Positions 1 through 64,000 of a DNA stretch of 64,000 nt are shown here, piece after piece; position 1 is the stretch's first letter, and every line of letters starts with the position of its first letter. This DNA is from Pontiella desulfatans (GTDB taxonomy: Bacteria > Verrucomicrobiota > Kiritimatiellia > Kiritimatiellales > Pontiellaceae): contig NZ_CAAHFG010000005.1 in assembly GCF_900890425.1 (NCBI RefSeq), forward strand, positions 372,001 to 436,000. Reading direction: 5' to 3'. The notes below the pieces were generated by a model. That model saw only the letters and a program-made list of their open reading frames with translations, was not told where the DNA came from and searched no databases. The position numbers and the translations under genes are program-made.

Positions 1-338
1 ATCCGGTTTTCCTTGCTGCGGATCGCGAAATCGACGCCCGCCAGCGGATAGATCCGCAGCGGCGAGTCGGGCGTCAGGATGAAGTGGTAGTCCGCGTCGA
101 AGCGGAAGGTGAACCGGTCCTGGTTGTAGCCGCCGGCCAGCACCGCAACTTCGGAGCGCTGGCCCAGCTGGAAATCCTTGCCGATCTGCATGCCGGGATC
201 GCCGTCGAAATAGCCTAGGCCGAACCGGATGTCCATCGGTTCCGCCGCCGCCGTGCTGTTGGTTTTCGTGTCGGCAAACGAGCCGATGGCCAGCAGGCCA
301 ATCACAAGCATCAGGGTTTGGGTATACAGCGGCTTCAT
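1..338 (-). CDS. Outer-membrane beta-barrel-like protein (C-terminus outside window)
   Basis: The reading frame runs off the left edge, so only the first ~112 residues are visible. It starts at an ATG preceded by GAGG about 9 bases upstream. Residues 1-22 form a signal peptide (MKPLYTQTLMLVIGLLAIG, then SFA). The mature part alternates polar and aromatic residues (FGLGYFDGDPGMQIG, AVLAGGYNQDRFTFRF), as in transmembrane beta strands of a small outer-membrane barrel. It lies upstream of, and on the same strand as, nothing else visible, and it follows a second outer-membrane protein gene. No family name can be assigned from this fragment. Confidence 0.6.
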   Translation of the reverse strand, partial: MKPLYTQTLMLVIGLLAIGSFADTKTNSTAAAEPMDIRFGLGYFDGDPGMQIGKDFQLGQRSEVAVLAGGYNQDRFTFRFDADYHFILTPDSPLRIYPLAGVDFAIRSKENR

Positions 339-505
339 GGCGATATCCTCAGTGAACGTTGAAAGACGGTAGACCGGAAGACGGCGGGGCGGCAAATGAA
401 TTGTTTTAAAACTTCCCTTCATCGAAAAACGTTCGCCGCGGATTCGGAGGATGCTCTCCAATGGGTTTGGGTTGGCTTCCCCCGTCTGCAAAAGGAAGAC
501 CCATT

Positions 506-1699
506 TTAAAGAGACGTGCCGAAGGCGAACTTGACGGAAAACTGGATGCGGATGTCGTCGAAGCTTTCGATCAGTTCGGCGGTGCCGTCGCCGTCCACAT
601 CCTCCATCTGCCCGTCGCCCTTGTTTTCGCGCTTGCCGTATTGAAGCTCCAGGCCGTAGGTGAGGTTGGGGGTTGGGTGGTGCAGCACGTTGGCGAGGGC
701 ATAGTGGCCGGTCTTGAACGCGCTGGCGGTCTGGGCGGAAGAGTTGTCGATGTTGTACATCGAGTAGCCGAGCGAGGTGGTCAACTTGTCGCTCCACGAA
801 TGGTCGTAGAACGCCACGATGCCCAGCAGCGGCAATGTTTCCGCCTGCCCGGCGCCGGTTGCTCCAACATCCGGTGCGCCATCGTTGAGATAGTTGCCAA
901 CGCCTTCTCCGTAGAGCAACTGCAGACGAACGGTGTCGGCCTTGATCTTGTAGTTGCCGCTCAGGTTGAGGCCCCATCCGATAAACTCGTCCTCCACGCC
1001 GCCGCCCTGGTCTTCCAGTTCGCCATAGCGCAGAATGCCGGCGAGCTGAACATGTCCCCAGTCCTGCATATGGCGATAATGCGCGGCCAAGTCGGGGAGC
1101 GGGTAGTGTGCGGCGGTATTGGCGAACGAGGCTCCTTCATAGCCGGGATCTCCGCTGCCACCGGGTTTTTCCAGCGAAACGGCAACATAGTCGTGGTCGG
1201 CTTTAACCGGGATATAGCGGAACTGGACGTTGCGGTAGAAGATCATGCCGCTTGGGCCCCAGTATTCGATGGTGTTCGGAAAGACATCCGGATCCATGAA
1301 AACGCTCCAGTATTGGCCGGCCCCGAAATGCTTGTATTCACCGTAGGCATGGCGTAGGCGGAAGGTGGTCTGGCCTTCGTCAACTCCCGTGCCGAAGAGT
1401 TCGAATTCGAAAATGGTCTTGATTTCCTCGTCGCCGAGCGGCGTGGAGGTTTTGAAGCCGAGCCGGCTTTGGCGGACGCCCATGAACCAGTTGCCGTCGG
1501 CGCCGTATTGATCCTGGTAGACCGGAAGCTTTGCCGGGCGCACCACGTCGAACCAGTTCGGATCGTTTTGTTTGGCCTGGTAGCCCATGTCGAGCATCAC
1601 GTGGCCATAGATGTCCATCTTGGTTTCGCCCAGCTCCAGCTCGGCATGGGCAGCACCCGCAACACCGATCGCAATACATAGTGATAGTGGTTTTTTCAT
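506..1699 (-). CDS. DcaP-like outer-membrane porin
   Basis: 397 residues with a signal peptide ending AHA at about residue 19. The mature chain begins with a short strand (MDIYGHVMLDMGYQ) and continues as alternating beta-strand sequence to the end. The segment around residues 125-155 (GAGQYWSVFMDPDVFPNT, then WGPSG) resembles the DcaP family of trimeric porins, which take up organic acids and other small anionic solutes across the outer membrane. A good ribosome site (GGAGG) precedes the ATG. It lies just downstream of the exported glutaminase gene on the same strand, 32 bp away, so the two are probably co-transcribed. The porin may bring amino acids or amides to the periplasm; that substrate is inferred. 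Confidence 0.7.
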   Translation of the reverse strand: MKKPLSLCIAIGVAGAAHAELELGETKMDIYGHVMLDMGYQAKQNDPNWFDVVRPAKLPVYQDQYGADGNWFMGVRQSRLGFKTSTPLGDEEIKTIFEFELFGTGVDEGQTTFRLRHAYGEYKHFGAGQYWSVFMDPDVFPNTIEYWGPSGMIFYRNVQFRYIPVKADHDYVAVSLEKPGGSGDPGYEGASFANTAAHYPLPDLAAHYRHMQDWGHVQLAGILRYGELEDQGGGVEDEFIGWGLNLSGNYKIKADTVRLQLLYGEGVGNYLNDGAPDVGATGAGQAETLPLLGIVAFYDHSWSDKLTTSLGYSMYNIDNSSAQTASAFKTGHYALANVLHHPTPNLTYGLELQYGKRENKGDGQMEDVDGDGTAELIESFDDIRIQFSVKFAFGTSL

Positions 1700-1731
1700 C
1701 TCAGTTCCTCCGTATTCTCTGTGGTGGAAAC

Positions 1732-2799
1732 CTATTCCGGGTTGGCGCCGTAGACGCCTACGCCCAGCTCACCTGAGATCTGGCGGATGGCCTTCATCGC
1801 CTTGATCGAATTGCCCGCTTCGTTCAGGCGCGGCGAAAAGGCGGCGATGGCGAACTTGCCGGGCACCACGGCAACAATGCCGCCGCCAACCCCCGTCTTG
1901 GCCGGGAGCCCGGCGGAATACATCCATTCGCCGGATTCATCGTAGAAGCCCGCCGTGGCCATGATCGCCAGCAGCTCCGGCACATGTTCCGCCGGCAGCA
2001 CTTCCTTGTTCGTGAGCGGGTTGACCCCGCCGTTGGCCAGCGTGGCCCCCATGATGCCCAGATCCTTGGCGCTGACGCCGACCGAGCATTGCTTGGTGTA
2101 GACGCGCAGCGCCTCCTCCGGATCGCAATAGAGGCGGCCATAGTTGTAGAGCAGGTTGGCGATGCCGCGGTTGCTCCAGGAGGTGTCGTATTCCGATTTG
2201 TACACCTTGTCCAGAACCTCGAGGTTGGTTCCCGAGAAATCGTTCAGGTTTTGCAACACCTTGGCCCAGCGCCGCTCCTCGTCGGAGGCTTCCACCAGGC
2301 TGACCGATGCAATCGCCCCGGCATTCACCAAGGGATTGACCGAGCGGTCGTCATAAATCTCGAGTGCCATCTTCGAGTTGAACGGGAGCCCGGTCGGTTC
2401 GACCCCCACTTTTTCATACACGGCTTCCGGGCCTTGCTGTTTCATGATGAGCGCCGCCGTGAAGGGTTTGGAAACCGACTGGATCGAAAACTTATAGTCG
2501 ATGTCGCCCGCCGTGAAGAGCTGTCCGTCGCACGTGGCGATCACCACACCGAACAGGTTGCTCGGGGTTTCGGTGAGGATCGGAATATAGTCCGCATTCT
2601 TGCCTTCATCCAGATCCTTGTATTTCGTGTAGGCGTCATCGACGACCTGCTGCAGCTCGACAGCCGTGAACCCGGCAATTCGAACTTCTTCGTTGGCTTT
2701 GGAGGCAGCATCGACCGCTGCCGGTGAACGACTCGCTCCCGCCAGCGTGGTGTGGACCGCGAATGCCGCCAAAGCGATCAGAATTGAACGGTTGAACAT
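1732..2799 (-). CDS. glsA: Exported glutaminase (serine-dependent, beta-lactamase fold)
   Basis: 355 residues. Glutaminase converts L-glutamine to glutamate and ammonia. The catalytic S-x-x-K motif is visible as SVSK at about residues 108-111 (context FSIQSVSKPF). The conserved NPLVNAGAI block follows at about 155-163, and the glycine-rich TGVGGGIVAVVPG block lies near the C-terminus. The family is usually about 310 residues and cytoplasmic. Here there is an extra N-terminal signal peptide (cleavage near TLAGA, residue ~20), so the enzyme should act in the periplasm. The ATG has a strong AAGGAGGG ribosome site. It precedes the DcaP-like porin gene, which suggests periplasmic glutamine use. 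Confidence 0.9.
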   Translation of the reverse strand: MFNRSILIALAAFAVHTTLAGASRSPAAVDAASKANEEVRIAGFTAVELQQVVDDAYTKYKDLDEGKNADYIPILTETPSNLFGVVIATCDGQLFTAGDIDYKFSIQSVSKPFTAALIMKQQGPEAVYEKVGVEPTGLPFNSKMALEIYDDRSVNPLVNAGAIASVSLVEASDEERRWAKVLQNLNDFSGTNLEVLDKVYKSEYDTSWSNRGIANLLYNYGRLYCDPEEALRVYTKQCSVGVSAKDLGIMGATLANGGVNPLTNKEVLPAEHVPELLAIMATAGFYDESGEWMYSAGLPAKTGVGGGIVAVVPGKFAIAAFSPRLNEAGNSIKAMKAIRQISGELGVGVYGANPE

Positions 2800-2900
2800 G
2801 GAACCCTCCTTCGTTGGGTAGGTGAATCATTCCGTCTAAGCGGAGAAATAGTCCTTCTTTTTGAATGCCTTGTCAATTCGCCAGAGGGACAGGCGCTGGC

Positions 2901-3329
2901 TCATTCTTTGGTGTTCTTTTCTGACTTGGGTTCCAGCGCGCGGCGTACGATGAAGAAACCCGCCGCAAGCGAAACAACCAGCGCCGAAACCGCGTAAAGC
3001 ATTTGCGGGGAGACTTCATAGTAATCGAGGATAATGATTTTGCGCGCCACCGCCACCACCGCCACCAGAAGAACGACCTCCACATGAACCACCTTTTTGT
3101 CAAGGTAGGCCTTGATGGTTTCCAGTAGCTCCAGCCCGATCACGACCATCAGGATAAAGCCGAATACCTCCATCATCTCCTTCACGTTCAGAAGCATGAC
3201 GGGCGGTTCCTTCAGCTGTTGCCATAAGATGACGCCCACTTCCACCGTGGCCACAAACACCGCGATCATCATGAAGACCAATAGGGTCAAAACAACGACC
3301 CGCTCGAACCGTTTCAAAATTTTCTGCAT
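2901..3329 (-). CDS. PsiE-like small membrane protein
   Basis: 142 residues with four predicted membrane helices (residues ~12-32, 52-68, 80-98 and 108-128) and a charged C-terminal tail. Length, helix spacing and the central MVVIGLELLETIKAYL segment match the phosphate-starvation-inducible E (PsiE) family. Its biochemical role is unknown. The gene stands alone between the glutaminase and the ettA hairpin. The name implies phosphate control in E. coli only; no box of the type found at 49-53 kb is visible upstream here. Confidence 0.75.
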   Translation of the reverse strand: MQKILKRFERVVVLTLLVFMMIAVFVATVEVGVILWQQLKEPPVMLLNVKEMMEVFGFILMVVIGLELLETIKAYLDKKVVHVEVVLLVAVVAVARKIIILDYYEVSPQMLYAVSALVVSLAAGFFIVRRALEPKSEKNTKE

Positions 3330-3340
3330 GGCTGTTCCTT

Positions 3341-3431
3341 TCGTGGCGGCGGACTCCGATCCGCCGTAGTCCGTTTGTATCGGGTCACTATGCGTAAGGC
3401 AAGGGCGGCGGATCAGAATCCACCGCCACGA
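3341..3431 (-). repeat. Long imperfect inverted repeat directly after ettA
   Basis: Two 26-bp arms (3341-3366 and 3406-3431) are complementary except at three positions. The right arm touches the ettA stop codon. All three mismatches would be G-U pairs in RNA read from the minus strand, so an ettA 3' RNA hairpin remains fully paired. There is no long T tract, so this may be an RNA-stability or REP-like element rather than a standard terminator. Confidence 0.7.
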
Positions 3432-5099
3432 TTAGCTCTTGATCGGGCGGTAGCGGACGCGGTGGGGAGTCCAATTGTCGCCCTTTTGTTTGCACATGAA
3501 CTCCTTGAAGGATTCATAGTTGCCTTCGTGCCAGAGGACGTCCTCTCCTTCGAAGGCGAGGATGTGCGTGGCGACGCGGTCGAGGAACCAGCGGTCGTGG
3601 CTGATCACCACGGCGCAACCGCCAAAGTTCATCAGGCCTTCCTCCAGCGAGCGGAGGGTGGCCACATCGAGGTCGTTGGTCGGTTCGTCGAGCATCAGCA
3701 GGTTGCCGCCGCCGCGCAACAGCTTGGCCAGATGGACGCGGTTGCGTTCGCCGCCGGAAAGCACGCCGACTTTTTTCTGCTGTTCCGCCCCCTTGAAGTT
3801 GAAGCGCGCGCAGTAGGCGCGGCTGTTCATATCCCGCCCTCCGACCTCGATCGTTTCCTCGCCTCCCGAAATCTCTTCCCAGATGGTTTTATCGGCATCG
3901 AGATCGTCGCGCGACTGGTCGACATAGGAAATGTCCACGCTTTCGCCCAGCTCCAGCGAGCCGGAGGTCAGTGGTTCCATGCCGAGGATCATTTTAAAAA
4001 GCGTGGTTTTGCCGGCACCGTTTCCGCCGATGATGCCGACGATGCCGCCGGGCGGCAGATCAAAGTTGACGCCGTCGAACAGGAGCCGGTCGCCAAATGC
4101 CTTGGAGACATCGCGCGCCTGAACAACTTTTTGGCCGAGGTGCCTGCCGACCGGAATCTGGATGGCCAGGTTTTCCTCGGCGGTGTCGAATTCCTGCGCC
4201 GCCAGCTCGTCGTAGCGCTTGAGACGGGCCTTGTTTTTGGTGAGTCGGCTCGATGCATTCATGCGCACCCATTCGAGTTCCTGCTTCAGCATTTTCCGGC
4301 GCGAGGCATTGAGTTTCTGGGTCTGTTCGGCAATCAACTGCTTTTGTTCGAGCCAGGCTTCATAGTTGCCCTTGTAGGGGAAGGTGCGGCCGGCATCGAG
4401 TTCAAGAATCCATTCGGTCACGTTGGAGAGGAAGTAGCGGTCGTGCGTCACCACGATCAATGTTCCGGTGTAGCGCTTGAGATGCTCCTCCAGCCAGCCG
4501 ACCGATTCCGCATCGAGGTGGTTGGTCGGCTCGTCGAGCAACAGCACGTTGGGGTTTTGCAAAAGCAGGCGGCACATGGCCACCCGGCGTTTCTCGCCAC
4601 CCGACAGGATATCGACCGGCTGATCGCCTTCAGGAAGGCGCAGCGCATCCATCGCCATCTCGACATGCCGGTCGAGCTCCCACAGGTTGTTCGCGTCGAT
4701 CTCGTCCTGCAGCTTCGCGACTTCGTCGTTGAGCTTGTCCGACTCCTCTTCGGAGACGTCACCACCGAGCAATTCCCAGATTTCGTCGTAGCGGTCGAGC
4801 TTGGCCTGTTGTTCGGCCACCCCCTCCATCACGCATTCCTGGACGGTCTTGCCCGCCGTCAGTTCCGGTTCCTGCTCCAGGTAGCCAATGTTGGCCCGCT
4901 TCGCAATGATGCACTGCCCCATGAACTCCTCGTCGAGCCCGGCCATGATTTTCAGCAGGCTCGACTTGCCCGACCCATTGCCGCCGATCACGCCGATGCG
5001 CGCACCGAAAAAAAACGACAAATTGACGTCTTCCAGAATGGTTTTTGCCCCATGCTGCTTCGTCAGGTTTTCGAGGGTATAGACATATTCTCCGGCCAT
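3432..5099 (-). CDS. ettA: Energy-dependent translational throttle protein EttA (ABC-F ATPase)
   Basis: 555 residues, the usual EttA length. It binds the ribosomal E site and gates entry into elongation according to ATP/ADP level. There are two ABC cassettes: Walker [10 protein letters not shown] (residues ~39-47), signature LSGGEKRR (~165-172) and Walker [12 protein letters not shown]; then Walker [10 protein letters not shown] (~358-366) and signature LSGGERNR (~447-454). No membrane segments are present. The frame stays open for 72 codons upstream, but the ATG at MAGEYVYTL is chosen because AAGGAG lies 7 bases before it and the homologous domain starts there. The upstream extension would also run through a perfect palindrome. 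Monocistronic. Confidence 0.95.
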
Positions 5100-5182
5100 T
5101 AGAAATCTCCTTGTAAATCGGCATTGGGTTTTACCCATCCTGCCGCCGCTCTGCAAGCCGCCGATGCGCCAAAGCCCACATG

Positions 5183-5226
5183 GTATATCATCCAGCACCC
5201 ACGATCGTGGGTGCTGGATGATATAC
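5183..5226. repeat. Perfect 44-bp palindrome
   Basis: Two 22-bp arms match without a mismatch or a spacer, centred on CACGATCGTG at 5200-5209. It lies about 85 bp upstream of the ettA start and beyond the terminator of the HEAT lipoprotein gene. There is no adjoining T tract, so it is not a normal terminator. It could be an operator for a dimeric regulator or a cruciform-forming repeat. Confidence 0.85.
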
Positions 5227-5314
5227 TTTCGGGGGGTGGACGCCTTCGGGCCGATTCTGCGTTTGCGAAAGAGGGTCAGGCGCCCTCCATTGCCTGGAAG
5301 CCCGGAACCAAACA

Positions 5315-5342
5315 AAAAGGCAGGCCGTTGGGCCTGCCTTTT
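5315..5342 (-). terminator. Rho-independent terminator of the first HEAT lipoprotein gene
   Basis: A 12-bp stem (AAAAGGCAGGCC with its complement) has a 4-base loop and is followed on the minus strand by TTTTTGTTT. It starts 22 bp after the stop codon of the HEAT gene at 5365. Confidence 0.9.
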
Positions 5343-5364
5343 GAATCGGGGGTTGGTTTGCCCG

Positions 5365-7119
5365 CTAGGGCAGGCTGTCGGGCAACGGCGGTTCCGGCGC
5401 CCATTCGCCAGTCTCGCCCTTGCGGAAGATCACACGCAGTTCCTTGGTGTGGCCACTCTTGACATATTTGAGTTTGAACGGCTCCGCGGTCGGGTGCGGG
5501 TCGGCCGGGGGCATCGGAATAACCGAAACTTGGACCTCCGGAAATTTTTCATTGAATACCTGGATGGCGCGTGCATCGCTGGGGCGAACCTTGGCCAGCA
5601 ACGGCGCAACGGACGGATCGTCCAGTGCGATGACAAGATCAAGAAACTCGCTTCCGGTGATTTCGGCACCGGCCTCCGCCTTGGCGGTGAAGGCGGCAAG
5701 GAGGTGCTCTTTGGCCTGTTCGCGGTTGATCTGCAAGAGCACCTTCGCGCAGCTCGAGGCAATGGAAATGTCTTCGGCGTCGAGTCCGGCCACGAGTGGG
5801 TTGAAGGCTTTATCCCCGATGAGGATCAGGTTCTTTTCTGCCAACGGTATGTTTTGCTTGGCGTTCTTGCTTTTTTCGCGATTCGAAAATTCGGGCGGGG
5901 TCTTGGTTTGGGCGATGAGCAGCGGGATGTATTCCGGGGATGGCTTGAACTTGGAGGAGTTCATCAATGAGCGCGCGTCGGCCTCGAACGTGGCCAGGGT
6001 TTGGGCCTGCAGTGGATTGAGGCTGAACCTTGGGTTCAGTGCCGTGATTGCACCCCAAAGGTCGAGCCGCCAGGATGGTGCGCCGCTCCAGTTGGAACGT
6101 CCGGCGAACCAGCTCTTCGGCGCATTGTCCGAAAGTTTGCCAACGGCAGCCGTTGCGGGGGCGGCGGCGGGCTCGCCGATGGTTTCGAGGGCCTGGACGG
6201 CATATTCGTATTCGGCGGGAGTCGGGTGCACGGCGGCTTCGAGCAGGCCGTCGATGTTGTTGTCGAGCGCCACGAGCTCCGCCACGAGTGCGGGGTCTAC
6301 TTCGGCCTTGGGATCCTGGGGGATCTTGGCGAGCGTGTACCAGACCAGATCGTTCCCGGTGGTGGGTTCCTTGCCGGTTCCCTTGAGGATGGCGGCGGCG
6401 GCCGGGCGGGTGAATTCGCCCTTGCTACGTAGTGCCTTGAGGGCGAAGGGTACGGAGGGTTCGCCGATGCCCACCATGGTTTCGATGACCGCAATCCGGA
6501 TTTTTTCGCTAAAGTCGCCGATGGCGGGGGCGAGTGCGGCGGCGGCTTCGTCGCCACCGATTTGGCCAATGGCGGCAACGCTGGCAAACCGGATATCGAA
6601 CGAGCGTTTCTTGAGCTGTGCGGCCAGCGGGTCGATGGCCTTGGGGCTGCCGATCTGCCCCAGCGATTGGGCGGCGGCGCAACCCACCGTGAGGTGTTCG
6701 TCGTCCAGCAGGCCGATCAGCGCATCGACCGCCCCGGAGACCTTCCACTCGCCCAGGGCCTTGGCGGCGGTGAGGCGCGCGCGGGCGGTTTCGTAGTTGA
6801 GCAGCTTCACCATGTGCGGTATTGCGGCGTCCCCGCCGATGGCCGCGATGGCTTCGATGGCTTCGTGGACAATCACCAGGTCGGGGTCGTTGAGCAGGCC
6901 GGCCAGTGGCCCAATGGCGTCCTTGGCCTTGAGGTCGGCCACGGCCTCGATGGATGCAATGCGGATATCCTGCTGGGGGTTGCCGAAGGCGGTGATCAAT
7001 TTTTCGGTATTCCCCTCGGTTTTCCATTTGGCGATGGTTTCCACGGTGGTTTCCCCGCAGCCGGCAACACCCAGTAGCAGTGCAATGGCAATCCCGGCTT
7101 GGACAATTCTTTCCTTCAT
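5365..7119 (-). CDS. HEAT-repeat lipoprotein
   Basis: 584 residues. The N-terminus is a lipoprotein signal ending in LGVAGC with the lipidated cysteine at about residue 21. Residues ~30-260 contain about seven alpha-helical HEAT repeats of ~31 residues with recurring I.PLA.LL.D and VR.AA..ALG.I patterns. The middle carries [18 protein letters not shown], shared almost word for word with the next gene upstream. The rest is a second, less regular helical half. It is probably a periplasm-facing scaffold that binds other proteins; no enzyme motif is visible. Its upstream neighbour at 7320 is a diverged tandem duplicate. AGAGGGG lies before the ATG. Confidence 0.85.
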
Positions 7120-7268
7120 GACAGACCCCTCTGTGTTTCGTGGTTAATGAACAAACATGGCTAGCTATTTGGGAATTAATCATATTCCAGCCATGCTTGT
7201 CATGCTGTAATTGTTAGTGCCGCATTAGCCCTTGAACAGGATTCGGCCGGATTCCCGGGGATTAGGCA

Positions 7269-7297
7269 CAAAAAAAGGCAGGCGCTGAGGCCTGCCT
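7269..7297 (-). terminator. Rho-independent terminator of the second HEAT lipoprotein gene
   Basis: A GGCAGGC/GCCTGCC stem is followed on the minus strand by an eight-base T tract. It lies 23 bp beyond the stop codon of the gene at 7320. Its stem is very like the one after the neighbouring paralog, so it was probably duplicated along with the gene. Confidence 0.9.
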
Positions 7298-7319
7298 GAA
7301 ACGGTCCGGGTTAAAAAAA

Positions 7320-9113
7320 CTACCTATCCTTCGGGATCGGTTTCCAGTCGCCGGAGCCGTCTTTCATGAATTTGATTTCCTCTCGGTCGACCCGGCCATC
7401 TACGATGTAGCCAATGTCGAAGGCAATGGGCTGGGAGTAGTGGCCGGTGTCATCCTTGGTATCTGCGCTCATGGCGCGTGTTCCTGGATTGAGTCGCTCG
7501 AAGACGTGCATGGCGCGGTCGGGATTCGGGCGGATCTTCAGCAGGAGCGGCTCGCCGGACGGATCGTCGAGTTTTTGCAGCGCGTTGTAGAAGGGCGAGG
7601 TGGTCAGCTGTTCGCCGGCCGCCAGCTTTTGGGTGACAACGCGGATGACCGGCCCGAGCGCCCGCTTTTCGCCCAGCTCGCCGAGGATCTCGGCGGCATG
7701 GCCGGCGATCAACTCGTCTTCATCCTCGATGGCGGCGAGCAGGGGGTAGATGGCGGTGTCGCCGGCGGCGTTGAGTTTGTTCATCGCCATTTGCTGGTTG
7801 GCTTCTCCGCGGAAGCGATCGATCGCCTTCTTGACGACCGGAACGCCGTCGGCATCGTAATCGGGCTGCTCCGGCGGCGGCTTGGTGGTATCGCCGAGGA
7901 GGGAGATGAGCAACGGGATATATTCGCGGGTCGGTTTGAATTCCGGTGCAACAATCACGGTGAAGGCCGGACGGCCCTGCGCTTGCATATGGGCCACCTT
8001 GGCGCCATCGAGATCGAAGTCGGGATTCATGGCGGTGAGCGCCCCCCAAAGATCCAGGCGCCAGGAGGGGGCCCCTTTCCAGGCGGAACGGTTCTTGAAC
8101 CAGGCTTCCCCGTCGGCACCGGCGGTCGCTTCCGCCGCCTTGACGGCATCGGCCGTGCAGGATTCGCCGATGGCTTCCAGCGCCCGGGAGGCATGTTCGC
8201 GGAAGTCGGCGACGCTATGGGCGCAGGCTTCGAGCATGGTGTCGGTTTCGCCCGTCATTTTGATGAGCTTCTCGACGGTGGCCGGGTCGATGGTATCCGT
8301 GTTGTCGACCGAAATCTTGGCGAGTGAATACCAGATGGCATGGGCCCCGGTGAGCGGGATGGCCTTGAGACCCTTGATGACGGCAATGGAGCCGCTGCGG
8401 ACTTGCTCTTGATCGTTCTTAAGCCCTTCCAATGCATAGGGGGTGGAAATGGTTCCGATCTCCACGAGGGATTTGACGGCGGCCTTGCGGACGGCCCCGC
8501 TGGAGTCGGCCAAGGCACCGACCAGTCCATCGGCGGCCACTTCGCCCCCGGTGCTGGCGAGCGATTGCGCGCAGTTGAGGCGTAGCTCGTCGGAGCCGGA
8601 AGAGAGTTTTTTCACGAGCGCCTTGCTGGCGGCCTCGTCCCCGATCTGGCCCAGCGAAACGGCGGCGGCGTTGCGGACCGACTCCTCGGAATCGTCGAGG
8701 GCCTCGCAGAGGGGCTCCACCGCGCCGGTGGCCTTCAGTTTTCCGAGGGTGACGGCGGCGGTGTTGCGGGCCTGCGTCTGGTCGAGTTTAAGGGCGGCGA
8801 TCATGGGGGAGGTGGTGGCCTCCGTGCCGATGGCGGCGAGCGCATCGACTGCGGCGAGCACAACCCCTTCCTCGGGATCGTTGAACAGGGCGGCGAGCGC
8901 ATCGATGGCAGGTTCGGCCTTCAGCTCGCCGAGGGCCTCGGCGGCGGACTGGCGCACTTCGGTCTTGGGATCGGCCAGGGCCTTGATCAGTTTTTCGATA
9001 TTGCCCTTGGCCTTCCATTTTGCGACGTCGTCGATGGTGCGGCTGCAGCCAACGAGGCCCAGCGTGAAAACGAGTGCAAGCAAGCTGAACAGTATAAGCG
9101 GTCTTCTTTTCAT
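7320..9113 (-). CDS. HEAT-repeat lipoprotein, tandem paralog
   Basis: 597 residues from the ATG preceded by AAGGGGA; the frame is open 24 codons further upstream without a better start. A lipoprotein signal ends LGLVGC (cysteine ~23). The next residues (DVAKWKAKGNIEKLI) match the start of the mature paralog at 5365. HEAT repeats fill residues ~40-270. The shared [18 protein letters not shown] block lies near the middle. A long extra segment around residues 400-440 with PPPEQPDYDADG is not in the paralog. It is probably an envelope scaffold. Its own terminator separates it from the paralog, so the two are transcribed separately. Confidence 0.85.
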   Translation of the reverse strand: MKRRPLILFSLLALVFTLGLVGCSRTIDDVAKWKAKGNIEKLIKALADPKTEVRQSAAEALGELKAEPAIDALAALFNDPEEGVVLAAVDALAAIGTEATTSPMIAALKLDQTQARNTAAVTLGKLKATGAVEPLCEALDDSEESVRNAAAVSLGQIGDEAASKALVKKLSSGSDELRLNCAQSLASTGGEVAADGLVGALADSSGAVRKAAVKSLVEIGTISTPYALEGLKNDQEQVRSGSIAVIKGLKAIPLTGAHAIWYSLAKISVDNTDTIDPATVEKLIKMTGETDTMLEACAHSVADFREHASRALEAIGESCTADAVKAAEATAGADGEAWFKNRSAWKGAPSWRLDLWGALTAMNPDFDLDGAKVAHMQAQGRPAFTVIVAPEFKPTREYIPLLISLLGDTTKPPPEQPDYDADGVPVVKKAIDRFRGEANQQMAMNKLNAAGDTAIYPLLAAIEDEDELIAGHAAEILGELGEKRALGPVIRVVTQKLAAGEQLTTSPFYNALQKLDDPSGEPLLLKIRPNPDRAMHVFERLNPGTRAMSADTKDDTGHYSQPIAFDIGYIVDGRVDREEIKFMKDGSGDWKPIPKDR

Positions 9114-9308
9114 GATATGGTTTCCCCTTCGGTCAGTTAACGTACCCATCTGCGATGTTTGGACGGAGAACGCTAATTTGCGCATATACTACAGGGAGGG
9201 CATGCATGATTCAAGCGGCTTGGCTCGAATATTCGAATGGCCTTCGGGCGGGTAGATCATGCGTGTTTCGGTCTTTCCGAACGCTGGAGGATCCGGCAGA
9301 GTGGCTCC

Positions 9309-10586
9309 ATGAAAATATACAACCATCCATCTTTATCCCGGGGTGTTCTGGCACTGGCCGGGCTGGTGTTTTGCTCGTTGAACGCGGGGGCGCAGGGCTG
9401 GCCGGAGTTCCGCGGGCCAGGGGGAAGCGGCCAGGTCGAACCGGGCGCGCGGCTTCCGTTGCAATGGAACGAGACGTCCCATGTGAAATGGAAAACCGCG
9501 ATTCCCCAGGTCGGCTGGTCGACGCCGGTGGCCATGGAGGGCCGGATCTGGCTGAGCAGCGCAACGGAGGAGGGGCGCGATTTTTTTGCTTTCTGCGTGG
9601 ATGCCGCAACGGGGGAAATCCTTTTTGAAAAGAAACTGTTCCATTGCGACGAGCCAGAGCCGCTCGGCAACAGCGTGAACTGCTATGCCGCGCCTTCGGC
9701 GGCGCTTGAACCGGGCCGGGTCTATATGCATTTCGGCAGCTATGGAACGGCCTGCCTGGATACGGCTTCGGCCAAGGTGCTCTGGAAACGCGACGATCTC
9801 CCCTGCCGGCACTACCGCGGCCCCGGCTCCTCCGCGATCCTCTACAAAGACCTGCTCATCCTGACGTTCGATGGCGTGGACCGGCAATATGTGACCGCGC
9901 TCGAAAAGCATACCGGCAAAACCGTCTGGAGAACCGACCGTACGACCAAGTGGAACGATCTGGATGAAAATGGACAACCCAAGCGGGAAGGCGATTTCCG
10001 CAAGTCCTTCACCACGCCGATCGTCGTGAATGCCGACGGCAGGGAGCTGCTCGTTTCCCCGGCGTCGTCGGTGGTCTATGCCTACGACCCGAGCACCGGG
10101 AAGGAAATCTGGAAGGTTGCCCACGAGGGGCACACCGCCCAGGTCAGCCCCATCTTCGCCGATGGGATGGTGCTCGCGGCAACGGGCGCGCGCACATCCG
10201 AAATCCTCGGCATCCGCCCCACCGGCGATGTTGCCTGGCGCTTCGGCGGCAAGGATGTTCCCACCACCCCATCGCCGATTGCGGCCGAGGGGCTTCTCTA
10301 CATGGTCAGCAACCGCGGAACCATGACGTGCCTCGAAACCGGAACGGGGGAAACCGTGTGGCGCGAACGGGCTGGCGGCAACTATATTGCCTCCCCGATC
10401 CTTTGCGGCGACCGCATCTATTTCTTCGGAAATACCGGGAAAACCACCGTCATCCGAACGGGCCGAACCTTCGAACTGCTGGCCGAAAACGAATTGGATG
10501 CCGGCTTCATGGCTTCGCCCGCCGTTCTGGGCAACTCGCTGATCCTGCGAACCAAGACGCACCTCTACTGCATCGAGGGGCCATAA
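9309..10586 (+). CDS. Exported PQQ-binding-like beta-propeller protein
   Basis: 425 residues with a signal peptide ending NAGA near residue 28. The mature protein starts GWPEFRGPGGSGQ, the usual opening of PQQ-like outer-membrane assembly/propeller proteins in planctomycetes and relatives. Repeated blades contain the tryptophan-docking pattern (A..GK.VW, as in YAYDPSTGKEIWK and CLETGTGETVWR). No heme motif and no PQQ-ligand set are evident, so enzymatic activity is doubtful and a binding or scaffolding role is more likely. The internal ATG at 9309 is chosen because it directly starts the signal peptide. It is followed after 7 bp by the AEC transporter gene. Confidence 0.8.
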   Translation: MKIYNHPSLSRGVLALAGLVFCSLNAGAQGWPEFRGPGGSGQVEPGARLPLQWNETSHVKWKTAIPQVGWSTPVAMEGRIWLSSATEEGRDFFAFCVDAATGEILFEKKLFHCDEPEPLGNSVNCYAAPSAALEPGRVYMHFGSYGTACLDTASAKVLWKRDDLPCRHYRGPGSSAILYKDLLILTFDGVDRQYVTALEKHTGKTVWRTDRTTKWNDLDENGQPKREGDFRKSFTTPIVVNADGRELLVSPASSVVYAYDPSTGKEIWKVAHEGHTAQVSPIFADGMVLAATGARTSEILGIRPTGDVAWRFGGKDVPTTPSPIAAEGLLYMVSNRGTMTCLETGTGETVWRERAGGNYIASPILCGDRIYFFGNTGKTTVIRTGRTFELLAENELDAGFMASPAVLGNSLILRTKTHLYCIEGP

Positions 10587-10593
10587 GGCGCGG

Positions 10594-11589
10594 ATGGATT
10601 TTTCGAGGGTAATGGATGTTTTGGTGATCTGTGTCCCGGTTTTTGCCGTGCTGGGCCTCGGGAAGCTGCTTGGGATCAAGGGCCGCATTAAGGAAGACCA
10701 TTGTCAGTTCATCAACTGGCTGGTCTACACGTTTTCCCTTCCGTCGTTGATCTTCAACGAAGTGGCAAGGCAACGGTTCGATTCCTTTCTCGATCCCGCC
10801 GTGGTGCTGATGCCGCTGATCGGGCTTGCCCTGGTTGCCATGCTGACCATGGCCGTTGCCAAGGTGAGTGGCTACAAGGGCGGTTTTGCCGCCGCCTTCG
10901 TGTTCGGCACGTTCTGGGCGAACGCCACCTACATCGGCCTTCCGCTCTGCCAGAATGCGTTCGGTTCCTCCGGCCTGGCCAAGGCCGCGATCTATAACGG
11001 CTTTGTCCTTCCGTTCTTCATTCTGACCGGCTACCTGCTGATTGGTTTCTATGGCGCGGGAACCGGCGATCAGAAAATCGGGGCCCGTCTCAAGAAGGCG
11101 TTCCTCAACCCCATCCTGCTATCGGCGGTGGCCGGCATTGCCGTGGCGTTGGTTGCGGAACAGTTCCGCAATACGGACGGCTCGCTTAACCTGCCGTTGC
11201 CGGTGGTTGCATCGGCCACGCTGTTTGGATCGTTCCTGAAAATGATCGGCGCCATGGGCCTGCCGCTGGCGCTGCTTTCCATCGGGGCTTCGTTGCGGTG
11301 GGAGCAGACGCGGACGCACCTTGGGGCGTTGGCCTGGACGGTGGGGTGCAAGCTGGTTGTGCTGCCGCTCGTGACGCTGCTGCTGATCCGGTTCCTCTGC
11401 CCGGATACCAGTCCCGTGGCCATGGGGGTGACGGTGATCCTGGCTGGCACGCCCAGTGCGGTGGCCATGTATGTGATCAGCTGCCAGATGGGCGTCGAGC
11501 GCGGCTTTGTTTCGTCGATGCTGGTGCTGAGCACGGCGCTCAGCGTCTTCACGATTCCGGTCTGGGTCTACGTCGTTAAAGGCTTGTAG
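10594..11589 (+). CDS. AEC-family transporter (auxin efflux carrier-like permease)
   Basis: 331 residues, nearly all membrane helix (about ten segments) with a central loop around residue 160. The first helix (DVLVICVPVFAVLGLGKLLG) and the following FINWLVYTFSLPSLIF match the AEC (Mem_trans) family, which exports or exchanges organic anions such as malate. It lies 7 bp after the propeller gene, so both may be co-transcribed. Its last 14 bases overlap the convergent PAS gene. An alternative ATG six codons downstream has a poorly spaced GAGGG. Substrate cannot be predicted. Confidence 0.85.
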   Translation: MDFSRVMDVLVICVPVFAVLGLGKLLGIKGRIKEDHCQFINWLVYTFSLPSLIFNEVARQRFDSFLDPAVVLMPLIGLALVAMLTMAVAKVSGYKGGFAAAFVFGTFWANATYIGLPLCQNAFGSSGLAKAAIYNGFVLPFFILTGYLLIGFYGAGTGDQKIGARLKKAFLNPILLSAVAGIAVALVAEQFRNTDGSLNLPLPVVASATLFGSFLKMIGAMGLPLALLSIGASLRWEQTRTHLGALAWTVGCKLVVLPLVTLLLIRFLCPDTSPVAMGVTVILAGTPSAVAMYVISCQMGVERGFVSSMLVLSTALSVFTIPVWVYVVKGL

Positions 11590-12049
11590 CTTTTTCAAGC
11601 TCGTCCTGTTCGGTGATGAGCGGCAAGTCCAGGCAATAGAATTCAGGAACGCTTGAATCATCCCATTTAAAAACCAAATGCCCCGTGAACACGGTGATGA
11701 AATGACCTTCATGGTGGGTCAGGTCGCACGGGCTCGGTTCGGGCATTTTCAAGGTTTTTCGAGCCATCAGGGTGGCATCGCGGGCAAACTTCCGCATTTC
11801 CTCGGGAATCACCAGGTCGAAGAGATCCTTGTTGACGGCTTCGTCTTCCCGATAGCCATACAGCTCGACCGAGGCTTGGTTCCAAAAGAAAACCTTGCCA
11901 TAGGCATTATAGCCCTGGACGGCAATGAACGGATTCTTCTGAACCATGGCCATAAAGGATTCCCGTGAATCGTATTGCCCGGCCTTCGCGGCATCGCACA
12001 GGGTTAGAATGATCGCTTTGGCGTCTTGGAACGAATAGTTCTTCTTCAT
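11576..12049 (-). CDS. Stand-alone PAS-domain protein
   Basis: 157 residues. Residues ~25-130 form one PAS domain: the NPFIAVQGYNAYGKVFFWNQ strand pair, then A.VELYGY and DLVIPEEMRKF, all typical of PAS sensors. No kinase, cyclase or DNA-binding part is attached, so it may modulate another protein or bind a ligand. The ATG at 12049 has GAGGAA 11 bases upstream; a 14-codon extension lacks a ribosome site. It is convergent with and overlaps the AEC transporter gene. It lies 120 bp downstream of the AraC regulator on the same strand. Confidence 0.8.
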   Translation of the reverse strand: MKKNYSFQDAKAIILTLCDAAKAGQYDSRESFMAMVQKNPFIAVQGYNAYGKVFFWNQASVELYGYREDEAVNKDLFDLVIPEEMRKFARDATLMARKTLKMPEPSPCDLTHHEGHFITVFTGHLVFKWDDSSVPEFYCLDLPLITEQDELEKATSL

Positions 12050-12169
12050 AGTGGAAATTTCCTCGTGAATCCCATTTTGTATCGTACCCACAAGATCGAG
12101 GTCAAAAACTTTTAGAACCTTAGTTGGTGTGTTTTTCCGGCGGCGGTTTTGAAAGCTCTGGGAAACCGG

Positions 12170-13066
12170 CTATTCTTTCCCCTGCCGGAAGCTACGCGGC
12201 GATTCGCCGAGGATGCGCCTGAACTGGCGCGTGAAATAGTTGCTGTCGTTGAAGCCGACCTCCAGTGCGATCTCGGTGACGGAGAGGTCGGAGTTGCGCA
12301 ACATTTCCATGGCGCGCTGGATGCGCAGGCGCACCAGGTATTCGATCGGGGTTTGCCCGGTTGCCTTCCGGAAAACGCGCATCAGGTTGCTGCGCGACAT
12401 ATGGGCGATCTTCAGCAGGTCTTCGAGCTTCCAATCCTTGGAAAAGTCGTTTTCCAGCGCGCCGATCACATTGCCGACGCGGAGCAGGGCGTGGGCCTCG
12501 GTGGTGTCGGAGCTCGTGTAGGCGCGGGAAAGGTAAACCATGAGTTCGAGTAATTTGGCGCGCAAGGCCACTTCCTTGCCTGGCGCGTCCTCTTCGCACT
12601 CCTGCTCCATCTCCTCGGCCAGACGTTCCACCCGGGCGAGCGGCACGCGCTTGAGATGCAGGCGGCTGGCAAAGCGGTGCTGCCGGCGGTAGGTCGGTTC
12701 GAGCATGAACATGGCGCAATAGCCCGGCATGCGGCGCAGCTCGTTCTCGGGCAGTGCGATTTTTTCGGGATCATACATGATATTGATCAGGTCGAGCCCC
12801 TTGCGCTCATAGAAATAATGGCGCTGCCGCCCTTGCAGCAAAAAGACATCGCCCGCCGTTACCGGAAACACCGAACCTTCGAGCATGTGCATGGCGCCGC
12901 CGCGCGTAACAATCACGAGTTCGCAAAAATCGTGGCTATGCTCGATTTCGGTTAGATCGTGCGGGTGCGATGGCGTATGCGCCGAGTCGGTTTCCACCCG
13001 CCGCACAGCCAAAGGGAAGCCAGAAAGGCCGAAATAATGGATTCCATCTGCAATAGTTGATTTCAT
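12170..13066 (-). CDS. AraC-family transcriptional regulator, probable xyl regulator
   Basis: 298 residues. The N-terminal half is a cupin sensor domain (HSHDFCELVIVTRGGAMHML; PVTAGDVFLLQGRQRHYF). The C-terminal ~100 residues are two helix-turn-helix motifs of the AraC type, ending FNDSNYFTRQFRRILGESP. These proteins usually bind a sugar in the cupin and activate a nearby promoter. The gene is divergent from xylB with 98 bp between the starts, so control of xylB-xylA by xylose is likely; this is inferred from position. There is no clear ribosome site before the ATG. Confidence 0.9.
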   Translation of the reverse strand: MKSTIADGIHYFGLSGFPLAVRRVETDSAHTPSHPHDLTEIEHSHDFCELVIVTRGGAMHMLEGSVFPVTAGDVFLLQGRQRHYFYERKGLDLINIMYDPEKIALPENELRRMPGYCAMFMLEPTYRRQHRFASRLHLKRVPLARVERLAEEMEQECEEDAPGKEVALRAKLLELMVYLSRAYTSSDTTEAHALLRVGNVIGALENDFSKDWKLEDLLKIAHMSRSNLMRVFRKATGQTPIEYLVRLRIQRAMEMLRNSDLSVTEIALEVGFNDSNYFTRQFRRILGESPRSFRQGKE

Positions 13067-13164
13067 AACGTGGGATTATAGTGCTTGTATTTGGGAAGAT
13101 ATTCAAGGCGGTAGTCGGTGTAATTTGAAACAGTGCACCATCGAATTTTAGCGAGGAGTATGGA
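13067..13164. promoter_or_regulatory. Divergent control region between the AraC gene and xylB
   Basis: 98 bp holding both promoters. A GAGGAG ribosome site lies 8 bases before xylB. TTGTATTTGGG near 13087 and TGTAATTTG near 13120 are AT-richer, but no convincing -35/-10 pair or repeated operator half-site could be fixed by eye. Confidence 0.5.
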
Positions 13165-14640
13165 ATGAACTATTTATTAGGTATTGATGTGGGCAGCTCG
13201 TCGGTGAAGGCGTCGTTGCTCGATGTGGCCACCGGCACCTGTGCCGGAAGCGCGTTTTATCCGAAAACCGAGCAGGTGATCGAATCGCCGCAGCCAGGCT
13301 TCGCCGAGCAGGACCCGCAGTGTTGGTACGACACCGCCCGTAGCTCCGTCCGCGACGCCATGGAAGAGGCCGGAGCCAAGCCGGAGGACGTCAAGGCCAT
13401 CGGCATCGCCTACCAGATGCACGGGCTCGTCTGTGTCGACAAGGACCAACAGGTGCTGCGCCCGGCGATCATCTGGTGCGATTCCCGCGCGGTTCCGTAT
13501 GGCCAAGCCGCCTTCGACGCCCTCGGTGCCGGGCAGTGCCTCGGGCACCTGATGAATTCGCCCGGCAACTTTACCGCCGCAAAGCTCGCCTGGGTGAAGG
13601 AAAACGAACCCGAACTCTATGCGAAGATCGACAAGATCATGCTGCCCGGCGACTGGCTGGCCATGAAGCTGACCGGCGAAGCCTGCACCACCGCCTCCGG
13701 TCTTTCCGAAGGCATGTTGTGGGATTTCCAGGACGAGGCGCCCGCCAAGTTCCTGATGGACCATTGGGGCTTCGATGAATCCCTGCTCGCGAAAATCGTT
13801 CCGACCTTCGGCCTGCAAGGCGGCGTTTCGAAGGAAGCCGCCGAAGCATTCGGGCTGAAAGAAGGCACGCCGGTTTCCTACCGCGGCGGCGACCAGCCGA
13901 ACAACGCGCTTTCGCTCAATGTGCTCAACCCCGGCGAGATTGCCGCCACCGCCGGAACCTCCGGCGTGGTCTACGGCGTGACCGATGCGAAGAAGTATGA
14001 TCCGCAATCGCGCGTCAACACCTTTGCGCACGTCAACCACGAAGCATCCGATCCGCGCCTAGGCGTCCTGCTCTGCATCAACGGCACCTCGATTTTTATT
14101 GCGTGGCTCAAGCGGCTACTGGGCGATCTGTCCTACCAGGACATGGACCGGCTGGCGGAAAGCGTCGGCATCGGTTCCGACGGCCTGGTTGCCTTGCCTT
14201 TCGGCAACGGCGCCGAACGGGTGCTGGGCAACCGGAATGTCGGTTCGCAGTTTGTGGGGATCGATTTCAACCGCCATGGCCGCGAGCACATTTGCCGGGC
14301 CCTGCAGGAAGGCATTGTTTTCTCGTTCATCTACGGCATGGAAGTGATGGAGGAGGCCGGGATCGAACTCAAGACCATCCGCGCCGGTTTCGCCAACATG
14401 TTCATGAGCGATGTCTTCTGCCAGACGCTGGCCGGAGTCAGCGGTGCAACGATCGAACTTTACAAGACCGACGGCGCGCTGGGCGCGGCGCGCGGCGCGG
14501 GATATGGCGCGGGCATCTACGGTTCGCTGGAGGTTGCCTTCTCCAACCTGGAGCTGAAAAAGAAAATCGTGCCCGGCGAGGGCGGCTACAAGGCGGCCTA
14601 CGCCGCCTGGAAACAACATTTGGAAAATGTATTAAACTAA
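13165..14640 (+). CDS. xylB: Xylulokinase (FGGY family)
   Basis: 491 residues. It phosphorylates D-xylulose to xylulose 5-phosphate in the cytoplasm. The N-terminal FGGY ATPase fold begins [18 protein letters not shown]. The substrate loop has QMHGLV and IIWCDSRA. The catalytic-region motif here reads [14 protein letters not shown], where most xylulokinases have GGGDNA, so the sub-type is slightly unusual. ATAGTSGV is the phosphate-binding segment of the second domain. It is followed by xylA after 13 bp, a two-gene operon, and is divergent from an AraC regulator. Confidence 0.92.
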
Positions 14641-14653
14641 CGGAGGTACTAAA

Positions 14654-15982
14654 ATGAGTATTGTAACAGGCAACACCGAATATTTCCCCGGCATCGGGAA
14701 GATTGGATTCGAAGGCAAAGACAGCGACAACCCGCTGGCTTTTAAATGGTACGACGAAAACGCCATGGTTGGCGGCAAGTCGATGAAGGAAACCCTGCGC
14801 TTCGCGATCGCCTACTGGCATACGTTCTGCGGAACCGGCGGCGACCCGTTCGGCGGCGGAACCCACGCCTTCCCGTGGTTTGCCGGCGAAGACGCCGACG
14901 CCCGCGCGAAGAACAAGATGGACGCCGCCTTCGAATTCATCACCAAGATCGGCGCGCCCTACTACTGCTTCCACGATATGGACATCATGGAAGAAGGCGC
15001 CACCTTCGCCGAGACCTCCCAGCGTCTCCAGACGATCGTTGACTATGCCAAGGAAAAGCAGGCCGCCTCCGGCGTCAAGCTGCTCTGGGGAACGGCGAAC
15101 CTCTTCTCCAACCCGCGCTACATGAACGGTGCCGGAACCAACCCGGACTTCAACACCGTCGCCTATGCCGGTGCGCAGCTGAAGAACGCCATCGATGCCA
15201 CCATCGCCCTCGGCGGCGAAAACTATGTGTTCTGGGGCGGCCGCGAAGGTTATATGAGCCTGCTCAACACCAACATGAAGCAGGAACTCGATAACTTCGG
15301 CAACTTCCTGCGCATGGCGCGCGACTATGCCCGTGCAAACGGATTCACCGGAAACTTCCTCATCGAGCCCAAGCCGATGGAGCCGAGCAAGCACCAGTAC
15401 GACTTCGACGCCGCAACCGTCGTCGGCTTCCTGAATGCCCACGGCCTGCAGGACGACTTCAAGCTCAACATCGAAGTCAACCACGCCACGCTCGCGCAGC
15501 ACACCTTCCAGCACGACCTTCAGGTGGCGGCCGACAACAACATGCTCGGCAGCATCGACGCCAACCGCGGCGACTACCAGAACGGCTGGGACACCGACGA
15601 GTTCCCGGTTTCCATCCGCGAAACCGTCGAAGCCATGCTCGTCATCCTCGAAGCCGGCGGCCTGCAGGGCGGCGGAACCAACTTCGATGCGAAGATCCGC
15701 CGCAACTCGACCGACCTCGAAGATATCTTCATTGCCCACATAAGCGGTATGGATACCTTTGCCCGTGCGCTCGTGATTGCGGACAACATCCTCGCCAACT
15801 CGCCGTACAAGAAGATGCGTGCCGATCGCTACGCCACCTTCGGCGAAGGCAAGGGCGCGGAGTTTGCCGCCGGCAAGATGACCCTCGAAGAACTCGCGGG
15901 CATTGGCGCGGCCGGTGGCGAGGTTGCCCCGATCAGCGGCAAGCAGGAGCTCTACGAAGCCCTGATCAACCAGTACATCTAA
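14654..15982 (+). CDS. xylA: Xylose isomerase
   Basis: 442 residues, the length of class II xylose isomerases. It converts D-xylose to D-xylulose, feeding xylB directly upstream. Visible active-site blocks include [15 protein letters not shown] (catalytic His), [24 protein letters not shown] and the metal ligands in [18 protein letters not shown] and [10 protein letters not shown] strong GGAGG ribosome site lies 8 bases before the ATG. The operon ends in a clear terminator 28 bp later. No transporter or xylosidase lies next to it, so xylose uptake must be encoded elsewhere. Confidence 0.97.
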
Positions 15983-16009
15983 TCGGCATTTCAAGAAATG
16001 TTTGAGATG

Positions 16010-16039
16010 CGGGGCAAGCCATCGGCTTGCCCCGTTTTT
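16010..16039 (+). terminator. Rho-independent terminator of xylB-xylA
   Basis: A perfect 10-11-bp stem (GGGGCAAGCC with its complement, loop ATC) is followed by TTTTT on the plus strand. It lies 28 bp after the xylA stop. Confidence 0.93.
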
Positions 16040-16042
16040 CGT

Positions 16043-16065
16043 AGACGGAGCATTCTGCTCCGTCT
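16043..16065. repeat. Perfect 10-bp hairpin next to the xylA terminator
   Basis: AGACGGAGCA and its complement are separated by TTC. It sits 11 bp beyond the stop codon of the minus-strand gene at 16077. No T tract follows on that strand, so it may stop RNA decay rather than terminate transcription. Confidence 0.7.
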
Positions 16066-16076
16066 GCGGGCAGTGG

Positions 16077-17612
16077 CTATTTCCTCGTTTCGAGGAAGGC
16101 GTTCCAAAGCTTGGAATTGATGTGGATGGCGAGCAGGGAGTCGGCGCGCAGGCCATAGTATTCGGACAGGAATTCGCCCGGGTCGGGTTCGAACCCGGTT
16201 CCCGAAATGATGAGGTCGGGCTTGGGGGCGCGGGGGACGGAGGCCGCATCAACCCAGTAGCCGATGTTCGGATATTCCCGTAGATAGAACGGCAATGGCC
16301 AGGTGGTTTCCGGTTCGGCGATCACCTGGATATAGATGTTCTTGCCCTTGGGGCTGACCGCTGCGATTTCCCCGACCCGTTTGACGAGGTTTTTGAAGTC
16401 GGGTGCCGTATGGGCGTAGACATAGGGGTTTCGGTAGTCGGCGGCGAAGCGGTAGACGGTGCGGTGGGCCAGCTGGTAGGTGGCGTAGGTCGGATAGGCC
16501 AGCAGGCCAAGAACGGTCAATTGGCAAGCGATGGATGCGCGGCGCAGGGTCACCGTTCGCTTGCACCATTCAAGGACCGAGGCCACGCCAATGCCGGCGA
16601 GAATGATCCATCCATGCAGGAACGAAAGAATGCACCAGGGGGTCTTGTAGGAGATAACCGAGTAGGCCGCCGTGAGCAGCAGGGTGTAGAACATCAGGAA
16701 GCGCGCCAGGCCTGGATCGCAGTTTGCGGGAAGTTTGTTGCGGACAATGAAGCCGCAGCCGACCAGGCCAAGCCCCAAGGCCAGTCCTTCGCTCCAGGCC
16801 GGGCCGCCATCGAAATGGTAGCGGACCAGCATTTTCAAATAGAAGTCCCAGGCGTGGATGTGCTCGGTTTCAACGCCCGTACCCCGCGCAAAGTAGCCCT
16901 TGTAGGCGAGAATGGATTGCAGGGGGCCGTCCAGGTTGGTGAGGAACGAGGAAAACAGAACGGTCGAAATGAAGAAGGCGCAAAGGGCGGCAAGAATCAT
17001 GTTCTTGATCGGAAGGTGTACCCTGCGGGCAACCAGCGCGCACAGCAAACCGGCGCCAAGCATTGCGGCGTAGGCAATGATCGCGGTCTCCTTGGTGGCG
17101 AACATCAGGCCGGCGGCAAGTCCGCAGACCATGGCCCATGTCCGCGATCCGCTCTTGACCGAGAGCCACCCGGCCGCCACGGTTAGCAGGGTGAAAAAGA
17201 CGAGCAATATTTCCTGGATGTAGAAGCGGCTGTAATAGGCCAGCCCCGGTGAGATGGCGGTGAACAAGGCCGTTGCCAGTACCGCAATGCAACCGATCCC
17301 GCTCCTGAGCAGGGGGATGGCGAGGATCAATAGCATGCCGAAGACCACCGGCAGATAGCGGTAGGTGGTTTCGTTGCTATCAAGAAAGGATTCCACGCCG
17401 GTCAGCCAGGCAATGGGGAGGGTGAGGTAGTAGAGGGTCGGGCCGTGGTGGTCGTTCGAATCGTATTCGTAGGTTCCATCCTCAAGCAGCATGCCGAACC
17501 GATAGGCCTGGTTGGCCTCGTCGTGATGCAGCGGCCGCTCCGCAAGCCTTGGCGCACGGAGGCTAAAACCCGCAACGAGGATCAGCAAGAAGGCAATGGG
17601 CATCCATTTCAT
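16077..17612 (-). CDS. Agl23-like / GT39-type polytopic membrane protein (TIGR03663 type)
   Basis: 511 residues with about ten to twelve membrane helices and a soluble C-terminal domain of ~110 residues. The first loop carries ERPLHHDEANQAYRFG and DSNDHHGPTLYYLTLP. This acidic, histidine-containing loop is typical of lipid-sugar-using GT-C glycosyltransferases and matches the flippase-associated TIGR03663 family. YYSRFYIQE follows helix 4. It would transfer a sugar from a polyprenyl carrier outside the membrane; acceptor and sugar are unknown. It stands alone, convergent with xylA. Confidence 0.8.
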   Translation of the reverse strand: MKWMPIAFLLILVAGFSLRAPRLAERPLHHDEANQAYRFGMLLEDGTYEYDSNDHHGPTLYYLTLPIAWLTGVESFLDSNETTYRYLPVVFGMLLILAIPLLRSGIGCIAVLATALFTAISPGLAYYSRFYIQEILLVFFTLLTVAAGWLSVKSGSRTWAMVCGLAAGLMFATKETAIIAYAAMLGAGLLCALVARRVHLPIKNMILAALCAFFISTVLFSSFLTNLDGPLQSILAYKGYFARGTGVETEHIHAWDFYLKMLVRYHFDGGPAWSEGLALGLGLVGCGFIVRNKLPANCDPGLARFLMFYTLLLTAAYSVISYKTPWCILSFLHGWIILAGIGVASVLEWCKRTVTLRRASIACQLTVLGLLAYPTYATYQLAHRTVYRFAADYRNPYVYAHTAPDFKNLVKRVGEIAAVSPKGKNIYIQVIAEPETTWPLPFYLREYPNIGYWVDAASVPRAPKPDLIISGTGFEPDPGEFLSEYYGLRADSLLAIHINSKLWNAFLETRK

Positions 17613-17660
17613 AAACCGCGAATCCTAAGCTCTAAATTCCAAATCCCAAACAAATTCTAA

Positions 17661-17698
17661 AAACAAAACCCCAAGTGCCAATAGGGCAGTTGGGGTTT
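17661..17698 (-). terminator. Terminator of the discoidin-domain gene
   Basis: A 9-bp AAACCCCAA/TTGGGGTTT stem with a 15-base loop is followed on the minus strand by TTTTGTTTTTA. It lies 50 bp after the stop of the gene at 17749. Confidence 0.8.
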
Positions 17699-17748
17699 CG
17701 TTTAGAAATTTGGGATTGGGAATTTAGAAATTCCAATCCTCTGATGGG

Positions 17749-18402
17749 CTATTGGCCGAAAACTTCGACTTCGATGTAGTGGTTCATGTCGGAACCGGTC
17801 GAGCCGTTGGAGTACAGGCGGAGGAACTGGCCTTTGATGCCCTTGGCATCAACCAGCTTGCCTAGGTTGGTTTCAATATATTCACGATCCTTGCCCACGC
17901 CGAGTCCGGCGGAGTTGTCGTGGTCGTTGTTGAAAACAGTCTGTACGTTTTCGATGAAGTCCGCATCGTCGGCCACCTGGATGATCACGTCGCGGTAGGC
18001 ACGGGCCTGTGCGTGGTAATGCCATAGGGCAACGGCAAAGATGGTCTTCTTTGCGCCGAGGTCGATCTGTACCCACTGTACGCCCGGTCCGAGTTCAACG
18101 TAGGAACCATCGGCGCCGTCCTTGTCGCCATCGGTCACGTATTCGAGTTCACCGATCACCGGGAAGTCGTCCGAGCTGGTTACGGCCTTTCCTGATGCGA
18201 TGTTTTCGGTGCCCTTCGGGACCATGATTTCCGGAACAACGGCCTTGCGTTCGAGGTTCGGGGTTTTGATGGCTTTCGGGGTTCCGGCGAACAAGGGCTT
18301 CGGAAGTTCAAGTTCGAGCTTTTCCATTTCCTGCGCAACGGCGGAGCCTGCGATGACTGCCGCAACAGCGGCCACGGTTACAATTTTCAATTGATGTTTC
18401 AT
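17749..18402 (-). CDS. Exported discoidin (F5/8 type C)-like domain protein
   Basis: 217 residues. Signal peptide residues 1-23 (ending GSAVAQ). Residues ~70-217 form one galactose-binding-like domain: NIASGKAVTSSD, then YVTDGDKDGADGSYVELG, VQWVQIDLG and the final YIEVEVFGQ, all hallmarks of discoidin folds. It probably binds a carbohydrate outside the cytoplasm. A TGGAGG ribosome site precedes the ATG. The 86 bp upstream contain a TTTTATATACAAG stretch on the minus strand that could be its own promoter. It follows apbE on the same strand and has its own terminator. Confidence 0.8.
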   Translation of the reverse strand: MKHQLKIVTVAAVAAVIAGSAVAQEMEKLELELPKPLFAGTPKAIKTPNLERKAVVPEIMVPKGTENIASGKAVTSSDDFPVIGELEYVTDGDKDGADGSYVELGPGVQWVQIDLGAKKTIFAVALWHYHAQARAYRDVIIQVADDADFIENVQTVFNNDHDNSAGLGVGKDREYIETNLGKLVDAKGIKGQFLRLYSNGSTGSDMNHYIEVEVFGQ

Positions 18403-18488
18403 ATTATTATGCCTCCATTAAAAGGCGGATAACCTAATACCGCCATTGGTTTGGTGTCTTGTATATAAAACGCTGTGCGTTGTACATT

Positions 18489-19289
18489 TCAGACACCGAT
18501 TTTTATTAACGATTCGTCCTGTTTAACCACAAATGCAACAACGCCCGGATTTTCCCGGCAAAGCTGCACAATCAAATCCTGTTCCATCATCATGAACGCG
18601 GTGGAAAGGGCATCGGAATGGGCTGCCGATGGATGAACCGCCCACGCCGCCAGATGACGTTTCGCCGGTTTGCCGGTCTTCGGGTTGATGATATGGGAGC
18701 CCTTGATCTCCGTGCCCGAACCGCTGAGCGCCTGGTCTTTGAGCTTAATCTCGGAAAATCCGGCCTTTTCGCCCCACGGCCCGCCAACACCCAGGTTCCA
18801 TTCGCGGCCCAAAGCGAGCACGGTGCTGGTTCCGCCGTTAATGATGACTTCCTCGACATCCCAGTCGGCCAGGATTTCCGCAGCCTTGTCGATGGCATAG
18901 CCTTTGCCGATGCCGCCGAGATCCAACTCGCCTTTACCGTCCTTTTTCCAACCAACGGAAAACCCGGCGCGATCAATCTCCAGCCATTGGAACCCGGTGC
19001 CCAGGGTTGGATCGAACAGGCCACCGGAAACGTGATGGGCCCAGGTTGCAATCTCAAGGCACTCCAGGGTTTCAAGCCCAACGCGAACCGAACCGCCCGG
19101 GGCAAGCAGGTTGATCTGGCCGACGTCGCTTCCCTCGTCATATTTGCTGAGCACTTTTTCAAGGCGGTCGAGCTCGCGGAACGCGGCCCCCGCAGCCTGC
19201 CGGGCGTATTCGCGTTCCTGCCCGGCAACGATCACCTCGAATGCGGTGGTCATGGCCTCGTGCTCATAGCTGTACGTCTGGGTCTTCAT
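18489..19289 (-). CDS. apbE: FAD:protein FMN transferase
   Basis: 266 residues. ApbE attaches FMN covalently to threonine or serine of exported redox proteins. Family blocks are LSKYDEGSDVGQIN near the start, GGLFDPTLG, ELDLGGIGKGYAIDKAAE, INGGTS and the conserved SGSG...HIINPKTG. The usual signal peptide is absent, so it may act in the cytoplasm or start differently. It lies 3' of the heptaheme cytochrome gene, separated from it by the GxxExxY element. No Shine-Dalgarno sequence precedes the ATG, because the element's repeat ends 5 bp upstream of it. The flavinylation target is not evident in this window. Confidence 0.92.
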   Translation of the reverse strand: MKTQTYSYEHEAMTTAFEVIVAGQEREYARQAAGAAFRELDRLEKVLSKYDEGSDVGQINLLAPGGSVRVGLETLECLEIATWAHHVSGGLFDPTLGTGFQWLEIDRAGFSVGWKKDGKGELDLGGIGKGYAIDKAAEILADWDVEEVIINGGTSTVLALGREWNLGVGGPWGEKAGFSEIKLKDQALSGSGTEIKGSHIINPKTGKPAKRHLAAWAVHPSAAHSDALSTAFMMMEQDLIVQLCRENPGVVAFVVKQDESLIKIGV

Positions 19290-19294
19290 GGGTT

Positions 19295-20158
19295 AAGCAA
19301 AATCATTTAATGCAAAATGTTGATCAGGTCAACGTCCTGAACTCGATTTTGGCATGGTTGAGATTGATCCATTGAATGGCTTTAATGTCGGTGTGGTCTA
19401 GGAAGCGCTGAATATGGTTTTGGTAGTATCCTGGGTTCTTCGTTGTGGCCGAAACAATGAAGGCCGTTGCTGGATTCAGAAGGTGGACGTTCTGCTTACC
19501 CAAGACTCGGTTTCCCTTGGATACTGGAATGGCCTGAACAACTTGTTCTTCTCCTCCCAGGAAATGGGTGATTGCCTCCGTGTATAGATTGCTATCCAAA
19601 AAGGCTCCCCAGTCTTGAAGTAGGTTGCTCATGATGGTTCTGAGCTTTTCCGAATCGCCATCCAGTTTCTTCCACCCATCATCAACAAGGGTATAATCCA
19701 AGCGCTGTTCCATGGTAAGTCGGGTGGAGGCGAATTCATGAGCAACCGAAGCTGGGCGGAAATTGATCAAGGCCCCATGGGCAAGATTGGCCAGTAGTAA
19801 ATAGTTCAGTATTTGCTTCCGGTGTTCCCCGTTTAGTGTTTTTGCGGTCTTTAGCTCGTATACGATGCTATTGCTCAATAAAAGGTCGATGAAGTAGCTT
19901 TTGTGGAACGTATCGTAGGAAACCCTGATTTCAACTTCTGAATGTCCTTCAATTCCCGCTGAAATGCAGCGCTCCATCAATTCGGCTTGATAGATGTTTT
20001 CATCGCAAAACCGGCCAAACTCATTGTGGATGTCGAAGGCCATGCCTGTGACCAGCTTATCCACTGCATGAAAGTTTTCCTGCGAAATCCGCGAAACACA
20101 TATTGGAAGTTCGATTGGCAAAGCCCAGACCCTCATTTTGCATTAAATGATTTTGCTT
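19295..20158. mobile_element. GxxExxY element bounded by perfect 25-bp inverted repeats
   Basis: An 864-bp unit has perfectly complementary ends (19295-19319 and 20134-20158). Each end contains the sequence GCAAAATCATTTAATGC. The single GxxExxY gene fills the unit: its ATG lies inside one arm and its stop two bases from the other arm (the arm extends to 19322 when compared with other copies). The same arm occurs twice, inverted, at 63053-63129 without a gene. No target-site duplication could be recognised. It sits between the cytochrome gene and apbE. Mobility is inferred from the repeat structure; no transposase is present. Confidence 0.75.
19324..20136 (-). CDS. GxxExxY-type protein (PD-(D/E)XK-like fold)
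   Basis: 270 residues. The N-terminal ~125 residues match the GxxExxY family: VTGMAFDIHNEFGRFCDENIYQ, then SYFIDLLLSNSIVYELKTAK, where the spaced acidic residues and E-x-K recall a PD-(D/E)XK nuclease core, and KQILNYLLLANLAHGALINF. The remaining ~140 residues are unlike the short family members and may be a second domain. Function of the family is unknown. The ATG at 20136 lies in the inverted repeat; a GTG about 24 codons later is an alternative. Codon use looks less GC-rich than the neighbours, which supports acquisition. Confidence 0.8.
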   Translation of the reverse strand: MRVWALPIELPICVSRISQENFHAVDKLVTGMAFDIHNEFGRFCDENIYQAELMERCISAGIEGHSEVEIRVSYDTFHKSYFIDLLLSNSIVYELKTAKTLNGEHRKQILNYLLLANLAHGALINFRPASVAHEFASTRLTMEQRLDYTLVDDGWKKLDGDSEKLRTIMSNLLQDWGAFLDSNLYTEAITHFLGGEEQVVQAIPVSKGNRVLGKQNVHLLNPATAFIVSATTKNPGYYQNHIQRFLDHTDIKAIQWINLNHAKIEFRTLT

Positions 20159-20175
20159 CAGTTAGCGTCTGTAAT

Positions 20176-20204
20176 GTTGCCGGTGCCCGTCGGGCACCGG
20201 CAAC
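20176..20204 (-). repeat. Strong 13-bp hairpin after the cytochrome gene
   Basis: A perfect 13-bp GC-rich stem (GTTGCCGGTGCCC with its complement) has a 3-base loop. It lies 8 bp after the cytochrome stop and before the GxxExxY element. No T tract follows, so it is a weak terminator at best; it could protect the 3' end of the upstream message. Confidence 0.8.
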
Positions 20205-20212
20205 TTATGCTC

Positions 20213-22705
20213 TTAATCGTTATGCTTCTTCGCCACTTTGCAGGCCAGCAGGGCTGCAACCACGCTGACGATGGCGGCAATGCGGTGAATGACGATCGCC
20301 ACATGCTGCCCGTGTGTCCCGAGGATCGGGAACATCGCAATCAGAACGCTGAGAATCAGCACGATGCCGCTCACGATCAGCACCCAGCCCCACAACCCGC
20401 CCGACTTGGCACGCAGTGCGGCCCAGACCAGCAGGAGAATCGCATAGAGCGCGCCGAAGCCCACATGCGACAGCAAGGGGAAGCCGCCTAGCGGATAGCT
20501 CAACGGCCAGCCGAACAGGAATCCGGTAATGATCAGCACCAGCATCGCACCCATCAGGCCCATCTTGATGAGCTTGGCATTAATCTCTTTTTCCTCGAGA
20601 CCGGCGATGAGCTTATAGATCACTGGAAGTCCGACCGCCAGTGCGATCAGGGTCAGCAGCAGGGCAATGTTGCCCATCATGCACTTGAAATATTTGCGGA
20701 CCTTGAAGGTGGTGCCGAACAGCTTGTTGAAGTTGCTGTCCACATCCTGGAACGCGTGCATTGGAACCACCTTGGCATTGTCGGTAAGCAGCGGGCCGGT
20801 GGCGGTGACGTTGCCGAACAGGAAGGCGGAATCGGACGCGTGGCATTCCTTGCAGCTCTTGGCGCCGAGCGATTGGGCGGTGCCGCGTACGTCGTGGCCC
20901 AGCGGCCAGGAGACCGGTTCCGCAGCTTCGTGGTCGGAATCAACCAACGCATCGCCGGAAAGATCGAACTTGCGGCCGTTGGAGATATAGGACGCCCCCT
21001 TGCCAAGCTTCTTCAGCATGAGCGCAACCTGCTCTTCGTTGAACGACTTGGTGCTGCCGACCGTATCGACCACGGCACGTTCCGCGAACTCGGATACGAG
21101 GCCGTTGCCATCCTTGGTATACCAACCGGTCGCCAGGGCGCTGTTGGTTCCAACCAGGTAGCCGTCGGCATCGACTGCAAACTGTTTGCCCTTGGAAACA
21201 ACCATCATTTCGAGCGGTTTGAATGCATCCATCACACCAATGAGCGCCCCCTCGGTGTCATAGTCGATTTCCTCGGCGTTCACATCGAAGTCCGGAATGG
21301 TGGAAACCAGGTTGGAATCGGTCTGCCAGACAAAAGCCACGTCGAGGTCGGTTTCGCCGATGAGGTCGAGGCCGCCGTCCATGTTGAGTCCGTAGGCCTT
21401 GCCGTTGGAAACAAACAGCGGTTCGCCCAGCGCGGTTTCCACAATGGCAAACTTGGAGAGCACGGCGCCGATCTGGTTCTGCACGTCGAGAATTCCGATG
21501 GCCGCTTCGGCCACGGTTTCTTCCGGCAGGGGATGGCCTTCGGCATCCGACCAGAAGGCCGGCCACATCATGCGGCGCGGCTCAATTTTTCCGTCGTCGT
21601 TGCGGACGTAGACGGGCTCAACAATGAAGGGTGATTCGGTGTACCACTGCGCCCGGCCGTAGATGCCGAGTTTGTTTGCACGGGAAGTCCGGACCAGTTG
21701 CGGCTCTTCGCCCGGAACGGAACCGGAGTGGCAGGCCGTGCAGGTCAGCTCTTCAAAGTGAACGGGGGGCAGTCCCTTGTGGTGGGCAACCGGCGCGCCG
21801 GCCTGGCCGGCGATCATGCCGTCCTCGGCATGGCACGCCGCGCAGCTCATCGTTTCGGTGGTGCCGCGCAGGATCTGGTGGTCGTCGCCGTTGCGGTGGC
21901 AATCCACGCAGGAAAGGCCGGCCGCCGCGTGCACGTCGCCGGGCACATCCATGCGCTGCGCCGTTACCGGGTGGGTGGAGTGGCACTGCAGGCAGTTCTT
22001 GTCCATCGGCTTGCCGATGTCGAACCAGATCCGGTGCTTGGAGTCGAACATGCCGCTGTCGTAGTTCACGGACGGGGGAACCCGGTAGGTGTGATCGTCC
22101 GGGCTGCCGCCCATATACATGTCCCACCATTCGGGCATGCGCGAGGCCATGCCGTCCACTTCGCCGATGCCGGCCGCCGCAGTGGCCGCCCAACGGAAGT
22201 TTTCGCGAGCGATCTGCTTCGCCCACTCCGTCATGTCTTGGCGGTGCGACTGGTTATGGCAGGCCAGGCAGTTCATTTCGAGTCCACCGGAAATCTCCCA
22301 CCGCGCATCGGGATCGGCCAGCTTGTCCTCGGGATCGCTGATCGCCCCGCCGGGCAGGTGCGTGCCGAAACGCTTGGTGAACTCCCAAGCGGAAAGCCCC
22401 ATGCGATCGGCCGGAATCTGCGTTCCGGTCGTTTCGTCAACGGCGATCCACGGTTCGGTTGCGCGGCCTTGGCCGGCGCCCTTGAAGTGGGTGCCGCCAT
22501 GGATTTCTTCATAGTCGTGGCAGGCGCCGCAGGTCATTCTGGCCGAGAACGGCATGGTGTGCGGAACGGAGGAGACAATCTTCTGACCATCTTCAGCCGT
22601 CAGCGGAATGCGGTGAACGGGCGTGGTTCTGCTTCCATCGAAGTGACTCGCGAAAACAGATACCACCGTTCCTAGGATTGGAAGTATCAGGTTTTTCGTT
22701 TTCAC
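20213..22705 (-). CDS. Heptaheme c-type cytochrome with membrane-anchored C-terminus
   Basis: 830 residues. Signal peptide residues ~1-20. Seven heme-binding motifs are visible: CGACH (~59), CLACH, CLQCH, CVDCH, CAACH, CTACH and, after a long heme-free segment, CKECH. The last ~150 residues hold about five membrane helices with histidines (LLSHVGFGALYAILL; HGQHVAIVIHRIAAI) that could ligate further heme b. It should carry electrons between an extracytoplasmic donor and the quinone pool. It starts at GTG, overlapping the stop of the Gfo/Idh gene by 4 bp (GTGA), so the two are translationally coupled. apbE lies downstream. Confidence 0.88.
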   Translation of the reverse strand: MKTKNLILPILGTVVSVFASHFDGSRTTPVHRIPLTAEDGQKIVSSVPHTMPFSARMTCGACHDYEEIHGGTHFKGAGQGRATEPWIAVDETTGTQIPADRMGLSAWEFTKRFGTHLPGGAISDPEDKLADPDARWEISGGLEMNCLACHNQSHRQDMTEWAKQIARENFRWAATAAAGIGEVDGMASRMPEWWDMYMGGSPDDHTYRVPPSVNYDSGMFDSKHRIWFDIGKPMDKNCLQCHSTHPVTAQRMDVPGDVHAAAGLSCVDCHRNGDDHQILRGTTETMSCAACHAEDGMIAGQAGAPVAHHKGLPPVHFEELTCTACHSGSVPGEEPQLVRTSRANKLGIYGRAQWYTESPFIVEPVYVRNDDGKIEPRRMMWPAFWSDAEGHPLPEETVAEAAIGILDVQNQIGAVLSKFAIVETALGEPLFVSNGKAYGLNMDGGLDLIGETDLDVAFVWQTDSNLVSTIPDFDVNAEEIDYDTEGALIGVMDAFKPLEMMVVSKGKQFAVDADGYLVGTNSALATGWYTKDGNGLVSEFAERAVVDTVGSTKSFNEEQVALMLKKLGKGASYISNGRKFDLSGDALVDSDHEAAEPVSWPLGHDVRGTAQSLGAKSCKECHASDSAFLFGNVTATGPLLTDNAKVVPMHAFQDVDSNFNKLFGTTFKVRKYFKCMMGNIALLLTLIALAVGLPVIYKLIAGLEEKEINAKLIKMGLMGAMLVLIITGFLFGWPLSYPLGGFPLLSHVGFGALYAILLLVWAALRAKSGGLWGWVLIVSGIVLILSVLIAMFPILGTHGQHVAIVIHRIAAIVSVVAALLACKVAKKHND

Positions 22706-24033
22706 ACGTGGAAGTCCGATTTGTTGAAGTTGATTTTCTGGCCGGATGCAACGGCGCGGTTAACGGCCAATACGGCCACAGCGGTTTCGAAGCCTTTTTC
22801 GCCCGGGCAGTTGAGCTCTGTGCCGTAGCGGATGGCATTGAAGAAGTTTTCGAGATGCGGCTGATGGGCCGGCTTGGTCAGGTCGACCGGCAGGGGCCAG
22901 GCCGCAGCGGCGGCGGTAACGCGGACGTCGACCGCAACGTTCTTGGTTGAGGCTTTCTTGATCGGTGCGGCCATCTGCTTAATCAGCCCTTTCTGCGCCA
23001 GCGCATCCCATTCCGGGGCGTGGGCTTCGCGAAGCGCGGAGTTGCCGCGAGCCGGAACCTCGGCAATTTCGATGGTGCCTTCGGTGCCGCGGAAGGCTTC
23101 GGAGAAACCGCGATGACCGGTGGTGGTCTGCGTTTCATAGAATGCACGGGCTGTGCCGTCCGGTGTGTCGTATTCGAAGATGCACATCACGTTGTCGTAC
23201 CACTCGCGGTGCTTGTAGAAGTCGGTGCCTCCGGAAGCGATAACGGATTTCGGGTTGGTTTCCCAGATCCACTCGAAAAGATCGATCTGGTGGGAGCCGA
23301 GGTCGACGATCGGGCCGCCGCCATATTTCTTGTACCAGCGCCAGTTTCTGAACTCCATCATGGAGTTGTAGCCATACTTGTCGAGCTGTTCGGCGGACAT
23401 TTCGAATTTTTTAGGGAAGCCGATGTCGTCGGCTTTCGCCCGGTTCCACTGTGCGACGGCTGTGGTGACGGTTCCCAGCAGTTTTTCCTGATGGATCAGG
23501 GTTTCAATCGCGTGAATGTAGCGCGGGTTCGAGCGGCGCTGATGGCCGATCTGCAGCAGCTGGCCGGTGGCCTTGGCCGTCTGGACCATGGTGGCGGCTT
23601 TTTCAAGCGAGTTGGACATTTCCTTTTCGGAATAGACATGCAACCCCGCTTCCATGCAGGCGTTGGCATGTTCGGCATGCATCCAGTCGGGGGAGGCCAC
23701 CACAACCGCATCGAGCCTATCCTTCTCGTTGGCGATCAGTTCCTTGTAGTCCTCGTAGATGTTGATGTCGTGGCCATATTTCTTGATCACGTTGCCGGTG
23801 TAGGTCTGGGAGTATTCCCAGATATCGCACAATGCCACGAAACGGATGCCGGGGATACGAAGACAGGATTCGGTTAGAATTCGGCCCTGGGCTCCGGCGC
23901 CGATCAGCGCAATATTCAGTTGGTCGGGATTCTTCTTCGCCGACAATTCGGCATTCTCGATGGCGCGCGCCTTCAGCGTCGCCAACGTGGCGCCTGCAAC
24001 GGCCGCCGTTTGCATGAACTCGTTTCTATTCAT
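22702..24033 (-). CDS. Gfo/Idh/MocA-family oxidoreductase coupled to a cytochrome
   Basis: About 443 residues from the second of two adjacent ATGs; AGGGGA lies 9 bases before it. The N-terminus (NRNEFMQTAAVAGATLATLKA) looks like a degenerate Tat signal with only one arginine. The Rossmann motif follows (IALIGAGAQGR), then the dinucleotide-linked Y.EKEM block (HVYSEKEMSNSLE) and the substrate-domain VDLGSHQIDLFEW, whose histidine is conserved in the family. Such enzymes oxidise or reduce sugar hydroxyls with a bound NAD(P). Overlap with the heptaheme cytochrome suggests that its electrons leave through that cytochrome; this is inference. Confidence 0.88.
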   Translation of the reverse strand: MNRNEFMQTAAVAGATLATLKARAIENAELSAKKNPDQLNIALIGAGAQGRILTESCLRIPGIRFVALCDIWEYSQTYTGNVIKKYGHDINIYEDYKELIANEKDRLDAVVVASPDWMHAEHANACMEAGLHVYSEKEMSNSLEKAATMVQTAKATGQLLQIGHQRRSNPRYIHAIETLIHQEKLLGTVTTAVAQWNRAKADDIGFPKKFEMSAEQLDKYGYNSMMEFRNWRWYKKYGGGPIVDLGSHQIDLFEWIWETNPKSVIASGGTDFYKHREWYDNVMCIFEYDTPDGTARAFYETQTTTGHRGFSEAFRGTEGTIEIAEVPARGNSALREAHAPEWDALAQKGLIKQMAAPIKKASTKNVAVDVRVTAAAAAWPLPVDLTKPAHQPHLENFFNAIRYGTELNCPGEKGFETAVAVLAVNRAVASGQKINFNKSDFHV

Positions 24034-24350
24034 CATCTTTCCCCTGGACAATTTGTGAAATTAATTAACAAACCGCTTTTCTACTGCGATTCTAAGCCCT
24101 CTTCAACAAAAAACAACCAGCCTTTCCGCCTGGCGGATGCTGCATATTTCTTGTATTTATGCCGTGTAAGATATACTCGTTCACAGCCATAGTCTTGTAG
24201 AATAAACGCCAGGACCTGTATGGAATGGACAAGACGGGATAAGGCGGGGGACGGGGGTTGCCAGGGATGAACCCCCAGAAAACCGACCCGAAATTAAATC
24301 CGGATTGACGATCGTCAATCTAGATTTAATGGGTGAAGGGAGAGATGGCG
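24034..24350. promoter_or_regulatory. 317-bp intergenic region with a hairpin and an operator-like palindrome
   Basis: No gene is visible. It holds the promoter for the Gfo/Idh-cytochrome operon on the minus strand and that of the coiled-coil gene on the plus strand. A GGGGGTT/AACCCCC hairpin lies at 24253-24276. A 38-bp near-perfect palindrome lies at 24293-24330: the central ATTGACGATCGTCAAT is exact and only two positions per arm differ. The palindrome ends 20 bp before the start codon at 24351, so it would overlap that promoter or its transcript leader. Confidence 0.7.
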
Positions 24351-24818
24351 ATGGAAAAGGTTGAGCTGACGAGTGAGATCGAGGCGGTGCTGGTGGCATA
24401 TTCGACGCTCCAGCAGGAGGAGCGGGTGCTACGGGAGCGAAAGCATGCGCTGCAGGAAAAGCTGAAGGCGCATCTGCGCGGCGAAGCGAAGCGGGTGTGG
24501 TTCCCGGAGGTGGGGGGCGAGCGCCTGAAGATTAGCTACCGCAGCGTCCCCCAGGTGGAGTATGACGAAGAGGTGCTTCGGTCCCGTCTTGGCGCCCGCT
24601 ATGAATCGATCCTCGAACCGGACTTGCGGAAGTTGAAAGCGGAGCTTCCAAACCTTGGAAGCGAGCTGGCGCCGTTGCTTGGGCGAATCGGGAGTCCTTC
24701 GCCCGAAAAGGTGAAGGAGGCCCTTCACGACAAAACCATGACGGCCGATGAATTCAAGGGCGCGTTCACCAAGACGATGAAGGAATACATTTCCGTGGCG
24801 CACGTCCCGTCGGAATAA
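24351..24818 (+). CDS. Small charged coiled-coil protein, unknown
   Basis: 155 residues. I do not recognise the family. Residues ~3-45 are a heptad-rich helix (QQEERVLRERKHALQEKLKA), then a strand-rich patch (RVWFPEVGGERLKISYRS), then more helix. There is no signal peptide and no membrane segment. The shape is faintly like phage Gam or host-nuclease-inhibitor proteins, but that is not enough to name it. Of the two ATGs, the one at 24351 is 8 bases after GGAG, while the one at 24345 is too close. It is bracketed by an upstream palindrome and a downstream hairpin that share TGACGATCG. Confidence 0.65.
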   Translation: MEKVELTSEIEAVLVAYSTLQQEERVLRERKHALQEKLKAHLRGEAKRVWFPEVGGERLKISYRSVPQVEYDEEVLRSRLGARYESILEPDLRKLKAELPNLGSELAPLLGRIGSPSPEKVKEALHDKTMTADEFKGAFTKTMKEYISVAHVPSE

Positions 24819-24848
24819 TCGGCAATTCTTCTGAGAGCTGTTTTTGGG

Positions 24849-24886
24849 GATAAAAAAACCAAAGTGACGATCGCCACTTTGGTTTC
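24849..24886 (-). terminator. Terminator of the HEAT gene (possibly bidirectional)
   Basis: An 11-bp stem (AAACCAAAGTG with its complement) is followed by a seven-base T tract on the minus strand and TTT on the plus strand. It lies between two convergent genes. Confidence 0.85.
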
Positions 24887-24909
24887 ACCAATCCGCTGAA
24901 CGGGGAGGG

Positions 24910-26862
24910 CTAGTTTTGGTAGTCCTTGATCCTGCTGTTAGCTTCGTTGGCCAGCTTTTCGTCCTTGGTTTCGGCGATGCGCCGGAGGATCGGGATGGAT
25001 GCTTCCTTGAGGTTCCAATGGTTGGAAACCTCGCAGATGGCCCAGGCGGCTTCGGTGAAGACCTCCGGGTTATCGAGCTGCGCGGCCAGGAAGCCGAGCA
25101 CCTCCGGGGTTTTGTTTTTCTTCACGCAACCAATGATGCTTTTCAGTTCCGGGGCGCGGTCGGTCGCGGCGGCGGCCTTCATGCACATTTCGAAGTTTTT
25201 GTTTGGATCGGTCTCCGTGTTCGCAAGCCGGATATAGCCGCGCAGGGCAATCACCTGGTGTTTTTCGCTGTCGGTGGTGGTGGCCAATTCAAGCAGCTGG
25301 CCTGCCGCGTCGAGGCTCGGCCAGTTGGCCAGGCCGCGGATGGCGGCATCCTTGATTTCGGGAACCGGGCTTCCGAGGGCTTGGGTCAGCATGGCCTTGG
25401 CGGCCTCGCCACCGATTCCCCCGAGCGTGCGGATGATGGCATAGTTGGCTTCCCCCTCGGCGTTGGGGTATGCATCGATCAGGGGCTGGGCGCAGGCGTT
25501 GGCATCGGGCAAGCGTTGGGCCGCCAGCACAATCGCCTTTTCCACGGCCTGTATGGTCTTCGTGTTGCCGGAGGTGAGCAGCAGGTCGGCGAACAGGCTG
25601 AAGTCTTTTTCCCCGACAAGGTTCGGCAGGGCGTTGATGGCGGCGGCCGTGATCCGGCTCCAGTCGCCTTTGGCCAGGTTGGCGATGGCGGGCAGGCTTG
25701 CGTTGGCCTGGCGCGCCGAAAGGCATTCGATCATTTTGATCTTCAGTTTTTCATCGGTGCTGGTTTCGAGAACCTGGCAGAGTTGTGCATCCACCCCGTT
25801 GGCTTGCAGGCCGCATAGGGCATCGGAAGCCGCCGGGGAAGTGAGGCAGGCCGCCAGCAGGGTCTCGATGGAGCCGGCTCCCCCGACCTGCGCCAGCGCC
25901 TGGAAAGCGGCATGCTTGATCGTGGCGTTTTGGCTGGCGGTGAGCTGGAGCATTTTTATCTCGGACTCCTTCGCCTGGCGGTCGGCGAGTATGCCGATGA
26001 CCCGGACTTGCTGCCCGGGTTCAAGGCCATCGATGCCTTCGATCAACATGGCGGTCGGCAGTGTTGCCAGCAAACCGGTTGCGGTCTTGGCCAGCCGGGC
26101 GCTGTCCGAATCCAGCGAAGCCAGCACGGTCGATGCCGTGGCTTCGGGGTTGGCCCTTGCAAGGCCGACCAGTGCGGCGCAGCGGATCGTTTCGTTGTTG
26201 TCTTTCAACAACTCCCCATGGATTTTTCGGGCCAGTTTGGAGTCCATGCTTTGCCCGGCCTGCAGCTGGGCCTGCTTGAGTTCAACCACAAGCTCCGGCG
26301 ACACCTTTTTCGCTTTGGAAAGGGCCTTGAGCGCATCCTTGCCGCCGATGTTCCCCAAGGCGGCGATGGCGGCGCGTTGAAGCTCCGCATTGGCATCCTT
26401 CAGGTAGGGGGCAATGGGCTTGACGGACGTTGACGACCTGCGCTGGCCGAGCGTTCCGATGATTCCCGGCTTCAGGGCATCGGAGGCGTTCGCCAGCGCG
26501 GCAACGAGTGCCGCATCGGCAGCGGGGGCTTGCAGGCTTTGGAATACACGGCGGACAAACTCCGAGAGTTCGGGGTTGAGCAGCTCCGGCGCAAGCACCG
26601 GAACGCAGGCCTCCGACGCGCAATGCCGCAGCATCCGGCAGGTGTATTGCTTCCCTTCGAGCGTGGTGCCATCCGCCTGGAAGATTTCGAGCAGTTCCTT
26701 TTCGAGCGCTGGGAGCTCATTTAGGGTCGCGCCGAAGAGTTTCGCTTCGATGGGGCGGCGCACCTCCTGGCCCTGTTCGGGGGTGAGCGTGCGCAGGGCA
26801 TCGAACTGTGCATGGGCGGCGGTGGCTGCCAGCAACAGGCTGAGTGTGAGTATGCGTTTCAT
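24910..26862 (-). CDS. Exported HEAT-repeat protein
   Basis: 650 residues with a signal peptide ending TAAHAQ near residue 17. Nearly the whole mature chain is HEAT repeats: recurring AALGNIGGKDALKAL, AALVGLARANPEA, AAFQALAQVGG and AIRGLANWPS units. It starts 11 bp after the ThuA gene; AGGAA precedes the ATG. It is the last gene of a sugar-catabolic group and ends at a strong terminator. It is probably a periplasmic scaffold, unlike the two lipoproteins at 5-9 kb in that it lacks a lipobox and their shared central block. Confidence 0.85.
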   Translation of the reverse strand: MKRILTLSLLLAATAAHAQFDALRTLTPEQGQEVRRPIEAKLFGATLNELPALEKELLEIFQADGTTLEGKQYTCRMLRHCASEACVPVLAPELLNPELSEFVRRVFQSLQAPAADAALVAALANASDALKPGIIGTLGQRRSSTSVKPIAPYLKDANAELQRAAIAALGNIGGKDALKALSKAKKVSPELVVELKQAQLQAGQSMDSKLARKIHGELLKDNNETIRCAALVGLARANPEATASTVLASLDSDSARLAKTATGLLATLPTAMLIEGIDGLEPGQQVRVIGILADRQAKESEIKMLQLTASQNATIKHAAFQALAQVGGAGSIETLLAACLTSPAASDALCGLQANGVDAQLCQVLETSTDEKLKIKMIECLSARQANASLPAIANLAKGDWSRITAAAINALPNLVGEKDFSLFADLLLTSGNTKTIQAVEKAIVLAAQRLPDANACAQPLIDAYPNAEGEANYAIIRTLGGIGGEAAKAMLTQALGSPVPEIKDAAIRGLANWPSLDAAGQLLELATTTDSEKHQVIALRGYIRLANTETDPNKNFEMCMKAAAATDRAPELKSIIGCVKKNKTPEVLGFLAAQLDNPEVFTEAAWAICEVSNHWNLKEASIPILRRIAETKDEKLANEANSRIKDYQN

Positions 26863-26873
26863 TCGAGGGGTTC

Positions 26874-27752
26874 CTATTTGATTTCGTCGGGCACATCGTA
26901 GTCGCCAAGGGCATACTGGATGCCGGCGAGATAGTGCTGCAGAATGCGCGCATCCCAGAAGATGTGGTGGTTGTGGCCCATCGAGCAGTAGAAGACCCGG
27001 CCCTTGCCTTCCGGGCGAACCCACGTGATGCCGAAGTCGCCATCGGTGCGCTCGATCTTATCGGCCTTGCCACCCTTGACGGCCTTGGTGTCCGGGTCGT
27101 CCATGTCGAGGCTGGTAATGATGCGCTGGTTTTCGCGGGAGTAGGGATCCTTGAACTGGTAGATCTCGTCCTTCACCTTGAACGATTCGCCGTGGAAGCA
27201 TTCGTTGATGGGGTGGTCGGGTTCGTCGAGCTTGACCTGCACGGTGCACCCGGCCGTCCAGGGGTGGCCGCAGAACAGGCCGCCCATGATCTTGGCGCCC
27301 TCTTCCCACTTGTAGAAGTTGTCGGTGGCGGCGTGGATGCCGATGATGCCCTTGCCGCCGCGGATGAACTTCAGCAGCGCGGCGCGCTGTTCCGGTGTCG
27401 GGTCGAGCCGGGTGGTGCTCATGAAAAGGACGGCATCGTATTCCGCCAGATCCTTGTCGTTGAACACGTCGAGCTCCTGGGTTTCGACGGCGGTGTAGGC
27501 ACCGGTCTTTTCGCCCAGCAGCTTCAAGGCTTCGACTCCCAGCGGAATGTTCTTATGCACAAAGCCTTCGCAGCGCGAGACGATCAGGATCTTGCGCGCC
27601 TTCTTTGGCTTCGCCGGGGCCTTGGCGGGCAGGGCGGCCTTGACCTTCCCGATGTTTTCCTCTTTGGCAGGGCCTAGGTTGTTTTTGTTCGGGGCCGCAG
27701 TGACGCCGGCGGCGATGGCGATAATGGATAGGGTTGTGAACATTTTTTTCAT
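26874..27752 (-). CDS. Exported ThuA-domain protein
   Basis: 292 residues. A signal peptide ends GVTAA near residue 19; then comes a lysine- and alanine-rich linker; from residue ~50 the class-I glutamine-amidotransferase-like ThuA fold follows: KILIVSRCEGFVHKNIPLG, FIRGGKGIIGIHAATDNF, GGLFCGHPW and GRVFYCSMGHN. ThuA-like proteins take part in utilisation of trehalose and other glycosides, in some pathways together with Gfo/Idh dehydrogenases that make 3-keto sugars. The start at 27752 gives an intact signal peptide; the open frame further upstream is rejected. It lies 20 bp after a Tat-exported Gfo/Idh gene. Confidence 0.88.
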   Translation of the reverse strand: MKKMFTTLSIIAIAAGVTAAPNKNNLGPAKEENIGKVKAALPAKAPAKPKKARKILIVSRCEGFVHKNIPLGVEALKLLGEKTGAYTAVETQELDVFNDKDLAEYDAVLFMSTTRLDPTPEQRAALLKFIRGGKGIIGIHAATDNFYKWEEGAKIMGGLFCGHPWTAGCTVQVKLDEPDHPINECFHGESFKVKDEIYQFKDPYSRENQRIITSLDMDDPDTKAVKGGKADKIERTDGDFGITWVRPEGKGRVFYCSMGHNHHIFWDARILQHYLAGIQYALGDYDVPDEIK

Positions 27753-27772
27753 TTGAATCGTCCTTATGTGAG

Positions 27773-29059
27773 TTATAGCACCCAGGGTTCGCGATATGCA
27801 CGGGTCAGCAGGCCGTTGGCCGCCGAATCGCCGATCACGTGTTCTTTTTCCGGATCCCACTTTAGGGTGCGACCCGTGTAAATTGCCATTTCGCCAAGCA
27901 GGCCGGCGCTGATCGAGCGGTGGCCGACTTCCGCCGGGCAGATGCACTCCTTGCGGCTGCGGATGCAGTCGAGGAAGTTATGGTGGTGGTCGCGGCTCTC
28001 GTAGAGATGGATTCCGTTGGAGGGAATCGGATCCTTGAGGATGCTCGGGTCGCTGGCCTCGATCTTGGTGCGCGTAACCAGGATTTCGCCCTCTTCGCCA
28101 ACAAAGCGGACGCCGGGGCTATGTTTGCTGGTCACCTTGATCAGCGAGCCATCGGCATAGTTGAGGTCGAAGTCGTAGGAGGTGATCACGTTGAACAAAT
28201 CCTTGTCGGCAAAGGTTCCGGTGCCGGACACCTCGACGGGGCCGGTGCGGTCGAGGCCGAGCGCCCAGTGGGAAATGTCGATGTTGTGTCCCGCCCAGTC
28301 GGTGATCTGGCCGCCGGAGAAGTCGCGCATCCAGCGCCAGTTCCAGTGCATGCTGCCGCCGCGGCCGAGGTCGCGGTGCGGCTGGGAGGGCGCCGGGCCG
28401 AGCCACATGTCGTAGTCGAACCCTTCCGGAACCGGCACCGGTTTCGGGTTGGAGCCCCCATAGCCCCCCGGCAGGCGGGCTTCGGCGAATTTCATTTTTC
28501 CAAGGCGGCCGTTGCGCACGAGCTCGCAGGCCAGACGGAAGCGGCCGTCGGAGCGCTGCTGGCTACCGGTCTGCCAGATCACGCCGTTGCGTTCGACGGC
28601 ATCGACGATGGCGCGGCCTTCGGTGATGGTGCGGGCGAGGGGCTTCTGGCCATAGATATCCTTGCCGGCATTGGCGGCGGCCACGCAGATGATGCCGTGC
28701 CAATGGTCGGGCAGGGCGTGGAAGATGGCATCGATGTCGTCGCGGGCGAGCAACGCGCGGTAGTCGTTGTATTCCGCGCAATCGGTGTTGCCGTATTTGC
28801 CATCGATGACCCGTTTGGCGGTGGCGCGGTGCTTTTTGTCGACATCGCACACGGCAAGCAGGCGGGTGCCGTTGGCGTTCAGGAAGCCTTTGAGGTTGCC
28901 CATGCCCATCGAGCCGGTGCCGATGCCGCCGATGGTGATCGTGTTGCTTGGCGCCGATGCGCCCAGCACCGTGGAGGGTACGATCGACGGAAAGCCCGCC
29001 GCCGCACCGAGCACGGCCGAGGATTTCAGCAGGTTGCGTCTGGATAAACGGTTTTTCAT
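27773..29059 (-). CDS. Tat-exported Gfo/Idh/MocA-family oxidoreductase
   Basis: 428 residues. A clear Tat signal opens the protein (SRRNLLKSSAVLGAAAG), so it is exported folded with its cofactor. Rossmann motif: GGIGTGSMGMGN. KPLART carries the family lysine. The substrate domain contains MHWNWRWMRDFSGGQITDWAGH, where the histidine pair is typical. The C-terminal part is the large family subtype common in PVC bacteria and Bacteroidetes. It probably oxidises a sugar or glycoside in the periplasm. It is followed by ThuA after 20 bp and preceded by a sugar isomerase/epimerase-like gene. Confidence 0.9.
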   Translation of the reverse strand: MKNRLSRRNLLKSSAVLGAAAGFPSIVPSTVLGASAPSNTITIGGIGTGSMGMGNLKGFLNANGTRLLAVCDVDKKHRATAKRVIDGKYGNTDCAEYNDYRALLARDDIDAIFHALPDHWHGIICVAAANAGKDIYGQKPLARTITEGRAIVDAVERNGVIWQTGSQQRSDGRFRLACELVRNGRLGKMKFAEARLPGGYGGSNPKPVPVPEGFDYDMWLGPAPSQPHRDLGRGGSMHWNWRWMRDFSGGQITDWAGHNIDISHWALGLDRTGPVEVSGTGTFADKDLFNVITSYDFDLNYADGSLIKVTSKHSPGVRFVGEEGEILVTRTKIEASDPSILKDPIPSNGIHLYESRDHHHNFLDCIRSRKECICPAEVGHRSISAGLLGEMAIYTGRTLKWDPEKEHVIGDSAANGLLTRAYREPWVL

Positions 29060-29123
29060 AACGTTCTCATTGGGGTGGAAAAAAACGGACGGATCGGTCG
29101 GATCCGTCCGGTCTTGAGGAGGA

Positions 29124-30116
<993 letters not shown>

Positions 30117-30133
30117 TTTGATGCTCCTTGATT

Positions 30134-30217
30134 ATTGCGTATTACGTACTACGTATTGCAAATGCCCGTCTCGGCGGGAGTTCCTTCAGCAATACGTAAT
30201 ACGCAGTACGAAGTACG
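30134..30217. repeat. Imperfect inverted repeat rich in TACGTA
   Basis: The left arm (30134-30159) and right arm (30189-30217) are built of ATTACGTA / TACGTAAT words around a CCCGTCTCGGCGGG core. It fills almost the whole gap between the isomerase and Gfo/Idh genes. It looks like a dispersed intergenic repeat rather than a promoter. Confidence 0.65.
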
Positions 30218-31378
30218 TTATAATTTAGTCCACGCCGCGTTGTTGTTGGAGCTAGCAACGACGGCTTCGATGAATTTCATGCCGAGAACGCCTTCCTTAA
30301 TGCCCGGGAAGTCCTTCTCGAGGTCGGTCGGCTTGCGCTTTGCCGCTTTGGCGCGAATGGTGTCGGCAAAGTTGCAGTAGTTGTTGGCGAAGGCTTCGAG
30401 GAAGGCTTCCGGGTGGCCGAACGGCAGGCGCGTGGCCCGGCCGGCGGCTTCGGATTTGGCGCCGATGTAGTCGTTGCCGCGCTTCCAGATCTGGGTCGGT
30501 TCGCCGAGCTTGTCGACGTAGAGCCAGTTCGGATGCTCCTGGTGCCATTCCAGCGAACCGTCTTCGCCATGAATCCAGATGGCGAGGTTGTTTTCCTGGC
30601 CGATCGAAACCTGGCTGGCGTGCAGCAGGCCCTTGGCCCCCTTGCTCAGCCGAAGCAGGCAGTTGCCGTCGTCGTCGAGGCGGCGGCCCTTGACAAAGGT
30701 CGTCAGGTCGGCGGCGATTTCCTTGATCGCCAGGCCCGTGATGTATTCGGCCAGGTTGGCGGCGTGGGTGCCGATGTCGCCCATGCAGCCGGCAATGCCC
30801 GATTTTTTGGGATCGGTACGCCAGGCGGCCTGTTGGGAACCTTCTTTTTCGGTGGCGCGCGCCAGCCAGCCCTGCGGATACTGCACGATCACTTTGCGGA
30901 TCTTGCCGATGTCGCCCTGCTTCACCATGTCCTTGGCCAGCTTGACCATCGGGTAGGCGGTATAGTTGTGCATCAGGCCGAACACCTTCTTCGACTTCTG
31001 CGCAACCACCTTGAGCTGCTCCGCCTCATCGACCGAGAGGGTCATCGGTTTTTCGCACATGACGTTGAAGCCCGCTTCGAGGAATGCCTTGGCGATCGGG
31101 AAGTGGGTGTGGTTCGGCGTGCAGACCGAGACAAAGTCGATGCGCTCTTCTTCCGAAAGGGCCAGCTCGCCCTCGATCATCGCCGCAACATCGCCATAGA
31201 CGCGCTTCGGGTCGATGGCCAGTTCCTTGCCCATCTGCTTCGACTTCTTGGGGTCGATATCGAAGGCGCCGGCCACGATTTCGATCTGCCCGTCCATGCG
31301 GGCCGCTTTGCGGTGTACGTCGCCGATGAAGGCGCCCGGGCCGCCACCGACCATTCCCATGCGTAGTTTTCTGTCCAT
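30218..31378 (-). CDS. Cytoplasmic Gfo/Idh/MocA-family oxidoreductase
   Basis: 386 residues with no signal peptide. Rossmann motif: GMVGGGPGAFIGDVH near residue 8. FNVMCEKPMTLSVDEAEQ carries the conserved EKP, and CMGDIGTHAANLAEY is the substrate-domain GxxxxH motif. This subtype often reduces or oxidises inositol- or keto-sugar-type substrates in the cytoplasm. It is the first enzyme gene after the MFS transporter and lies in the same direction as the isomerase, the exported Gfo/Idh and ThuA, giving a pathway-like order. The substrate is unknown. Confidence 0.9.
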   Translation of the reverse strand: MDRKLRMGMVGGGPGAFIGDVHRKAARMDGQIEIVAGAFDIDPKKSKQMGKELAIDPKRVYGDVAAMIEGELALSEEERIDFVSVCTPNHTHFPIAKAFLEAGFNVMCEKPMTLSVDEAEQLKVVAQKSKKVFGLMHNYTAYPMVKLAKDMVKQGDIGKIRKVIVQYPQGWLARATEKEGSQQAAWRTDPKKSGIAGCMGDIGTHAANLAEYITGLAIKEIAADLTTFVKGRRLDDDGNCLLRLSKGAKGLLHASQVSIGQENNLAIWIHGEDGSLEWHQEHPNWLYVDKLGEPTQIWKRGNDYIGAKSEAAGRATRLPFGHPEAFLEAFANNYCNFADTIRAKAAKRKPTDLEKDFPGIKEGVLGMKFIEAVVASSNNNAAWTKL

Positions 31379-31396
31379 TGTTTAACTCCTTGAATT

Positions 31397-31480
31397 TAGA
31401 TTGCTGGATTCGTGGATCATTGGATGGCTGGATGGGGCGCTGTTTTCAGCAATCCTCGCATCCAGTAATGCATCATTCCA
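31397..31480. repeat. Intergenic repeat of TGGAT words in inverted arrangement
   Basis: Several TTGGATGGCTGGAT-like words on the left (31397-31436) face their imperfect complements (ATCCTCGCATCCAGTAATGC) on the right. It fills the gap between the MFS and Gfo/Idh genes, as the TACGTA repeat does in the next gap. Both look like dispersed low-complexity repeats. Confidence 0.55.
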
Positions 31481-31486
31481 TTGCCC

Positions 31487-32755
31487 TTACTCTTCGTCCG
31501 AAACGTGGACGGCCTTGTAGCCGCCCTTCATCTGGAAGCCGATATGCAACGCGGTGAAGACCACGATCAGCGCGATCGCCAAGTAGGACACCATTTTCAG
31601 TGCCGCGCCGGCACCGGCGGTATCAAGCTGCCCACCCATGATCGGCAGAACGAAGGCGATGGAAGCCATGCCGGCTCCGCCCATCAGGTTCATGGCCAGT
31701 GCGCCGCCTTTCGGGAAGCGTTCGGCAACAATGCCGAGCATGGTCGGCCAGAAGAAACTCTTGCCGATTCCGAAGATGGTTGCCGCAGTGAAGGCCACTG
31801 CCGCTGAAGCGCCGGTTTTCAGTGTGCCCAGCCAGAAGAGGCCAATGAAGGTCAGCACGGAACAGACAATCAGAACGATCAGCGGGGAAAACTTGTGAAC
31901 GAGGCCGCCACCGAAGAAGCGGATCACAAACACGAGGCCGGCGGTGTAGCAGAGGAAGATGATGCCTTCCATGCCGGTCAGCTCTTTCATCAGCGCCGGG
32001 AACCATTGGTCGGGGCCAAGCTCAACGGCAGCGGTGAGCCACATGAGAAGGAAGAGCAGGATAAAGAGCGGTTTGAAGGTGCCCTTGACCATGTCGGCCG
32101 TGGAAACTTTTGCCGCAACGCGTTCGGTCTGCGGATATTTGCGCATCAGGCACATCACCAGATAAATGACGGTCGGAATGGCGATCATGCCCATTTTAGC
32201 CTGCCAGCTGGCACCGCCTTTGGTCAGTGCGAGGGCGAGCAATCCGCCGATAATCATACCGCCCGGCCACCAGGCATGCAGTACGTTGAGCATCTGGCCT
32301 TTCTTGTCCGGATAAATCGTCGCCGCCAGCGGATTGATGACACCTTCCACAATGCCCTGGGCAATGCCCATGATCAGGAATCCGATAAATAGCATACTGG
32401 TTCCTGGAGTTGCGAAGATGCCCGAGACGATCTCTCCCTCGGCCAATTCAGGCATTGGAGCGGCGATAATGCAGCCAAGCCCAACCAGGAATCCGACGGC
32501 TGAGAGCACATGCATGACCTTCATCCCGAGCGCATCAACGGCAAATCCGCAGATAAAGATCGAGAAGGTGAAGCCGAGAAAGGCGGGCGACCACATTTTA
32601 CCCATCAGTTCTGCATTCAGATGGAAGTCGGCACTCAGGGCCGCTGAAATGTCGCCTCGAATGGCAAAAATCATCGAGGTGGTTAGCAATGAAATGCAGC
32701 TGGCTATAAAGAGCCACATGCGGTGGGCGTGTACGGTATTGTCGTTGTCGGACAT
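31487..32755 (-). CDS. MFS transporter, probably sugar
   Basis: 422 residues with twelve membrane helices. The central loop around residue 205-215 is short (RKYPQTERVAAK). Features resembling the FucP/sugar permease branch are GIAQGIVEGVINPLAATIYPDKKGQMLNVLHAWWPGG and the GGGLVHKF loop, written here as separate blocks. An AGGAGG ribosome site lies 9 bases before the ATG. It heads the sugar-catabolic group and is divergent from a PAS-AraC regulator that probably controls it. Substrate is presumably a sugar or sugar derivative processed by the downstream dehydrogenases. Confidence 0.85.
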   Translation of the reverse strand: MSDNDNTVHAHRMWLFIASCISLLTTSMIFAIRGDISAALSADFHLNAELMGKMWSPAFLGFTFSIFICGFAVDALGMKVMHVLSAVGFLVGLGCIIAAPMPELAEGEIVSGIFATPGTSMLFIGFLIMGIAQGIVEGVINPLAATIYPDKKGQMLNVLHAWWPGGMIIGGLLALALTKGGASWQAKMGMIAIPTVIYLVMCLMRKYPQTERVAAKVSTADMVKGTFKPLFILLFLLMWLTAAVELGPDQWFPALMKELTGMEGIIFLCYTAGLVFVIRFFGGGLVHKFSPLIVLIVCSVLTFIGLFWLGTLKTGASAAVAFTAATIFGIGKSFFWPTMLGIVAERFPKGGALAMNLMGGAGMASIAFVLPIMGGQLDTAGAGAALKMVSYLAIALIVVFTALHIGFQMKGGYKAVHVSDEE

Positions 32756-32950
32756 GTTCTCATCCTCCTGGTTGTTTTTCTCCTGTGCGGGATTTGGATG
32801 ATCGGAACAATGATTCTTTCCCTATGTCCCTGCCCGATGTTTCATCCACCCACACCACTCAAGTGTCGGACAAAGTACCCGAAAGCATAAAGAGAGGTCT
32901 TGTAGATGCCTAGCCTATTCTTGTATATTTTCGGCACAAATGGGAGCCAC
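32756..32950. promoter_or_regulatory. Divergent control region between the MFS and PAS-AraC genes
   Basis: 195 bp holding both promoters. TTGTATATTTTCGG at 32923-32936 is a plausible -10 region for the plus-strand regulator. No clear operator repeat could be found by eye. Confidence 0.5.
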
Positions 32951-33694
32951 ATGGACAAGGTTGGATTTAAGAAGGACTTTCTGGCAAGGATGCATAGCCC
33001 GGAGCAGATGCAACTGCTCTTCAACCACCTGCCGGACGTCTACTATTTCGTGAAGGATCGCGACGGACGCTTTGTGATGGCGAACGATACGTTCGTGAAA
33101 CAGTGCGGCGCCTCCACGGAGGACGAGATCATCGGCAAAACCGATTTCGACTTCTTCCCGCTCGGCCGCGCCGAAACCTATGTCAACGACGACAACCACG
33201 TGATGTCGACCGGCGAAAGCATCATCGACCGCGTCGAGCTGGCTCCGGACCCCGGCAACTCCATCAACTGGTTCATCACCTGCAAGGTGCCGGTCTACTC
33301 CAACGAAGGCGACATCATCGGCCTCGCCGGAACCGCGCGCGACATCACCCGCGCCGGCCTCGCCCTGCGGCCCTACACCGAAATGCGCGCCGTGCTCGAA
33401 TTCGTGCGCGACAACTATCCCCAGGCGATCGAGATCAAGGAACTGGCCGCGCTGGTGCACCTCTCCATCAGCCAGTTCGAACGGCGCTTCCGCAAGGTCT
33501 TCCAGATTTCACCCCTCAAGCACATCATGAACGTGCGCATCCGCGCCGCCAGCCTGCGGCTCACCACCACCAACGACACCATCGCCGCCATCGCACTCGA
33601 CTGCGGCTTCTACGACCACTCCCACTTCACCCGCAACTTCCGCAAGGTCATGGGCGTCTCTCCCAAGGAATATCGCAAGCAATATATGGGGTAG
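32951..33694 (+). CDS. PAS-AraC transcriptional regulator
   Basis: 247 residues. Residues ~15-130 are a PAS sensor (FNHLPDVYYFVKDRDGRF, then DEIIGKTDFDFFP, and the closing GLAGTARDIT). Residues ~145-245 are the AraC DNA-binding domain with two helix-turn-helix units (LAALVHLSISQFERRFRKVF and FYDHSHFTRNFRKVMG). The ATG at 32951 has GGGAG 5 bases upstream; the frame is open 15 codons earlier without a better site. Divergent from the MFS gene, it likely activates the sugar group in response to an unknown small molecule bound by the PAS domain. Confidence 0.88.
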   Translation: MDKVGFKKDFLARMHSPEQMQLLFNHLPDVYYFVKDRDGRFVMANDTFVKQCGASTEDEIIGKTDFDFFPLGRAETYVNDDNHVMSTGESIIDRVELAPDPGNSINWFITCKVPVYSNEGDIIGLAGTARDITRAGLALRPYTEMRAVLEFVRDNYPQAIEIKELAALVHLSISQFERRFRKVFQISPLKHIMNVRIRAASLRLTTTNDTIAAIALDCGFYDHSHFTRNFRKVMGVSPKEYRKQYMG

Positions 33695-33844
33695 GCGCAA
33701 TGCCATCTTCAGTTTGCTTGTGGGAGAAACTTGCTTTTGGGGGCGTAGAAGCGACACCCTCGTCGATTACAGTGCAGTGGCAAGCGGTGGGGGCACCGCT
33801 TCTACGATTAGGACGATTCCAAAATGAAGATGGTATAAGTGCCA
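33693..33844. repeat. Nested inverted repeat after the PAS-AraC gene
   Basis: Outer arms at 33693-33711 and 33825-33844 share the GCCATCTTCA word. Inner arms at 33744-33753 and 33797-33806 (CGTAGAAGCG with its complement) are perfect. No gene is inside. It resembles a small non-coding MITE-like element. The outer arm begins at the stop codon of the regulator. Confidence 0.65.
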
Positions 33845-34356
33845 AGGTGGAGATGGGTCATCTCACGACGGTCAGCCGGGCGATGAAGTTTTACGATGAA
33901 GCAGAGGGCGTCCGGGCGTAGGAGAAGGAACGGATTCTAAAATTCATCGGCCGACCCCTTTTTGGACCCCTCGAATTCAAGTTATGTCCGGGGGGGGGGA
34001 GGAACCCAAAGAGGGGTCGTTATGGGAGTTGAAAGTTAAAATGACGATTTAGGCGGCCTGACCCTTTGGCTAGGCGGCCTGACCCTTTGGCCCCTGACCT
34101 TTTTTTCTGACCCTTTTTTTCCGGGGTGTTCCTCTTCTGGTGGAGGGTCGTTGTCCTCAACGACCGATTCCGACCGGGCGGCAGACCGGGAGGAACCGGT
34201 TTCTCCCAATGTGGAGCAGGCTTTCTTGCCTGCCCATGGCGGGGATGGGCAGACAGGAATGTCCGCCGCCCCACAGCTTACCAATCCGGTGCTGGCGCTG
34301 CTTGGGCAGGATGGGGAGATGCCTATGCGTTCTGTGCGTTCTTTTGCGGTTAAAAA
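33845..34356. repeat. Gene-free stretch of decayed repeats
   Basis: No convincing gene on either strand. It contains a run of ten G at 33990-33999, a 21-bp unit repeated in tandem at 34051-34092 (AGGCGGCCTGACCCTTTGGC plus one base), further GACCC-rich pieces to 34120, and a perfect GGTCGTTG hairpin at 34146-34165. Another imperfect hairpin of TGCCTGCCCAT lies around 34216-34245. The GACCC/GGGTC words resemble repeats found next to REP-associated transposases, but no transposase is present here. It ends with the word TTCTTTTGCGGTTAAA at 34340-34355. Confidence 0.6.
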
Positions 34357-35030
34357 ATGATCCTGTCATTCCATCATCCTGACCAAAAGCTTTTGTCTTT
34401 GTGTTTCTTGAACCTTTTTGTGGCCATCCCCTCGTTGGCTAGGCCGAAGCTGGGTTGCGAGTCTCCGAAGTATGATTTCGGGACGGTGATTGGCCAGGAG
34501 AAGATCCCCCATGAATTCATCCTGAAGAATACGGGCGACGAGCCGGTGGTTGTGTCGAGGATCAAGACCTGTTGCAATCCGGTAATGCAATCTACCAAGT
34601 GCTTACGGCAACCAACCTGTTGAAAGAAAACGTGGTTCTTGAATCTGTGCGGTCAACCATTCAGGGGATCGTGGGCGAGCTGGCGGACGCGGATCGGATA
34701 TCCACGCCACGACGCAATTGGACGATCAAACTCAAAGCCACGGATGCGCTGAAGCCAGGCAAGCTGAATGGCCGCATCCAACTCAAATTTTCAACCGGAG
34801 CCATAAACATTCCGGTTTTGGGCAACGTCAAGCCGGCCATCCAGGTGGTGCCCGAGCGCCTTGTCATGCTGCGTAGCGCAAAGCCGTTCGAGGTTTTGTC
34901 CGCAAAGCTGGAAAACGCCGAAGGTTCGGTGGAACCCAAACGGCTTACGGACGGCAAGTGGCAACTAAGAATTGTTCTTGATGCCTCAACCGTTCGGCCT
35001 GGTTCGGGGCTGGTGGCCGGAACCTCCTAA
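34357..35030 (+). pseudogene. Broken DUF1573-type exported protein
   Basis: The first frame (34357-34623) encodes a signal peptide (LLSLCFLNLFVAIPSLA) and the first half of a DUF1573 domain (KYDFGTVIGQEKIPHEFIL, KNTGDEPVVVSRIKTCC). It then runs into a stop. A second frame, shifted by one position, is open from before 34572 to 35030 and encodes a beta-rich continuation (LNGRIQLKFSTGAINIPVLG, VVPERLVML). The usual SCGCT block of DUF1573 is not intact at the junction. The simplest reading is a frameshift with loss of a short piece near 34560-34620. If the sequence is right, no full protein is made. Confidence 0.7.
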
Positions 35031-35074
35031 CAGCCTCAAGTGCTTGTCCCGTTGTTGCTCCCCAAGCCGTAACC

Positions 35075-35785
35075 TCACAGCCCCAGGAACTGGATCGCTA
35101 GTCCGGAGAGGCAGACGGCGGCCCCGGCGAGGGCGTGGCTGAAGCGCTCGAGCGAGCCGATTTTGACGAACTGGATGCCCCATGCGGAAACCAGCACCAC
35201 GGTTAACATGGTGCCGATCGTGGTGAGGGCGAAGATGCCGGCCACCAGCAGCATGCCGCCGAAGCTGTGTTCCGCCGCGGGATACATGATTAGCGGAATG
35301 AGCGGTTCGCAGGGGCCGAGGACAAAAATGGTGAACAGCACCCAGGGGGTGATGCTGCGGGTTTTCATTTCGTGGGGATGGGCGTGGTCTTTCAGGTGCG
35401 AATGCTTGTGCGTGTGCAATACCTCGTCTGTATGGGCATGTGCGTGGGTGTGGGGCTTTTTCTTGATGGCGCGGTGGACGCCCCAGATGCAGTAGGTGAA
35501 CCCGAAGATGATCAGCAGTTGCGCCGCCAGGTTGCCGCGCCACGCCTCGAACAGTTCCAGCTTGCCGAGCGCCACGCCCAGCATTGCACCTAGCAGGCCC
35601 AGCACGATGGAGCCGATCACATGCCCAATGCCGCACAGGAAGGTGATCCACAGGGTCTTGCCCATCGACCAGTTCCGCGCCTTGCCCATCACGATGAAGG
35701 GAAGATAGTGGTCGGGGCCGGCCAGGGTGTGGCCGAGGCCGATCAGGGCGGCGGTGCCGGCGAGGATGGGAATGGCATCGTTCAT
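35075..35785 (-). CDS. UreH/TauE-like membrane transporter with His-rich loop
   Basis: 236 residues with six predicted helices. Helix 1 has LIGLGHTLAGPDHYLPF, the HxxxxPDH-like signature of UreH and nickel/cobalt transporters of the DsbD-like superfamily. The loop at residues ~110-140 is very rich in histidine (HTHAHAHTDEVLHTHKHSH), which points to binding of nickel, cobalt or zinc. FVLGPCEPLIPLIMYPA in the fourth helix is a second conserved motif. It lies near a CDF exporter with a similar His-rich loop, so this is probably a metal-handling locus. Confidence 0.8.
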   Translation of the reverse strand: MNDAIPILAGTAALIGLGHTLAGPDHYLPFIVMGKARNWSMGKTLWITFLCGIGHVIGSIVLGLLGAMLGVALGKLELFEAWRGNLAAQLLIIFGFTYCIWGVHRAIKKKPHTHAHAHTDEVLHTHKHSHLKDHAHPHEMKTRSITPWVLFTIFVLGPCEPLIPLIMYPAAEHSFGGMLLVAGIFALTTIGTMLTVVLVSAWGIQFVKIGSLERFSHALAGAAVCLSGLAIQFLGL

Positions 35786-35872
35786 TTGCCGTACAACATG
35801 CTATTCCCGGGCGGTAAAGTCCAATGCATAATTGCCTTTGCGCATCGGGCCAAATCGACTTAATTTAACGGC

Positions 35873-36613
35873 ATGCAAACTGCGAAACCAACCCGCATCG
35901 GATTACTGACCGACCTCCACTACGATGGCGGTGCCAAGGCGATGAACCGGCTCTATGAATCCGTTGCCACACTCAACGCCGGGAATATCGATGCCATGGT
36001 GGTGATGGGCGATCTGGTGAATGGCACAAGTGAGCAGAATACCAAGCGCCTGTTGCGCGAGGTGTCGGCGCTGTGCGATGCCTTCAGCGGGCAGATCTGG
36101 TTCATGCATGGCAACCATGATCTCGATTACCTTTCGAAACCGCAGTTCTACAATGCCCTGGGCCGGGCCGGCGACCGGTCGCGGTTCCATTTCGAACTGG
36201 GCGGGTACGGTTTCATCTGCATCGATGGCAATTTCCGGCCGGATGGCACGGAATACGACTGCGGGAATTTTGAGTGGGAGACGGCGGCCGTCCCCGAGGA
36301 ACAGCTCGACTGGCTGCGGGGCCGTCTGGCGGCCTCCCTGCTCCCGGTGGTGGTCATCAGCCACCAGCGCATCGACAAGGCATGCACCCACGCCGTCCGC
36401 AACCATGCCGAGGTGCGGGAGATGATTTCGCTCTCCGGAAAGGTGAGGGCGGTCTTCCAGGGCCATAACCACGAGGATGACCTGCTGCAGATCGACGGAA
36501 CCTCATACTATACGCTCAGCGCCCACAAGGACGATGCCGGCCCGGCCGTGCTTGAACTCGGTGCCAAGGGGATCCGCCTGCTGCGCGACTTCCATCTTTC
36601 CGAGGTGGTTTGA
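35873..36613 (+). CDS. Metallophosphoesterase (calcineurin-like)
   Basis: 246 residues, cytoplasmic. The five metal-binding motifs are all present: LLTDLHYD (residue ~10), VVMGDLVNG (~44), FMHGNHDLD (~77), VVISHQRID (~160) and FQGHNHEDD (~196). Such enzymes hydrolyse phosphate mono- or diesters with two metal ions; the natural substrate is unknown. The CDF transporter gene starts 2 bp after the stop, so the two are co-transcribed. That may mean metal supply or metal-dependent control, which is inferred. Confidence 0.88.
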   Translation: MQTAKPTRIGLLTDLHYDGGAKAMNRLYESVATLNAGNIDAMVVMGDLVNGTSEQNTKRLLREVSALCDAFSGQIWFMHGNHDLDYLSKPQFYNALGRAGDRSRFHFELGGYGFICIDGNFRPDGTEYDCGNFEWETAAVPEEQLDWLRGRLAASLLPVVVISHQRIDKACTHAVRNHAEVREMISLSGKVRAVFQGHNHEDDLLQIDGTSYYTLSAHKDDAGPAVLELGAKGIRLLRDFHLSEVV

Positions 36614-36615
36614 CC

Positions 36616-37521
36616 ATGAGGCATTGCCCATTGCACGAACACGATTTCCTTCACGGCCAGGAGCACGGCGAGCGGCGGGTCTACATGGTGCTGTTCCTCA
36701 CCATCGTCACCATGGCGGTGGAGATTGTTGCCGGATTCGTTTTCAACTCCATGGCCCTCACCGCCGACGGTTGGCACATGGGTACGCATGCCGCGGCCTT
36801 CGGCATCACCATCTTTGCCTACCGCTATGCCCGCAGGCATGCCAAGAACCCGCGCTTCAGCTTTGGCACCGGCAAGGTCGGTGTGCTGGGTGGATTCGCC
36901 AGCGCGGTCGCCCTGGGGGTGGTGGCGTTGCTTATGGCGGTCGAGTCCATCCACCGTATGATCGAACCGCGCGAAATCCGCTTTACCGAAGCCATCTGGG
37001 TGGCCGTGATTGGCCTGGTGGTCAACCTCGTGTCCGCCTTTTTGCTCAAAGGCGAGCACCACCACCATCACGGGCATGACCACGAGCACCACCACCATCG
37101 GGAAGACCACAACCTCAAGGCCGCCTATTTCCATGTGCTGGCCGATGCCATGACGTCGGTCGCCGCCATCATCGCCCTCGTTTTCGGGCGGATGTTCGGT
37201 TGGACGATTCTCGATCCGGTCATGGGGGTGGTCGGCTCGCTCGTCATCGCCCGCTGGGCATTCGGGCTGCTCGGGCAAACCTCGGGCATCCTGCTCGATG
37301 GCAGCATCGGTCCGGAAATCCGCGAGGCCATTCGCGCTGCGGTCGAAGCCGACCCGGAATTGCACGTAACCGACCTCCACGTCTGGGCCATCGCCCCCGG
37401 CCATTTGGCGGTTATTCTGGCGGTGGGCAGCGCCCGCCCCCGCACGCCGGCGGAAGTGAAGGCCTTGCTGCGGGATATCCCGCACCTGGTACACATCAAT
37501 GCGGAAGTGCACGCAGGTTGA
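36616..37521 (+). CDS. Cation diffusion facilitator, DmeF-like
   Basis: 301 residues with six helices. Helix 2 has ALTADGWHMGTHAAAFG, and helix 5 has the partner FHVLADAMTSVAAI; the H-D/D-D residues form the transport site. A His-rich loop (EHHHHHGHDHEHHHH) lies between helices 4 and 5. This arrangement and the N-terminal HEHDF match the DmeF group that exports cobalt and nickel. The C-terminal cytoplasmic domain has VTDLHVWAIAPGH. It starts 2 bp after the phosphoesterase stop, with GAGGTGG as ribosome site. Confidence 0.9.
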   Translation: MRHCPLHEHDFLHGQEHGERRVYMVLFLTIVTMAVEIVAGFVFNSMALTADGWHMGTHAAAFGITIFAYRYARRHAKNPRFSFGTGKVGVLGGFASAVALGVVALLMAVESIHRMIEPREIRFTEAIWVAVIGLVVNLVSAFLLKGEHHHHHGHDHEHHHHREDHNLKAAYFHVLADAMTSVAAIIALVFGRMFGWTILDPVMGVVGSLVIARWAFGLLGQTSGILLDGSIGPEIREAIRAAVEADPELHVTDLHVWAIAPGHLAVILAVGSARPRTPAEVKALLRDIPHLVHINAEVHAG

Positions 37522-37626
37522 CCGATCTCATACTTGCATAAGTATGATGTTCGGTTTTCTTTCACTGCATCGCACGTCTTGCATAAGCCAGGGGCAATCA
37601 GTATAAACCCCGCTTGTTTAAAAAGC

Positions 37627-37699
37627 TTGTAGTCCCGCCTTTAGGCGGAACCCGGAGGTTTGGCTAAGCTTGCGAGGCCGCCTGAAGGCGGAACTACAA
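37627..37699. repeat. GTAGTTCCGCC inverted repeat, copy 1
   Basis: 22-bp arms (37627-37648 and 37678-37699) differ at two positions. Each arm is itself a small hairpin of CCGCC and GGCGG. The spacer is 29 bp. It lies 32 bp before alaS and is related to the copy at 49731. Confidence 0.8.
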
Positions 37700-37731
37700 A
37701 CCCTCCCTTTAAGGAAAGTAGGTAAGACGAA

Positions 37732-40395
37732 ATGACATCCAATGAAATCCGCCAATCGTTTTTCGATTTTTTTGAATCGAAGCAGCACACCATTGTCAAA
37801 TCGGGCAGTCTGCTTCCCGACGCCCCGAACCTGCTTTTCACCAACGCCGGCATGAACCAGTTCGTACCGATCTTCCTTGGCCAGGCCAACTGCCCCTACA
37901 CGCCCGGCCGCGCCGCCGACACCCAGAAGTGCATCCGCGCCGGCGGCAAGCACAACGACCTCGACGATGTCGGTCTCGACACCTACCACCACACCTTTTT
38001 CGAAATGCTCGGCAACTGGTCGTTCGGCGACTATTTCAAGAAGGAGGCCATCGACTGGTCCTGGGAACTCATTACCCAGGTGTGGGGTTTCCCGGCGGAG
38101 CGCGTCTATGCAACCTACTTCGGTGGCGACGACATCTCGGAGGCCGACCTCGAAGCCAAGGAACTCTGGCTGCGCCACCTGCCCGCCGAGCGCGTCGTTC
38201 CCGGCAACCGCAAGGATAATTTCTGGATGATGGGCGACACCGGCCCCTGCGGCCCGTGCTCCGAGCTGCACGTCGACCTGACGCCCAACGGCGACTGCGG
38301 CGCCGGCATGGTGAATGCCGACAGCGCCGACTGCATCGAGATCTGGAACCTTGTGTTCATGCAGTTCAATGCGAACGTCGATGGCTCCTTCGCGCCGCTT
38401 CCCGCCCAGCATGTCGATACCGGCATGGGCTTCGAGCGCGCCTGCTCGATCATCCAATGCACCCAGAATTTCACCGACTTCTCGGGCGTCATCTCCAACT
38501 ACGAAACCGATGTCTTCACCCCGATCTTCAACGCGCTCGCGGAAATGAGCGGGAAGCAATACACCAGCACGCTGCCCGCCGACCCGGCCAAGCAGACCGA
38601 ACAGGAAGCCATCGATGTCGCGTTCCGTGTAATCGCCGACCACATCCGCTGCCTCTCGTTCTCCATCGCCGACGGCATCATCCCGTCGAACGAAGGGCGG
38701 GGCTATGTGCTGCGCCGCATCCTGCGCCGCGCCGTCCGCTATGGCCGGACGCTCGGTTTCACCCAACCCTTCTTTTTCAAGCTCGCGGACACCGTGGTGG
38801 AATCCTTCGGCGGGGCCTTCCCGGAGCTCGTCAAGAACCACGCCCGCGTCAGCAAGACGCTCAAGGCCGAGGAGGAATCCTTCAACCGCACGCTGGATAA
38901 AGGCATGGACGTGTTCGATGCCATTCTGGGCAGCACCAAATCGAAAACGATTGATGGTGCGGATGTTTTCAAGCTCTACGACACCTATGGCTTCCCGTAC
39001 GACCTGACCGAGCTGATGGCCCGGGAGCAGGGCATGCGGATCGATGAGGATGGCTTCGAGCGCCTGATGAACGCGCAGCGCGAAAAGGCCCGCGCCGACC
39101 ACGCCTCCAAAAAATCCGTCGTGCTCGCGGAAGATGGCGGCTTCGATGCCGATGCAACGCCCTTCGCGGGCTATGAAACCACCCAGCTCGAAACCGAAGT
39201 GCTCGACGTGATCGACGGCACCACGGTCATCCTGAAGCAAACCCCGTTCTATCCCGAGTCCGGCGGACAGCAGGGCGACCATGGAACGCTCAAGGCCGAC
39301 GGCGTGGAGTTCCGGGTAACCGATACGCAGAAAACGGCCGACGGCGTCATCCTGCACACCGGGGAACCCGTTTCCGGCGAACTCAAGAAAGGCGCCGCCG
39401 TCACCGCCAACGTGTGCCGCGGCCGGCGCGACAAGATCCGCCGCAACCACACCTCCACCCACCTGCTCAACGCCGCCCTGCGCGAGGTGGTCGATTCCTC
39501 CGTCAAGCAGGCCGGTTCCATGGTGGCTTCCGACTATCTCCGGTTCGACTTCAATTATTTCGAAGCCGTGAAGCCCGAACAGCTGCGCGAAATCGAACGG
39601 TTGGTGAACAAGCAGATTCTAAAGAACACCGAAGTGGCCACCGCCGAAATGTCGCTCGCCGACGTGCAGAAGGCCGACGATATCCAGGCCGTCTTCGACG
39701 ACAAGTATGGCGAAACCGTCCGCGTTGTGGGCATCGGCGACTTCAGCAAGGAACTCTGCGGCGGAGTCCACGTTTCCACCACCGGCCAGATTGGCCAGTT
39801 CCGCATCGTTTCCGAATCCTCCGTGGCGGCCGGCATCCGCCGCATCGAAGCCGTCACTGGTTTGGCCGCCTTCGAATGGGCCGCCGAGGAGCACGACCTG
39901 CTGGTCGGCCTCAGCAAGAACCTCAGCGTGAAACCCGCCGATCTGCCCGAGCGCATCAAAACCATGGCCGACCAGGCCAAGGCCGCCGAAAAGCAACTCA
40001 AGGAAATGCAGACCAAGGCGGCGGTTTCCAACATCGACGGACTCGTCGACAAGGTTGAGAAGGCCGGCGATGTGCAAGTGCTCGCGTCCGACCTCGGCGA
40101 GATGTCGATGGATGCCTTGCGCCAGGTGCTCGATGGCCTCCGCCAGAAGATCGGGAGCGCGGTCATCGTGGTCGGCAGCTGCAACGATGGCAAGGCCTGC
40201 CTGGCCGCCAGTATTTCGGACGACCTCGTGGCGAAGGGCATCCATGCCGGCAAGCTGATTGGCCAGATCGCGAAAATCTGCAACGGCGGCGGCGGTGGTA
40301 AGCCCGACAAGGCCCAGGCCGGCGGCAAGGACGGCTCCAAGGTTGGCGAAGCCATCCAGGCCGTCGCCGGCATCGTCGAGCAAATGAACGGCTAA
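37732..40395 (+). CDS. alaS: Alanyl-tRNA synthetase
   Basis: 887 residues, full length. It charges tRNA(Ala) and edits mischarged Ser and Gly. It begins with the class II catalytic domain: RQSFFDFFESKQHTIVKSGS, LFTNAGMNQF (motif 2 region) and GMGFERACSI (motif 3). The editing domain has RRNHTSTHLLNAALREVV with the HxxxH zinc ligands, then CGGVHVS. The C-terminal C-Ala domain ends with the glycine-rich NGGGGGKPDKAQAGG. AAGGAAAGTAGG lies upstream of the ATG. It appears to be transcribed alone. Confidence 0.97.
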   Translation: MTSNEIRQSFFDFFESKQHTIVKSGSLLPDAPNLLFTNAGMNQFVPIFLGQANCPYTPGRAADTQKCIRAGGKHNDLDDVGLDTYHHTFFEMLGNWSFGDYFKKEAIDWSWELITQVWGFPAERVYATYFGGDDISEADLEAKELWLRHLPAERVVPGNRKDNFWMMGDTGPCGPCSELHVDLTPNGDCGAGMVNADSADCIEIWNLVFMQFNANVDGSFAPLPAQHVDTGMGFERACSIIQCTQNFTDFSGVISNYETDVFTPIFNALAEMSGKQYTSTLPADPAKQTEQEAIDVAFRVIADHIRCLSFSIADGIIPSNEGRGYVLRRILRRAVRYGRTLGFTQPFFFKLADTVVESFGGAFPELVKNHARVSKTLKAEEESFNRTLDKGMDVFDAILGSTKSKTIDGADVFKLYDTYGFPYDLTELMAREQGMRIDEDGFERLMNAQREKARADHASKKSVVLAEDGGFDADATPFAGYETTQLETEVLDVIDGTTVILKQTPFYPESGGQQGDHGTLKADGVEFRVTDTQKTADGVILHTGEPVSGELKKGAAVTANVCRGRRDKIRRNHTSTHLLNAALREVVDSSVKQAGSMVASDYLRFDFNYFEAVKPEQLREIERLVNKQILKNTEVATAEMSLADVQKADDIQAVFDDKYGETVRVVGIGDFSKELCGGVHVSTTGQIGQFRIVSESSVAAGIRRIEAVTGLAAFEWAAEEHDLLVGLSKNLSVKPADLPERIKTMADQAKAAEKQLKEMQTKAAVSNIDGLVDKVEKAGDVQVLASDLGEMSMDALRQVLDGLRQKIGSAVIVVGSCNDGKACLAASISDDLVAKGIHAGKLIGQIAKICNGGGGGKPDKAQAGGKDGSKVGEAIQAVAGIVEQMNG

Positions 40396-40500
40396 ATCAG
40401 CGCCTTCAACGCAAAGACGCTAGGAACGCAAAGAGTCCGACTGTGAAAGCGGTTGGTTTTCTATGTGTTCTCTGCGCTCTTTTGCGGCTAAATTCCTTTC

Positions 40501-40746
40501 ATGGAAACGATCCACCAGCTTTTGAGCCGGATCCATTGGGATGCAGAGTTTGGCCAAGGCGAGTTCTCGGTTGGGATCTACGACCGGGTCGAGGATGCGG
40601 TCGGGTTCCTTTCCCTGGATCGGCTGTCGCTGGAAAAGGGCAACCACTTTTCATTCACGGTCAACATCGACGGCGAAATCGTCACGATCCCCTTCCACCG
40701 CATCCGCGAAGTGCGCAAGAACGGCGAAACCATTTGGAAACGTTGA
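40501..40746 (+). CDS. DUF504 / MJ1316 domain protein
   Basis: 81 residues, one domain: LLSRIHWDAEFGQGEFSVG, YDRVEDAVGF and a C-terminal IPFHRIREVRKNGETIWKR. This is the complete pattern of the MJ1316 (DUF504) family, which is thought to recognise RNA 2',3'-cyclic phosphate or phosphate ends. The gene stands alone between alaS and the GPP34 gene. No good ribosome site is visible; the upstream 105 bp are a CGCAAAGA-type repeat, so translation may be weak. Confidence 0.85.
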   Translation: METIHQLLSRIHWDAEFGQGEFSVGIYDRVEDAVGFLSLDRLSLEKGNHFSFTVNIDGEIVTIPFHRIREVRKNGETIWKR

Positions 40747-40797
40747 CTGCATTGGGCTATGCTGTCCGCGTACCGTGTAAAACGATAGGGGACACCA

Positions 40798-41478
40798 ATG
40801 GAACGCTCGAAATGTCTATTCTTGTATGAAGAAATAATGCTGCTGGCCCTGCGCAACGACAAGGGCACGGTTGCCGCCGGCTTCGTGGAGTATGCCGTCG
40901 CGGGCGCCGTGTTGGCCGAGCTGCTGCTCGATGGCCGAATCTCCGTTGGCGACACGAAGAAAAAGCTGGTCGATCTCAAGACCGCGGATCCGGTTGGCGA
41001 TCCGGTTATCGATGAGTGCCTGGAGCGAATGGGGGCTGCAAAGAGGCGCGCCTCCTTGAATACCTGGGTTTCCCGGCTGGCCGGCATCAAAGGCCTCAGG
41101 CACAAGGTGGCGCAACAGCTCTGCGACCGCGGCATTCTCCGCGCCGAGGAGGGCTCCGTGCTGTTTATCTTCACGCGCAAGACCTATCCCGAGCTTAATC
41201 CCGAGCCGGAAATGAAGATCGTCGAACGGTTGCGATCGGCGATCTTTTGCGAAGGAGACCGGCTTGATCCACGCACGGTCGTCTTGATCTCCCTGGCCCA
41301 CAGCAACAACCTGCTAAGCGAAAACCTGGGGCGGAAGGAAATACGATCCCAAAAGAAGCGGATTGAACGGATTGTCAATGGCGAGCTGATCGGCAAGGCC
41401 ACGAAGGAAGTGATTGAAGCCTGCCAGGCCGCCGTGATGGTTGCGGTGATCGTTCCGACCATCATGGCCAGTAGTTGA
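40798..41478 (+). CDS. GPP34 (GOLPH3-like) family protein
   Basis: 226 residues. The GPP34 fold, best known from the phosphoinositide-binding Golgi protein GOLPH3, is visible as FLYEEIMLLALRNDKGTVAA at the start, then AVLAELLLDGRISV, and WVSRLAGIKGLRHKVAQQLC. Bacterial members are of unknown role, possibly binding anionic lipid or organising membrane glycosylation. The final ~25 residues are hydrophobic (AVMVAVIVPTIMA), as in membrane-associated members. AGGGGA lies 7 bases before the ATG. Confidence 0.85.
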   Translation: MERSKCLFLYEEIMLLALRNDKGTVAAGFVEYAVAGAVLAELLLDGRISVGDTKKKLVDLKTADPVGDPVIDECLERMGAAKRRASLNTWVSRLAGIKGLRHKVAQQLCDRGILRAEEGSVLFIFTRKTYPELNPEPEMKIVERLRSAIFCEGDRLDPRTVVLISLAHSNNLLSENLGRKEIRSQKKRIERIVNGELIGKATKEVIEACQAAVMVAVIVPTIMASS

Positions 41479-41532
41479 ACGATTCCCATTTATTTGGGAT
41501 AAGGCGCAGGATGGTGCCGGCGGAGATTGTGA

Positions 41533-42279
41533 ATGGGTATGGATAACCAGGTGGTGCTGACATCGTTTGTTCAGGAACTGGATGCGCAAATGGTCGTGAT
41601 GGAGCTGCAGGCGGGCGGCATCGATGCCGTTCTCCAGAAGGACGATTGCGGCGGGATGCGCCCATTCATCACATCGGAGCGGGGCATCGAGGTTCTGGTG
41701 CCTGCCGCGGATCTGCAACGGGCCCGGGAAATCCTCGCCCTGATCCCGAATGAAGAAGCTGAGGCGGTTGCATTGGAAAAGCCCCGGCGGCGACTCTCGA
41801 AGATTGATCTGACGGCCATGCTCGTGGTTGGTATTGTGGTCGGATCTATCGGCTCCTGGGTGTATGTGAAGGACAAATATTTCGTACGGGAAGCAGAGAT
41901 TGACCGCAACGGGGACGGAGTTACCGACCAAGTGTGGTTCTACGGCAAAGATGGCTACTGTACAGGGGGGCATGCCGATAATAACTTTGATGGCAAATGG
42001 GACGAGTGGCATACGTTTGTGGATGGCGCCATTGACCTCACGAAAACCGATACGGATTTCAACGGGGTGCCGGATGTGGAATGGAAGTATCTATTCGGAG
42101 TTGCCGCGCAGGAAAACTGGCGGCCGAATGGGGCCGAGGTGGTGAACAAGCGGGTTTTTCTCAAGCACGGCATTCCGGTCAGGGAGCTGGTGGATAGCGA
42201 TCGTAATGGAACATTCGACCTGGAAACTGGCTTCGATGCCTTCGGCAACAAAACCAATTCCATGCCCGTCCAAAAGTGA
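41533..42279 (+). CDS. DUF2007-domain membrane protein with extracytoplasmic tail
   Basis: 248 residues. Residues ~1-75 form a DUF2007-like domain (VLTSFVQELDAQMVVMELQA, then IEVLVPAADLQRAREIL). One membrane helix follows at ~95-115 (LTAMLVVGIVVGSIGSWVY). The outer tail has three short calcium-like D-x-D/N-x-D/N-G repeats (EIDRNGDGVTDQVWF, ADNNFDGKWDEW, VDSDRNGTFD), so it may bind calcium. GGAGA precedes the ATG. It is convergent with the sugar dehydrogenase gene at 7 bp. Function unknown. Confidence 0.75.
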   Translation: MGMDNQVVLTSFVQELDAQMVVMELQAGGIDAVLQKDDCGGMRPFITSERGIEVLVPAADLQRAREILALIPNEEAEAVALEKPRRRLSKIDLTAMLVVGIVVGSIGSWVYVKDKYFVREAEIDRNGDGVTDQVWFYGKDGYCTGGHADNNFDGKWDEWHTFVDGAIDLTKTDTDFNGVPDVEWKYLFGVAAQENWRPNGAEVVNKRVFLKHGIPVRELVDSDRNGTFDLETGFDAFGNKTNSMPVQK

Positions 42280-42286
42280 GACCGCC

Positions 42287-43687
42287 TTATTGTTCCTTGG
42301 GTGTTAGGCGCAGGATGGTGTCGGGCGAGTTCAGCACGATGTAGAGGGCGCCGTCGGGGCCGCAGGCGACATCGCGGACGCGGCCGGCATTCTTGAGGAT
42401 CATCTCTTCGTGCATGACGCGGTCCTTTTCGATATCGAGCACGCGCACATCCTCGTATTTCAGGGCGCCGACCAGCAGCTTGTTGTTCCATTTGGGGAAG
42501 AGGTTTCCGGAATAGAACCCGATGCCGCAGACGGCGGTGGAGGGTTTCCAATACCAGGCGGGTTGCTCCATGCCTTCCTTGCGGACGACCTCGGTGATGG
42601 TGGTGCCGTTGTAGTTCTTGCCATAGGTGATGACGGGCCATCCATAGTTCTTTCCCGCCTCGACGAGGTTGAGTTCGTCGCCGCCCAGCGGCCCATGCTC
42701 GGCCGCCCAGATTTGGCCGGTGGTTGGATGGACGGAGATGCCTTGCGGATTACGATGGCCGTAGGAAAAGATGGAGGGCAGGGCGCCTTCCGTCTGTACG
42801 AAAGGATTATCGTTTGGGATTGAGCCGTCGCGGCGGATGCGGTGCATCTTGCCATTGGGCTTGGAAAGATCCTGCGCGTCGTCGCCGGTGCCGCGGTCGC
42901 CGATGGAAAAATAGAGGTTGTTCCCGGCATCGAAAACAATGCGGGTGCCGAAGTGGACGCGGGTGGTGCGGTATTCTTCGTGACGGGCTTCAAAGAGCGT
43001 TTGTTCATCGATCCACCGGTTGTTCCGGATGCGGCCGCGGACGACCTTGGTCATGGCGGGTGCGCGTTTTTCGCCGGCCTTCTTTTCGAGCCCATGGCTG
43101 AAGGCCAGGTAGATCCACTGGTTGCCCTTTTCCCGGTAGTCGGGATCGAACGCGACGGCGAGCAGGCCGCCCTGGCCTTCGGCAACGACGGATGGAGAGC
43201 CTTCGACCGGTTTGGGATTCAGCGTCCCGTTCCGCATAATACGCAACCGACCGGGACGTTCGGTGATCAGCGCGAGCTTATCGTCGAGAAAGGCGAGGTT
43301 CCATGGGATGTCCAGCCCCTCGGCCCAGATCTCTACATCGATGTCGTAGTCCTGCGTCTGGAGGGATGTCGGGCTGGGCGGCGTGGCGGCCCCTGCTTGT
43401 TTTTCGGCTTCGAAGAGATAGTTGACCAAGCTCTTGATCTGTGGGTCGGTCAGCGATTTTTCATAGGCTGGCATGCCGAGATGGGTGATGCCGAACTTAA
43501 TGTTGCGGGAAATGTGTCCGGCGCTGTCGCCGAACTGCCAAATGCCATCGATGAGGCTTTGGGCATTGCCCCCTTGGAATTTTGCCCCGTGGCAGTGTGA
43601 GCAATGTTCCTGGTAGAGGTTGTCCGCGCTTTGGCCTAATGCGGATGAAACCGTAAGCAATATGGGAAGGATGATCTTTGCTTTCAT
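42287..43687 (-). CDS. Cytochrome c-PQQ-dependent sugar dehydrogenase fusion
   Basis: 466 residues from MKAKIILP. Signal peptide to about residue 18. A small cytochrome c domain comes first: heme motif CSHCH at ~30, and the distal methionine in HLGMPAYEKSLTD. From residue ~110 the GSDH (soluble aldose dehydrogenase) six-bladed propeller follows: LDIPWNLAFLDD, GGLLAVAFDPDY, FSYGHRNPQGISVHP and EHGPLGGDELNLVEAGKNYG, the PQQ-binding face. It should oxidise an aldose in the periplasm and pass electrons through its own heme. It is divergent from a radical-SAM gene. A damaged second copy lies at 45869. Confidence 0.92.
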   Translation of the reverse strand: MKAKIILPILLTVSSALGQSADNLYQEHCSHCHGAKFQGGNAQSLIDGIWQFGDSAGHISRNIKFGITHLGMPAYEKSLTDPQIKSLVNYLFEAEKQAGAATPPSPTSLQTQDYDIDVEIWAEGLDIPWNLAFLDDKLALITERPGRLRIMRNGTLNPKPVEGSPSVVAEGQGGLLAVAFDPDYREKGNQWIYLAFSHGLEKKAGEKRAPAMTKVVRGRIRNNRWIDEQTLFEARHEEYRTTRVHFGTRIVFDAGNNLYFSIGDRGTGDDAQDLSKPNGKMHRIRRDGSIPNDNPFVQTEGALPSIFSYGHRNPQGISVHPTTGQIWAAEHGPLGGDELNLVEAGKNYGWPVITYGKNYNGTTITEVVRKEGMEQPAWYWKPSTAVCGIGFYSGNLFPKWNNKLLVGALKYEDVRVLDIEKDRVMHEEMILKNAGRVRDVACGPDGALYIVLNSPDTILRLTPKEQ

Positions 43688-43748
43688 GCCGAGGACTATG
43701 AACGTTGTTTGCTTGCACCGCCAACGGAAAATGGACAGTCTTTCGCGC
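43688..43748. promoter_or_regulatory. 61-bp divergent promoter region
   Basis: It separates the start codons of the sugar dehydrogenase and the radical-SAM gene. No distinct operator was seen. The radical-SAM ATG lacks a good ribosome site. Confidence 0.45.
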
Positions 43749-44681
43749 ATGACAAAGCCATATGATTATCTTTTTGGCCCGGTGCCTTCGCGGCGGCTGG
43801 GGCGTTCACTGGGAGTGGATCTGATTCCGTTCAAGACCTGCACGATGGATTGCGCCTATTGCCAGCTGGGCGAAACCACCTGCCCGGTGAGCGAGCGCGG
43901 CGACTATGTCCCGATGCAGGACGTGCTTGCCGAGCTTGACCGGTGGTGGAAAAACGATGGCCAGGCCGACCATATTACGCTGGCCGGTTCCGGCGAGCCT
44001 ACCTTGCACACCCATTTTGGCGATGTGTTCCGATGGGTGAAGGAAAACACCGAAATCCCATCCGTGCTGCTCACCAACGGAACACTGATGCATAATGCCA
44101 ATGTGCGTGCCGATGCGGTGCTGGCCAACAAGGTGAAGGTGACGCTCAGTGCCTGGGACGAGGCCAGCTTCCAGCAGATTCACCGTCCGGCCCAGGGCGT
44201 GTCGTTCGAATTGCTGGTGAAGGGCGAGCAGGCGTTCCGCTCGGAATTTTCCGGCGAACTTTCGGTCGAGGTCTTCATCATCGAAGGCGTCAATTCGCAT
44301 GTGTTCGATGTCCGGAAAATCGCCGAGGTGGTGAAGTCGATCCATCCCGACCGGGTCGATATCAACACCGCAGTGCGCCCCCCGGCGGATCCCTCGGTCA
44401 AGGCCGCCAGGGAAGAGCATCTGCATGCCCTCGCCGAGCTGTTCGGGCCCAATGCCTCCGTGGCCGCGACGTTCAAGAGGCAGGGATTCGAGTCGATCGA
44501 AATCAGCCAGGAGGCCTTGCTCGGACTCATCAAGCGCCACCCGGCCACCTGCAAGCAGCTGGCGGACGAGTTCAACCTGCCCTCCGACAAAATGTACAAG
44601 ACGCTGAAAAGCCTAGTGGCCACGGGGCAGTTGCGCGAGGACAAGAGCGGGTTGGAAACCTGCTATTTCCACCGGGCATAG
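43749..44681 (+). CDS. Radical-SAM protein with C-terminal winged helix, copy 1
   Basis: 310 residues. The radical-SAM cluster motif is CTMDCAYC (CxxxCxxC) at about residue 30, preceded by the conserved FGPVPSRRLGRSLGVDL. The SAM-binding GSGEPT follows. Residues ~240-310 form a helix-turn-helix-like tail (LIKRHPATCKQLADEFNLP). This resembles the SPASM-less archaeal-type Fe-S oxidoreductases related to wybutosine enzymes; the reaction is not known. It is divergent from the sugar dehydrogenase and followed by a hydrolase gene after 1 bp. A second copy at 48223 has about 80% similar protein. Confidence 0.88.
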   Translation: MTKPYDYLFGPVPSRRLGRSLGVDLIPFKTCTMDCAYCQLGETTCPVSERGDYVPMQDVLAELDRWWKNDGQADHITLAGSGEPTLHTHFGDVFRWVKENTEIPSVLLTNGTLMHNANVRADAVLANKVKVTLSAWDEASFQQIHRPAQGVSFELLVKGEQAFRSEFSGELSVEVFIIEGVNSHVFDVRKIAEVVKSIHPDRVDINTAVRPPADPSVKAAREEHLHALAELFGPNASVAATFKRQGFESIEISQEALLGLIKRHPATCKQLADEFNLPSDKMYKTLKSLVATGQLREDKSGLETCYFHRA

Positions 44682-44682
44682 C

Positions 44683-45345
44683 ATGGGCAAATCCCCCGTC
44701 ATCATGCTTTCGGGAATGGGCGCCGATGCGCGCGTGTTTAAAAAGCAGTTGGAAGCGATTCCCCAAATGAGCGTCCCCAAGTGGATTGAACCGCAACCGG
44801 GCGAGTCCCTGCGGGATTATGCCGGACGTTTTGCCAAGCGGATTGATCCCGGCATGCCGTGCCATATCGGCGGAGCCTCGTTCGGCGGTTTTGTTGCGCT
44901 GGAAATGGTTCGCCATTTGCATGTGGCAGGCTGTTTTTTGGTGGGGAGTGTGCGCGTGCCGGAAGAGCTGCCCCGTGGATTCAAGGTGTTGAATGGAATT
45001 CCGGGTGTTGCGGGTGCGGTTCCATTCGAGGTGGCGGCGCTGCTGGGCAAGGCCGCGCTGCTTTCGACGGGGCGGGATTCGCAGGCGCATCATGCCGAGC
45101 TCATGAAGCAGCTGGCGGATTCCGATGCGGCGTTCCTGCGCTGGGCCTGCCGTGCCGTGCTGGGTTGGAGCGGTGCGCCGGACACGGGGGACACGCCGAT
45201 CCACCAAATCCACGGTTCGGCCGATGTGGTTCTGCCGGTGCGCAACACCCGCCCGGACGTCGTGGTGCCCGGAGCGGGCCATGCCCTTTCCATGAGCCAT
45301 CCGGACGAGGTCACGGAGTTCATTCTGAAGCGGATTCAACCATAG
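44683..45345 (+). CDS. Alpha/beta hydrolase
   Basis: 220 residues. The nucleophile elbow is GGASFGGF (Ser at about residue 66) and the catalytic His is in GAGHALSMSHPDEV near the end; an Asp in IHGSADVVLP (~180) completes the triad. Start of the fold: VIMLSGMGADARVF. It follows the radical-SAM gene by 1 bp and precedes the Ig-like gene by 15 bp, so the three form an operon. Substrate unknown. This hydrolase is missing from the second radical-SAM locus. Confidence 0.85.
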   Translation: MGKSPVIMLSGMGADARVFKKQLEAIPQMSVPKWIEPQPGESLRDYAGRFAKRIDPGMPCHIGGASFGGFVALEMVRHLHVAGCFLVGSVRVPEELPRGFKVLNGIPGVAGAVPFEVAALLGKAALLSTGRDSQAHHAELMKQLADSDAAFLRWACRAVLGWSGAPDTGDTPIHQIHGSADVVLPVRNTRPDVVVPGAGHALSMSHPDEVTEFILKRIQP

Positions 45346-45360
45346 TAGGAGGACCAAACC

Positions 45361-45771
45361 ATGAAGAAGACACATGCCATTACCTTGGCGGCATCGCTGG
45401 GCGTTGCGCTCGCCTATGGGGCCGGGAACGAAATCACGGTGGGGAACATGCCGCCGTCGGTGGTGAAAACGGTGCCGGCCTGCGGCGACACGGAGGTCGA
45501 TCCCGACCTGAAGGAAATCACGGTGACCTTCAGCAAGGACATGATGACGGAAAAGATGTGGTCGGTCTGCCAAATCTCTTCCGAGCACTATCCGAAACGG
45601 CGGAAGGATCTGTTCTACCGCGATGGGCGCACGTTTGTTTTCCCGGTCATCCTGAAGCCGGGCAAGACCTACGTGATGTGGTTCAACCGCGCCCAGTACA
45701 ACTCGTTCCGTGACACCGGCAACCGCCCGGCCGTCCCGTACCAGCTGGTGTTCAAGACCAAGGATAAATAG
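45361..45771 (+). CDS. Exported Ig-like (SbsA/Big_5) domain protein
   Basis: 136 residues with a signal peptide ending AYGAG near residue 21. The rest is one SbsA-type Ig-like domain: PPSVVKTVPACGDTEVDPDL, then EITVTFSKDMM and FPVILKPGKTYVMWF. Such domains are often found in surface and peptidase-associated proteins; here it stands alone. An AGGAGG ribosome site lies 8 bases before the ATG. Last gene of the radical-SAM/hydrolase operon. Confidence 0.85.
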   Translation: MKKTHAITLAASLGVALAYGAGNEITVGNMPPSVVKTVPACGDTEVDPDLKEITVTFSKDMMTEKMWSVCQISSEHYPKRRKDLFYRDGRTFVFPVILKPGKTYVMWFNRAQYNSFRDTGNRPAVPYQLVFKTKDK

Positions 45772-45796
45772 CCGTGAACGGTGAAGTGAGAGAATT

Positions 45797-45872
45797 TTAA
45801 CCACAAAGGACGAAGTGCTCAAAGAGGCATGTTGCTGGTGGGCTTAGCGTTCTTGGAGTCTTCGTGGTTTAA
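45797..45872. repeat. TTAACCAC...GTGGTTTAA hairpin of the CACAAAG repeat family
   Basis: Outer arms TTAACCACAAAGGACGAAG and its imperfect complement enclose ~35 bp. Its right end supplies the TAA stop codon of the truncated dehydrogenase. Related words with CACGAAG or CTTTTGCGG lie at 34327-34356, 40396-40500, 59522-59592 and 60298-60375. Confidence 0.7.
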
Positions 45873-46525
45873 TATTCCAGCCGGTCGGGTTTGGATTTCC
45901 AGCGGTTGAAGACGGCCTTCTTTTCGAGCCCATGGCTGAAGGCCAGGTAGATCCACTGGTTGCCCTTTTCCCGGTAGTCGGGATCGAACGCGACGGCGAG
46001 CAGGCCGCCCTGGCCTTCGGCAACGACGGATGGAGAGCCTTCGACCGGTTTGGGATTCAGCGTCCCGTTCCGCATAATACGCAACCGACCGGGACGTTCG
46101 GTGATCAGCGCGAGCTTATCGTCGAGAAAGGCGAGGTTCCATGGGATGTCCAGCCCCTCGGCCCAGATCTCTACGTCGATGTCGTAGTCCTGCGTCTGGA
46201 GGGATGTCGGGCTGGGCGGCGTGGCGGCCCCTGCTTGTTTTTCGGCTTCGAAGAGATAGTTGACCAAGCTCTTGATCTGTGGGTCGGTCAGCGATTTTTC
46301 ATAGGCTGGCATGCCGAGATGGGTGATGCCGAACTTAATGTTGCGGGAAATGTGTCCGGCGCTGTCGCCGAACTGCCAAATGCCATCGACGAGGCTCTGA
46401 GCATTGCCGCCCTGGAATTTGACCCCGTGGCAGTGCGAGCAGTGTTGCTGGTAAAGGCTTTCGGCGCTTTGACCGAAAGCACTGGACGCGGCCAGTAGAA
46501 TAAAAAAGAGGATTTGCTTTTTCAT
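45869..46525 (-). pseudogene. Truncated second cytochrome c-PQQ sugar dehydrogenase, fused tail
   Basis: An open frame of 218 residues keeps the signal peptide, the cytochrome domain (CSHCH, HLGMPAYEK) and only the first ~75 residues of the propeller, ending at SHGLEKKA. The remaining ~250 residues, with the PQQ site, are missing. The last 14 residues (VFNRWKSKPDRLEY) do not belong to the family. They resemble the end of the deaminase at 60381 (VFNSWKNKPDRTPY). From 45913 to 46389 the DNA matches 43075-43551 with one mismatch; beyond that identity falls sharply. A stable small cytochrome could still be made, but dehydrogenase activity cannot. Confidence 0.85.
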
Positions 46526-46697
46526 GCGGTGGAGTATGGCGCTTGTTTGCTTCAAGAACCAAGGGAAATTAATTTGAAAGAAATGGTGCTGAAAACAAAA
46601 TACACATTGTTTTACAGCAGGTTGCTCGTTATAGATGGAGCTAAATGGATGCGTTCTTGAGTCGGCGCAAATCGGATCAATATGAAAAGGGCTTCCC

Positions 46698-48173
46698 ATG
46701 GTATATCTAACACACACGTTTAAGCAGCAGGCTGCGATTGTTCTCTCGATCCTTTGGTGTTCATTGGCATTCGCTGTTGGCGAACCATCCGCGCTGCCGG
46801 ATGGGTTCAGCCCGTCGAATCTTTTGTGGGAGCTGAAGCTGGCTTCGCATCAATATACCACTCCGGTGTTGGATGCTGGGCAATTGTTCGTTGGGGTGAA
46901 TGATCACTATCTGGATCATTCCGCGCTGAGCTCATCCGGCGGCGGGCTCTTAAAATGTCTGGATCCGAATAACGGTACCCTGAATTGGCAAATGATTATT
47001 CCGCGGTATGAAGAGGGCGACATTGCGCCTTCGCATTATAACCGCTGGAAATGCGGCGTTTGTTCTCGTCCGGCGATGAATGAGAAATATCTGTATATAG
47101 TGGGACCGCGCGGCGATGTATTGTGTCTGGATCGGAAGGGGCAAGCCGATGGCAACAACGGGCCGTTTCTTGGTGAGGCCCGCTATATGGAAGCTGCTGC
47201 CGACTATGCTCTTCAATCCACCGATGGAGATATTATCTGGGAATACAACATGGTCTTCCAAAACAAGGTGGTTCCGCACGATGTTTGCGGCAGCTCTCCC
47301 TTGCTGGTCGGCGACTATTTGTATGCGTGCACCTCAAACGGTCAGGACAATAGGCATTCCTATATCGTGAATCCAGAGGCTCCGGCGCTGATTGTGCTGG
47401 ATAAACATACGGGGCAGCTGGTGGCGGTTGAAGACGAGGGCATCAGCAAGCGAACCTTCCATTGCAACTGGTCGTCGCCGGTGGCCGCAACCATCGACGG
47501 CAAGCCCGTCGTTCTCTTCGGCGGCGGAGATGGGATTTTGTATGCTTTCGAGGCGATTTCGAAAACGACCGATCAGCCCCGGACGTTAAAAAAGCTTTGG
47601 CAGTATGACTGTTGCCCCGAAGACTACCGCATGCTGAACGGCGTGCCGAAGGCCTGTTCCCGCCACAGCAAGAGAACGCCGGATGGCCCCAGCGAAATTA
47701 TTTCAATCCCGACGGTGGTTGATGGGCGTGTGTATGTGCCCATCGGGCAAAGCCCGAATCATGGCCCCGGGCAAGGCATGCTGACGTGCATCGACATTGC
47801 GACCGGAAAAAAAGTCTGGGAGTCCGCGGCGGTGGATCGTACCACCGCGCAACCGGCGGTTGTGGATGGGCTGGTTTACATCAGCGATTATTCGGGAAAG
47901 CTCAGCTGCCTGAGTGCTGAGAGTGGAGAGCTGTTCTGGCAGCATGATCTCGACGCCGGAGTGTGGTGCGCATCGCCGGTGGTGGCCGGCGGGAACGTGT
48001 ACATCGGCACTGAAAAAAATGTGTTATGGATTCTTAAGGCGGGCAAGGAAAAGCAGGTGGTGAAACGATCGAGACTGAAGTCGCCAGCCATCACGCCGCT
48101 GGCACAGGACGGTGTTTTGTTTCTGCCCACGCAAAAGCGCCTGTTTGCTCTGAAGGGCGATTTTCTCGACTGA
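46698..48173 (+). CDS. Exported PQQ-binding-like beta-propeller protein
   Basis: 491 residues with a signal peptide ending AFAVG near residue 27. Propeller blades contain LKCLDPNNGTLNWQ, ALIVLDKHTGQLVAV, LTCIDIATGKKVWES and LSCLSAESGELFWQ, the tryptophan-docking repeats. Several cysteines (KCGVCS, YDCCPED) are unusual and may form disulfides. It lies between the truncated dehydrogenase (divergent) and the second radical-SAM gene (same strand, 49 bp on), exactly where the first locus has no gene. Enzymatic activity is uncertain. Confidence 0.82.
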   Translation: MVYLTHTFKQQAAIVLSILWCSLAFAVGEPSALPDGFSPSNLLWELKLASHQYTTPVLDAGQLFVGVNDHYLDHSALSSSGGGLLKCLDPNNGTLNWQMIIPRYEEGDIAPSHYNRWKCGVCSRPAMNEKYLYIVGPRGDVLCLDRKGQADGNNGPFLGEARYMEAAADYALQSTDGDIIWEYNMVFQNKVVPHDVCGSSPLLVGDYLYACTSNGQDNRHSYIVNPEAPALIVLDKHTGQLVAVEDEGISKRTFHCNWSSPVAATIDGKPVVLFGGGDGILYAFEAISKTTDQPRTLKKLWQYDCCPEDYRMLNGVPKACSRHSKRTPDGPSEIISIPTVVDGRVYVPIGQSPNHGPGQGMLTCIDIATGKKVWESAAVDRTTAQPAVVDGLVYISDYSGKLSCLSAESGELFWQHDLDAGVWCASPVVAGGNVYIGTEKNVLWILKAGKEKQVVKRSRLKSPAITPLAQDGVLFLPTQKRLFALKGDFLD

Positions 48174-48222
48174 TCCGTACCGCGTGGTTGAATGTTCTGC
48201 TGAAAACGGGCAGGTTGCGGGC

Positions 48223-49164
48223 ATGTCGAAACCCTATCAATATTTGTTTGGCCCCGTGCCGTCGCGCCGTCTGGGGCGGTCGCTGGGTGTGGATCTGATT
48301 CCGTTCAAGACCTGTACGCTGGACTGCACCTTTTGCCAACTCGGCGAAACCCCGTGTGCCGTGAACGAGCGCGGCGACTATGTGCCGATGCCTGATGTGC
48401 TCGCCGAACTCTTCCAATGGTTGGAAGCCGACGGGCAGGCCGACCACATTACGCTGGCCGGTTCCGGCGAGCCGACGCTGCACAGTCATTTTGGCGATGT
48501 GTTTCGCTGGGTGAAAGAGCACACCGAAATTCCTTCGGTGTTGCTGACCAACGGAACGATGTTGCACGTTCCTGAAGTGCGCGAAAATGCAGCGCTGGCC
48601 GATAAGGTGAAAGTGACGCTCAGCGCGTGGGACGAAACCAGTTTCCAGCAAATGCACCGACCGGCACAGGGCGTGACGTTCGATCTGCTGCTGAAGGGCG
48701 AGCAAGCCTTTCGTAAGGAATATACCGGCGAGCTTTCGGTGGAGGTGTTTATTGTTGAAGGCGTCAATTCGCAGGTTTCCAATGCTCGGAAGATGGTCGA
48801 GGTGGTCCATTCGATCAACCCCGACCGGATTGATATTAATACCGCCGTGCGCCCGCCCGCCGACTCTGGTGTAAAGGCAGCAACGGAGGAACACCTTCAT
48901 GTGCTGGCCGAACTGTTCGGTCCCAAAGCCTCGGTAACGGCCTCGTTCAGGAAGCAGGGTTTCCAGGCATTGGAAGTCAGCGAGGATGCCTTGCTGGGGC
49001 TGATCAAGCGTCACCCCGCGAGCTGCAGCCAACTGGCCAAAGAGTTCAGCCTGCCCGAAGACAGGATGTTCAAAATGCTCCGGCAGATGACGGGGGCCGG
49101 CCAGCTGAAAGAAGAACAGCGCGACGGAGAAATTTATTTCTTCCATCGTGCCTCATCCACATGA
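48223..49164 (+). CDS. Radical-SAM protein with C-terminal winged helix, copy 2
   Basis: 313 residues. It has the same layout as the gene at 43749: FGPVPSRRLGRSLGVDL, the cluster motif CTLDCTFC, GSGEPT, and the C-terminal helix-turn-helix-like LIKRHPASCSQLAKEFSLP. Differences are spread evenly, so this is an older paralog and not part of the recently homogenised tract. The ATG at 48223 is picked by homology; the ribosome site GCAGG is weak. It follows the propeller gene by 49 bp and lacks the hydrolase partner. Confidence 0.88.
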   Translation: MSKPYQYLFGPVPSRRLGRSLGVDLIPFKTCTLDCTFCQLGETPCAVNERGDYVPMPDVLAELFQWLEADGQADHITLAGSGEPTLHSHFGDVFRWVKEHTEIPSVLLTNGTMLHVPEVRENAALADKVKVTLSAWDETSFQQMHRPAQGVTFDLLLKGEQAFRKEYTGELSVEVFIVEGVNSQVSNARKMVEVVHSINPDRIDINTAVRPPADSGVKAATEEHLHVLAELFGPKASVTASFRKQGFQALEVSEDALLGLIKRHPASCSQLAKEFSLPEDRMFKMLRQMTGAGQLKEEQRDGEIYFFHRASST

Positions 49165-49215
49165 TCCATCATAATTGCCCCCGCTTCCAAAGGCTGGAAA
49201 AATGACGAACCCCAC

Positions 49216-49232
49216 GTAACATGATGGTAACA
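49216..49232 (+). promoter_or_regulatory. GTAACA-N5-GTAACA box, copy 1
   Basis: GTAACATGATGGTAACA: two exact GTAACA words with an 11-bp period. It lies 177 bp before the broken PH-domain gene. Between them only tiny frames occur (for example an 8-codon frame at 49268 after GGGAGAGAG). The layout resembles PHO boxes bound by PhoB-type regulators; such a regulator is encoded at 59612. Confidence 0.7.
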
Positions 49233-49408
49233 ATATCAGGTCATGTTTTGGAGTCATTGGGAGAGAGATGGCCGAAGAGCCGGTATTCAATTGAGGGAGT
49301 AAATCAAGAGACTATATGCGCGGCACTATGGATAACTATACGGGGAACAATCCGGCAATTCCGTACCATTAAAACGAAGGATCAGTAGAAGGAAGAGGAG
49401 TTGGGAAG

Positions 49409-49734
49409 ATGAAGAATGTTCGGTATGAATTCAGTGCTCCCTGGGGGCGGTTGTTGATGGGCATGAGCGGAGGGGTGGTGGTTCTGTTCGTCGGGCTGAT
49501 TTCCAATCATTGGAAGTCGATCCGCACGCCATGAAGGGTTCGATCCGGCTCTGCGGAAACGGGGGTCTTTTCTCGTTCACCGGCCTCTATCGCAATAAGA
49601 AGTTGGGCAACTACCGCGTATTCGTCAATGACCTCAATCGTGCGGTCGTATTGCGCTTTTCAAAACGAACCACCGTGGTTACGCCTGATGATCCGGCGGC
49701 GTTTGTGGAAAGGGTGAAGCAAGGATGTTCGTAG
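49409..49734 (+). pseudogene. Broken small membrane PH-like domain protein
   Basis: A start with GGAGTTGGGAAG upstream opens a frame encoding VRYEFSAPWGRLLMG and one membrane helix (GGVVVLFVGLISN), stopping at 49534. Another frame, open over 49510-49734, encodes the rest of a bacterial PH-like domain (SIRLCGNGGLFSFTGLYRN, NYRVFVNDLNRAVVLRF, VVTPDDPAAFVERV). Normal members carry a second helix and the start of the domain between these parts, so both a frameshift and a loss of ~60 residues near 49500 are indicated. Confidence 0.75.
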
Positions 49735-49780
49735 TTCCGCCTTTAGGCCATTCCCCAGAGCCGCCTGAAGGCGGAACTAC
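49731..49780. repeat. GTAGTTCCGCC inverted repeat, copy 2
   Basis: Left arm 49731-49748 and right arm 49760-49780 carry the same GTAGTTCCGCCTT words as the repeat at 37627. It directly overlaps the stop codon of the broken PH-domain gene and ends 20 bp before the next GTAACA box. Confidence 0.8.
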
Positions 49781-49799
49781 ATACAATAAGGAAATGAAC

Positions 49800-49816
49800 G
49801 TAACACAAAAGTAACA
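49800..49816 (+). promoter_or_regulatory. GTAACA-N5-GTAACA box, copy 2
   Basis: GTAACACAAAAGTAACA with an 11-bp period, followed after 4 bases by CCTGCGAGG, which also follows copy 3. The start codon of the RDD-ChaN gene is 45 bp downstream. Confidence 0.78.
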
Positions 49817-49861
49817 GGTTCCTGCGAGGTTCTGCGGCGAAGAAAGAAACAGGAGGATGAT

Positions 49862-51460
49862 ATGATATCGAGTGATCAAGGAGAGTTTGCCGGGTTTTGG
49901 ATTCGGTTTGTTGCGTTTTGGATCGACTGCCTTGCGGTGTGGGCCGTGGTGATGAATCTGATTTGGGTTGCCCGACAAGGCGGCGTATTTCTTCCCGTGG
50001 AGCTGTCATTTTTTGTTTTCGCACTGATTTATTGGGTGGCGCTGACCGGTTGGCGGGGGCAAACCCTCGGAAAGTCCGCATGCGGACTCCGGGTGGTTTC
50101 TCGCGAAGGAGAGACGGCGGGATTCTGGCGTATTGTTTTGCGCGAATGGGTCGGGAAGCTGGTTTCGATCGTTCCCTTCCTGCTGGGCTTTTTCTGGATC
50201 GGGTTTACACGACGCAAACGAGCCTGGCATGACTGCCTAAGCGGCACCCGGGTTGAATGTATTCTGAATCAGGCAAGACGCCGACGGTGGGCCGTGAGCG
50301 TTTTGATCCTGTTGGTTTCTGTTTATACGGTTCCTCGGATCAACATGATTTGGAATCATCGGGCCTTTATTCGGGATGCGCAGGCGGCATCGGCAAGACC
50401 ATCCGAAAATCCCGTTGTGGACGATGTGCCGACCGGAGACCTGTCGGGCTGGCTTGCAGAACATGCGCAAGAGCCCATTCCGTATTTGATTGATTTTGCG
50501 AGCCGTCATCAGGTGACGGTGGTCGGGGAGTACCACGGCAAGAAACAGGCCCTCGACCTTCTCAATGATTCGATTTCCGATCTGTATCACAAGGCCGGCG
50601 TCCGGGTGATTGCGCTGGAATGCTGTCAGAGGTCGCAGGATGCCAAGCTTGACCGGTTGGTGACGGCGGACACTTATGACCGTGACCTGATGCTTGAGAT
50701 CGCCCGCAACGTGCCCTGGAGATCGTGGGGATTCAAAGAACATTGGGATGTGCTGGAGAGTGTCTGGCGGCTGAATCAATCGCTTCCGGCAGGGGCGGAA
50801 CCGTTGAAGGTGATTGGTATCTTTCCGTCGGTTGACCTCATTCCATTCCGCCTGATGACGGAGGGGCTGAGGGAGGGCCAACCGTGGCGGGTGTTCCGGG
50901 CGCTGAAGGATTTTCCTGAAATGATCATGCACGATTCTATTTATGCCCGGCAGGTTGAACGGCAGGCTTTTGATCAGGGGAAAAGAACGCTGGTCTGGGT
51001 GGGTGCAAGTCATGCGTGGAAATGTATCCAGGATCAAGGTCGGATCGCCGGCAAGGTGAAGCGCACGTTCCGGATGGGGGCCATGCTGCACGGCCGGTAT
51101 GGGGATCAGGTTGGCGTCATTCTGCTGCATAACTCAGGTACGTTTCCCAAAATCAGAAAACCCGTTGAATCCAGCCTGAAAGATCTCGGCAAGAATCAAC
51201 TGGCCTTTGATGTCGCCAGCTCACCTCTTGCTTCATACACGCCTAAATCCGGGGTGGTTCAACCCCTGACGAATTCCATTTGCGGCTATATCGTGGTGGC
51301 TCCAGTTCGGAAGATTGAATCCTGTCAGTGGATAGAGGGCTACATCACACCGCGAATGTTTGGGCGCGATCGCGAATTCTATGAAATAGCCTGCGAGCCG
51401 ACGGTGTCGGACCATCACGATGTGAACCGGGCAATGCGGAATGGACAGGTCAACCTTTAA
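49862..51460 (+). CDS. RDD membrane domain fused to a ChaN/TIKI-like domain
   Basis: 532 residues. Residues ~5-150 are an RDD domain: FAGFWIRFVAFWIDCLAV at the first helix, GQTLGKSACGLRVV and RRKRAWHDCLSGTRV. One more helix follows at ~145-165. The extracytoplasmic part (~200-530) belongs to the ChaN/EreA/TIKI/TraB-like fold: VTVVGEYHGKKQ holds the Glu-His metal pair, then IALECCQRS, and VWVGASHAWK supplies a second His. This fold includes heme binders, esterases and a metalloprotease, so the exact activity is open. A strong GGAGG ribosome site and a GTAACA box lie upstream. Fusion of RDD to this fold is unusual. Confidence 0.8.
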   Translation: MISSDQGEFAGFWIRFVAFWIDCLAVWAVVMNLIWVARQGGVFLPVELSFFVFALIYWVALTGWRGQTLGKSACGLRVVSREGETAGFWRIVLREWVGKLVSIVPFLLGFFWIGFTRRKRAWHDCLSGTRVECILNQARRRRWAVSVLILLVSVYTVPRINMIWNHRAFIRDAQAASARPSENPVVDDVPTGDLSGWLAEHAQEPIPYLIDFASRHQVTVVGEYHGKKQALDLLNDSISDLYHKAGVRVIALECCQRSQDAKLDRLVTADTYDRDLMLEIARNVPWRSWGFKEHWDVLESVWRLNQSLPAGAEPLKVIGIFPSVDLIPFRLMTEGLREGQPWRVFRALKDFPEMIMHDSIYARQVERQAFDQGKRTLVWVGASHAWKCIQDQGRIAGKVKRTFRMGAMLHGRYGDQVGVILLHNSGTFPKIRKPVESSLKDLGKNQLAFDVASSPLASYTPKSGVVQPLTNSICGYIVVAPVRKIESCQWIEGYITPRMFGRDREFYEIACEPTVSDHHDVNRAMRNGQVNL

Positions 51461-51472
51461 AGGAACAAATGC

Positions 51473-51489
51473 GTAACATAGCGGTAACA
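51473..51489 (+). promoter_or_regulatory. GTAACA-N5-GTAACA box, copy 3
   Basis: GTAACATAGCGGTAACA followed by AACTCCTGCGAGG. It begins 12 bp after the stop of the RDD-ChaN gene and lies 46 bp before the next start. Confidence 0.8.
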
Positions 51490-51535
51490 AACTCCTGCGA
51501 GGGTATGCGGCGAAGGAATACACAAGAGAAATCAA

Positions 51536-52810
51536 ATGAAGAGATTTGAATCGGGGTTTATGGTTATCGTCGCAATGGCCTGCTGGGGCCGTGTAGACGT
51601 ATGGGCAGGTCCAGAGAATGTCGGCAGTGGAACGGCCCATGCCGCCGAATCGAACAACGGCAGCGCGAGCGCGGCAGAAGACAATCTGAAGCCGGGGCCC
51701 ATCGATGTGAATGATCTGAAGGATCCGGATCTGGAGCCTTATGCGGCGCATCTGAGGGAATCTGGAAAACCGCCGATCCAATATGTGGTCGAGAAGTTCA
51801 AACACCATGATGTGGTCATCGTCGGTGAGAGCCATGAGATCCGAGAGGTCTGTGAGTTCTATGCCGACCTTATGGATCCTATCTATCATCAAGCCGGCGT
51901 CCGATATTTTGCGATGGAGGTCTTGAAGCACAAGAATACGCACTTGGCCAATCAGCTGGTGACGGGCGAAACATATGACGAGGAGCTCGTGATGAACCTC
52001 TTTCGCGATTGCGTTCAACCCACTTGGGCCTTCCAGGAGTACATGGATATTCTCAAGGCCATCTGGCAGGTCAACCGGGCGCTTCCGAGCGGGGCAGAGC
52101 CGTTCAAGGTCATCGGCCTGGACGTTGATGCGGACATTTCGTTGTATGTACGAGGGCAGAACCCTCCTGAACTTGCCGCCAATACGGAAGCCCTCGAGAA
52201 TCGCGACGAGTTCATGGCCGACACGCTGGCCCGCGAAGTGATAGAAAAAGGCGGCAAGGCGCTCGTTCAGATCGGCGCGAACCACTCCTTCACCCATTAC
52301 CGACAGCCTGTAATTAGGGATGGCCAGGTGGTTCGAGAATGGGCGAGATTCGGTTACATCCTCCATGAATCTTACGGGGAGAAGATCTTTCAGGTTGTTT
52401 TGCATATGACCCAACTCAACTCGGCTGGCACGAAATCCCGTCAGACTCTGGGCGGATTGCTTAACAAGGTGTTTGCGCACAACGAAAACCGGGCCCTTGG
52501 GTTTGATGTGTATGGTTCCCCTTTCGCTCACTTGCGCGACCGAAAGAGTTACTACTTCGCGCATCAGGACACCGTGGTATTCTCGGATATGGCCAGGGGC
52601 TATGTATTTCTCAAGCCGCTACGCGAATTGCATAGAATGACCTGGGCCAACGGATTTGTCTCAGAGGATAACTTTGAACGGGTTATGCGCTTCGTAACGC
52701 AAAGAAAGTTCATCAAGATGGGAATTAAGAAGGGGTTGATAAAGGAAGGACAGTGCGATACACCCGAGGGCCTCGATGCGTACCTCAAGATGCTGATTGA
52801 ACACAACTAG
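51536..52810 (+). CDS. Exported ChaN/TIKI-like protein
   Basis: 424 residues. Signal peptide residues ~1-25 (FMVIVAMACWGRVDVWAG). A low-complexity linker (~28-50) comes next. The domain is a clear paralog of the preceding gene's second half: VVIVGESHEIREV (Glu-His), YFAMEVLKHKNT, ALVQIGANHSFTH (second His region), and the shared NRALPSGAEPFKVIGLD. There is no RDD part, so it is soluble or loosely attached in the periplasm. AGAGAAATCAA is a weak ribosome site. Its own GTAACA box makes it a separate unit of the same proposed regulon. Confidence 0.8.
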   Translation: MKRFESGFMVIVAMACWGRVDVWAGPENVGSGTAHAAESNNGSASAAEDNLKPGPIDVNDLKDPDLEPYAAHLRESGKPPIQYVVEKFKHHDVVIVGESHEIREVCEFYADLMDPIYHQAGVRYFAMEVLKHKNTHLANQLVTGETYDEELVMNLFRDCVQPTWAFQEYMDILKAIWQVNRALPSGAEPFKVIGLDVDADISLYVRGQNPPELAANTEALENRDEFMADTLAREVIEKGGKALVQIGANHSFTHYRQPVIRDGQVVREWARFGYILHESYGEKIFQVVLHMTQLNSAGTKSRQTLGGLLNKVFAHNENRALGFDVYGSPFAHLRDRKSYYFAHQDTVVFSDMARGYVFLKPLRELHRMTWANGFVSEDNFERVMRFVTQRKFIKMGIKKGLIKEGQCDTPEGLDAYLKMLIEHN

Positions 52811-52856
52811 TTCCAAGGACGTACCCTTTTTAAAAGGAACAATGCGGCAATAAGGC

Positions 52857-52873
52857 GTAACATAGCGGTAACA
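52857..52873 (+). promoter_or_regulatory. GTAACA-N5-GTAACA box, copy 4
   Basis: GTAACATAGCGGTAACA, identical to copy 3, followed by GGCTCCTGTCAGG. It lies 48 bp before the 1434-residue gene, at the same spacing as copies 2 and 3. Confidence 0.8.
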
Positions 52874-52921
52874 GGCTCCTGTCAGGTTAAGCGGCCTAAC
52901 AAGGAATCAGGAGGTAGAAGA

Positions 52922-55900
52922 ATGAAGACGGGAAATTTAATAGGTTGCGTAGTTGTAGGAAGTTGCTTGCTCGTTCAGGGGGCGTTCGCTGCGCCGGGAA
53001 GTGATGATGCCGATAAAATGGTTGTCTATGAAGTAAACCGTAGTGTTGCTGACTTCCCCATGGAGGAGGATTTCTCGACCCCGGAATCGGCCTATGCGGC
53101 GATCAACCGCGTCATGGCTAAGAGCGGAAATGCGGCCGACTGGGATCGGGTTTCTGGAAAGTCGCAGAAGAAGAATCAGGAATTTTCTGATAGAGGCACT
53201 ATGTGGACCGAGGCCTTTATTCGAGAGGTGAATGTCTATAAGGGAGTGGTTGCCCGCGTTTTTGCTCAAGTGCGAACCAAAGATGGCGAAGTAAAGTTCG
53301 ACCAGCGCAGCGTCATCTTAAAGGATGGTCAATGGTTTAACCAAGGTCAGGATGGACTGGTCGACAGCCTGGAAGAGGCCCGTGCGATTTTTGAAAAGAA
53401 AAAGGAGCGTCTCAATCCATCATGGAAGTCGCGGCAGAACAGGATGGCTCGGGAATACGCCGCCGCACACCCCGACGAATTCCGCGCAGCTGCAACCCGG
53501 CTGTTCGAGGCCATCCGTACTGCCGGCCGCATCACAGATCACGAAGAAATGATAAAGCACTTAGATGAGTCCAATATCTACTATACGGTACACTCGGATT
53601 ATCCCGCCTGGACTGCCTGGATCTACCGATCCTTCAAAGACAATCCGATTGTCGATGTGTCGCTGGGTGAACCGCTGATTGAAGGGGAGGAGCTTCCGGC
53701 CTTCCCATACAGCCTGACGCTAGAGGATGGCACTAAGCTGGAAGGCAGGCTGCCCTTTAAATATTACCCACAAGGGAATTCCTGGTGCGGGATTGAGGGT
53801 TTGGACTGGCACCTGAAACCAGCCAGAGTTCGCCCAGCAGGCCCGATAGCAGTTTTGCTGGAGCAGGGGATCTATACCGAGGAGACGGTCGGGGATTTAT
53901 CTCGGGCGATTGAAATCTATTCCGAGATCGTGGATGCCGATCAGGCAAATCGTAAGGTAGTGGCCGAAGCACTGTTTCGGCTGGGACGCTGCTATGTCGA
54001 AGAAGGGAAAACCGCCGAGGCAGTTCGGGAGCTGAGAAAAATCGTAAATCACTACCTGGATCAGGAGCGCTATGTCAGGCGGGCGGAAAAATTGATCGAT
54101 AAAATATCCTTTCATGAGGACTTTCAGATGCCTTTCTTTCCTCAGGTTGTGGACTGTCGCCTTTTGTTTGCGATCCAGATGGATCTGGAAGATTCTCCAA
54201 AAGTTAAAGTGGGCCCTACGTTGACCTGTTACCAAACCGACATGGTTTCCCTTTCTCTTAATCTCAAATCAACGCTTGAAGGGAAAATTGATTGTTTTGA
54301 TTTAGTTCGGAGGCCGGTCGGCGGTGCTATCGGCGAGTCTATGGTTGAAACGGTGGACGGATCGTTCCGGTCGGGCTATGAGCGCAGTTTGGAAAACGAA
54401 AAACCGGGCTTGTACGATTGCGAAGTAATCGGATATCAGGGAACGAAGGTGGTGACGCATTACCAATGTCAGATGGAAATCAAACCCGCCATCATGACTC
54501 AAATCAGTATAAACGATATCATGCCGGACGGCTCCATTCAGTTTTCCAGCATCCAGCAGACGCCTGGCTTGCAGCAAAGAATGACCACTCAAAGTTTCAT
54601 TAGTTCCGATTTTGTACACATCGAGGAAATGTTTGATGAATTCGGCACCCCGGTTGAGTTCAGCGAAACGCACGAAAGGAATATTTTCCGCTACAGCATG
54701 AAACTGAATAAACCCGCAGAAATCGGAGATACTCTTTATCTTGAATCCCGCGGATGGATCGATGGTCTGGTGAATAAAGTATCGAATACTGCAGATGAGT
54801 TCATTTATCGCATGAACCATTCTCCAAGTGCTGGCCGGACTGTGCGCCGGGTTGAAATTTATCGTATCCCGCCGGAGACAGAGTGGTTGGATTGGCCTGA
54901 GGGCACGTCATCGCATCGCACATTGAATGATGGAAAGAACGAGCTCTATCTCGAACGTGAGATTCCAGCAGGAGGAAGCCTGCTGACGGAGTTCCGCTAT
55001 CGGTTGTCGAATGAGTCAGGTAAATATGTGAAGCAATTCGCTCCATTGAAAAAGAAGGCCGATACCGAAGAAAAGCGGGAAGCCTTGGAGCGGGTTGAGC
55101 AGATCACAGCAAACGCCACCTTTCATGTGGGAGCATTGGTCGAGTTGGCCAAATTGGTGCCGACTGCGGAGTTCAATCATCAACGTATCGTGAAAGCCGC
55201 CGAGCTCGCCTCGATGTTTGTTTATAACACCCTTCCGCTGTTGGAAGTCGCAAGGATTGCGGCAAAGGCCGACCGCGAGTGTGAAGAACTCGACGAAATT
55301 CTGGAGTTGGTCGTCCGCAAACTGGGTAGCTCTCCGATGCTGGTGCAACTGGCGCGGGACGCTATTAAAGCGGCCGATGCCGACGAGAAGGAGGCCATAC
55401 GTGCTCGAATCACGGAGTTTCAGGAGTCGGCGGATTACCAGACCTTGGCGGAAGCGCTAGAAGGTCAAAAAACGCTGCTGGATCCGCCGGCAAGTAAGTA
55501 TAAGCCGCTCGGTCTACAGCCGGCTCCGTGGAAGGATGGCGATGCATTGCGCTTTCGGCTTTTGACCAAAACCGGCATGGAGATGGGGCACTTGGTCTGG
55601 GCCGTGAATGGTGTGGAGCATGAGGGCAAGGCATGCTGGAAAGTCGAGCAACGTTTGGTGGTTCCCTCAGCCGGTTCGATCATGGCCTCGCACGTGATAG
55701 CGGAAAAAGAGAGTTTCATCCCTATTTCCGGCCACACCACGCATCAACTCGGCTCGGTCGATGCCACTTATCTGCCGGGCAAAGTGCTGCTGCGGAGCAA
55801 TGGGGCTGCAGCGCCCCGCGAGGTGGAGGTGCCCGATCCCATCTACGACAATGAGCAGGTCATCTTCCTGATGCGGCACCTGCCGCTCGCTGAACAGTAC

Positions 55901-57226
55901 AAGGCGTCATTCCCGATCATGAGCGTTCTTTCCGGCGCGGAGGGATTGGAGTGCCGCATCCGGGTGCTGAAGCGCGAATCGATCGATGTTGCCTCGGAGT
56001 CCCACGATTGCTGGAAGATCCGCATCCAGGTTTACATGGGCGCGATGAAGGCGGTCGAACAGACGGCTTGGTTCACGGTGGAGAATCACGTACCCGTAAA
56101 ATTCGTGACGGATCAGATGGATATGTTGCTGGCCGAACACACCTCCGCTCGCCAGGAAACCATGGAGCTCAAAGCGCATGGGGCCAGAATCGATCTGCCG
56201 AAGGATTGGTTTGGCTATGTACTGCCAAGCGCGGGCAAGGATTCGGAAATCGTCCGTCTGCTGCCGCCGGATATGAAACTGACGGCCATGCTGTGCAAGG
56301 ACATCCGGGACACCGGGGTGGGATCGCCGAAGAGTGCCGCATCGAAAGATATCAAGGTGCTCAAGGGTTATCATAAAAACTACCAGGTTCGGCAAAACTC
56401 CCAACGAACGAACTATGCTGATGGCTTGAAGGTGAGTCATGTCTTTGCCGCGGACTACGAGGAGCAGGGGCGGGAGATGACGGAATACCGCGCCTACTTC
56501 ACGGCGGACTCCCGGGTCTTCTGGTTCGTCTTCCGCATGGATCGCGGCGAATTTGAATCGGTGCGTGATGAGCTGGATGCCATCATCGACGGATTGAAGA
56601 TCATTCTCGATCCGGATGCTGGAATTACGCCGTTTGCCCATGCCAGAAAACTCAAGGTTGAATTTACATCGGAAGAAGCAGAAGTGCCGTTCTATTGTCG
56701 AGCCAATGTTCCGGAGTCTAAGGAACTTGAAGGTGAATACACCACGCCAGTTGTGTTGACATCCGAACAGAATCGGCTGGATGTAACCATACTGCCGACA
56801 TCGTCTGGTTCAGTGAGAGCCGATTTGCGAGCAGGTGTTCTCAACAATGTTTCTTACAGCGGCTCCACCCCTTTCCGGTTGCAAGCTGGCAAAAACGGTA
56901 CCAGTTCCAGTGGCGATTCCCGGTTTCAGACTTTCTTCACAACGATCAGAGTGATGGATGGCGATGCTCACGTTGGAACTGGAAAATTCCGTTTTTATCG
57001 ACAGAAAATGACTGTTATTCAGTTGGATGGCTATGTATTGAAAGTTGATGCTGCCGTTGAATTCCCGGACACTTTAACTTTGAAGATGCAGTTACTGAAA
57101 GCTGAAGGATCTGAAGTCTTGACTTCACCTTCCCTAACACTGAAGGGAGGGGAAGAAGCTCGTATGAAGATTTCGGCTGATGGAACTCCTTCCTACACCA
57201 TTGAAGTCGAAACGATGGAACTCTAG
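52922..57226 (+). CDS. Large exported multidomain protein, unknown
   Basis: 1434 residues with a signal peptide ending AFAAP near 24. Residues ~45-140 contain DFSTPESAYAAINRVMAKSG, a small NTF2-like domain often seen in PVC envelope proteins. A TPR-like stretch lies at ~315-385 (AIEIYSEIVDADQANRKVV, ALFRLGRCYVEEGKTAEAV). Residues ~400-700 are mostly beta, ~700-830 helical, ~850-1070 resemble a DUF3108-type barrel domain (LLTKTGMEMGHLVWAVNG; DCWKIRIQVYMGAM), and the last ~350 are beta-rich. No catalytic motif was recognised. GGAGG precedes the ATG. The histidine kinase gene starts 1 base after the stop, so it shares the transcript and possibly acts as partner or target of the kinase. Confidence 0.75.
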   Translation: MKTGNLIGCVVVGSCLLVQGAFAAPGSDDADKMVVYEVNRSVADFPMEEDFSTPESAYAAINRVMAKSGNAADWDRVSGKSQKKNQEFSDRGTMWTEAFIREVNVYKGVVARVFAQVRTKDGEVKFDQRSVILKDGQWFNQGQDGLVDSLEEARAIFEKKKERLNPSWKSRQNRMAREYAAAHPDEFRAAATRLFEAIRTAGRITDHEEMIKHLDESNIYYTVHSDYPAWTAWIYRSFKDNPIVDVSLGEPLIEGEELPAFPYSLTLEDGTKLEGRLPFKYYPQGNSWCGIEGLDWHLKPARVRPAGPIAVLLEQGIYTEETVGDLSRAIEIYSEIVDADQANRKVVAEALFRLGRCYVEEGKTAEAVRELRKIVNHYLDQERYVRRAEKLIDKISFHEDFQMPFFPQVVDCRLLFAIQMDLEDSPKVKVGPTLTCYQTDMVSLSLNLKSTLEGKIDCFDLVRRPVGGAIGESMVETVDGSFRSGYERSLENEKPGLYDCEVIGYQGTKVVTHYQCQMEIKPAIMTQISINDIMPDGSIQFSSIQQTPGLQQRMTTQSFISSDFVHIEEMFDEFGTPVEFSETHERNIFRYSMKLNKPAEIGDTLYLESRGWIDGLVNKVSNTADEFIYRMNHSPSAGRTVRRVEIYRIPPETEWLDWPEGTSSHRTLNDGKNELYLEREIPAGGSLLTEFRYRLSNESGKYVKQFAPLKKKADTEEKREALERVEQITANATFHVGALVELAKLVPTAEFNHQRIVKAAELASMFVYNTLPLLEVARIAAKADRECEELDEILELVVRKLGSSPMLVQLARDAIKAADADEKEAIRARITEFQESADYQTLAEALEGQKTLLDPPASKYKPLGLQPAPWKDGDALRFRLLTKTGMEMGHLVWAVNGVEHEGKACWKVEQRLVVPSAGSIMASHVIAEKESFIPISGHTTHQLGSVDATYLPGKVLLRSNGAAAPREVEVPDPIYDNEQVIFLMRHLPLAEQYKASFPIMSVLSGAEGLECRIRVLKRESIDVASESHDCWKIRIQVYMGAMKAVEQTAWFTVENHVPVKFVTDQMDMLLAEHTSARQETMELKAHGARIDLPKDWFGYVLPSAGKDSEIVRLLPPDMKLTAMLCKDIRDTGVGSPKSAASKDIKVLKGYHKNYQVRQNSQRTNYADGLKVSHVFAADYEEQGREMTEYRAYFTADSRVFWFVFRMDRGEFESVRDELDAIIDGLKIILDPDAGITPFAHARKLKVEFTSEEAEVPFYCRANVPESKELEGEYTTPVVLTSEQNRLDVTILPTSSGSVRADLRAGVLNNVSYSGSTPFRLQAGKNGTSSSGDSRFQTFFTTIRVMDGDAHVGTGKFRFYRQKMTVIQLDGYVLKVDAAVEFPDTLTLKMQLLKAEGSEVLTSPSLTLKGGEEARMKISADGTPSYTIEVETMEL

Positions 57227-57227
57227 C

Positions 57228-59495
57228 GTGAAAAAGCAACGCATACAAAACCCGCGCTTTCTGGCCGCCTTGGGATTCTTCGGATTCCTGGGGTTGCTGG
57301 GATTCGACAATCCGGAGGTTCAGCGGTGGGCCAAACTGTCGTGGCTGTCGGTGTTGTCGCTGCTGGTGCTGCTTCCGACGGTGAACGTGGAAAGCAAGCA
57401 GGCGAATTACCGGCTTAATCCCCGGCGCAAAGGATTGCTGGCTTTTCTAGTGTTTCTTCCATTCCTGGGGTTCCTTGGAACCGGGTATGAGTCGTTAGTT
57501 GGCGTGGCATGGCTCTCCATGGTTTCGCAATTTGCCATCGATCAAAAAAAACGGACAAGCGCGGTGCCCTTGAGGGCGGAAATAATCATAGGCATCATCT
57601 TTGTCGGGGCGACCGTTCTTTTTATTGCGTTGGGCTTAGCGAAGATCTGGATGGTTGTTATGGCGCTGACGCTTCCGGTCTCGTTAGCGCTGGCTCCGGT
57701 TTTTGATATCAAGGAGCGGCTGCCGCTGCGCGAGTTGCGCTGGATTGCGCTCTTTTTGGTGATGGCTGTCATTTTTCCGGTCGGTGGCATGACCTGGTTC
57801 ATGACGGCGGCGATGCGCAACGAGCGGGCCGCCGTGAAGCAGCAGATGCTGGAACTTCAGAAGAGTCAGCTCGCCTCGGCGGCCTCGCGATTGAATGACG
57901 AGTTTCTGCGCCTTAAGGATTGTCTGGAAAAACAGCCGGAGTTATCCGCACCGGAACAGTTTTGTCTTCTGGTGCAGAGGCGCTTGGGAGATAGCATTCT
58001 TGTTCTCAGTGAAGACGGATCGCAGTTTTCATATCCGGAATCTGAATGGTTTGAAACAGAGGTGGATGCCTCTCCTGAGGGGCTGGAGCTGAAAACGCGT
58101 GTTCTCGGTTTGATCCGCTCAAAGAATTGGACGGAAGCTAAGGCGCTGTTGGAACAGATGGAAGACGATGAAACGCTGCGGGTGGCGTGCGATTCGTCCG
58201 GTCGGGCCATTCTTCCCGCATTGCTGTTGTTCTATGCTCAGTCGAATCCCGCCGATACCGGAATGTTGGGCGTGCTGCGCAGCCTTGTTCTGGATTATTC
58301 GCTTCCGATGCCATCGGTGCGTCGTCTGTTTTATCTAATGTCGCTCGCGGAATTGGGCGTTGACGTGATGCCGTGGTTGCACGCGGAGCAGATAGCGCAG
58401 CAGGCCTCGGCCTATGCAAAGTTGCCGGACTTTGTGGATGATTCGGGATTTACCCGGTTGCAAAACGCAGACCTTTGGATGCTCCCAAACGCGGAGGCAA
58501 AGACCGCCATTATTTTTCGCGAATCCACGCTGGTTGAGCATTTCCAGTTGATCGTCGATTCCGCTGTTGTCATGAAGAACGTCCGGATGGTCTTAAGCAG
58601 GAAACGAGACCGAATGGCATCGGAGGTGAACGCAACCTGGAGCGGCTGGTATGTCAATCTGTATCTGGATGGAGATCATCCCTTTTCCGAAGAGATGGAT
58701 CGACGAATCCTGGTTTACATTCTGACGGGGATCGGGTTGATCGTGTTTATCAGTGTTGCCGCCGCGCTGCTGGTACGCTCTCTTGTCGCGCAGCAGCGTC
58801 TTACACACATGAAGAATGATTTCGTGGCGACGGTTACGCACGAGCTGAAGACACCGCTGGCTTCGACGCGCATGTTGGTCGATACCCTGCTGGAAGGGCG
58901 CTGTAAGAGTGAATCGCAGCAGCGAGAATATCTCGAGCTCATCGCCCGAGAAAACAAACGGCTCTCACGCCTGATCGACAACTTTCTGACCTTCTCGCGG
59001 ATGGAGCGCAACAAACGCTCGCTTCACTTTGAGGATGTCGCTCCGGGCGAACTGGTGCACATTGCGGTTGAAACGGTACATGAAAACTATGAGCAGTGCG
59101 GCTGTAGTTTGACGGTCGAGATTGCTGAAAATCCGCCACCGATTCTGGCCGACCGAGATTCGATGGTGCAGGTGCTCTTAAATCTACTCGATAACGCCTG
59201 TAAATATTCGGATGGAGATAAATGTATTCGGCTGCGGGTTTTTGAAAAGGAACAGGCGGTTTGTTTCGAGGTGGCCGATAACGGCATTGGCATGACCGCC
59301 CGCGAGCAGTCAAAAATATTTGACCGATTCTATCAGGTCGATCAGAGCATGACGCGTAAAGTCGGCGGGGCCGGGTTAGGGCTGAGTATCGTCAACTTCA
59401 TTGTCGGGGCGCACGGTGGTAAAATCGATATTGAAAGCGAACTGGGCAGTGGTTCGGTCTTTACGGTACGCATTCCTTTGAATGGAGATTCTTGA
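57228..59495 (+). CDS. Sensor histidine kinase, PhoR-like
   Basis: 755 residues from a GTG. The N-terminus has several membrane helices (FLAALGFFGFLGLLGF and four more to ~210), then a large extracytoplasmic helical domain (~215-490), another helix at ~500-525, and a kinase core: HisKA with VTHELKTPLASTRML (phospho-His), N box NLLDNACKYS, G1 DNGIGM and G2 GGAGLGLSIV. It autophosphorylates and passes phosphate to the regulator encoded 116 bp downstream. The GTG is chosen because an upstream ATG overlaps the previous gene by 47 bases. Confidence 0.88.
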   Translation: MKKQRIQNPRFLAALGFFGFLGLLGFDNPEVQRWAKLSWLSVLSLLVLLPTVNVESKQANYRLNPRRKGLLAFLVFLPFLGFLGTGYESLVGVAWLSMVSQFAIDQKKRTSAVPLRAEIIIGIIFVGATVLFIALGLAKIWMVVMALTLPVSLALAPVFDIKERLPLRELRWIALFLVMAVIFPVGGMTWFMTAAMRNERAAVKQQMLELQKSQLASAASRLNDEFLRLKDCLEKQPELSAPEQFCLLVQRRLGDSILVLSEDGSQFSYPESEWFETEVDASPEGLELKTRVLGLIRSKNWTEAKALLEQMEDDETLRVACDSSGRAILPALLLFYAQSNPADTGMLGVLRSLVLDYSLPMPSVRRLFYLMSLAELGVDVMPWLHAEQIAQQASAYAKLPDFVDDSGFTRLQNADLWMLPNAEAKTAIIFRESTLVEHFQLIVDSAVVMKNVRMVLSRKRDRMASEVNATWSGWYVNLYLDGDHPFSEEMDRRILVYILTGIGLIVFISVAAALLVRSLVAQQRLTHMKNDFVATVTHELKTPLASTRMLVDTLLEGRCKSESQQREYLELIARENKRLSRLIDNFLTFSRMERNKRSLHFEDVAPGELVHIAVETVHENYEQCGCSLTVEIAENPPPILADRDSMVQVLLNLLDNACKYSDGDKCIRLRVFEKEQAVCFEVADNGIGMTAREQSKIFDRFYQVDQSMTRKVGGAGLGLSIVNFIVGAHGGKIDIESELGSGSVFTVRIPLNGDS

Positions 59496-59611
59496 TAGAA
59501 TGAATCACAAGATACATAAAACTTACAAAGTAAGTGAGTCCCTGCTTTTGGTTCTCTTGTGTTGTTTTGTGCATTTTGTGGTAAAAAACTTCACATGGAT
59601 AAGGAGTTGAG

Positions 59612-60292
59612 ATGGCAGGGGAAACCATACTGATTGTTGAAGACGATGCGGCGATGATGCGCGGGCTGAAGGATAACTTCGAGTATTCCGGCTATAACGT
59701 TGTGACGGCCTGCGAAGGCGAGCAGGGGCTCGAAACGGCACTGAACCTGAAGCCGGATCTGATTTTGCTCGACCTCATGTTGCCCGGTATTAACGGCTAT
59801 GAAATCTGCCGCCTCATCCGCGCCGAAGGAGTCGAAATCCCGATCATCATGCTTACGGCAAAGAGCCAGGAATCGGACATTGTGCTGGGACTGAATATCG
59901 GAGCGAACGACTATGTCACGAAACCGTTCAGCATTAAGGAACTGCTCGCCCGGGTGAATGCCATGCTGCGCAACGTCCGTAAGCCGGAGGCGCAGGTCTT
60001 CAGTTTTGGCGAATGCGAACTGAACCTGAGTTCGCAAACCTTATCCCGTAGCGGGAAGGCGGTTGAACTGACTCCCAAAGAGCTCGGTCTACTGACCCTG
60101 TTTGTGAAACATCCCGGCCAGGCGCTGACGCGCGATCAGATTCTGAATGCCGTGTGGGGGTATGATATCATCGTGACTCAACGCAGTGTGGACCGCTGTA
60201 TTAACTCATTGCGGCACAAAGTGGGGAATCCGAATCATATCCAGACCGTCCGCGAAATCGGCTACCGCTTCGAGCTGGGGGCTGATTCATAA
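59612..60292 (+). CDS. Response regulator, OmpR/PhoB family
   Basis: 226 residues. The receiver domain has the acidic pair EDD at ~10-12, phospho-acceptor Asp54 (ILLDLMLPG), LTAK and Lys104 in VTKPFS. The C-terminal winged helix (~130-222) ends with the recognition helix QRSVDRCINSLRHKVG and the hairpin IGYRFEL. OmpR/PhoB proteins bind direct repeats with a 10-11-bp period, which is exactly the form of the four GTAACA boxes upstream of this cluster. An AAGGAG ribosome site precedes the ATG. Separated from the kinase by a repeat-rich 116-bp gap without a GTAACA box. Confidence 0.93.
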   Translation: MAGETILIVEDDAAMMRGLKDNFEYSGYNVVTACEGEQGLETALNLKPDLILLDLMLPGINGYEICRLIRAEGVEIPIIMLTAKSQESDIVLGLNIGANDYVTKPFSIKELLARVNAMLRNVRKPEAQVFSFGECELNLSSQTLSRSGKAVELTPKELGLLTLFVKHPGQALTRDQILNAVWGYDIIVTQRSVDRCINSLRHKVGNPNHIQTVREIGYRFELGADS

Positions 60293-60380
60293 ACACCTGC
60301 TCGAAGACTCGCTCAAGACACGAAGCAACGCAAAGAAAAGCAACTTAGAGTGCTTAGTGTCTTTGTGTTTCATTATTGCG

Positions 60381-60854
60381 TTAGTATGGGGTGCGGTCGG
60401 GCTTGTTTTTCCAGCTATTGAATACGTTTTGCGCCTCAGTTTGCAGGTGCTGTTCGGTTTCCAAGGTTCGGACGTTCCAATCTTTGGAAACTTCTTCATA
60501 GAGGAATCGGTCGTCGAAACCGGCATCGGCGGCATCGGATTGAGAACCCGCAAAGTAGAGCGCATCGAGCCGGGCCCAGTAGATGGTGGAGAGGCACATG
60601 GGGCAGGGCTCGCAGCTGGAATAGATTTCGCATCCCTCGAGCGTGAAGGTTTTCTGCGTTTTACAGGCCTTTCGGATGGCCTCAACTTCTCCATGCGCGG
60701 TTGGATCGTTCTGCGAGGTGACGCAGTTCCAGCCTTTGGAAATAATGTTGCCATCTTTCACAATGACGGCTGCAAAAGGGCCTCCGTCACCGGCTTCCAT
60801 ATGTTCTCTGGAGAGCCGGATTGCTTCGCGGAGGAATGATTCTTCGAAGGGCAT
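60381..60854 (-). CDS. Guanine/cytosine-type nucleobase deaminase
   Basis: 157 residues of the GuaD-like cytidine/deoxycytidylate deaminase superfamily. The zinc site is HGEVEAIRKAC (His, catalytic Glu) with SSCEPCPMCLS (two Cys). ARLDALYFAGSQSDAADAGFDD matches guanine deaminases more than tRNA deaminases. The C-terminal FNSWKNKPDRTPY is the normal swapped tail of guanine deaminases. It probably converts guanine to xanthine, although the substrate is not certain. The start codon overlaps the ankyrin gene stop by one base (TAATG), so the two are coupled. Confidence 0.85.
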   Translation of the reverse strand: MPFEESFLREAIRLSREHMEAGDGGPFAAVIVKDGNIISKGWNCVTSQNDPTAHGEVEAIRKACKTQKTFTLEGCEIYSSCEPCPMCLSTIYWARLDALYFAGSQSDAADAGFDDRFLYEEVSKDWNVRTLETEQHLQTEAQNVFNSWKNKPDRTPY

Positions 60855-61459
60855 TACTCTGCGGCAGCTTCTTTCTTCGGCGCTTCCGTTTTTGCGGCAG
60901 CTTCTTTCAGGATTTGGGCAACTGCGGCGTGGCCAGCTTTGTCGGCGAACGTTTCGGCCGTGTCGCCATCAATATCCTCGAGGGAGAGGTTGGCCTTGTT
61001 TTTCAAGAGGAGCTTGACGTTCTCGGCCTGGCCTTCGGCCGCGGCCCACATGAGGGCTGAAAAGTGTTCGTTGTTGTCGACCATGTTGATCTTGGCACCG
61101 CTATCGAGCAGAAGCTGGACGGTCTCGGTCCCGGCGGGAGCACTGGCGGCAAACATGAGCGGAGAGGTGCCAATTTGATCCTGGGCGTTGACGTCCGCAC
61201 CGGCGTCGATCAGCTTCTTGACGATGTCGGTCTGGCCGTTGAAGGCGGCATACATGAGCACGGTGCGGTTTTCGGGATCGCGCTCGTTGACCTTGTAGCC
61301 CTGCTTGAGCGCCTTCTCGACCACGTCGGTTTTTCCGTAGAGGGCGGCCTCGACCACTTCCTGCTGGGTGATGGCGGCGACCGTGTTGGTGGTTTCGGCC
61401 CGGACTCCAAGAAGGGTGGAGGCCAGCACGGCGAGGGTCAGGATTCGGATAGGGGTCAT
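60854..61459 (-). CDS. Exported ankyrin-repeat protein
   Basis: 201 residues with a signal peptide ending GVRAE near 21. About four and a half ankyrin repeats follow: VVEAALYGKTDVVEKAL, TVLMYAAFNGQTDIVKKL, SPLMFAASAPAGTETVQLL and SALMWAAAEGQAENVKLLL. The C-terminus is rich in Lys, Glu and Ala. Ankyrin repeats bind other proteins; the partner is unknown and, given export, must be periplasmic. Directly upstream of the deaminase in the same operon, which is an odd pairing because that enzyme is cytoplasmic. Confidence 0.9.
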   Translation of the reverse strand: MTPIRILTLAVLASTLLGVRAETTNTVAAITQQEVVEAALYGKTDVVEKALKQGYKVNERDPENRTVLMYAAFNGQTDIVKKLIDAGADVNAQDQIGTSPLMFAASAPAGTETVQLLLDSGAKINMVDNNEHFSALMWAAAEGQAENVKLLLKNKANLSLEDIDGDTAETFADKAGHAAVAQILKEAAAKTEAPKKEAAAE

Positions 61460-61593
61460 GGTGGTTCCTTTTAATAGGGTTTAAGGGGAACATCCGACCA
61501 CAGTTCCACGGGCAAGGCAAGGGGAATAACGGTTGCGGGATGCGTGGCGGGCCGGTAGACTCCAAGGCGTGGGAAGTGAAAGGAGCCACTACG

Positions 61594-63018
61594 ATGGAAG
61601 CGAACAAACGGATCCGGTTTATCGGGTTGCTGGCGGTCGGCCTGCTTCTGGCTGTCGGCGCGGAGGACCGCAAAAGCAATATCACCTCCGCCGATGCCCG
61701 CCGGACCGTGGGCGAAGTGGCGGCATTCCAGCAGTTTCCGGCCGACTACCGGCTGGCGCGCATGGGGAGCATCCGGGGCGGGGAGGCCTTCTTCCACATC
61801 TTCACAACCTGGCTCAAGGATACGGGGAAGTGGCGGACGCTGGTGTTCGAGAACAGCGGGGCCTACCTGGGCTACTACGAGACCAGCAACGAGCCGGCCG
61901 AGCTGGAAAAGTCGGGCATCACCTATCCCGGCCACAGCTATAGCGCCGAGTCTGGCGACAATGCCGAGGGCGAGTTCGACAGCGGCGATTCGCACACCAT
62001 CGTTTTTTCCACGAACGGGCCGCCGGATCTCGTGAAGTTCGAGGAAAAAACCTTCACCTTTGTTTCGTCCCCCAAGCGCATCCGGCCGGATACCCCCGGC
62101 TATCGCTTCGTCCTCGTGGCCAACCGCATGGCCGATTCCATCAACCAGGGCCGCTATCTGCGCATCCGCGACGATTTCAGCGCGCGGGCCCTCGCCAAGC
62201 TTTCCGAGGAGCGGACGAAAACCGCCTTTGCCAACCTGCGCCAGCGGCTGGGCAAGATCGAACGCCTCGATGCCCCCTGGGTGCAGCAGGAAAGCATCGC
62301 GGTCTTTCCGGTCTCGTTCGAGAAGGGGGTGGTTGGCCTGGAACTTTCGCTGGATGCCGACGACAAGATTAGCGGACTCCGGATTCTGCCCTTCACGACC
62401 GCCTTCCCCGAGCTGCCGCCCCACCAGACGGCCCTCACGTTGCCCTACGGAGGGCGGTGGCGCGTGATGTGGGGAGGCGACAACCGGCAGACGAGCAAAT
62501 ATTTCGGCAACCGTGTCCGGCAACATGCGCGCGAGTTCGTGATTGCCGATCGCTATGGGCTGACCTATCTCGAAGAAGGGAAAAAGAACGCCGACTTCTT
62601 CGCCTTCGGCCGCCCGGTCGTGGCGCCCGCCGCCGGCGAGGTGATCGCCGTGGTGAACGGGGTGGAGGACAACCGGCCGCGCTCGCCCAACACCTTTGCG
62701 GGGCTCGGAAACATGGTGGTCATCCAGCATGCGACCAACGAGGTGTCGGTGATTGGCCACCTGATGAACGACAGCATCCTGGTCAAGACCGGCCAGGTGG
62801 TGGCGGTGCGACAGCCCATTGCACGATGCGGCAACTCCGGCGACTCGACCCAACCGAGCATCTACTACCACCTGCAGGACAATCCCGCGCCCGACACCGG
62901 CTCGGGTTATCGACCCCAATTCCGCAACGTGCTCATTTGGGATCGTGGCCGGGGGCGGGTCGATGCCAAGCACTCGCCGTCGCGCGGCGAATATGTCGAG
63001 CAGCATTCAGCGCCGTAG
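61594..63018 (+). CDS. M23-family metallopeptidase
   Basis: 474 residues from MEANKRIR with AAAGGAG upstream. A signal peptide lies at ~8-24 (FIGLLAVGLLLAVGA). The first ~300 residues are a beta-rich domain not seen in the common lysostaphin-like members. The M23 domain is at ~310-470: GGRWRVMWGGDN, QHAREFVIADRYG, GNMVVIQHAT, VIGHLMNDS and the zinc-site YYHLQDNP. It should cut peptide bridges in peptidoglycan, or bind them if zinc ligands are incomplete: the first His/Asp pair here is spaced unlike the usual HxxxxxxxD and deserves care. Confidence 0.85.
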   Translation: MEANKRIRFIGLLAVGLLLAVGAEDRKSNITSADARRTVGEVAAFQQFPADYRLARMGSIRGGEAFFHIFTTWLKDTGKWRTLVFENSGAYLGYYETSNEPAELEKSGITYPGHSYSAESGDNAEGEFDSGDSHTIVFSTNGPPDLVKFEEKTFTFVSSPKRIRPDTPGYRFVLVANRMADSINQGRYLRIRDDFSARALAKLSEERTKTAFANLRQRLGKIERLDAPWVQQESIAVFPVSFEKGVVGLELSLDADDKISGLRILPFTTAFPELPPHQTALTLPYGGRWRVMWGGDNRQTSKYFGNRVRQHAREFVIADRYGLTYLEEGKKNADFFAFGRPVVAPAAGEVIAVVNGVEDNRPRSPNTFAGLGNMVVIQHATNEVSVIGHLMNDSILVKTGQVVAVRQPIARCGNSGDSTQPSIYYHLQDNPAPDTGSGYRPQFRNVLIWDRGRGRVDAKHSPSRGEYVEQHSAP

Positions 63019-63052
63019 GGAAACCCCAACGCGGCTTATGCAGGGAAATTAG

Positions 63053-63129
63053 GCAAAATGATTTAATGCAAAATGTTGAACACGCGACCATCCAACTCGA
63101 AGCCAACATTTTGCATTAAATGATTTTGC
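63053..63129. repeat. Solo inverted repeat of the GxxExxY element, no gene inside
   Basis: 26-bp arms (63053-63078 and 63104-63129) with one mismatch enclose 25 bp. The right arm is identical to the left arm of the GxxExxY unit at 19297-19322. It lies 34 bp after the M23 gene and 36 bp before the end of deoB. It looks like a minimal, gene-free version of the element. Confidence 0.85.
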
Positions 63130-63165
63130 TATCATCGTTCTGGCGCATAGGGGGGGCGGTTTTCG

Positions 63166-64000
63166 TTAAACCAGGAAGGCCTTTCCCCTCGGCAACGGGT
63201 TGATCCCGAAGCGGGTGGCGAGGGATTGGGCCATGTCGTAGAAGCCTTGGCGGATGCCGAGGCTTTTCCCATCACGCCCCGGTTCGTAGGAAAGCAACGG
63301 CACAAATTCGCGCGTGTGGTCGGTGCCCCTGAAGGTGGGGTCGTTCCCGTGGTCGGCGGTCAGCAGCAGCGCATCGCCGGGTTCCAGCTTCGGCAGGAAC
63401 GAGGCGAGCCACGCGTCGGTTTGCTCCAGTGCCTGCGCATAGCCCGCGGGATCGCGCCGGTGGCCGTAGAGCATGTCGAAGTCGATGAAGTTCGCGAAGA
63501 TGAGACCGTCGCCCTCCTTCTCCATGAACTGATCGACCACCTTTTGCGACTCCTCGGTATTGCCCGAATGGATGCTCTCCGTAATACCACGGTGCGCCAC
63601 GATGTCCTCGATCTTGCCGACGGCATAGACGGGGATGCCGGCATCGAACAGGCGTTCGGTAATGAGCGGCTCCTCGGGCGTGAAGGCATAGTCGCGCCGG
63701 TCTTCGGTGCGCTCGAAGGCGCCCGGTTTCCCAATGAACGGACGGGCAATCACGCGGCCAACCTTCAGCGGATCGCACAGGCGCCGGGCCATCTCGCAAC
63801 CGCGGTAGAGCTCGTCAAGCGGGATGGTTTCGTTGTGCGCGGCCAGCTGCATCACCGAGTCGGCGCTGGTATAGGCGATCCACGCGCCGGTGCGCATGTG
63901 CTCTTCGCCCAGCTCGTCGATGATCGCGATGCCGCTGGCCGCCTTGTTGCCAATGACCAGGCGACCGGTGGCCGCCTCGAACGCCTCCAGCAGCTCCGGC
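63166..64000 (-). CDS. deoB: Phosphopentomutase (N-terminus outside window)
   Basis: The C-terminal ~277 residues are visible. They include NKAASGIAIIDELGEEHMRT, YTSADSVMQLAAHNE, ARPFIGKPGAFERTEDRRDY, the metal ligands in FANFIDFDMLYGHRRD and LLTADHGNDPTFRGTDHTRE, all of the DeoB type within the alkaline-phosphatase superfamily. It interconverts ribose 1- and 5-phosphate (and deoxyribose forms) in nucleoside use. The frame continues past the right edge, so an internal ATG at 63897 is not the start. Together with the nearby deaminase it suggests purine salvage. Confidence 0.93.
   Translation of the reverse strand, partial: PELLEAFEAATGRLVIGNKAASGIAIIDELGEEHMRTGAWIAYTSADSVMQLAAHNETIPLDELYRGCEMARRLCDPLKVGRVIARPFIGKPGAFERTEDRRDYAFTPEEPLITERLFDAGIPVYAVGKIEDIVAHRGITESIHSGNTEESQKVVDQFMEKEGDGLIFANFIDFDMLYGHRRDPAGYAQALEQTDAWLASFLPKLEPGDALLLTADHGNDPTFRGTDHTREFVPLLSYEPGRDGKSLGIRQGFYDMAQSLATRFGINPLPRGKAFLV

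Follow-up and report, generated by a model that had tools for sequence, protein, structure and literature searches.

A GxxExxY gene of Pontiella desulfatans is enclosed by inverted repeat arms that recur across the genome as gene-less hairpins, and we consider it probable, from comparative sequence analysis, that gene and arms form a RAYT/REPIN-like system in which an unrelated PD-(D/E)XK nuclease mobilises its arms in trans. RAYT transposases are believed to spread REPs. We propose the parallel on account of this enclosure, the single gene per arm family, the gene-less copies, an abundance of arms that goes with the presence of the gene, and the combination of a vertically inherited gene with mobile repeats.

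The window, by which we mean the whole stretch of 64,000 nucleotides analysed here, holds the gene-bearing unit and a gene-less hairpin with the same arm (arm A; Table 1). A first-pass annotation, made from the letters of the window, had reported both the perfect inverted repeat around the gene and the recurrence of its arms, inverted about a 25-bp spacer; both observations hold, the repeat being absent from shuffled sequence and the hairpin having one mismatch between its arms, and the window contains four arm matches where 100 shuffles of it lead one to expect none. As DNA, the hairpin folds with a z score of −6.7. The same annotation had the repeats bounding the gene exactly, which is right for the upstream side, where the ATG lies within the arm, but not for the downstream side, where the stop is four bases from the arm instead of two. 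Even the arm-internal start is probably incidental, because the alignment with orthologues begins only at residue 5 or 6 and, in several of them, stop codons lie between the arm and that point; on these alignments, TTG at L6 is the likelier true start.

Table 1 The GxxExxY unit, its flanking genes and the arm A hairpin, in window coordinates.
Feature	Position	Strand	Remarks
Right end of GxxExxY unit (downstream arm)	19295..19319	+	AAGCAAAATCATTTAATGCAAAATG; perfect 25-bp inverted repeat with 20134-20158
Left end of GxxExxY unit (upstream arm)	20134..20158	-	Pairs with 19295-19319
GxxExxY / PDDEXK_3 gene	19324..20136	-	270 aa as called; likely start L6 (about 20121)
Gene-less hairpin, arm family A	63053..63129	.	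26-nt arms with one mismatch, 25-nt loop
ApbE-like flanking gene	18489..19289	-	Marks insertion site, empty in relatives
Multi-haem cytochrome-like flanking gene (CxxCH motifs)	20213..22705	-	Directly adjoins ApbE in relatives without the unit

The window protein passes the GxxExxY profile TIGR04256 (77.6 bits, cut-off 35) and PDDEXK_3 (PF13366; 85.6 bits, cut-off 22), families for which, to our knowledge, neither a function nor associated repeats have been described. Its predicted structure (pLDDT 94.5) finds its best PDB match in the Cas4-type nuclease 4ic1 (Z 9.4, rmsd 4.1, 105 aligned), and the active-site residues E46, D84, E94-x-K96 and Q108 all lie in the N-terminal domain, with D84 and K96 invariant in an alignment of 20 sequences that are 36-67% identical to the window protein. 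With this fold and with D84, E94-x-K96 and Q108 conserved, the protein belongs to the PD-(D/E)XK class, and its N-terminal domain is, judged by the model, a nuclease with an intact active site. Compared with the GxxExxY and PDDEXK_3 families at large, it is a member of a two-domain branch. The second domain looks like a degenerate copy, as that of one paralogue gives a weak GxxExxY match (27 bits) and the active-site residues are absent from it in the alignment. We found no relatives of the two-domain protein on viral contigs, none of the single-domain protein in phages, no match in PADLOC, and in PHROGs nothing beyond weak matches to a CRISPR/Cas-associated family.

The genome (8.66 Mb on six contigs, 95%-complete) has its near relatives, among named records, in the Kiritimatiellales and Pontiellaceae. 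Searching it for the arm, as the first-pass annotation had proposed, returned 28 copies of arm A with at most three mismatches and none of the reversed pattern, so the arm is not confined to the two places in the window. Most copies form hairpins of about 77 bp, the two inverted arms lying 30-31 nt from each other and the flanks being unrelated; a single inward-facing pair has a gene between its arms, the GxxExxY gene, and the rest are gene-less. The genome has 14 GxxExxY loci (15 profile matches, two of them in one two-domain gene), of which 13 are enclosed by repeats. The ends of three other such genes, arms B, C and D, are present in 46, 25 and 38 copies, again with zero hits for every reversed control, and within each of the families A-D the sole gene-sized inward pair that does not nest shorter hairpins encloses a GxxExxY gene. 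Arm sequences vary from gene to gene across these loci; what stays constant is a design built of short, directly repeated words.

The hairpins have a polarity. In 12 of 13 units, one side has C at arm position 8, where the other mostly has G or A (p 2e-4), a difference that leaves a single mismatch when the stem folds. We found no support for concerted evolution between the arms of a hairpin in families A, B and D, whose two ends tend to differ consistently; family C alone is concordant between hairpin arms, through its subfamilies. No common tag, GTAG and CGTC included, stands at the hairpin foot in the flanks of 50 units. Loops and arms have diverged, with no recent burst visible. Two family C hairpins (L079, L087) carry within an arm a short insert beginning GTTGCCGCTTCGCTGCCG, and L087, L089 and L095 of the same family have long identical flanks in common.

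A profile search of public genomes gave 46 two-domain GxxExxY loci, from Kiritimatiellota, Verrucomicrobia, Lentisphaerae, Planctomycetes, KSB1 and others. Inverted repeats enclose 37 of them, compared with 10 of 1891 control windows of the same size from the same loci (Fisher p about 1e-60, uncorrected for shared ancestry). Nearly all arms share one design, the half-site CARRAHNATT in two copies separated by mostly 4-7 bases. Of 53 arms, more than half have a score of 19 or 20 out of 20 for this motif and shuffled arms reach 19 in 0.02% of cases, where the consensus was built from part of the scored loci, orientation and gap were picked by score, and the shuffles had the same freedom. One may speculate that the two domains of the protein each read one of the two half-sites in an arm.

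Single-domain genes follow the pattern in part. In P. desulfatans itself and in five genomes of our survey (G161, G313, G048, G137 and G320), arms of the CACAGAG/CGCAAAG type surround most of them. Outside the phylum, ends are present at plasmid-borne single-domain genes of Sphingomonas, Bernardetia, Bacteroides and Gemmatirosa, and plasmid-borne ones of Prevotella, Fusobacteria, Treponema and Persicobacter showed no ends of comparable quality. About half of these plasmid genes in all, and four of five single-domain loci in rumen Bacteroidales, have no detectable ends. The expectation in the first-pass annotation that other GxxExxY genes share similar ends is thus borne out for 13 of 14 loci in the genome and for 37 of the 46 two-domain loci, and fails for these rumen and plasmid genes, the kind of case it had named as speaking against its reading. 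Enclosure by inverted repeats is the rule for the GxxExxY family and not the oddity of one locus, some single-domain genes in other phyla excepted. On a plasmid of Sphingomonas parapaucimobilis (NZ_CP155749.1; L313 1420-1960), a unit with inverted ends lies between fabD and fabG of a fatty-acid operon, and the two genes are adjacent, with the unit absent, in S. paeninsulae and Sinorhizobium meliloti, which makes it a clear second case of insertion, this one in a different phylum.

Across the phylum, the abundance of arms follows the presence of the gene. We counted a fixed arm motif pattern in 289 of its genomes (six control matches in total) and sought the two-domain gene in the same set: at least ten motifs occur in 12 genomes, nine of which have the gene, compared with 16 of the 277 others (p 1e-8, a guide only, since the surveyed genomes are related by descent). 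The remaining three (G161, G313 and G048) have 79, 41 and 10 long-type motifs and no two-domain gene was found in them; it may have been lost or be missing from the assembly, or the arms may be orphans. Dispersed arms are closest to those of the genome's own gene in G016, G031 and G000. This coupling test failed in G001, G033, G025, G056 and G294, several of which have incomplete gene ends or another gap; in G056 the half-site is unchanged but its gap differs.

Comparison with relatives separates the fate of the gene from that of the hairpins. Arm A is present in 9 of 58 related genomes. Orthologues of the window gene in G005, G008 and G012 (64-67% identity) have the same arm, and those in G016 and G021 (48-50% identity) have AAGCAAAATGATTAAGAGCAAAATGATT or a one-base variant of it on both sides. 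In six species (these five and G000) the unit stands directly before the gene that we take to be ApbE. Four genomes (G001, G003, G017 and G023) provide empty sites, with the cytochrome and ApbE genes adjacent and no unit between them; in G018, ApbE lies behind another gene and the unit is absent. Arm A is present in G001 although its gene is not. Hairpin positions differ among related species: in a comparison covering part of the relatives' arm sites, only one gene-less arm A site of P. desulfatans had a clearly orthologous neighbour at a relative's arm site (L023 and L100, 66% over 133 aa). Because the unit is syntenic in six species and gene-less sites almost never are, the gene is passed on vertically at a fixed place as the hairpin positions turn over. 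The mobile or formerly mobile unit of the first-pass annotation accordingly survives in altered form: the unit is discrete, its arms recur throughout the genome and empty sites exist, but the gene-bearing unit, which six species have in one and the same position, is not jumping now, and it is the gene-less hairpin that disperses. The comparison of sites lacking the unit, proposed there as a way to find a target duplication, revealed none at these empty sites, all compared across diverged species, nor was a movement event observed in the genomes compared. Just upstream of ApbE in G006 (L167), a scar-like AAGCAAAATGATTTTGCCC resembles a collapsed remnant of the unit. The GxxExxY orthologue of G008 (C44:14658-15383) is broken by a frame break and may be decaying there while its arms persist.

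On the reading that we favour, a single-copy, vertically inherited gene enclosed by two inverted arms would produce a PD-(D/E)XK nuclease that recognises the arms, each with its two direct half-sites, and cuts there. Cutting would mobilise in trans the short gene-less hairpins, each made up of an arm, a spacer of roughly 13-31 nt and the arm in inverted form, and these hairpins would then pile up at new sites. A plausible route is a nick at the hairpin, either single-stranded or extruded, after which repair or replication would copy it elsewhere; the polarity between the left and right ends would fit such an oriented unit. That the protein acts on these repeats, as the first-pass annotation suggested, is the best explanation of the data; we infer that it binds and cuts its arms and that the cuts result in copying or transposition. 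Against this reading count the only weak correlation between protein distances and arm distances (Mantel r 0.17, p 0.04) and the fact that a bare nuclease is not known to join strands.

The same enzyme might instead be a homing-type selfish nuclease that cuts sites without the element, so that repair copies in the arm-bounded unit or hairpin, the arms being remnants of recognition and not transposon ends. The PD-(D/E)XK fold, which resembles restriction enzymes and Holliday junction resolvases, would suit this account, as would the conserved half-site motif on the arms and the lack of a visible target duplication at the cytochrome-ApbE empty sites of diverged species. Homing requires a matching target, yet the gene-less hairpins lie in unrelated flanks, and the conserved motif is in the ends and not in the empty sites; we regard it as unlikely. 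We give a little less credence to the hairpins being RNA or transcription elements, such as terminators or mRNA ends, spread by something else and acted on by the nuclease as an autoregulated RNase or regulator. They are strong hairpins (RNA z −7.5), and the one at 63053-63129 lies between the ends of the convergent genes 61540-63018 (+) and 63166-63999 (-). Their arms, however, are A+T-rich, unlike intrinsic terminators, Rfam has no match in the window, the conserved primary sequence and the polar difference at position 8 point to sequence recognition, and a private arm family per gene points to gene-coupled spread.

Least probable is that the arms are ordinary transposon ends with MITEs, moved by another transposase (HUH or DDE) with GxxExxY as cargo. 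Short elements bounded by inverted repeats are common, and Verrucomicrobia and Planctomycetes are known to have GTAG repeats and tyrosine transposases (PMC3733652); yet no common tag of this kind stands at the hairpin foot, the four arm families enclose no other gene in a genome that is 95% complete, and the same enclosure surrounds diverse GxxExxY genes across phyla. Integron attC cassettes were rejected, as the gene has the repeat on either side and two arms by themselves already make up a whole unit.

If mobilisation by the nuclease is right, a family annotated by its sequence motif alone gains a testable role, and populations of REP-like repeats have come about with an enzyme that is no relative of the HUH transposases. 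With an enzyme-substrate pair named for each genome, the spread of REP-like repeats becomes testable in vitro, using short oligonucleotides and one small protein. Whether GxxExxY is, more broadly, a large family of domesticated PD-(D/E)XK enzymes that make and maintain private populations of REPIN-like hairpins in many phyla of bacteria, so that the RAYT/REPIN lifestyle was invented independently and the CACAGAGG/CGCAAAG-type repeats seen in environmental bacteria are accounted for as well, we judge to be an even question. In the open-access journal papers searched, no RAYT/REPIN-type organisation is described for a PD-(D/E)XK enzyme. The papers naming GxxExxY are, by title and abstract, not about repeats, and one mentions the domain where CRISPRone called cas4; PDDEXK_3 is named nowhere in the papers searched, and the arm strings were found solely in an unrelated paper.

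Three known kinds of element invite comparison. Insertion sequences with MITE derivatives likewise have inverted ends and short gene-less derivatives with the same ends; unlike them, the GxxExxY unit is a single copy fixed at one site, has no recognised transposase and shows no target duplication at its diverged empty sites. The four-helix-bundle genes of 23S rRNA intervening sequences (TIGR02436; Coxiella IVS, PMC4990558) also place a small gene in a hairpin-bounded element, although their protein is unrelated and not nuclease-like. Several TIGR02436 genes of P. desulfatans have direct-repeat arms too, and that family may share the same habit. The arms of two gene-less hairpins in the window, at 30138-30210 and 17631-17728, resemble those around TIGR02436 genes located elsewhere in the genome (L050 and L048). 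The closest likeness is to RAYT/REP/REPIN systems, in which a single-copy gene lies between two inverted palindromic repeats, gene-less pairs are dispersed and the arms are cognate (PMC2817692, PMC3116915). RAYTs were tied to REPs by enclosure, gene-repeat pairing, gene-less copies, gene-linked abundance and a vertical gene with mobile repeats (PMC2817692). GxxExxY genes share the single copy between inverted repeats, the dispersed gene-less pairs, arms cognate to each gene, arm abundance tied to the gene, orphan repeats and composite arrays. The enzyme differs, being a PD-(D/E)XK nuclease and not a HUH Y1 transposase (the window protein matches PD-(D/E)XK profiles only, and its model has the same fold), and so do the arms, which are direct half-site pairs without the GTAG or CGTC tag of REPs. 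The GxxExxY gene is thus not a member of the RAYTs; the organisation is known from RAYT/REPIN systems, and, going by the papers searched, its use by a PD-(D/E)XK enzyme is the new part.
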